This document shows, in pieces, positions 1 through 24,949 of a DNA stretch of 24,949 bases. Each line of letters starts with the position of its first letter. Within the stretch, counting starts at the first letter, position 1. A program made the position numbers and the translations under genes. A model generated the notes under the pieces. The model was not told the origin of the DNA. It did not search any database and saw only the letters and a program-made list of their open reading frames with translations. The stretch is from a virus, in the IMG/VR virus record IMGVR_UViG_3300020180_000117, positions 1 through 24,949 of that record; one strand, written 5' to 3'.

Positions 1-2850
1 ATTGAACCCTCCCGAGTGTTTGCAGGCCACCGCTACGCCAAAAGTAGAGGCATTTATGTCACTTGGCGACCAAGCCAGACCCCACAAATTAGAACTGCTA
101 CCGAATGAGGCGTATGTGTCCGCACTCGGCCAAGCCGCACCGGCACTTTGGTCTGTGCCGCTTATTGTCCCTCCGTTGACAATTTTTATAGAGTTATCTA
201 TGACGCCGGCTGCTATCATTTTTCTCTCAACCTCTATAATAATCCCGTTAATTGTCACGCCAGTGGGGATAGAGAAACCAAAATTGGTAGCTTTTAGATA
301 ATTTGAACGACTACTATCAACTCCTAAGCCGGAAGTTGAATAGACATTATCACTAGTCTGAGAATTGTTTGTATTAACCCAAGCCTGCCCCCCAATACTG
401 GTATCATTGACTGTTGTAGCAGGCGACAAGGGACCAGATGAGGTAGGTGCCTGGAATTTTTTAATATACATAGCCCCATTGGCGTAAGGATTAGAGCCGC
501 CATAGTAAATCAAGACAGTGCCGGCATTCAGTCCAGGTATGACCTCAAAGAAATAAGTAGTTAGCGCGGTAGTAGTTATATTCGGCGAGAATACAAACTT
601 GACGTCGGTAGCAGCGTTGTTATTAACGGTCTGATTGGACGTACCCAGCAAGGTACCGTTGACGGCTGAATAGATATTGACCGTTATGGGGACGGCCACA
701 TTTTGGGTATTCAGTTTAATAGTCAAGGCGCTCAAGAGAGTTATACCGGCGCTGGTTATAAAGGTATTACCAGCATAGTTATAGTCGCTGGAGGTTCGGT
801 AAATCTCTTCGCTAGTGGCGCCGGAACTTTGGGTAACATCAACTACCTCGCCGGTGCCTTGAATAATATAATTGTCCAGATCCAGCCCATCACTCCAAAC
901 TACAGTGCTAATTTCGTCAGCTACATAATCGGCTTCCCAGCGGTTGATTGCACCTTGGAACATAATTTTACCGGCTGGGTAAGTATCACTGACCTCATAA
1001 ACTTTAACCTGATTGCCGTTGCGGATTAACACTGTGTCATCATTACTGCCCATCGGGCTAACTAGACCAGGAGTATCAGGTGAGATAGCCTGAACTATGG
1101 TCATTTGAGCCCCAGCGCTATTGATATTTTGTGAAAAACCAAACTCGCTTATTACGTTTTGCAAAACCCCCAGCTCGACACTGCCGCGCAAAACGTGGTA
1201 GATGTACTGCTTGTCCAGCGGCATAAGGGTTTTGAAGGTCACGTCCGTGCCATAGCCAATGCCTGCGCTGTTTATAGCATAAGCTACAACGTGATAAGTC
1301 ACTCCGCCTGTCAGACCCGTCAGAACGGCTGTAAATGCGCCTACACCAACACCGCTAGCTGGAAACTTAGTCACATCAGCGCGGCCAATAATCGGGTTAG
1401 CAGAGATAGAAACTAATATACCGCGCTCTGTGACGGTTAATCCGCCCTCATTTATTACAGTACCGTTGCCAGTAGCCGTAGTTTTAGTTATGGCGGTAAC
1501 AGCTTCAGTGGTAACTAACGGTACTTTAGCAGCTAAAGCGTCGGTGGTATGCGTGACGGTTAAGACTTTGCGTTTATTTGCATCCGTTGTATGCGCCAGA
1601 GTAAATGCTTTGCGCTTATGGGCATCAGTAGTATGAACCTTGGTAAAGGTATTATGGAGCAGAGTGTCGGTGGTGTGGGCAACAGTTAAGGCTTTTCTCT
1701 TATTAGCGTCCGTTGTGTGAGTAACGGTGGTAGCCTTACGCTTATTGGCATCGGTGGTGTGGGTTTTTGTAACGGTGGTAACAGTTGGTGCGTAAGTAAC
1801 TACTAACTTGGGGCTTGGACTCGTACTAGTAGCAGTTGTTGTGGCATAGTGAATAAAAAAACTAAGCGCTGCACTAGTACTAGCATCTCCGGTATAAGTA
1901 CCACTGAGGTCGTCAGCAACCCGACTGGCAAACTTACTAATTCCAGTCAAACTTACATTAGCTCGACCATCAGCATTAAGAGTGATGTCATTATAGGCGA
2001 CTATCGAGAAACTAGCATAAGTAACATTGCCAAAACTAGTAGAACCAACATTCCCGTAATCAGTGTTAGCTAGTGCAGAAGTTGATGCTGGTGTTCCTGC
2101 GACAATATGCAACGCTGCGTCTGTTGCATTGTGGTCATTTGATTTGGTATCCCCTGTTAAACTTAATACAGTAGCTGAAATCGTTACGCTAGCACCCAAG
2201 GCAGATGTATCAAAACAGAAAAAACCTCTATCCAGGAGAACAAACTGGTTAGCTGTACCCCCTGATTGGAGAGTACCAGCGGAGGTCACAACAGTAGCGG
2301 TATCCTTGCCAGTTCCAGCCCCAGCCCTAATGGTTGAAAGGGTTTCTCCTGGGTTAGCTAAATCTCTTTTAACCCAACCGTTGACTGGGTCTTGGTCTGC
2401 TGTTGAACTCGGATATTGGGTAAGAGTTAGAAAACCAAAGTCCAATTGCTTGGCAACATTCCCAAAAACAAAATCCCAACCATGCAAGACAAACCAGAGA
2501 GGTTTTAATCCATAGTATAGGCGCGCGGCAAACTTATCATGGGTACGGAAGTCAGTAGTCTTGAATTCAACAAACTCTTGTCCGGCATAGAAGTAGTCCA
2601 CGAAAGCCTTAAGGTATGTATTGTTGTCTTTATAGACGCTCCTAAATTCATTTGAATAAATACTTACCGGCCCGTCGTGGGCTTTCCACGTAATGCTATT
2701 AGGAGCAATACCATTGAGTTTTTTACCCTTTGGCACATCACCTTTTATTCGAAATAAGCGGCGGCCTACTCGACTATTAGCAAGCCGAAGTAACTTCTTT
2801 TGGTGTAGTTCAAACCACTCTTTAGAAAATACAAAAGGCATTTCGTTCAT
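1..2850 (-). CDS. Composite tail-tip / receptor-binding protein, 3' end cut by the window edge
   Basis: An open frame of 950 codons starts at ATG 2850-2848 (TAATG overlap with the gene before it) and is still open at base 1, so the C-terminus is missing. I read five zones. Residues 1-165 are a phage-specific N-terminus (begins MNEMPFVFSKEWF). Residues about 170-355 are a beta-rich domain of the DNRLRE-like type (FDTSALGASVTISATVLSL near the start, PKLVVTYA at the end). Residues 364-447 are six 14-residue HTTD repeats. Residues about 448-545 are a fibronectin-III-like domain (GGLTVTERG, GLTGGVTYHVVAYAINSAG). Residues about 545-670 resemble a siphovirus tail-hub domain (RNGNQVKVYEV, FQGAINRWEADY, SDGLDLDNYII). 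The rest is beta-sandwich-like, with ATNFGFSIPTGVTINGIIIE and WPSADTYASFG. Position after Dit and the domain mix suggest the tail tip that meets the host surface. The family assignments are from memory of motifs, so the precise role is inferred. Confidence 0.85.
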   Translation of the reverse strand, partial: MNEMPFVFSKEWFELHQKKLLRLANSRVGRRLFRIKGDVPKGKKLNGIAPNSITWKAHDGPVSIYSNEFRSVYKDNNTYLKAFVDYFYAGQEFVEFKTTDFRTHDKFAARLYYGLKPLWFVLHGWDFVFGNVAKQLDFGFLTLTQYPSSTADQDPVNGWVKRDLANPGETLSTIRAGAGTGKDTATVVTSAGTLQSGGTANQFVLLDRGFFCFDTSALGASVTISATVLSLTGDTKSNDHNATDAALHIVAGTPASTSALANTDYGNVGSTSFGNVTYASFSIVAYNDITLNADGRANVSLTGISKFASRVADDLSGTYTGDASTSAALSFFIHYATTTATSTSPSPKLVVTYAPTVTTVTKTHTTDANKRKATTVTHTTDANKRKALTVAHTTDTLLHNTFTKVHTTDAHKRKAFTLAHTTDANKRKVLTVTHTTDALAAKVPLVTTEAVTAITKTTATGNGTVINEGGLTVTERGILVSISANPIIGRADVTKFPASGVGVGAFTAVLTGLTGGVTYHVVAYAINSAGIGYGTDVTFKTLMPLDKQYIYHVLRGSVELGVLQNVISEFGFSQNINSAGAQMTIVQAISPDTPGLVSPMGSNDDTVLIRNGNQVKVYEVSDTYPAGKIMFQGAINRWEADYVADEISTVVWSDGLDLDNYIIQGTGEVVDVTQSSGATSEEIYRTSSDYNYAGNTFITSAGITLLSALTIKLNTQNVAVPITVNIYSAVNGTLLGTSNQTVNNNAATDVKFVFSPNITTTALTTYFFEVIPGLNAGTVLIYYGGSNPYANGAMYIKKFQAPTSSGPLSPATTVNDTSIGGQAWVNTNNSQTSDNVYSTSGLGVDSSRSNYLKATNFGFSIPTGVTINGIIIEVERKMIAAGVIDNSIKIVNGGTISGTDQSAGAAWPSADTYASFGSSSNLWGLAWSPSDINASTFGVAVACKHSGGFN
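1510..1761 (-). repeat. Six tandem 42-bp repeats encoding HTTD 14-mers
   Basis: Inside the tail-tip gene, histidine codons opening each unit end at 1761, 1719, 1677, 1635, 1593 and 1551, an exact 42-nt period. Units read HTTDANKRKATTVT, HTTDANKRKALTVA, HTTDTLLHNTFTKV, HTTDAHKRKAFTLA, HTTDANKRKVLTVT and HTTDALAAKVPLVT. HTTD is invariant, but HTT and Asp codons vary (CAC/CAT, ACC/ACA/ACG/ACT, GAT/GAC), so the repeat is kept at the protein level and is not a fresh DNA duplication. It probably forms an elongated spacer or stalk between the beta domains. Confidence 0.9.
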
Positions 2851-3242
2851 TATGCTTCGTCCTTGTGCAGGACTGGCGGATAAAACCACTCACTATTAGG
2901 TAAATAATCCGGCACTATTTCTATGCGACCATCACTCTCGAAAATACCGGCCACGCCTTTTATACCCTTGCCGGTTTTAGCCACGATGTGGCAGGCCTCA
3001 ACAGTTTCATTACCTGGGGCCATTTCTACCCTGCGCCGCCAAGTCAAAAGTTCACCTGGGTTAAACTTTACAAAAAAAACACGCTGGTTTTTTTTCCAGT
3101 CCCAAAGTTCAAAAGCTCTGATACGCGTGCGTGGGAGGGCATCATAGCCATGTTTTATGCCGGTTTCAGGGTCAACTTGATAAATTACTAGACCGTCGTC
3201 TAGCGTCGCTGACCATCTGTATCGTTCGCCTATTTCTGCCAT
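2850..3242 (-). CDS. Conserved-looking phage protein of unknown function (130 aa)
   Basis: The frame starts at ATG 3242 and its TAA overlaps the ATG of the tail-tip gene by one base, so the two are probably translationally coupled. An AAGGGA Shine-Dalgarno stretch lies about 9 nt upstream. The protein is 130 aa and looks beta-rich and soluble, with no signal peptide or membrane segment. Recognisable stretches are IYQVDPETGIKHGYDALPR, FELWDWKKNQRVFFVKFNPG and a C-terminal WFYPPVL. I do not recognise a domain. Its position between Dit and the tail tip makes a tail-tip accessory or assembly role plausible, but this is inference from location only. Confidence 0.8.
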   Translation of the reverse strand: MAEIGERYRWSATLDDGLVIYQVDPETGIKHGYDALPRTRIRAFELWDWKKNQRVFFVKFNPGELLTWRRRVEMAPGNETVEACHIVAKTGKGIKGVAGIFESDGRIEIVPDYLPNSEWFYPPVLHKDEA

Positions 3243-3260
3243 GAGATTGCATTCCCTTCT

Positions 3261-3280
3261 ACTTCTATTGCATTAGAAGT
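3261..3280 (-). other. Perfect 7-bp inverted repeat between genes
   Basis: ACTTCTA and TAGAAGT flank a 6-nt loop between the gene ending at 3288 and the one starting at 3242. On the minus strand the hairpin sits just before the AGAAGGGA ribosome-binding stretch. It has no U-tract, so it is not a typical terminator. It could be an mRNA-stability or translation-tuning element, or chance. Confidence 0.35.
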
Positions 3281-3287
3281 TTATTAA

Positions 3288-3584
3288 CTAAATCTTAGCG
3301 ATATTTTCTGGACGCGTCCACCAGCCTTTGCCGACTACAATATTGGCGCTCTCATCATACTTTTCAGCTTCAATCGCACCATCAAGACTATGAGCATAAT
3401 TGATCCACTCGTCCAACTCAACCCCGATTAGTTTTCCGACTTCGGACTGGACGACGCGGATAATACCAGTTGCCGGTGCGCCAGTAGGGCTATCAACCAC
3501 AAGGGTAACTCTTTGACCTACCAAGAAGTTATGCTCTGGTACTTCGGGTGTTGGATCAGAATTTGTTGTTTTATCTTTTGTCAT
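3288..3584 (-). CDS. Small SH3/CAP-Gly-like protein, unknown role (98 aa)
   Basis: The frame starts at ATG 3584 with a strong AGGAGG ribosome-binding site that overlaps the stop codon of the gene before it. The protein has a polar, Pro-rich N-terminus (about residues 1-20), then a compact domain with VGQRVTLVVDSPTGAPATGI, VGKLIGVELDEW, HSLDG and a Trp-rich GKGWWTRPENI near the end. The GVELDE...HSLDG...GWWTRPENI pattern resembles small SH3-barrel or CAP-Gly-type domains, where the last element often reads VRPENI. No enzymatic motif is visible. It is probably a small structural or adaptor protein of the tail-tip cluster. The fold suggestion is by eye only. Confidence 0.8.
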   Translation of the reverse strand: MTKDKTTNSDPTPEVPEHNFLVGQRVTLVVDSPTGAPATGIIRVVQSEVGKLIGVELDEWINYAHSLDGAIEAEKYDESANIVVGKGWWTRPENIAKI

Positions 3585-3593
3585 AATTTCCTC

Positions 3594-4133
3594 CTATGAA
3601 GAAGTGTCATCATACTTAAAAGTCCAAGTTTCCTGAGCTGTAGATCCGGCGGCTGCTGTAGTCGCCACTACTATCTGATAAACAAAACGGCTGCCGAATT
3701 GCTGGGCAGTAGTTGTAGTACCAGCTAGTGCCTTTGGCGAAGCAGAGGTTAAGCCGAATACATCTACCGGCGCACCAGTTAGGCCAGCATGATTACCAGT
3801 GGTTAATGCAGTGCCGGTATCGCCAGGAGTGCCGGTAGCTTGGACGTAAGATGTAGCTTCTTGGCCAATACAAGTTATACCAGTGCCAAAGTTATTAGAA
3901 CCATCAGCATACCAACGTAAGTTATCTACTGTGCCGGCGGTAATGGCCGTACATTCCAGCCGTGTAGTCACCCAGTAAGAATAATTTGAACCGGCTGTTG
4001 GGACTAAAATAGAATTAGATGTACCGGCTGTGCTGTGGGCATCCTCGGCATTAGCGCGGGTATTGATTGAGGTTATAGGAGTAGCCGTAGGTCCGGCTCC
4101 CGTCAAACGATTGATTATTACCGTAGCTGCAAT
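3594..4133 (-). CDS. Tail-region structural protein, probable non-ATG (ATT) start
   Basis: The frame is open from the in-frame TAG at 4145-4143 to the stop at 3594. The only standard-type start (TTG at 4106) has no Shine-Dalgarno. An ATT codon at 4133-4131 gives (M)AATVIINRLTGAGPTATP and sits exactly 7 nt after AGGA (4144-4141), so I place the start there (179 aa). The protein is rich in Thr, Ala and Gly and probably all-beta, with conserved-looking stretches TSINTRANAEDAHSTAGTS, YWVTTRLECTA and QETWTFKYDD. No membrane or signal segment is seen. It lies between Dit and the tail-tip genes behind a candidate promoter, which suggests a virion protein made in quantity, perhaps a decoration or minor tail protein. 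Function is not recognised. Confidence 0.75.
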   Translation of the reverse strand: MAATVIINRLTGAGPTATPITSINTRANAEDAHSTAGTSNSILVPTAGSNYSYWVTTRLECTAITAGTVDNLRWYADGSNNFGTGITCIGQEATSYVQATGTPGDTGTALTTGNHAGLTGAPVDVFGLTSASPKALAGTTTTAQQFGSRFVYQIVVATTAAAGSTAQETWTFKYDDTSS

Positions 4134-4159
4134 TTTGCTATCCTACTTTCTATGTCTAT

Positions 4160-4186
4160 ATTATAAAAACCATGCTTTTTTAGCAA
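4160..4186 (-). promoter_or_regulatory. Candidate sigma70-type promoter after Dit
   Basis: In the 56-nt gap between the Dit stop and the next start, the minus strand carries a perfect TATAAT (4165-4160). A TTGCTA (4186-4181) lies 15 nt upstream, shorter than the ideal 17. A short stem (TGCTT/AAGCA, 4189-4185 with 4177-4173) followed by GGTTTTTAT overlaps it, so the site might instead work as a weak terminator. Confidence 0.4.
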
Positions 4187-4189
4187 GCA

Positions 4190-4972
4190 CTACAAAAATC
4201 TCTTTTTATAGTTGACTGAACCGCTGAGTGTCCGTGTGGTTAAAGTATCAGAATAACTTAAGACGGCGGATCCAGGCGATACGTCGGGGAAAGCGCCAGT
4301 GAACGTTATATCTGCGCCATTGACTTTGACTGTTCGATTAAAGCAATCAACTTCAATAAGGTCGCCGGCTGCCCAGGTACGAGTGATGGTTATAATTTGG
4401 CCGGTAGTTTGATTACCTATGAGTACATTCTTGCTAGTACCGTCAGACAACGCAGTCAAGGTATAAAGATAAACCGGTACTTGCCACTGAGCGCTACCGC
4501 CAACAGTCACTGTATCTGTACGAGGGGTAGCAGTTGCACCAGTAATTTGCAATAATAAGGTATTAGCTAGGTCATAACCGAAGCGATCCGAACATTCAAA
4601 GACAAGGTTCATCTCTATATAGCTTCCTCCATCTTCTGCCACAACAGTGTCGGCCAAAGAGCAGAAGTATTTGCGCTGGCCGCCGCTTTGTTTTAACACC
4701 AGCTCTTTTTCTAAATCCTGAAGCATGACAGCTAAAGCATCTAATGACTGCTCAACTTGGTCACGGGTGGTGCGGCTTATGCCCACGCGCACAGTAATAA
4801 TACGTTTTTCAAAAAAACCACTAGCCGTTTTGCTTTTATTTGTTCGGACAATATTGTAAATAGTTAATTTACGCTTGGGCAATTTATAAGGATCGGTAGA
4901 TAAAACAGTCAAGCCTAAAACTGTTGTCAGGTCATTGCCGTCAAAAATTGCTTGGTAATTTATCTGGCTCAT
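4190..4972 (-). CDS. Distal tail protein (Dit, Sipho_tail family)
   Basis: The protein is 260 aa and its ATG overlaps the tape-measure stop (ATGA), the usual order in siphoviruses. Dit forms the hexameric ring at the end of the tail tube and anchors the tip/baseplate. The N-terminal half (about 1-135) fits the Dit core: YQAIFDGNDL at the start, then PKRKLTIYNIVRTNKSKTASGF, RIITVRVGISRTTRDQVEQSLDAL, DLEKELVL and IEMNLVFECSDRFGYD. The C-terminal half (about 140-260) looks like a beta-sandwich of the type seen in Dit proteins with a carbohydrate-binding-like C domain (WAAGDLIEVDCFNRTVKVNG, PGSAVLSYSD). Both position and motifs support the call. Whether the C domain binds sugar cannot be seen. 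Confidence 0.85.
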   Translation of the reverse strand: MSQINYQAIFDGNDLTTVLGLTVLSTDPYKLPKRKLTIYNIVRTNKSKTASGFFEKRIITVRVGISRTTRDQVEQSLDALAVMLQDLEKELVLKQSGGQRKYFCSLADTVVAEDGGSYIEMNLVFECSDRFGYDLANTLLLQITGATATPRTDTVTVGGSAQWQVPVYLYTLTALSDGTSKNVLIGNQTTGQIITITRTWAAGDLIEVDCFNRTVKVNGADITFTGAFPDVSPGSAVLSYSDTLTTRTLSGSVNYKKRFL

Positions 4973-6960
4973 ATGGCTGGGCTCAGTCCCCTACCCTCAA
5001 GTATTTGGTTTTGGTCCATGCGGCGCAATATATAGTCAGCGTCTTGGCGGTCCTCAATGTTGCCGATGTTGACTGTTACGCCAGCATTATTATTGATTGT
5101 GCTACCCGCACTTGCACTGCCAGCGTTTAACATTCCTAATGCTGGCGCATTGATATTACCGGCTATATTAAACCCAGGGGTAGCCATTGTTGAGCGTATC
5201 GCATCGGTAATAGCTTGAGAGCCATTGATAATACCTTTAGCAAAGGTTTCGCTGAACCGGCGGCCAGATAGCGTCAAATCTCTTAATGGTCCTTCTTTAG
5301 CATCAGAAAATGGTAGCAGATTACGAAGTCGGTTAAGCACGCTCTTCACGGCATTTATGGCTTCACCAGCCGCGCCACGAATGCCGTTAGCTAACGCCCT
5401 GATTAGCCCCCAGCCTGCATCAACAAAACGCCCATAGAAGCCCCATACAGTGTTTATAACACCGCTAATCATATTGCTGAATTGGCCAGGGATGCTCGAA
5501 ATGGCGTTCCTGACAATGCCTGGCAACCTATTAAACCACTCCCTAATCGAGCCGACAGCCCCCACCACTGCTACTGCCGCTGTGCCTAACCAGTTAATAA
5601 GGTTGCTAATCCAATTTATAACATTGCCGATCACACCGATAACAAAGCCCAATACTTCAATTGCTATACGGAAAACATTAATAAATAGCCACACCGCAGC
5701 TACCAAAATAGCTCCGATAATAATGCCCAGGACTTTCAAGATTTCCACAAAGGCCGGTTGTATGGCATTCCAAAGGCGCGTAATCGCATCCCACATTTGC
5801 TTGAGCGCCGGCAACAGATTTTCAATAAACGCAGCGGCTAAGGCTTTAATTGACGGCCAAAAGTGTGCCATAAATGTATCAGTGAGGCTAACAACAATAG
5901 CTTTTACTATATTGAAGGCATCGGTAACAAAGCCCAAAGCCGTTTTAACATCACCAAAACTAATGCCCAAGGCTTTCAGTGCCAACACCATAGCAGCACC
6001 AAGTAATGCCCACGGTGCCAGAGTTAATAAAAAGACAACAAAAGCTCCAGTAGCAGCTACAATTGCCGGCACTAGGGCACCTAAGATAGCCCCAGCAATG
6101 ACAGCAACAACCCAAGTATTCTCTTTTATCATTCTAAGCCATTTTTCCAGATTGTCTTTTTGGATGGCTTTGAAAAACGCTGTTGTGGCATCAATGGCGC
6201 GGCCAAAGGCCGGCAGGAAAAAATTACCGATGGTGTTAAAAGCTTCCTCGACGTGACGGCTGAGAGAACCTAGCTTTTTACCAGCGGTTCCCATCGAGGC
6301 TTCGTAAGTACCAGCTACTTTTTCGCCTTCTTTTAATATTAAGTTTAATAGGGCTTGTTTTTTTTCTGTTTCTGTTAAATCTCTACCAGTTTTTCCGATA
6401 GTCTTTCCATAAGTATCAAATATTTCCTCTGAATTTTTAACAATACCAACCTGTCTAAGCAACATTGGGTTCATAGTCGCAATAGCCTCGGTCAATCTGG
6501 CAGTGGTAACCGACGAGTTTTCGCCGGAGATTACCGCTAAATCCTGTGCAACTCTGGCTATTTTGCTAGCTTGGGCAACATCAAGCTGGGACTGCATAAA
6601 CAAAGTTAGAGTTCTACGTGCTTCTTGAGTTGTAATCCCCTGTTTTTTTAAGATTTTTTCTTGTTCTCTTAGAACATCGGTTGAAGTTCCTGTCGCTTTG
6701 GAAACAGCATTCATAGCTACACCAAGGGTTTCTGTACGCGCCGCAGTTAAAGTCGCTTTTGATATAAAGCCACCAGTCGCTACCGCCAACCCCGTAATAG
6801 CCATGCTGAATTTCCTGCTGGCATCAACAGCATTACCCCAATGCTGGCTAACTCTATCGCCAAAACCTTTGACTAATTTGTCTGAACTATCGAGCGATCC
6901 TCTGAGTTTTTTATCATCGAGGTCAATTTCATAATATAAACTGCCTACACTTTCGGCCAT
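4969..6960 (-). CDS. Tail tape measure protein (663 aa)
   Basis: This is the second-longest tail gene. It follows the tail chaperones and precedes Dit, the canonical place. The tape measure fills the tail tube and sets its length. The N-terminus (1-260) is helical, with the pattern of phage tape measures (VAMNAVSKATG, TLTLFMQSQLDVAQASKIA, LTEAIATMNPMLLRQVGI). Hydrophobic helices lie at about 283-330 and 400-475, which may span or insert into the host membrane during ejection. The C-terminal part carries LLPFSDAKEGPLRDLTLSGR, a motif common near the end of such proteins. At about 1.5 angstrom per residue, 663 aa predicts a tail near 100 nm. No lytic transglycosylase or peptidase domain is evident. 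Confidence 0.93.
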   Translation of the reverse strand: MAESVGSLYYEIDLDDKKLRGSLDSSDKLVKGFGDRVSQHWGNAVDASRKFSMAITGLAVATGGFISKATLTAARTETLGVAMNAVSKATGTSTDVLREQEKILKKQGITTQEARRTLTLFMQSQLDVAQASKIARVAQDLAVISGENSSVTTARLTEAIATMNPMLLRQVGIVKNSEEIFDTYGKTIGKTGRDLTETEKKQALLNLILKEGEKVAGTYEASMGTAGKKLGSLSRHVEEAFNTIGNFFLPAFGRAIDATTAFFKAIQKDNLEKWLRMIKENTWVVAVIAGAILGALVPAIVAATGAFVVFLLTLAPWALLGAAMVLALKALGISFGDVKTALGFVTDAFNIVKAIVVSLTDTFMAHFWPSIKALAAAFIENLLPALKQMWDAITRLWNAIQPAFVEILKVLGIIIGAILVAAVWLFINVFRIAIEVLGFVIGVIGNVINWISNLINWLGTAAVAVVGAVGSIREWFNRLPGIVRNAISSIPGQFSNMISGVINTVWGFYGRFVDAGWGLIRALANGIRGAAGEAINAVKSVLNRLRNLLPFSDAKEGPLRDLTLSGRRFSETFAKGIINGSQAITDAIRSTMATPGFNIAGNINAPALGMLNAGSASAGSTINNNAGVTVNIGNIEDRQDADYILRRMDQNQILEGRGLSPAI

Positions 6961-6964
6961 AATC

Positions 6965-7252
6965 TTATCCTAGCATTTTTTTAATTTCGGCAGGGCTTGA
7001 ACCTTTACCGCTTGACTTTAGTATATCACTAGGGTGAGTACTAGCCCATTCCAAGTTCTTATAAAACCTGGCGCGGTTATCTTTGTCCATGTGGGGTAGA
7101 TCAGCAATTTGCGCCAGTAGTTGAGCATCAGCATATTTCAAACGGTAGCCCTCGTTTAATAAAGCAAAGAAGGTTATTGCATACTCATCCAGCACATCGT
7201 GGAGTTTGTAGGCTGGGTACATTCGCATGAAGCTGGCGACTTCGCGCACCAA
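6965..7252 (-). CDS. Tail assembly chaperone C-terminal extension (gpT-like), reached by -1 frameshift
   Basis: This frame has no ATG near its start, only a TTG at 7252. AAGG lies directly against that TTG, so independent initiation looks poor. The frame stays open upstream through the A9 run at 7271-7263, so a -1 slip from the upstream chaperone gene would join them. The join would read ...QKK then NSIRLVREVASF and give a product of about 212 aa. The 95 residues after the TTG are helical and charged (FMRMYPAYKLHDVLDEYAIT, WASTHPSDILKS). In lambda and many siphoviruses the long form (gpGT) recruits tail-tube subunits to the tape measure, which is the next gene here. The sequence family is not recognised, so the call rests on position, size and the slip site. 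Confidence 0.8.
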   Translation of the reverse strand: MVREVASFMRMYPAYKLHDVLDEYAITFFALLNEGYRLKYADAQLLAQIADLPHMDKDNRARFYKNLEWASTHPSDILKSSGKGSSPAEIKKMLG

Positions 7253-7254
7253 CC

Positions 7255-7602
7255 TTATGCTGTTTTTTTTTGAGTATCTACCGTTATCCCGCGATCCTCA
7301 AGCTCTTGAGCGTCAGGTGGCATAGCCATTTTACTAATAAGCTCTACTAATTTAAGCAGTTGCGCGGTGTTTAATTCAGCGCTGGCCAGTTCAGGTATGC
7401 ACTTTTTAACTTGTCCGGTTAAATCGTTTAGTAGTTTGTCCAAAGCTTCATCGCTTAAATCCTCCGGTGCTTGGAGTTTTTGACCTAAAAAACCTAGCTT
7501 CAAAACGTCAGCAGTTTTAGGTGGGTTGACTTTTATTTCTTGACCACCAAACTTAACAGTTGCCGGTTCGGGTATCAGCGCATCAAGATCAATTACACTC
7601 AT
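7255..7602 (-). CDS. Tail assembly chaperone (gpG-like)
   Basis: A 115-aa acidic, helical protein lies between the major tail protein and the tape measure. It starts at ATG 7602 and begins MSVIDLDALIPEPATVKFGG, a short beta-type N-terminus common in these chaperones. Helices follow, with LKLGFLGQKLQ, LSDEALDKLLNDLTGQVKKC and LNTAQLLKLVELISKMAM. The last codons are Q-K-K-T-A on a run of nine adenines. It probably coats the tape measure during tail assembly and is absent from the finished virion, as in lambda gpG. A fraction of ribosomes is expected to shift into the downstream frame. Confidence 0.85.
   Translation of the reverse strand: MSVIDLDALIPEPATVKFGGQEIKVNPPKTADVLKLGFLGQKLQAPEDLSDEALDKLLNDLTGQVKKCIPELASAELNTAQLLKLVELISKMAMPPDAQELEDRGITVDTQKKTA
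7263..7271 (-). promoter_or_regulatory. A9 slippery site for -1 ribosomal frameshift
   Basis: The minus strand reads CAA AAA AAA ACA GCA TAA in the chaperone frame. A AAA AAA fits the X XXY YYZ heptamer rule. Slipping back one base gives AAC AGC ATA AGG TTG, which continues into the 95-codon downstream frame. The site is three codons before the zero-frame stop, as in many tail chaperone pairs. A small hairpin (TGGTG with CGCCA, or GAAG with CTTC) is possible just downstream. Confidence 0.8.
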
Positions 7603-7621
7603 ATTGTCCTTTTGTTAAATC

Positions 7622-8146
7622 CTAGCTGACGGCTGCTGGACCATAATGGCCAAGTCGGCGACCAGTGCCATAACTTTCGTCAACCAAGCCCAGCATAGTG
7701 ACTTCAAGCACACGCTGATCGTCAATCTTGAAGGGCATAGATACGCTTTCTACAGAAACAGCTTTATAGATCGTTAAATCATCTGAAAGGTCAGTAGCGA
7801 CATTTCTGAGTGGATGGAGAATAAGCTGCTTAGCTTCAGTGCGCAAACTGGCACCAGCATCAGCACCGAAATCGTTACGATCTGCAACACCAGCACCATC
7901 ATATGAGCTGGTTTCAGGGATTGCGATGTTCCACTGTGCCCATTCGGTTTGAGCCATCTTGAACTTGAGCATTAAGCGATTGCCGGTTAGGATTTTATCA
8001 ATCGGGGTGTTGCCGTATTTATCTACGACCACATCAGTAAAGTCGCGCTCTGCGGTTAACTCCGCGCCCTCAAGGGTGTGGCCTACACTGACACCATTAA
8101 AGGTGATTTGCAGTGGGCCGGCTATTTCTACTTTTGAGATGTCCAT
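7622..8146 (-). CDS. Major tail (tube) protein
   Basis: The 174-aa protein has a good Shine-Dalgarno (CAGGAG) 8 nt before its ATG at 8146. It follows the head-tail joining genes (and an HNH insertion) and precedes the chaperones, the normal place of the tube subunit. It is beta-rich with no membrane segment. The N-terminus reads MDISKVEIAGPLQITFNGVS and VGHTLEGAELTAERDFTDVV, then VDKYGNTPIDKILTG, like tube proteins of the lambda gpV/SPP1 gp17.1 fold. The C-terminal part has VESVSMPFKIDDQRVLEVTM, typical of the closing beta-strands. Hexamers of this protein should stack into the tube. No Ig-like domain is fused to it. Confidence 0.82.
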   Translation of the reverse strand: MDISKVEIAGPLQITFNGVSVGHTLEGAELTAERDFTDVVVDKYGNTPIDKILTGNRLMLKFKMAQTEWAQWNIAIPETSSYDGAGVADRNDFGADAGASLRTEAKQLILHPLRNVATDLSDDLTIYKAVSVESVSMPFKIDDQRVLEVTMLGLVDESYGTGRRLGHYGPAAVS

Positions 8147-8219
8147 ATTTTACTCCTGTTGTTCTGCCTAACTTAGATTATTTAGGTTTCTATAAATGAA
8201 TTGTACATAATTCTGTTGC

Positions 8220-8708
8220 TTATGTCCAACTCCAAGTTTTCTTAGATTTTATATAGCTGATAGTTGGTGCGCTAACACCAAATAGTCTGCCTATTTCTTT
8301 TTGCCATAAATTACCCTCCGACAAAAGCTGTCTTACTGTCAGTACATCTTGCTCAGTCAACTTTGACATACCGTGTCGCTCGCCTCTCGCAGCTTGCCTA
8401 TGCAGTGACTTGAAGCTGTGAATTATATTTTCTTTGTGGGTACACCATTCAATATTTGAAACATCGTTATTCCCCCGATTGCCGTCTATGTGATTACACT
8501 CACGTTTATTTTTGGGGTTTGGGATAAATGCCTGAGCGACTAGGCGATGGGCATAATAGCTTTTTGCAACACCGTTTTTGGATAAATTAACTTTTAAGTA
8601 TCCATTTGGCGCAGTGATGAGCTTGAGAAATAAATTATTTTTATCAGACCAGACTCTACCATCCGATGTTATTGAATATTTGCCTTCAAAGTTTACTATA
8701 TTACGCAT
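8220..8708 (-). CDS. HNH homing endonuclease with NUMOD4 motif
   Basis: The 162-aa protein starts at ATG 8708, 2 nt after the tail-terminator stop (TAATAATG). Residues 1-35 match the NUMOD4 DNA-binding motif (EGKYSITSDGRVWS). Residues 50-92 form the HNH_3 nuclease core (AHRLVAQAFIPNP, then CNHIDGNRGNND, then NIEWCTHKEN), with H54 and H73 as likely metal or catalytic histidines. Residues 120-155 look like a helix-turn-helix (WQKEIGRLFGVSAPTISYIK) for target recognition. Such free-standing nucleases cut phage DNA lacking the insertion and spread by repair. It separates two tail genes without breaking either. The 73 nt after it, before the major tail gene, hold no clear terminator. Confidence 0.9.
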   Translation of the reverse strand: MRNIVNFEGKYSITSDGRVWSDKNNLFLKLITAPNGYLKVNLSKNGVAKSYYAHRLVAQAFIPNPKNKRECNHIDGNRGNNDVSNIEWCTHKENIIHSFKSLHRQAARGERHGMSKLTEQDVLTVRQLLSEGNLWQKEIGRLFGVSAPTISYIKSKKTWSWT

Positions 8709-8710
8709 TA

Positions 8711-9142
8711 TTACGATACATTATTTAAATTCCTGCATATAAATTGGACACTAAGGCGGAAAAGTTTACCACCATCATGTCGGTCAACATCATTTATGCT
8801 TCCGAGCGCCCTGGAAAAAGAAATGTGCCAGTTGGCCGTATCGTAATGATAACGCCTATGGAAGTTATTATATACCATTTCCAGTAAAGCATGGGCGCGA
8901 TCTGTCTTGGGGCTACGCGACCAAAAGTCTATAACTGTATATTCGGTGTCAATATAATCATGTGGTGGTGGGCTAGGAGCTTCTACTAGCCAGATGGCTT
9001 CAGTCGCTAAGTCCGGTAACTCACCGACAAAGATTGTCCGATCAGCCGGTGTAGCTGTAGCGAAAGTGCCGAGCTGAAAGTTCTCGCAAAGCTGGGCAAT
9101 TTCTTTAACCAGCATTTTACTCTGCATTATATTTAGCGGCAT
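8711..9142 (-). CDS. Probable tail terminator / tail completion protein
   Basis: The 143-aa protein is the last of a four-gene joining set (connector, head closure, gp10-like, this) and precedes the tail tube gene once the HNH insertion is ignored. Tail terminators (lambda gpU type) cap the tube and bind the head. The sequence suits a small alpha/beta fold: an N-terminal helix (MLVKEIAQLCENFQLGTFA), strands with TIFVGELPD and EYTVIDFWSRS, a helix (RAHALLEMVYNNFHRRYHY) and C-terminal strands (HISFSRALGSINDVDRHDGG, LFRLSVQFICRN). The pattern of a middle helix and final strands mentioning 'D..G.....V.F....' is typical. The function is placed mainly by gene order. Confidence 0.7.
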   Translation of the reverse strand: MPLNIMQSKMLVKEIAQLCENFQLGTFATATPADRTIFVGELPDLATEAIWLVEAPSPPPHDYIDTEYTVIDFWSRSPKTDRAHALLEMVYNNFHRRYHYDTANWHISFSRALGSINDVDRHDGGKLFRLSVQFICRNLNNVS

Positions 9143-9143
9143 A

Positions 9144-9518
9144 TTATAAACCTAACGCCTTTCTAGCTTCTTGAATGTAACTGTTGCGGTTTTTTATAAC
9201 GCCGTTAATAGCGCGCTTAAACCAGCCTGAGCTAGTGCCTGGGGTAGTATATTGTCTGACGCGGTGGCTGCCATCCCGCCGCGCGCCACGTTCTTGGTAA
9301 GCTGAATATTTTTTACCAGCCTCTACTCGCCATTGATCATTAGCGGTCTTAAAATGTCGGACTTCAGACTTCATACCGCCGGTTTTAACTGGCGTACCGG
9401 CAGTGGTTTTAATTGCCCTCTCAATATCACCGGCCATGTGACCCTGAACCATGTCCTTCAAGGCGTCATTTTTGCGCATGAAGCTACCGCGATTGCTCTT
9501 GAAAATTGCTTTACTCAT
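9144..9518 (-). CDS. HK97 gp10-like head-tail joining protein
   Basis: The 124-aa basic protein overlaps the gene before it by ATGA and ends just before the tail-terminator gene. The motif set fits the HK97 gp10-like family: a long N-terminal helix (ALKDMVQGHMAGDIERAIKT), then TPVKTGGMKSEVRHF, in which the conserved 'tPv.tG.l..s' pattern is clear, then WRVEAGKKYSAYQERGARRD ('Y..y.E.G...') and GWFKRAI near the C-terminus. The family bridges connector and tail in HK97-like phages. Size is normal for the family. Confidence 0.87.
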   Translation of the reverse strand: MSKAIFKSNRGSFMRKNDALKDMVQGHMAGDIERAIKTTAGTPVKTGGMKSEVRHFKTANDQWRVEAGKKYSAYQERGARRDGSHRVRQYTTPGTSSGWFKRAINGVIKNRNSYIQEARKALGL

Positions 9519-9853
9519 GATACCTGCCTATGCCGTGCCACTTCGCACTTTATAAATTGCAAACTATTATCAGCCACTAGCCTTTTGGCTTTAGTGACCC
9601 TGATAATTTTAAGATAACCCTCGCTGGAATGGTTGTATATGTCGCCACGCACAACGCTCTCTGTGGCCTTAAACCACAAAATACCCTCAGTTACCACGCC
9701 GTCACGGTTAACGCTGTGCTGGAGGCTACTGATGTCCCTGTAGAGGCAATCGCTAGTACTGGTAGCCCCATAGTTAATATCACCAAATTCATTCTCAGTC
9801 ACTACAACTTTGGTGGCGGTTTCTACCAACTTAGCATCAATATCTATACTCAT
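9515..9853 (-). CDS. Probable head closure (stopper) protein
   Basis: The 112-aa protein starts at ATG 9853, 3 nt after the connector stop, and overlaps the gp10-like gene by four bases. Its place, second in the joining set, matches the head-closure (SPP1 gp16-like) protein. It looks like a small beta-barrel: TKVVVTENEFGDINYGA, then VVTEGILWFKAT, VVRGDIYNH and GYLKIIRVTKAKRLVADNS. The GDIY...GYLKI pattern is common in stopper proteins, where the ring plugs the connector after DNA packaging. Sequence similarity alone would not settle it; order and size are the main support. Confidence 0.68.
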   Translation of the reverse strand: MSIDIDAKLVETATKVVVTENEFGDINYGATSTSDCLYRDISSLQHSVNRDGVVTEGILWFKATESVVRGDIYNHSSEGYLKIIRVTKAKRLVADNSLQFIKCEVARHRQVS

Positions 9854-9856
9854 GGC

Positions 9857-10468
9857 CTACCCCAACAGTAAATCTCGGCGCAGATCCAAGATGCTTTTAA
9901 CATTAGGATTATTGCTGGCGATGCCGTCCAAGGCACTCGCAGAGGTGTCATAGGATATGCTGTGGCCTTCCAGGCTCTCGCTAGCGATGTTCCCACCTGA
10001 ACTAGCTATTTTGCTCTGATTAAGCACCTCAGCGGCCATAATCGTAGCTGCCGTCTGAATATCGGTAGGCACAGTACCACCATCTCCATATTCACTGAAC
10101 TTGGCCGTCACGCCTACACGCCGTAAACCGACAGGAAAAAAACCGCTGCGGCGGACGATTTCTCTCTTGACGGTATCATTAACCGGCTCGGCTACATAGT
10201 CGTCGAGGTTGGTATAAGTATCGGCCACCGTACCGTCATTATCGTAAGTTTTAACAGCCGTAATATCGGTGCAGGGATCAATGTCTGCAACTTTGCCACC
10301 ACCATCAAAATAACGGGTAGTTTCGGAGGCGCTATCAAAAGTGCTAGACAGTTTTTTATCAATCCAAACTTTTATAGCCGGTATTAAGATGGCTAAAAAG
10401 GAAGTTTCATTGGCGACAAGTGTGCGCTGAAGGTAATTTTGGACTAATGTAGTGCTAGTATAGGCCAT
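9857..10468 (-). CDS. Head-tail connector (gp6-like adaptor)
   Basis: The 203-aa protein is the first gene of the joining set. Its ATG overlaps the TAA of the 30-codon ORF before it (TAATG). It fits the gp6/gp15-like adaptor family that binds the portal: an N-terminal helical part (YTSTTLVQNYLQRTL, FLAILIPAIKVWIDKKL), a beta excursion (TTRYFDGGGK, ITAVKTYDNDG, VKREIVRRSGFFPVGLRRVG, VTAKFSEYG), then a helix with PTDIQTAATIMAAEVLNQ and a C-terminal helix NPNVKSILDLRRDLLLG. The 'v.V.a.fGy......vP..i..A....a' layout is typical. Confidence 0.85.
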   Translation of the reverse strand: MAYTSTTLVQNYLQRTLVANETSFLAILIPAIKVWIDKKLSSTFDSASETTRYFDGGGKVADIDPCTDITAVKTYDNDGTVADTYTNLDDYVAEPVNDTVKREIVRRSGFFPVGLRRVGVTAKFSEYGDGGTVPTDIQTAATIMAAEVLNQSKIASSGGNIASESLEGHSISYDTSASALDGIASNNPNVKSILDLRRDLLLG

Positions 10469-10560
10469 TATTTCTGTCCCTTCTTTTTCTTTTTCTTAGC
10501 ACGCTTGGCGAATAGAGGTCTTAGAAATGCGGCATGTCTGATGTTGTTTAGATTAAGCAT
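10468..10560 (-). CDS. Lys-rich 30-aa mini-protein
   Basis: A complete ORF of 30 codons fills the gap between the HNH gene and the connector gene. Its ATG (10560-10558) lies inside the last codons of the HNH gene (8-nt overlap), and its TAA shares a base with the connector ATG. The peptide begins MLNLNNIRHAAFLRP and ends in a very basic tail with six consecutive lysines and GQK. No Shine-Dalgarno is evident, so translation would depend on coupling. It could be a small nucleic-acid- or capsid-associated peptide. If the HNH gene is an insertion, this ORF may originally have followed the capsid gene directly. It could also be only a coupling leader. Confidence 0.5.
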   Translation of the reverse strand: MLNLNNIRHAAFLRPLFAKRAKKKKKKGQK

Positions 10561-11278
10561 GAATATATTGTAACACTATCAGAATGTGCCGTCCGGTTTC
10601 TTTATCTTGAAATACGTTTTTGTAGCCACATTTATTGCGCGGGGTTATCTTGCGCACCGGCTGTTGATTGGCTAGTCGCATACCTTTCATACGAGCTTCC
10701 GACTTGTAGACATGGCCCAGCTCGCCTGAGGTTTTCTTCTGGTGGCATGGTAGACATAGCGTCTGCCCATTGCTGACATCCCACAAGATAGAACAAGCTA
10801 AGGCGTCCTTTACGGATTTGATATTATAGTTCTCAAGGATTTTATGAAACATAACAGGTGAGTGGTCGGCGTTAAGCCTACCCCCTTGGCCACACAGAAC
10901 GCAGGTATAACCATCTCGTTCATATACGGCCTTGCGCCACTCTTTGTAATGGGATAGCCGTCTTATAGCTTCTGCAACTGGTGTTATACCACCCCTCCAA
11001 TTAGTATTGGCAGCGCCTATAATTCGTGCATCTCCCTTCTTGAAAGACGTATGACTGCCAGGCTTCCCAAGTTTATTTTTATTGTTAGTCATTTGACATT
11101 TTCTTGAGCAGAACTTAGGCATCATCTTGGGGTTTTCTAAACCTTTCTGACGGGCGTAATCGCTTCTCCAAAACTCATTACCACAGACTAGACAGTTATA
11201 GGTATGCCTAGAATGCGCCCTTTTCTCAAACGTCTTTCCTAACCAGTAGCCACCTTCGCCCTTCTTAAACTTTGGCAT
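10553..11278 (-). CDS. HNH endonuclease with N-terminal zinc finger, homing type
   Basis: The 241-aa protein lies between the capsid and connector genes, which are otherwise normal neighbours. C29, C32, C57 and C61 (CLVCGNEF and FCSRKC) form a zinc-finger-like module for DNA binding. Residues 115-180 form the HNH core: KAVYERDGYTCVLCGQGG with C126 and C129, NADHSP with D138-H139, and SNGQTLCLPCHQKK with N170, C175, C178 and H179. The C-terminus (NKCGYKNVFQDKETG) may add another DNA-contacting module. It is probably a free-standing homing endonuclease, though some HNH proteins help terminase cleave packaging ends. It has its own promoter-like sequence and hairpin, unlike the surrounding late genes. 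Confidence 0.9.
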   Translation of the reverse strand: MPKFKKGEGGYWLGKTFEKRAHSRHTYNCLVCGNEFWRSDYARQKGLENPKMMPKFCSRKCQMTNNKNKLGKPGSHTSFKKGDARIIGAANTNWRGGITPVAEAIRRLSHYKEWRKAVYERDGYTCVLCGQGGRLNADHSPVMFHKILENYNIKSVKDALACSILWDVSNGQTLCLPCHQKKTSGELGHVYKSEARMKGMRLANQQPVRKITPRNKCGYKNVFQDKETGRHILIVLQYIHA

Positions 11279-11280
11279 AT

Positions 11281-11302
11281 AAAAAGTCCCCTTTCGGGGA
11301 CT
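11281..11302 (-). terminator. GNRA-capped hairpin with U-tract after the capsid gene
   Basis: On the minus strand AGTCCCC pairs perfectly with GGGGACT around a GAAA tetraloop and is followed by TTTTT, a textbook intrinsic terminator. It lies 38 nt after the capsid stop and only 2 nt before the ATG of the HNH gene. The GGGGA arm is also the only Shine-Dalgarno candidate for that gene, so the stem could block its translation. Confidence 0.85.
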
Positions 11303-11303
11303 A

Positions 11304-11332
11304 ATTATACCTGATTGCGTACAGGATTACAA
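11304..11332 (-). promoter_or_regulatory. Sigma70-like promoter directly upstream of the hairpin
   Basis: TTGTAA (11332-11327, 4 of 6 matches to TTGACA), a 17-nt spacer and a perfect TATAAT (11309-11304) point toward the HNH gene. The expected start would fall at the base of the terminator-like hairpin, giving an mRNA that begins with that stem-loop. It sits immediately after the capsid stop codon. Confidence 0.6.
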
Positions 11333-11340
11333 TACAGTAC

Positions 11341-12753
11341 CTAACTCACGCTCCCAGTTCCGAGAACTGCGAACTTGGGCCTATTAGCCTTCGGACAGAT
11401 GTGCAACAGCCGGATCACCGCACGCATGGCCGTAGCATCCTGAGTGGCTAAGTTAAGGTCAGTACCCTCACTGTCAACCACTGTAGCTTCTGTCAGCATT
11501 TTCAAAGCCATACCACGCTTGTTGTATAGCAAAGTATTGCTTAGATCACCGTATACCGCAAAGGCATCGTTGGCAGACACAGAGTTGCTTGTTGGCAATA
11601 CTCTTGTGAATACAACAGGAGTACCCCAAGGAGTAGTTGGCTGGTTAATATTTCCAACCCAACCAGTCGCCGTATTCAAACTGCCCGATATGAAGTGGTC
11701 GTTGGTAGTACCACGCGTTTCAACCAGTCGGTACCAAGTTTCTTTTCGCAAGAACCACTTGTAGTTAGATGTATCAATGTCATCTTCCAATTTAGCTTCG
11801 GTGTCTAACAAGTCTGTCCATGTAACTGTAGTACCAGCACCAGATACGTTCTCGGTAATTACACCAGACAAGTTAGTAATACCATAAGTAGTATCGGTGA
11901 ACACTAGCTCGTCAGCTTTCTTGGCATAAGCACGAGTCAATTCGCGAGTAACCAAGTTCCAGTAGTCAACAGCAGCGTCATCGGTTAGCTCATCGGTAGC
12001 CGGTACGATAACTGCAAACTTCTGCAAGCTAACTTCATTCTTAGCAAATGCCAGCTTCGCACTGGTTTTAACACCAGCTTCAGCCGTACTATAGAAAGTC
12101 AACCCGCTATCTAATGACAGTACACGTACCGCAGTACGGTCTGTCTGTCGAACATCAGCATATTGAAATGCCACGCCGAATGAAGGTAAGTTATCAAATA
12201 CAGTAGTAACAAACTCAGCGTCAGGGATTAGAACTGCACCATCAGCGGCAGTCGTTTCGTTGGCGTAACCAGCTTTGGCTACAGCTTCTTGACCTTTGCT
12301 CTGTAGAAGCTCGTTACGAGCTTTGATTTGTGATGCTAGAGCGTAACGGTTAAGTGCCACCAGTTCCTCTCGGTTGCCAGTATCAGGGTCAAGTGCACGC
12401 GCAGCACGGTAAAAGCGCATAGCCGGTGACATATTAGAAATTTCATCAGTAAACTTACCGTCAGCAATACCCTTGGCCACAGGATCGTCAGCATCAAGAC
12501 TAGCTTGGTGTTTTTTTACAGCTTTACGCTCAATCTCTTCAACATTTTTCATGTGTTCGTCAAGAATGTCTTTAGTAGCTTCTTCTACCGCAGTCTTAAC
12601 AGCAGCTTTAACAGCCTTGTCAATATCTTCTTTGCTGGCATCGCTCATTTCGGACTTAACTTTGTCAACAATAGTTTTTACTGCTGCATCGTCTAGTTCA
12701 AAATTCTCTTCAATTATTTCATTTCCGTCCTTGTCCAGTTTGTTGTCGCTCAT
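11341..12753 (-). CDS. Major capsid protein, HK97 fold
   Basis: The 470-aa protein starts at ATG 12753, with AAGGA 8 nt upstream, inside the 3' end of the protease gene. Residues 1 to about 160 are charged, helical and Lys/Glu/Ala-rich (DAAVKTIVDKVKSEMSDASK, EIERKAVKKHQASLD), as in the scaffold-like delta domain that the protease removes. From about residue 165 the HK97-fold body begins: ADGAVLIPDAEFVTTVFDNL (N-arm region), KFAVIVPATDELTDDAAVDY, ELTRAYAKKADELVF (spine helix), WFLRKETWYRLVETRG, and PTTPWGTPVVFTRVLP to the end. Capsomers of this protein form the icosahedral head. I see no obvious partner for the HK97 Lys-Asn cross-link, which cannot be judged without alignment. Confidence 0.93.
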   Translation of the reverse strand: MSDNKLDKDGNEIIEENFELDDAAVKTIVDKVKSEMSDASKEDIDKAVKAAVKTAVEEATKDILDEHMKNVEEIERKAVKKHQASLDADDPVAKGIADGKFTDEISNMSPAMRFYRAARALDPDTGNREELVALNRYALASQIKARNELLQSKGQEAVAKAGYANETTAADGAVLIPDAEFVTTVFDNLPSFGVAFQYADVRQTDRTAVRVLSLDSGLTFYSTAEAGVKTSAKLAFAKNEVSLQKFAVIVPATDELTDDAAVDYWNLVTRELTRAYAKKADELVFTDTTYGITNLSGVITENVSGAGTTVTWTDLLDTEAKLEDDIDTSNYKWFLRKETWYRLVETRGTTNDHFISGSLNTATGWVGNINQPTTPWGTPVVFTRVLPTSNSVSANDAFAVYGDLSNTLLYNKRGMALKMLTEATVVDSEGTDLNLATQDATAMRAVIRLLHICPKANRPKFAVLGTGSVS

Positions 12754-13543
12754 TATTATTGTCCTTTATGCTTAACTTGATAGTTTTAATAACCCTTTGG
12801 GCTTGGGCCTGTACCGCTTTGGCATCTTTAAGTATAAAATGTCTAACGGTTTTTATATTAGTGGCGTCTATGAGTTTGGGGTCTTGCGACGTTTGCTCTA
12901 GACGGTCAACCACGTTCCTAAGAACTTTGATTGCATCGTTGATTTCATTCTCTGGCATATCTTTGAATTTGTCAAGCATAATCTTTTGACTAAACTCGGT
13001 AAACTCCTCGCGGATAGTTTCAACTGTCTTGCCGGTCATAGCTTCTAGGCTACGGCTGGTGATTATCGCTTGTTCGTTGGCTGGTACGGGTACAACACTA
13101 AACTCCACCATGTCCATTTCTTCAATCGTACGGTAGTCCTCGCTCCACTGGCGCACAATGCCACCGATGGAAACAGAGTTAAGGTAGCCACCTTTTATTA
13201 GGTCATAGACGGTTTTTGCAAAAGGGTATTCCTCAACAGCCAATTGGAATTGTGCTTTGATTTTGTTTTTCATCTCTACGAGTTTGAGGGTCTTGCCGAT
13301 GGGCAGACTAGAATAATCATGTCCATAAAGAACTGGCCCGCCAGTGGCCATGAAGCCATCGGTACTAATGCCAGTAGTTATAATGTTCTCCCCTGTGCGA
13401 TCTACTGTGCTTGTTGTAACAACTGCTTCAATAACGCCGTCTGCTAACGCTTTGGTGGCGTTCTTTTCTATATGCAAGAATACTTTTACTTTTTCGCCAA
13501 GTTCTCTTTTTGTGATTTCTGCATCAATAACTTTATTGCTCAT
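12719..13543 (-). CDS. Prohead maturation protease (U35 / HK97 gp4 family)
   Basis: The 274-aa protein lies immediately upstream of the capsid gene and overlaps it by 35 nt. The likely catalytic triad can be read in order: H75 in VLYGHDYSSLPIG, S125 in LNSVSIGG and E147 in MVEFSVVPVPAN. These match the H...S...E pattern of herpes-assemblin-like phage proteases. The N-terminal core spans about residues 20-165. The C-terminal 110 residues are helical and charged (ETIREEFTEFSQKIML, AIKVLRNVVDRLEQ) and probably targets or self-cleaves during assembly. A ribosome-binding AAGGA precedes the ATG at 13543. It trims the capsid delta domain within the prohead. Confidence 0.92.
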   Translation of the reverse strand: MSNKVIDAEITKRELGEKVKVFLHIEKNATKALADGVIEAVVTTSTVDRTGENIITTGISTDGFMATGGPVLYGHDYSSLPIGKTLKLVEMKNKIKAQFQLAVEEYPFAKTVYDLIKGGYLNSVSIGGIVRQWSEDYRTIEEMDMVEFSVVPVPANEQAIITSRSLEAMTGKTVETIREEFTEFSQKIMLDKFKDMPENEINDAIKVLRNVVDRLEQTSQDPKLIDATNIKTVRHFILKDAKAVQAQAQRVIKTIKLSIKDNNNERQQTGQGRK

Positions 13544-13575
13544 AGTTTCCTTTTATAGTTTATACCTATAGCGGA

Positions 13576-13584
13576 ATTATACCA
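13576..13584 (-). promoter_or_regulatory. Extended -10 promoter for protease-capsid genes
   Basis: The 105-nt gap before the protease gene holds TGGTATAAT, a perfect TATAAT with the extended TGn element, 33 nt before the ATG. The hexamer 17 nt upstream is a poor -35 (GGGTAG), as usual for extended -10 sites. Nothing else is recognised in this gap. It would give extra transcription of the most-needed genes. Confidence 0.55.
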
Positions 13585-13648
13585 TGTTCTTTTAGTATCT
13601 ACCCGACACCCAGTAAAGCAAAATGTTTAAGTCCCGAAACTGTAGCCG

Positions 13649-13909
13649 TTATACAATCTCTAACTTCACCACAGCAATCATCGCAATCTCAGCGTTCATA
13701 GAATCAGATGCTATTTTTTGTTGAGTAGGCAAGTTTAATATCCCTGTATTTAATTTTGCCTCCTGTCCATCAAGCCACACGCTGAAAGCCGCTTTGGTAA
13801 CTCCACCATCGGTAAAATACTCAATGATAGATGTGATAGCTTTCATTGCATCATTTTGGTTTAATTCCGCGACATATGCGAGCAATAGTTTTTTTGTATC
13901 TTCAGTCAT
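13649..13909 (-). CDS. Small unknown protein (86 aa)
   Basis: The frame starts at ATG 13909, 17 nt after the fibre-like gene, and ends before the promoter-bearing gap. The protein is soluble, mildly acidic and mostly helical: MTEDTKKLLLAYVAELNQ, AMKAITSIIEYFTDGG, AAFSVWLDGQEAKLNTG, then a final segment NAEIAMIAVVKLEIV that is beta-like. No known domain or motif is recognised. Following a fibre-like gene it could be a small fibre chaperone or accessory, but this is location-based speculation. Confidence 0.65.
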   Translation of the reverse strand: MTEDTKKLLLAYVAELNQNDAMKAITSIIEYFTDGGVTKAAFSVWLDGQEAKLNTGILNLPTQQKIASDSMNAEIAMIAVVKLEIV

Positions 13910-13926
13910 AGTTTAATCATACCATA

Positions 13927-16110
13927 TTAGGCAAGTTGTTCCAGTGACGCTGAAATAAATGATGCTGTTGTTCCTGCTGCGGTCATCGTAAGGGTTATAG
14001 CCGCCGCGGCAGTATTGATACTAAAATACATAACTGAGGAGAAACTCAATGACGCTCCTGTAGTGGTAGTACGCAGTGTAGCGCTTCCCGTTTGGATAAA
14101 ATTAGGCGCAAAGGTTGTAGCTACGCCTGCGGCACTTGTGAAGGTTACCGAAGGGGTAAATGACCCTGTGTTAGTACCAGAGGTGGTTGAAACAGTTATA
14201 CTAAGTCTGTATCTACCTGCCGTAGCTGGAGGGGTGTAGTTTATAAGATTTGTCTGGGTTACGGCTACCGAGCCCGTAGCGGCAGTTGCAACGATAGACG
14301 GTACACCATTCGCTACCGTAACTATGTCATTGTATCTTGTAACAAGCCCCGAACTTGTGACAAGAGCTTTCCCTGCTATGTCAAGGAGTGCGGTAGGTGC
14401 AGTGTTATCACCTAACCGAAGATTACCAAGGATAGAACTATCTGCCGTTCCTGAATGATACAAAAACCATTTATTTGTTCCTGAAGTAATGACAGAAGCA
14501 ACGCCAAAATTATTAGTACCAGAAGTTAAATCATCACAATACAAGCCATATTGATTTGTAAGAGTATTTGTACCTGCTCCACTTTTGACTAAGTTTTCAA
14601 CCCAAACACCTTTGGAATTTGTAACAGTAGTAACTGATGGAGTGCCACCAGCTGTATCCGAACCCATCCGAGGACTGGCTCTAAGCCCAACAAAATCAGT
14701 TACTGTATTAGCCGAAGATGCACCAACACTGCTTGCCATTGCGCCCCACCAATGCGAAACAAAGGATGGAGTTGTTCCCGCCGCTATAGTAGAGGCTGTA
14801 GTCAATGACATTTGGTCAAATAAAGCATTGAGATTAGCAGCTCTAACGCCCGTTGCATCCAGTGACACTATCGGCTGAGCAACGAATAAGTAGAAACTAT
14901 TACCAAATAAGGGGTTAGCGAGAAACTTATAAGTCCCAGCTCCTTTAATAGCCTGGAAAGAAAACGCAGTGCCACTTGTTGATGTTATCGTTGGGGTGAT
15001 ATTAACAATGTTTAATACTGTGTTATTAGAATTGAATGTTGGGGTAAAGTTAAGAACATTTGCATTTGTATCCGCAGGAATTGATGGCCATAAAAAAACT
15101 CTATCATCTAAAAATAAATCACCTTTCGTAGCGTGTGAAGTTGATTGGAGAGTTACGTCATCACCTGAAGCTGTACCGCCTATTATTAGCGGAGTAGTGA
15201 TGCTGGTTGTAAAAGTTGGAGTAGTCCCAAAAACGGCTGCACCTGTGCCTGTTTCATCAGATAAAACACCTGCTAGTTGAGCTGATGTAGTTGCTGCGAA
15301 TTGAGATATAGGGTTAGCTACTAAAGCGTCACCGCCACCACCTGCTGCTGTTTGCCAAGTAACGACACCTGCACCATTAGTCTGTAGAACTTGGCTTGCT
15401 GAACCGTCTGTTATTGGTAGCGTGAATGTGTTAGCGATAGTGACTGCGCCAGTGTTTGATACTCTAAATCTTGTTGTTCCACCCACTTGAGCATCTATGA
15501 GGTTCTTAACACCTGAACCTGTAGTGGTTTCAGTTGGGTTGATGAGTAGTGCGGTGTAGCCAGCGGTTGAGGATTGGTTGATTGTGGGTCTGATTTCCTG
15601 TGATATTTGAGTACCAGTGGATTGCGTTTGAGCACCATTTACAGAGAAAATACGAACGTTGGCTGTACTGGTGTCTAATAATGCTTGAACTATGCCGTTA
15701 CTAGTAAAGCTGGTTCTAAGCCATAAACCGTTGGTACTTACGTCATAAGCAGCGAGTTGTAAATCACGCCACACGCCAGTTCCACCAGCTCTTGTTGTTA
15801 TCCTGAAAACATTGCCAGTCCAATACTGCATTAACCTCTCAAAGTTAGTAACTTGGTCTGCGGTATTGTAGAGAGCTATACCTGTAGCTGTAGAGTTTAG
15901 GGTGAGGGAGTGGGTTGGGGCGATTGTTCCTAATCCTAACCTAGAACTGTCATCAACTGTCACCCCACTATTTTGCACTAACTTACCTGTAGCACCGTCA
16001 TATCTTACTATAGCGTTATCTGTAGCACTTGCTGGACCTACTACATCACCAGAGCCATCAGCGTCACTTTCTCTGTAATCGCCAAGAATAGCATCGAATT
16101 TATTGCTCAT
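13927..16110 (-). CDS. Fibre-like virion protein (727 aa), possible head or neck fibre
   Basis: The ATG at 16110 overlaps the stop of the gene before it (ATGA). After a short leader (MSNKFDAILGDYRES), residues about 20-60 hold VVGPASATDNAIVRYDGATG and KLVQNSGVTVDDSSRLGLGT, a motif frequent near the start of phage fibre proteins. The long middle is Thr/Gly/Ser/Ala-rich beta sequence. It has TNQYGLYCDDLTSGTNNFGV and LRLGDNTAPTALLDIAGK, patterns of trimeric beta-helical fibres. The last 110 residues look like a compact beta-sandwich tip. There is no S74 peptidase or other chaperone at the end. It lies between portal and protease genes, not with the tail-tip genes, so it may decorate the head or neck. 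Receptor binding is possible but not shown. Confidence 0.8.
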   Translation of the reverse strand: MSNKFDAILGDYRESDADGSGDVVGPASATDNAIVRYDGATGKLVQNSGVTVDDSSRLGLGTIAPTHSLTLNSTATGIALYNTADQVTNFERLMQYWTGNVFRITTRAGGTGVWRDLQLAAYDVSTNGLWLRTSFTSNGIVQALLDTSTANVRIFSVNGAQTQSTGTQISQEIRPTINQSSTAGYTALLINPTETTTGSGVKNLIDAQVGGTTRFRVSNTGAVTIANTFTLPITDGSASQVLQTNGAGVVTWQTAAGGGGDALVANPISQFAATTSAQLAGVLSDETGTGAAVFGTTPTFTTSITTPLIIGGTASGDDVTLQSTSHATKGDLFLDDRVFLWPSIPADTNANVLNFTPTFNSNNTVLNIVNITPTITSTSGTAFSFQAIKGAGTYKFLANPLFGNSFYLFVAQPIVSLDATGVRAANLNALFDQMSLTTASTIAAGTTPSFVSHWWGAMASSVGASSANTVTDFVGLRASPRMGSDTAGGTPSVTTVTNSKGVWVENLVKSGAGTNTLTNQYGLYCDDLTSGTNNFGVASVITSGTNKWFLYHSGTADSSILGNLRLGDNTAPTALLDIAGKALVTSSGLVTRYNDIVTVANGVPSIVATAATGSVAVTQTNLINYTPPATAGRYRLSITVSTTSGTNTGSFTPSVTFTSAAGVATTFAPNFIQTGSATLRTTTTGASLSFSSVMYFSINTAAAAITLTMTAAGTTASFISASLEQLA

Positions 16111-16994
16111 GAGTATGTGTAAGTTGCCCTATTGTTATAAACCTTAGTAAATGTTCCTACTCCGTCAGCCCACTGGATTTCAGTCAAACTGCCAGTTACT
16201 GTAATCTTTTTGATTCTCCAAGTAGCCCCAGATACTAGTGTTCCAGGTTCGGCTTCGCCTATGTAGGTAACAGTGGCACTCGCTACATCAATCAGCATGG
16301 TATGTGCATATTTCATTGCTGCTACTGGTACTGCGGTAGCTCGGAGTTGAACATCTGTAAGCCCACCACCTCCACCAATAAGTGACCCATCAGGGTTAGA
16401 TACAGGGATAGCTATAAGCGCGCCGGTAGCTTCAACCGTTGGCACACCTCCACCACTAGGGCCACCGCCTTGGCTTGGATTATCGTCAAACTTTAACGAA
16501 TTACCGTCTTTAATTACGCGTCTATAAGGCACATAATCGGCGGGTCTTTGACTTGCCGGTTTACTGTTTGCTTTGGTTGTGGCCAGCGCGAACCGTGACA
16601 TAGCCTCTGCCATACGTTTAACGGCACCCGAATAATCTGGTAGTTTAATTTCTTTTTGTTCGGGTAGTATAACTGCCGGTGGCTCAATCTTTATTTCTTT
16701 CAAAGCATTTATAAACTCATCAACACTAGCAATTTTCACTTCATTGGGTAGTTCTGGGAAGTTAGCTATGGCATCTTTAAGCGTTGCAACTTCTTCACTC
16801 AAGCCATCTATGCTTTCCAGTCGATCCGTTAACAGGTCAAGGTCGTTTATATCAACACCGGCTTTGAGCAATTGGCTAAAGTTAACAACAATCGCCTCCA
16901 TCGCATCAGCCAGAAGCGTGTAGTCCTTTAAGCTTTCGGGATTAGTGCGGGCTTTGCCCTTATGTAGTTTCGCTAACTTCTCTTGCCGGTTCAT
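16107..16994 (-). CDS. Coiled-coil and Gly-rich structural protein, possible fibre base
   Basis: The 295-aa protein starts at ATG 16994, inside the portal gene's 3' end (35-nt overlap) with GGAG just upstream. The N-terminal 130 residues are helical with heptad-like leucines (LDLLTDRLESIDGLSEEVAT, VKRMAEAMSRFALATT). A linker with YVPYRRVIKDGNSLKFDD and Gly-rich stretches (SQGGGPSGGG and IGGGGG) follows. The C-terminal part has LTDVQLRATAVPV, a motif often seen in phage fibre and adsorption-type proteins, and a final beta domain ending VTYIGEAEPGTLVSG, WADGVGTFTKVYNNRAT. It is probably an attachment or base protein for the 727-aa fibre encoded next. Exact role unknown. Confidence 0.78.
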   Translation of the reverse strand: MNRQEKLAKLHKGKARTNPESLKDYTLLADAMEAIVVNFSQLLKAGVDINDLDLLTDRLESIDGLSEEVATLKDAIANFPELPNEVKIASVDEFINALKEIKIEPPAVILPEQKEIKLPDYSGAVKRMAEAMSRFALATTKANSKPASQRPADYVPYRRVIKDGNSLKFDDNPSQGGGPSGGGVPTVEATGALIAIPVSNPDGSLIGGGGGLTDVQLRATAVPVAAMKYAHTMLIDVASATVTYIGEAEPGTLVSGATWRIKKITVTGSLTEIQWADGVGTFTKVYNNRATYTYS

Positions 16995-19191
16995 CGTCTA
17001 CTCCTAGATGTTTTTCAAGCTCTCTGATATATATGTGGTCTTTGGCATTCTGCTCAAGTGCTTTATCGTGCTCCTTCTTGTCCACCAGCCCTGCAGACAA
17101 GGCTTTAGCCCTAATAGGTATAACGCCACACCGGCAATTCGGATGTAGAGGCGGTTCCTCGATGGTGTCGTAGTCATTTGTATAGGTTGTTTCCTCGCCA
17201 TCATCATTTGTAACCGAGTAACTGCCACCTAACTCCAAGAAATTATCATCTAACCCGATAGTCTTGCCTTCAAACTCCAAACATCGTTCGCAAGCATCAG
17301 GGTTGACATACCACGCTTTGCCAGTAACATAACCAGTTTGACGATAAGCATCTACTGTGGCAGCGTTGCTGGCTTTCAGTGTTTCGGTACGGGCTATTCG
17401 TTCGGATCGGTAGCCATCTACCCCATCATAAACTTCATTGACACGCTTTTTAAGTTCGCCTATGCCTTCACCAGCCTGTATGCCCTCGGCTAAGGTATTA
17501 TTAAGAGCCTCTAGTGTCGCATCGTTAAAACCAGTAGCCATTTTAAGCGTGCCCTTTTGGATTTTGGCTAGGATTTGCGAAGTTATGTGAAACTCATTCT
17601 CGGTATCACCAGCAAAAACTAGAGCTAAACCACCTTGAGTTTGCGATAAATTAGTCAGCATTGGCGTTAATTCTTGCACTAGCAAGCTGTCGTAAGCGGC
17701 ATCATCAAATAATTTCTGGCTGGCCGCTTTGGCCAAGCTGGAACTATGCGCTTCAAGGTTCACAAGCGCCTCTGCGCGCTGGTCTATAAAAATAGGTTTA
17801 ATTTTTTTGCGGTATTGGCGTTCGTATTTAATCTGATTGCGCTGAAGTGAGAGCCTAAAACGCTCGGCTTTGGGAATCACTTTAGCAGCTATGGGTTTAA
17901 TAACCTTCCGCGTTAAGGTTATTTTAAGTCCTGCTTGGCTGGTTGTAGGCAAAGTAAGAGAGGCTTCGTTTAATGGCACATTAGCCATAGGTATAAATAG
18001 CTGGTCGCCACCATCAACACCATCCAGACCTTCTTCATCGCGGACTTCGTTGCGGGTACTCCACGTGTCAACGGCGGCTGTACGCTCGGCCAGTTCAAAT
18101 ACCTTGTCCTCGGGGATAATATTCTCATGTCTAACGCGCACTCCGGTGTCCTGTGGATAGTAACGCTCCAGCGCAAACTGCAAAATACTATCAAAGCGCT
18201 TCATCTTTTTATCAATGTTCCATTTTGCAAATACATATTCTAGCGTTTCAATGTTGCCACGCCCTAGCCCTGCGCCTTCGGTAATCTTGCCTAGCAGTTC
18301 CAGTGGTACTTTGAACATCATGGCCACGTCAGCCAGGCTCATCTTGCGCAGTTCTGCCATGTTAAGCTCATCCAAACCCAAACCTACCTTGGTGAATGCA
18401 GCATCACTATCCCGTAGAATAGCTACCTTGCCGGCGTTGGCGACACCTTCATACTTCTCACGCCATGCCCTGACAAACTTACGGAATGCACCTTTGGTGA
18501 CTTCACCCTTGATGTTAAGTACACCGGATAGACCGGCATTGTTAGCAAAAAAGTTTTTAGTATAGGCTGCAGTACCTTCGTCTGTAGCAACATAATCACC
18601 ACCGGCTTCGACTACGCTGAAGCCCTTATATGGATCACGCGGGTTGAATAAGTTAAATCGTAAGACTTCGTTTATCTCTAACGGAATTGGGGGTTGACCG
18701 GAGGCTTGCCGTATAAAGTAACCGTTAATTTCCCCAGTCTTGGGATCAATGTCAGTACCTACACGATCAGGGCGTAGCACAATAATCTCACGTGGCCGTC
18801 CAGTTGTCTTGCCTAGTGCCATGTACCAAAAGCATTCGCCCTGCAACAACATATAACTAATGGTGGCTTCGAATAAATCAAACTGGCTAAAACTATCAGC
18901 TTTTAGGTCTTTACCGCTAGGACGGCTCAAGAGTTGCATAAACTCATGTTCAATGACTTCGTACTGGTCGCCTTTTTTTCGCTCAACACGTGGTGTATAG
19001 TCGCCACAAGCTTCTCCTATTAGCGTTACACAAGCATAGACTACATTTTTATAAGCTTTAAGTTTGTTGCGAACACTATAATCTACGCCATATTTTGACT
19101 GCATGACTGTAAAAAAATCATCTGAACGACCTATGTATTGTGATAAGTCCTTACCGATTGTGAGTCTGCCGCCAAAAAGTTTTAATAACAT
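16960..19191 (-). CDS. Portal protein fused to MuF-like minor head domain
   Basis: A single 743-aa frame carries two functions that are usually separate. Residues 1 to about 410 match HK97-type portals: YKNVVYACVTLIGEACGDY near the N-terminus, EIIVLRPDRVG, EVLRFNLFNPRDPYKGFSVV, VKVGLGLDELNMAEL-like core (here FTKVGLGLDELNMAELRK) and MMFKVPLELLGKITEG. A helical linker (about 440-560) follows. Residues about 590-700 hold the MuF/SPP1 gp7-like signature: RSERIARTETLKASNAATVD, then DACERCLEFEGK and PPLHPNCRCGVIPI, with paired Cys/His that probably bind zinc. The portal ring is the packaging and exit channel, and MuF-like proteins are minor head proteins often carried inside. No stop or frameshift lies between the halves. 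AAGGA precedes the ATG. Confidence 0.92.
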   Translation of the reverse strand: MLLKLFGGRLTIGKDLSQYIGRSDDFFTVMQSKYGVDYSVRNKLKAYKNVVYACVTLIGEACGDYTPRVERKKGDQYEVIEHEFMQLLSRPSGKDLKADSFSQFDLFEATISYMLLQGECFWYMALGKTTGRPREIIVLRPDRVGTDIDPKTGEINGYFIRQASGQPPIPLEINEVLRFNLFNPRDPYKGFSVVEAGGDYVATDEGTAAYTKNFFANNAGLSGVLNIKGEVTKGAFRKFVRAWREKYEGVANAGKVAILRDSDAAFTKVGLGLDELNMAELRKMSLADVAMMFKVPLELLGKITEGAGLGRGNIETLEYVFAKWNIDKKMKRFDSILQFALERYYPQDTGVRVRHENIIPEDKVFELAERTAAVDTWSTRNEVRDEEGLDGVDGGDQLFIPMANVPLNEASLTLPTTSQAGLKITLTRKVIKPIAAKVIPKAERFRLSLQRNQIKYERQYRKKIKPIFIDQRAEALVNLEAHSSSLAKAASQKLFDDAAYDSLLVQELTPMLTNLSQTQGGLALVFAGDTENEFHITSQILAKIQKGTLKMATGFNDATLEALNNTLAEGIQAGEGIGELKKRVNEVYDGVDGYRSERIARTETLKASNAATVDAYRQTGYVTGKAWYVNPDACERCLEFEGKTIGLDDNFLELGGSYSVTNDDGEETTYTNDYDTIEEPPLHPNCRCGVIPIRAKALSAGLVDKKEHDKALEQNAKDHIYIRELEKHLGVDDEPAREVSETT

Positions 19192-19221
19192 AAATTAGAT
19201 ATCCTTAGTTTTTAGTATACA

Positions 19222-20742
19222 TCAGTCAACGTATATGTCGTCCTCATCCACGATCCCCGAAACATCCACAAATGTTAAAACAAAGGCATCAGCAGTGTCA
19301 GGGCTTTCGGCTTTAATGCCTTCTTGGGCTGACCTTTTAATCATTTCTTCCTTCGGTTCAATTTGCGTTCGTAGACTACTGTTTTGTCTATAATTAAGCA
19401 GTTTAAGCTCAAGAAAACCATTATCACGATATAGCTTGCCTTGTTCTTTACGCAACCATGTGCGTGCTTCCCAATACATCCAGGCTCGGATATTCAAAAA
19501 GCTCTTAGGCACTTTGAAATTACCTGACTCTTTTTCACCAAATAGAACGGGCTTAACAAGATAACCTCTAGCTTTTAGGATCGCCGGTAAACCATGACCC
19601 ACACCACCAGCATCAATTACAGTCCGGTAGTCCTGTATGTTCCACTCGCGGATCAATGACTCAGCTATATCGGCTATTTCGTCAAGGTCATCGCTATTGC
19701 TAGTTTTAGCAACCATAGCAAAATCGTGTTTTGGAAAACGCAACACGAACTTACACTTGTTTTTACCCGTGCCGGCAACGTCAATACCTAGTAACGGTTG
19801 ATCGTCAATAATATTATGATCCCATTTGTTCTGTAAGATTTCGCCACTCTCGCCCTTTTTGTAAGTCCACTGTGGCATAGAGTCCACCAGCGCGTCCTCT
19901 ACCACCATATCGCTTACTAAGCGTCGATAGCCGCCAGCCAGCATATCCTCAGCGTCAGGGAATACGCACTGGTACATCCATTCATAACCAGCCTCGTCTT
20001 TCATTTCGTTCAGAAAATCTACCGTATAACGACCTTCAGCTAAAGCCATTTCATCATTGACATATATTTTCTTATAACGCTCGCCAAACCAAGTACGGTG
20101 AAAGTGATTACGGTAAACTGGGTTGCCAATTTCCAGCAAGAAGTTGTCTTTAGTACCGCCTAACATACGCTTGACCGTACCGTAAAGTTCATCGCTTAAT
20201 TGTCCGGCTTCATCCAGCACCACATTGGCTGCACCAAAACCCATCAAGGCGCTTTTGACAGCCCTGGTATTGGAAGCGTTACCAGAATAAACACGTACTT
20301 CGCCACCCTCACGGAAAGTTATGCGAGTTTTGCTACGCTCTTGTTTTAACTTTTCTCTTGTACCGTTGTATTGTAATTGCTCATAAAAAAGCGAGTCATC
20401 GTAAATACGATCAATAATGTAGTCCATAATAATACGCCCCTTTTCCTCGCTGGGGGCTACAATAGCCCAGTCCTCACGATGTGAAATAATGCGCATTAAG
20501 ACACCATCGGCCACGCTCATTGATTTTCCGTATTGGGTAGGTAGGATTAGCTGGGTACGCGGATACCGTCTCTTAGCGATAATATCCACAACTTGTACTT
20601 GAGTAGCAGTGAAGATGTCGCCATGCGTATCGCCGGCTTCGTTATGGAATATCTGTAGGAGCGCTCGCCATTTCGCCTCCGCCTTCGCTGGCATCGGCGG
20701 TAGTAGGTTCGCTACTTGCGTCATCGTAGTCGCTTTTGTCAT
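19222..20742 (-). CDS. terL: Terminase large subunit
   Basis: The 506-aa packaging motor starts at ATG 20742, chosen because AAGGA lies 8 nt upstream, although this makes a 101-nt overlap with the small subunit. ATPase domain: a Walker A-like LPTQYGKS at 67-74, AIVAPSEEKG as a probable adenine/Q-region helix at 93-102, and a Walker B VVLDEA with D177 and E178. Nuclease domain: D321 in LLGIDVAGTGKNK, D377 in YRTVIDAGG and D485 in PDTADAF are the likely RNase-H-type metal-binding acids. It pumps DNA through the portal (next gene) and cuts the concatemer. Length is normal. The packaging strategy (cos or headful) cannot be read from the protein alone. Confidence 0.95.
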   Translation of the reverse strand: MTKATTMTQVANLLPPMPAKAEAKWRALLQIFHNEAGDTHGDIFTATQVQVVDIIAKRRYPRTQLILPTQYGKSMSVADGVLMRIISHREDWAIVAPSEEKGRIIMDYIIDRIYDDSLFYEQLQYNGTREKLKQERSKTRITFREGGEVRVYSGNASNTRAVKSALMGFGAANVVLDEAGQLSDELYGTVKRMLGGTKDNFLLEIGNPVYRNHFHRTWFGERYKKIYVNDEMALAEGRYTVDFLNEMKDEAGYEWMYQCVFPDAEDMLAGGYRRLVSDMVVEDALVDSMPQWTYKKGESGEILQNKWDHNIIDDQPLLGIDVAGTGKNKCKFVLRFPKHDFAMVAKTSNSDDLDEIADIAESLIREWNIQDYRTVIDAGGVGHGLPAILKARGYLVKPVLFGEKESGNFKVPKSFLNIRAWMYWEARTWLRKEQGKLYRDNGFLELKLLNYRQNSSLRTQIEPKEEMIKRSAQEGIKAESPDTADAFVLTFVDVSGIVDEDDIYVD

Positions 20743-21172
20743 CTAAGAAGTCCTTTATTTTTTCTCTGGTATCTATTGATCCCACACTGATCTTATATTC
20801 AGTTCGGTCACGCCAGCCAAAATTATTTAGAAGGTTAAACTTAGCTCCAGCATGGTTTTTTTCCATTAAACGGTTCTCAACATCTTCATGCACTTTTTCT
20901 CTAGCTTCACATATAGTGTCACCAAATAGCTCAAGCTTTTTGTATTCTGACAATGCTTGGCGACTCAACCCCAAGCGCCTAGCTAAACCACTCATGGTAT
21001 AAGGTGCAGGGTTAAATATTTCAATTACGCCATCTGCTTTGGCACTATAAATCTTCTCTATCCGATTATCACAGAAATCAAAATACTCATCTATAGCTAC
21101 TTGCATAGCTTCTGTGGTTTGGTATTTCATTGGGGGGCCAGTATCGTGACTCGGGTTTATTGGTGCTGCCAT
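20642..21172 (-). CDS. terS: Terminase small subunit
   Basis: The 176-aa protein starts at ATG 21172 with AAGGA upstream, 2 nt after the stop of the small gene before it. It resembles small terminases of the gp3/Terminase_2 kind: MKYQTTEAMQVAIDEYFDFC (helix), PYTMSGLARRLGLSRQALSE (helix-turn-helix, about residues 57-76), then a helical multimerisation region with TICEAREKVHEDVENRLMEK and GAKFNLLNNFGWRDRTEY. The acidic C-terminal tail (DDKSDYDDASSEP) is probably the large-subunit contact. It recognises the packaging site and loads TerL, whose gene overlaps it by 101 nt. Confidence 0.92.
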   Translation of the reverse strand: MAAPINPSHDTGPPMKYQTTEAMQVAIDEYFDFCDNRIEKIYSAKADGVIEIFNPAPYTMSGLARRLGLSRQALSEYKKLELFGDTICEAREKVHEDVENRLMEKNHAGAKFNLLNNFGWRDRTEYKISVGSIDTREKIKDFLDDKSDYDDASSEPTTADASEGGGEMASAPTDIP

Positions 21173-21174
21173 AA

Positions 21175-21588
21175 TTATCCTTTTTTCCTTACCATTGTAG
21201 CCCCATTACTAAATTCATGGGTAATTTTCTTTTTATCAGTAAATGTTTGACGGGCAACACCAATATCTTTGGCATATTCCAATAACATCAGGTCTTTGTT
21301 GCGCGTTTTATTCCACGACTTCAAATTGTCGGGAAGCATAAGTATCAATTCATACTGATTGTCCTTAGCATACTGGACTGCTGATTGGTCAGATATGAGC
21401 ATAACGTATTGCAAATCCATAAATTCGTCATAATTCAAATGTTCAATTATAGCCTGGTATTCTGATAGCTTTGTTTCATCAGGTATAAAAACACGTATGT
21501 CAAAGCCAGCGCGCGGTGCCCATCTAAGCGTATTTTTAGCTAAGGTCTTTGGTTTGTTGTCGTTAGTGATTGCTATTAGTATCTTCAC
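21175..21588 (-). CDS. Small unknown protein upstream of terminase (137 aa)
   Basis: I prefer a GTG start at 21588, because AAGGGG lies 9 nt upstream and the protein then begins (M)KILIAITNDNKPKTLAKNT. An ATG at 21615 would add nine poorly fitting residues. The N-terminal beta strand and helix, and RAGFDIRVFIPDETK, FMDLQYVMLISDQ and YELILMLPDNLKSWNK, suggest a Rossmann- or GT-A-like alpha/beta fold without a visible DXD. The neighbours upstream are glycosyltransferases, so it may be a reduced relative of those. It may equally be an unrelated packaging-region protein. Function not recognised. Confidence 0.75.
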   Translation of the reverse strand: MKILIAITNDNKPKTLAKNTLRWAPRAGFDIRVFIPDETKLSEYQAIIEHLNYDEFMDLQYVMLISDQSAVQYAKDNQYELILMLPDNLKSWNKTRNKDLMLLEYAKDIGVARQTFTDKKKITHEFSNGATMVRKKG

Positions 21589-21784
21589 GTTTATAGACCC
21601 CTTGCTGAAACCCATGTGTATCCCTTGTAAAAATAACTACCCCTGTTAAACTCCCTTGTTTTTTTTCTATCGGGGCAGGGAAGGGGTTATATAGCGTACT
21701 CGCCTGTTTTATGTTCCTATATATAGCGTCCCCTGCTACTCCCCTGCTGGGTATAATTCTTGAATTAATATCTGTCTTGTTCAT
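21563..21784 (-). CDS. Doubtful 73-codon ORF over a motif-rich region
   Basis: The ATG at 21784 lies inside the end of the glycosyltransferase gene (20-nt overlap) and the stop lies 26 nt inside the next gene. The product (MNKTDINSRIIPSRGVAGDA..., 73 aa) has no recognisable fold. The DNA beneath is dominated by repeated CARGGGR motifs, so the frame may be open only because the DNA is unusual. No Shine-Dalgarno is clear. Translational coupling from the preceding gene would be the only support. Confidence 0.3.
   Translation of the reverse strand: MNKTDINSRIIPSRGVAGDAIYRNIKQASTLYNPFPAPIEKKQGSLTGVVIFTRDTHGFQQGVYKREDTNSNH
21598..21746 (-). repeat. Cluster of CARGGGR motifs, candidate packaging or protein-binding site
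   Basis: Reading the minus strand, CARGGG(R)-type motifs lie at about 21746-21740, 21735-21729, 21706-21700 (variant CAGGCGA), 21658-21652, 21645-21640, 21627-21621 and 21604-21598. An inverted copy lies at 21676-21682. ACGCTATATA also occurs twice (near 21728 and 21699). The stretch lies about 430 nt upstream of terS. Closely spaced degenerate repeats near terS resemble small-terminase binding sites, but the last ones double as ribosome-binding sequences. The function is inference. Confidence 0.4.
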
Positions 21785-22571
21785 AGTCGTCCCTGTTCCA
21801 TTTACCGTTAATAATACTCTTAGTATATACCACTTGGGTCAATCTTATGTTGGGGTCGTCGTGATACAACACTTTGTTGTAATCATTATGTCCAAAAACA
21901 GTGTCCCAGTCGACTAGGCACTTAAAGCCTTTTTGCCGAATCCATAGGCCAAACACAACATCAGGCCCGTATGGATGCGCCGATGAGCTGTGGTAGTCGT
22001 GGTTTAGGTATAGATCACGGCGAGTAGCGTAGCCGTAAAAGCCGCCGGCTGATATGTCTTGATAACCGGTTGCTGGCAATAACGTCTTAATCATTGTTGG
22101 CTCAAAAGGATTGTTGGCTTCCCACGCCCCAATCATGCTAGCGCCCCAGCGCCCCATCTGCACGCCTTCTACAAAGCCAATAGTCGGATCGTCAATCAAT
22201 GGCTTGAGCAACGGGTCAAAGCTTTTAAGCCTGTCAAAAACGGTATCATCCTCCAGCCCAATAATGTATTCGCCATCGGTTAGGTTAATAAGGTCTTTGC
22301 TCTGGTTGTGAACTTCTGCCACGCGCATACGCCGTATAGCCAAGCGTACTTCGTTAGGGTGCCAGTCCTCGTTTATTTTCACGTGAAAACTACGGTAGGC
22401 GTGCTTCTCGGCAAACTTCTTTATGGTGTTGGCAATTAGATGTTGGTCGCCGTCTACGATTATACACAGATTAGTTAGTGCCGGATCATGCTCTACAGCT
22501 TCAAGATTAGCCAGCCAACCGTCAACGGCCCAGGGACGAGTCCAGGGACAAAAGATTGTGATTATCGGCAT
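21765..22571 (-). CDS. Glycosyltransferase, GT-A fold (family 2-like)
   Basis: I take ATG 22571 as start (268 aa), since GGAGG lies just upstream; an upstream in-frame start would overlap the preceding gene by 55 nt. The protein begins MPIITIFCPWTRPW, a first beta strand typical of GT-A enzymes, followed by LCIIVDGDQH. The metal-binding DXD-type motif is EDD at 107-109 in YIIGLEDDTVFDRL. The middle contains DISAGGFYGYATRRDLYL, a probable acceptor-side region, and PYGPDVVFGLWIRQKG. No membrane segment is present. It probably transfers a sugar from a nucleotide-sugar to an unknown acceptor. It overlaps the previous GT gene by 10 nt. Confidence 0.82.
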   Translation of the reverse strand: MPIITIFCPWTRPWAVDGWLANLEAVEHDPALTNLCIIVDGDQHLIANTIKKFAEKHAYRSFHVKINEDWHPNEVRLAIRRMRVAEVHNQSKDLINLTDGEYIIGLEDDTVFDRLKSFDPLLKPLIDDPTIGFVEGVQMGRWGASMIGAWEANNPFEPTMIKTLLPATGYQDISAGGFYGYATRRDLYLNHDYHSSSAHPYGPDVVFGLWIRQKGFKCLVDWDTVFGHNDYNKVLYHDDPNIRLTQVVYTKSIINGKWNRDDYEQDRY

Positions 22572-23641
22572 AAGCCCTCCAGTGCTGTAATGTACTGGGG
22601 TTTCATACTCTGCCAACTAATTGAGTTTGCTAGTTTGCCAGCCTGGATATTCTCAAACCACATCTGACTTTCATTCATGTTATAAAACTCATCTATCTTA
22701 TTTGCTATGACTTCAGGGTCTGAGCCATAAATATCTATAACAGTACGTGGTGTAAACTCGGAGATTTTAGTGGCAGGCACAAGCCAGTTGCGTGGTAGGA
22801 ATTGATTATTTGGGCTTATGTCGGTCATTATCACCGGCATTCCCACGCTCAGGGCTTCATTCATTGGCAGACAATTGCCGCCATAACGGCGCGGCATCAG
22901 TAGCACATCGCCATCGGTATAAACATCCCAGTAATTATCAAACTCATTTTGCTGGATAGTAATATTCGTGACACCGGTGTTAGCCAGTAATGCTACATAA
23001 TCGGCGTATGAATTAGTGGCTTGGTGCGATAACCCCTGCTCACCTTGGAAATGGATTAGTATTTTGGCATCTGTTTTAAGATATTTGCTGGCTTGTATAA
23101 CTGTTTCCGTGCCGTTGCGGTCATGGGCTGCTGACTTACCGACAACATGTAGGAAGGTTCTGGCTTGTTTAATAACTCGTTGTGGCAACTTCTGACGATC
23201 TACCGGATGGTGCAGATAAATACATTTAATATTGTTTGCCTGTGAGAAAGTCTGCAACTCATCAAAGTGCCATTTACTCGGTGAGATAATCATATCAGGC
23301 TTTGGAAATTGCGGGTAAGCAAAGTAATCTAAAAACTCCCAGTTAGGTATTTGTGCGGTTTTGATTCCTAATTCTCTGGCTCTGGCAAAAAGATAATAAC
23401 TTAGTGGTGTCTCGGCAACCAAAACACAATCCAGCCCTTTCAAAAATATCTTTATATCTTCACCCCTAGGATAGCCTTTGACTATTTGGCTGTTGGGTAA
23501 TCGTTCAGGATATTGCTTTGACCCGTTAAGTCCCGACAAGTCCACTTGCATAACCTTGGCTGGTTTCAAATGTTCTACTAGGGCTTGCGACTGTATGCCA
23601 AGCCCATTGTTTGACGAATATGCCAAGCAACCCAATTTCAT
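22562..23641 (-). CDS. Glycosyltransferase, GT-B fold (GT4-like)
   Basis: The 359-aa protein starts at ATG 23641. The N-domain begins MKLGCLAYSSNNGLGIQSQA, a GT4-like Gly-rich loop. KPDMIISPSKWHFDEL is the classic inter-domain region where GT4 enzymes read 'vi..S....'. FLHVVGKSAAHDRNGTETVI starts the C-domain, which binds the nucleotide-sugar. MPRRYGGNCLPMNEALSVGM (249-268) followed by PVIMTD corresponds to the 'EGFGLP..EAma.G.PVi.t' donor-binding motif, with N/E variation (E262 kept). It is soluble. The acceptor cannot be inferred. Confidence 0.88.
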   Translation of the reverse strand: MKLGCLAYSSNNGLGIQSQALVEHLKPAKVMQVDLSGLNGSKQYPERLPNSQIVKGYPRGEDIKIFLKGLDCVLVAETPLSYYLFARARELGIKTAQIPNWEFLDYFAYPQFPKPDMIISPSKWHFDELQTFSQANNIKCIYLHHPVDRQKLPQRVIKQARTFLHVVGKSAAHDRNGTETVIQASKYLKTDAKILIHFQGEQGLSHQATNSYADYVALLANTGVTNITIQQNEFDNYWDVYTDGDVLLMPRRYGGNCLPMNEALSVGMPVIMTDISPNNQFLPRNWLVPATKISEFTPRTVIDIYGSDPEVIANKIDEFYNMNESQMWFENIQAGKLANSISWQSMKPQYITALEGLCR

Positions 23642-23650
23642 AATTTGCTC

Positions 23651-24385
23651 TCAGCTTGCTGTGGGGTCATAGGTGTCTGCTCCGTATCTGCGCCCGTCGA
23701 GGTGCTTACTTCTTACCAATGTGCCTTCGGGTGCGTAAATATGCAACCGGTGTTCATCGTAGTTATCGCCACCCTCTGCAATCATACCGTACATTATATG
23801 CTCAATAAAGCGCGGCTGGTCATCGAAGTATTTGCTGGCTATGTCTCTATAATACTGCGTGCTGGCTAAGTGCGGACGGCCTGACCATTGGCGCGTGCGC
23901 AAGAATGGTTGCCCTAATATGGTGATCGGTGAGTGGTCGAGCATCAGATGTTCATGCTCAGGGTGTATTTGAGCCTCGAAGTGGAAGCGGATTACATTGG
24001 CGTAGCCGGTCTTAACTACCTCTGATAGTTCGGCAAAGGGTATGTCGTTATGCAGTGGCGTGTCCTGTTCACTCCATAAAATTAGTGGTGTTCTGACTAG
24101 ATCTAAGGCTTTTTTAGTCATCAGCGATTGATGGCTGTGGTGGTCAAAGACAATTGGCGTGGCATTGCCTAGCTCATTATTTATTTTCCAAAGCATTGTT
24201 TGCTTAAATTGCTCATAGGCTGTTTTATGTTCCGCGAACCATGCCGGCAAGCCATCGAACATAAATATAATTTCGCTATCAGGTAGGCGCTCGCGAATAC
24301 TGGCTATAGTCTGGTCTAGCACCTCTGTAGAAGGATGGCTAGGCATTGAACTTACTGGCACCAAGCAAGTTATATCGTCATTCAT
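23651..24385 (-). CDS. Glycosyltransferase-like, GT-A type
   Basis: The 244-aa protein's ATG (24385) overlaps the upstream gene's TGA by ATGA. N-terminal CLVPVSSMPSHPSTEVLDQT and IRERLPDSEIIFMFDGLPAW suit a GT2-like fold. An acidic EQD at 106-108 within LILWSEQDTPL stands where the DXD metal site belongs. IRFHFEAQIHPEHEHLMLD and DQPRFIEHIMYGMIAEGG follow. The family assignment is by pattern only, and the DXD-like site departs from the usual form. It is 9 nt from the GT4 gene and clearly part of the same operon. Confidence 0.72.
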   Translation of the reverse strand: MNDDITCLVPVSSMPSHPSTEVLDQTIASIRERLPDSEIIFMFDGLPAWFAEHKTAYEQFKQTMLWKINNELGNATPIVFDHHSHQSLMTKKALDLVRTPLILWSEQDTPLHNDIPFAELSEVVKTGYANVIRFHFEAQIHPEHEHLMLDHSPITILGQPFLRTRQWSGRPHLASTQYYRDIASKYFDDQPRFIEHIMYGMIAEGGDNYDEHRLHIYAPEGTLVRSKHLDGRRYGADTYDPTAS

Positions 24386-24949
24386 TTTGATAATTCTCCA
24401 ATATCATCTAACATCTTATATTTTATGCTTCTTTTTCTTGTTTGCCACCACGCAAAACATTTATTGGCGTTGGCTGGATAGTCGCGCAACAGTTCTGGCA
24501 GCAGCTTTGGGAACGCATCCCAGTAATCAATGATTGGAAAAGGCACATCGCCATCAAACAGGTATTTCCAAAAGCCAGGGCTTTTATGCTTCGTAGAAAA
24601 GGCATCTACCACCGGCACACAGCCAGCTTCTAGCGCTTCATACAGCCGGAAGTTATCAGGGCTTTCGATACCGCTAGGACAAGGTACGATCTTAGTTTGC
24701 GCCATAGCTGTTAGGTATTCTTTATAAGGCACAACCTCTTTACCGAAGCCATCAGTCTCGACAATTTTATTGTAAGGATATTCCGGCTCTAAGCGGCGCA
24801 GTTCCTCTAAGCACTGTTCGCGGCGTTCATGATTAACCTGTCCGGCAAAGAAAAAATTAAGCTGGCGCTCTTGTTGACCAATCTCTTTTAACAACTTACG
24901 GGTATCTGGCCGGTAGCCATTAGGCAGGTGAAATGCTACATCATCATGC
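24382..24949 (-). CDS. Exostosin/GT47-like glycosyltransferase, 5' end beyond the window
   Basis: The frame is open to the right edge, so the N-terminus is missing. Within the window it reads HDDVAFHLPNGYRPDTRKLL, then LNFFFAGQVNHERREQCLEE and a C-terminal domain with VPCPSGIESPDNFRLYEALE, AGCVPVVDAF and DVPFPIIDYWDAF. The 'FFaG....R......L' and 'cP.G...d..R.yEAle.GciPVv' patterns fit the exostosin (GT47) donor-binding domain. A TTG at 24894 would be a poor internal start. About 188 residues are visible. It is the first of four consecutive sugar-transfer genes. Confidence 0.8.
   Translation of the reverse strand, partial: HDDVAFHLPNGYRPDTRKLLKEIGQQERQLNFFFAGQVNHERREQCLEELRRLEPEYPYNKIVETDGFGKEVVPYKEYLTAMAQTKIVPCPSGIESPDNFRLYEALEAGCVPVVDAFSTKHKSPGFWKYLFDGDVPFPIIDYWDAFPKLLPELLRDYPANANKCFAWWQTRKRSIKYKMLDDIGELSK

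Follow-up and report, generated by a model that had tools for sequence, protein, structure and literature searches.

The window analysed here, an IMG/VR virus record in full (24,949 bases), carries at one end four consecutive glycosyltransferase genes which are probably the 3' portion of a phage cassette for assembling glycans on virion proteins, C-terminal serines being the most likely acceptors. Virion proteins are favoured as the target because the cassette lies in or beside the head genes of several phages, the window's enzymes lack a hydrophobic segment, no hydroxymethylase was found, and the capsid and tail proteins end in serine.

The glycosyltransferase genes and their surroundings

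The ORF list places the GT47-like, GT-A1, GT-B and GT-A2 genes on the minus strand and therefore upstream of the terminase and in the same direction (Table 1), which agrees with the shared orientation with the packaging genes claimed in an earlier note on this DNA. The activity late in infection suggested there would follow from this orientation and location. The genes were also said to overlap or to lie less than 10 nt apart, and indeed GT47-like and GT-A1 overlap by 4 nt, GT-A1 and GT-B are separated by 9 nt, and GT-B and GT-A2 overlap by 10 nt. The description "just ahead of the terminase" holds for the upstream position but not for adjacency, a 73-aa ORF and the small protein C7 intervening before the terminase small subunit. 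This ORF has no relative among the clustered loci, and a Pfam search with C7 gave no match. GT-A2 starts at ATG 22571, TTG 22616 being possible too. Since the contig ends here and cuts a longer cassette, four genes are a lower limit.

Table 1. Features of the window bearing on the glycan cassette and its proposed acceptors
Feature	Position	Strand	Evidence
GT47-like glycosyltransferase, 5' part cut by window end	24382..24948	-	Pfam Exostosin_GT47 and RXYLT1_C; 188 codons
GT-A1 glycosyltransferase	23651..24385	-	AlphaFold2 model; Foldseek and VIA matches to GT-A enzymes
GT-B glycosyltransferase (GT4-like)	22562..23641	-	Pfam Glycos_transf_1; PHROG 2170 glycosyltransferase (E 7.8e-20)
GT-A2 glycosyltransferase	21765..22571	-	AlphaFold2 model; GT-A structure matches; EDD invariant
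73-aa ORF between GT-A2 and C7	21563..21784	-	ORF only
C7, small conserved protein, before TerS	21175..21615	-	relatives in L007, L003, L009, L010, L011
Terminase small subunit	20642..21172	-	Pfam GP3_package; PHROG 606
Terminase large subunit	19222..20742	-	PHROG 2 (E 5e-23)
Major capsid protein, C-terminus LGTGSVS, proposed glycan acceptor	11341..12753	-	PHROG 10 major head protein (E 3.2e-34)
Head-closure-like protein (by position only), C-terminus RQVS	9515..9853	-	PHROG search without match
Tail-terminator-like connector (by position), C-terminus NNVS	8711..9142	-	PHROG 2595 head-tail connector (E 0.0014)
Major tail protein (by position), C-terminus YGPAAVS, proposed glycan acceptor	7622..8146	-	PHROG 2175 "protein with Ig domain" (E 5.5e-27)

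The identification of the four as GT47-like, GT-A, GT-B and GT-A enzymes was borne out, for two by Pfam and for two by predicted fold. The GT47-like protein scores 33.9 bits against Pfam GT47 (cut-off 33.4) and 37.3 against RXYLT1_C (cut-off 27); it is 63% identical to the L002/L007 protein, and its full-length relatives in L007, L013 and L014 possess 300–314 residues. The GT-B protein scores 29.6 bits against Glycos_transf_1 (Pfam cut-off 26.4). GT-A1 and GT-A2 had no Pfam match, and structure prediction, named in the earlier note as a means of revealing non-glycosyltransferase folds, returned GT-A folds for both: the AlphaFold2 models (pLDDT 86.7 and 83.5) match GT-A glycosyltransferases, the best Z among the matches listed being 16.7 and 18.4, respectively. 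By predicted structure, both are thus GT-A-fold glycosyltransferases. An acidic ExD is invariant across the GT-A1 proteins (36/36) and EDD across the GT-A2 proteins (12/12). No exostosin appears among the structure matches listed for the two, a result which leaves room for a likeness to exostosins. Searched against PDB sequences, the profiles of GT-A and C7 revealed nothing convincing, and profile comparison linked GT-A2 with none of C7, GT-A1 and C12.

The cassette in other phages

Cassette genes were found in 36 further IMG/VR records (37 with the window). These counts omit repeat records (L001, L002, L015–L018, L026, L028–L030, L032, L033 and L054) as well as L008, a distinct record whose phage is almost identical to that of L009. 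In many of the 36 there are additional glycosyltransferases, together with methyltransferases and a sugar-nucleotide epimerase, and a PIG-L deacetylase or SAM synthetase sometimes accompanies the cassette. Methyltransferases occur in the cassettes of L007, L009 and L012; the window, whose cassette is cut, has none. By predicted function, the window genes are the end of a larger glycan cassette common to many uncultured phages. The multi-step sugar structure proposed earlier for genes beside the packaging genes thus gains support from the relatives' extra enzymes, and it is methyltransferases and sugar-nucleotide enzymes that, in relatives, occupy the region beyond the window's end to which the earlier note had pointed.

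GT47 and GT-A1 form a single fused protein in 12 of the 36 records. The cassette lies upstream of two terminase types, with differing terminase contexts, directly 3' of the major head (capsid) protein gene in L023 and next to connector genes in L025; in L034–L053 it lies away from head genes. A tblastn search of cultured phages gave no match for GT-A1, GT-A2, GT-B, the L002 GT47 or the L009 C12, and no relative of GT-A2 was detected when bacterial and archaeal genomes were scanned. C8 is the sole cassette protein matched in cultured phages, its matches being nine Streptomyces phages plus a single record that lacks annotation.

Serine endings and the choice of target

All 17 complete capsid proteins of the window's family end GxGxVS, and all ten complete tail proteins of its tail family end [VI]S, while the codons specifying these endings vary within the family. 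Nine of ten relatives of the tail-terminator-like connector and 10/10 of the head-closure-like protein end [VIL]S. ORFs open at a contig end (capsid L097; tail L060 and L098) were omitted, entries repeating a record (L057, L061, L076, L095, L102, L104 and L105) were counted once, and the last of the two ORFs making up the L098 capsid gene was taken. Outside the 17 stand the capsid relatives L106 and L107 (24% identity; ends TGSASGS and TGSGTGS) and the L023 capsid (TPASS).

Serine also ends both the capsid and the tail protein in L023, the L034 record, Dryad, Che8 and Firecracker. Among lineages with such glycosyltransferase genes, 6/7 have both proteins ending in serine (6/8 if Myrna is counted as a miss), against 1/14 controls; the Fisher p of 0.0009 for 6/7 versus 1/14 refers to hand-picked controls and to a hypothesis drawn from the same data. 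There are three exceptions. In L025 the cassette is present and the capsid protein ends TAVTV. In Myrna, which is reported to be glycosylated, the sheath, tube and other candidates examined lack a terminal serine, except gp115, and the capsid gene is unannotated. In the control Oceanotoga phage both proteins end in serine; no cassette homologue was found in bases 1–43969, nor any glycosyltransferase by Pfam among eight proteins.

The ending common to capsid and tail looks like an attachment point, and its serine is predicted to be the O-glycan acceptor. More tentatively, a free C-terminal serine may mark four kinds of protein (capsid, tail tube, head closure and tail terminator) as sites for a single cytoplasmic O-glycan encoded by the phage. 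The capsid and tail motif is a new finding here. None of the literature titles and abstract openings described the cassette or a rule of serine at C-termini; Freeman et al. 2023, reportedly on the glycosylated virions of the mycobacteriophages Che8 and Corndog, may already name the serine. PMC8402811 was rejected as a source on virion glycans, since it concerns host glycans.

The glycans might instead decorate Ser/Thr-rich fibre-like virion proteins, the C-terminal serines being a structural trait of the capsid and tail families. A 727-aa protein in the head gene run (13927–16110) is 26% Ser+Thr, L009 specifies a 695-aa repeat protein with 28%, and capsid homologues may conserve the C-terminus for assembly. 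Against this, the serine ending is common to capsid and tail proteins of different families and recurs in unrelated glycosyltransferase-bearing phages, and we regard this explanation as unlikely.

The earlier note had left the choice between virion proteins, host surface and DNA open; the evidence now favours virion proteins, and the case against the other two is weak because the records are fragments. Alteration of the host surface, excluding other phages, would suit a product of several sugars and, as passages of PMC12619734 indicate, phage glycosyltransferases have a known role in lysogens. It is nevertheless distinctly improbable: Bac_transf was found in 0/37 of these fragmentary records (control positive in 9/14), mean hydropathy attains 1.6 in only 2/197 proteins of the cassettes, and, unlike serotype-converting gtr clusters, the window's five cassette proteins contain no hydrophobic or membrane segment (largest 19-residue mean, 1.13).

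Glycosylation of modified phage DNA bases is very unlikely. Some phages make glycosylated cytosine starting from 5-methylcytosine, and the cassette of L007 includes a C5-cytosine DNA methyltransferase gene; such a gene was noticed there only, among the cassettes viewed rather than whole records. In contrast to T4-type base glucosylation, the thymidylate-synthase-type hydroxymethylase (PF00303) was detected in 0/37 records, again fragments, with its control positive in 9/14. Tet_JBP (PF12851) was likewise detected in 0/37, which says little because its control was also silent.

Proposed mechanism and known systems

If virion proteins are the target, we infer that the cassette is expressed and that its soluble enzymes, using nucleotide sugars, would assemble a methylated oligosaccharide directly on freshly synthesised virion proteins in the cytoplasm. 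One of the glycosyltransferases would start the chain on serine, most likely that ending the major capsid (GTGSVS-COOH) and major tail (GPAAVS-COOH) proteins and perhaps also the two connector proteins that end likewise; the others would lengthen the chain, and methyltransferases and an epimerase encoded past the window's end would finish it. A possible benefit is particle shielding, for example. In a few mycobacteriophages, phage enzymes reportedly glycosylate the virion. A cassette conserved in 37 uncultivated phage records and several terminase contexts would, if the proposal is correct, suggest a common phage trait, and the acceptor motif would be a sequence signature for spotting it.

Exostosins carry GT47 and GT64 in one chain, and the fused cassette proteins resemble them in placing a GT-A domain after a GT47-like one. 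Pfam gives no match, and therefore no GT64 match, for the GT-A half and, unlike in exostosins, the cassette gives no sign of polymer synthesis. Streptomyces phage Dryad (genes 34–36), the nearest cultured cassette phage found, has a GT-B homologue of C8 (E 2.8e-44) with an FkbM methyltransferase two genes on, and the serine-ending capsid and tail proteins noted above; C8 is, however, the sole match among the cassette HMMs, and the Dryad genes follow lysis genes rather than lying at the terminase.

A further parallel is with mycobacteriophages Che8 and Corndog, for which passages of PMC12363180 and PMC11600133 report glycosylation of capsid and tail tube and a passage of PMC12619734 places the glycans at C-termini. 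The cassette HMMs gave no match at E 0.01 in Firecracker 15000–45000 or Che8 1–25000, a stretch outside which Che8 gp110 lies. The present cassettes differ in holding more enzymes, with GT47 and a GT-A partner, and in coming from uncultured phages whose host is mostly unassigned. In Firecracker, of Corndog's genus, O-methyltransferase and glycosyltransferase genes (gp33–36) lie in the head gene run, between portal and protease; the window's cassette similarly stands beside virion genes, upstream of TerS and TerL, and in both systems the capsid and tail proteins end in serine.

Cassette genes and predicted folds

The window, 24,949 bases long, takes in the whole of its virus record. Its virion genes lie on the minus strand, with four glycosyltransferase genes (GT47, GT-A1, GT-B and GT-A2) heading the run and the terminase downstream. 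The earlier note took all four to be glycosyltransferase-like, which is borne out: GT47 and GT-B both match Pfam families and, while Pfam recognized neither GT-A1 nor GT-A2, structure prediction with AlphaFold2 gave models resembling GT-A enzymes for both. The matches listed for GT-A1 include SpsA and polypeptide GalNAc-transferases, as well as some nucleotidyltransferases with the same Rossmann-like fold; comparison with B4GALNT1 gave Z 16.7 (rmsd 3.4, 194 residues). PcManGT, SpsA and the collagen-modifying LH3/COLGALT1 are among those listed for GT-A2, PcManGT again being best in a second comparison (Z 18.4, rmsd 2.5, 177 residues). The acidic metal-site motif is invariant within each of the two families. 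By predicted fold both proteins are probably GT-A enzymes, a fold that specifies neither donor nor acceptor.

Querying IMG/VR with the terminase, GT-A2, GT-A1 and C12 (a further GT-A family) yielded 36 cassette-gene records besides the window, the set scanned below for hydroxymethylase, TET and Bac_transf genes. The fullest cassette (in L009 and in L011) reads GT-B (C8), methyltransferase, GT-A (C12), FkbM methyltransferase, MT24 methyltransferase, NAD epimerase/dehydratase, GT47::GT-A1 fusion, GT-B (C3, the family of the window's GT-B), GT-A2, the small conserved protein C7 and terminase. GT47 and GT-A1 occur together in 36 records, adjacent or, in 12, as a single fused protein. Since 14 records were retrieved with GT-A1 itself, the pairing is better judged from the loci found with C12, among which 24 of 25 carry GT47, GT-A1 and C3. 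The remaining one (L031) ends at a contig end, and its missing genes lie at the opposite end of the same record (L014); contig 3300031251_000068 (36.2 kb) thus carries one cassette divided between its two ends, the arrangement expected of a circular or permuted genome. GT-A2 is less constant (4/25 C12 loci, 9/14 GT-A1 loci). Additions include a PIG-L deacetylase (L044, L023) and, in L025, dTDP-sugar isomerase, RmlD-like and epimerase proteins.

Genomic setting

The large terminase in eight non-redundant records found with GT-A2 is of type C4 in five and C14 in three. C7, with relatives in L007, L003, L009, L010 and L011, separates the cassette from the small terminase subunit, whichever of the two terminase types is present. 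In L023 the cassette stands between the major head protein and, farther along, the major tail protein, and the small genes right behind it match no named PHROG. That of L025 adjoins connector genes on the opposite strand, and in the L034-L053 group, where examined, it is away from the head genes. A WhiB gene in L034 points to an actinobacterial host. L024 is apparently rich in frameshifts.

Coordinates of features in the window and related loci
Record	Positions	Feature
Window	8220-8708	HNH endonuclease gene, interrupting the virion gene run
Window	10553-11278	HNH endonuclease gene of a different family, likewise interrupting
Window	21175-21615	C7
L005	1627-2931	ParB-like protein fused to apparent methyltransferase, flanked by cassette (or contig start) on one side and terminase on the other
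L006	1-570	ParB-like/DNA methyltransferase gene, same placement
L007	8886-10407 (region)	ParB-like/DNA methyltransferase genes, among them a C5 methyltransferase, same placement
L009	17504-19588	695-aa protein, many TILGxARIT-like repeats, Ser+Thr 28%
L019	12050-13051	SAM (S-adenosylmethionine) synthetase gene within cassette, perhaps supplying the methyltransferases
L098	8929-10194	Capsid gene split into two ORFs

C-terminal serines of capsid and tail proteins

The window capsid protein ends in LGTGSVS and the tail protein, identified by position (PHROG name 'protein with Ig domain'), in YGPAAVS. All 17 complete capsid proteins of the family, which are not independent as several phages are closely related, end in GxGxVS despite identities to the window's as low as 31%, and 10/10 complete tail proteins end in [VI]S. 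The codons vary, and the constraint therefore acts on the protein. A head-closure-like protein ends in [VIL]S in 10/10 and a tail-terminator-like protein in 9/10 (Ala in the record of L021); two adjacent connector proteins are without a shared serine ending. As background, serine terminates 65 of 658 complete ORFs of at least 90 aa in clustered cassette loci. Both cassette genes and the capsid end are visible in seven records (window, L008, L009, L012, L014, L019, L021); the remaining family records are fragments with the capsid only, L003 also having C7.

Outside the family, serine ends both capsid and tail proteins in L023 (TPASS, VVVAS), the L034 record (KATS, VSGS; tail assigned from PHROG 2175, as matched by the window's, together with a weak major-tail hit), Streptomyces phage Dryad (SALS, TAGS) and mycobacteriophages Che8 (KTGS, SDGS) and Firecracker (LVGS, KGDS). 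PMC12363180 reports Che8 and Corndog as glycosylated, and Firecracker is a member of Corndog's genus; PMC12619734 locates the glycans at capsid and tail tube C-termini. L025 is the exception (capsid TAVTV, likely tail protein PAS). Thus 6/7 cassette/glycosyltransferase lineages have both serines.

Among 14 controls (Oceanotoga, Syntrophomonadaceae, SfV, Javan255, A118, VaK, Morganella, Lachnospiraceae, Bbif-1, BgVeeders33, D29, TM4, Giles and Bxb1 phages), picked by hand, their glycosyltransferase content mostly unchecked and several tail proteins placed by position, only the Oceanotoga phage has both; the Syntrophomonadaceae phage has the tail serine only. Fisher's test against these hand-picked controls gave p 0.0009, 0.0023 with Myrna counted as a miss, and 0.0055 when the window family, which prompted the idea, was also removed.

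Probable target of the putative glycan

Phage DNA as the target would agree with a C5 DNA methyltransferase gene inside the L007 cassette. A thymidylate-synthase-type hydroxymethylase was found in 0/37 records and, for the host surface, Bac_transf likewise in 0/37, both absences being weak because the records are fragments; the TET search carries no information since its control did not ring. The window's enzymes have no hydrophobic segment, and a mean hydropathy of 1.6 is reached by 2/197 cassette proteins. Virion glycosylation, with the C-terminal serines as candidate acceptors, is the likeliest function of the cassette. It is by way of working, not by homology, that the window cassette is likened to the mycobacteriophage virion-glycosylation system.
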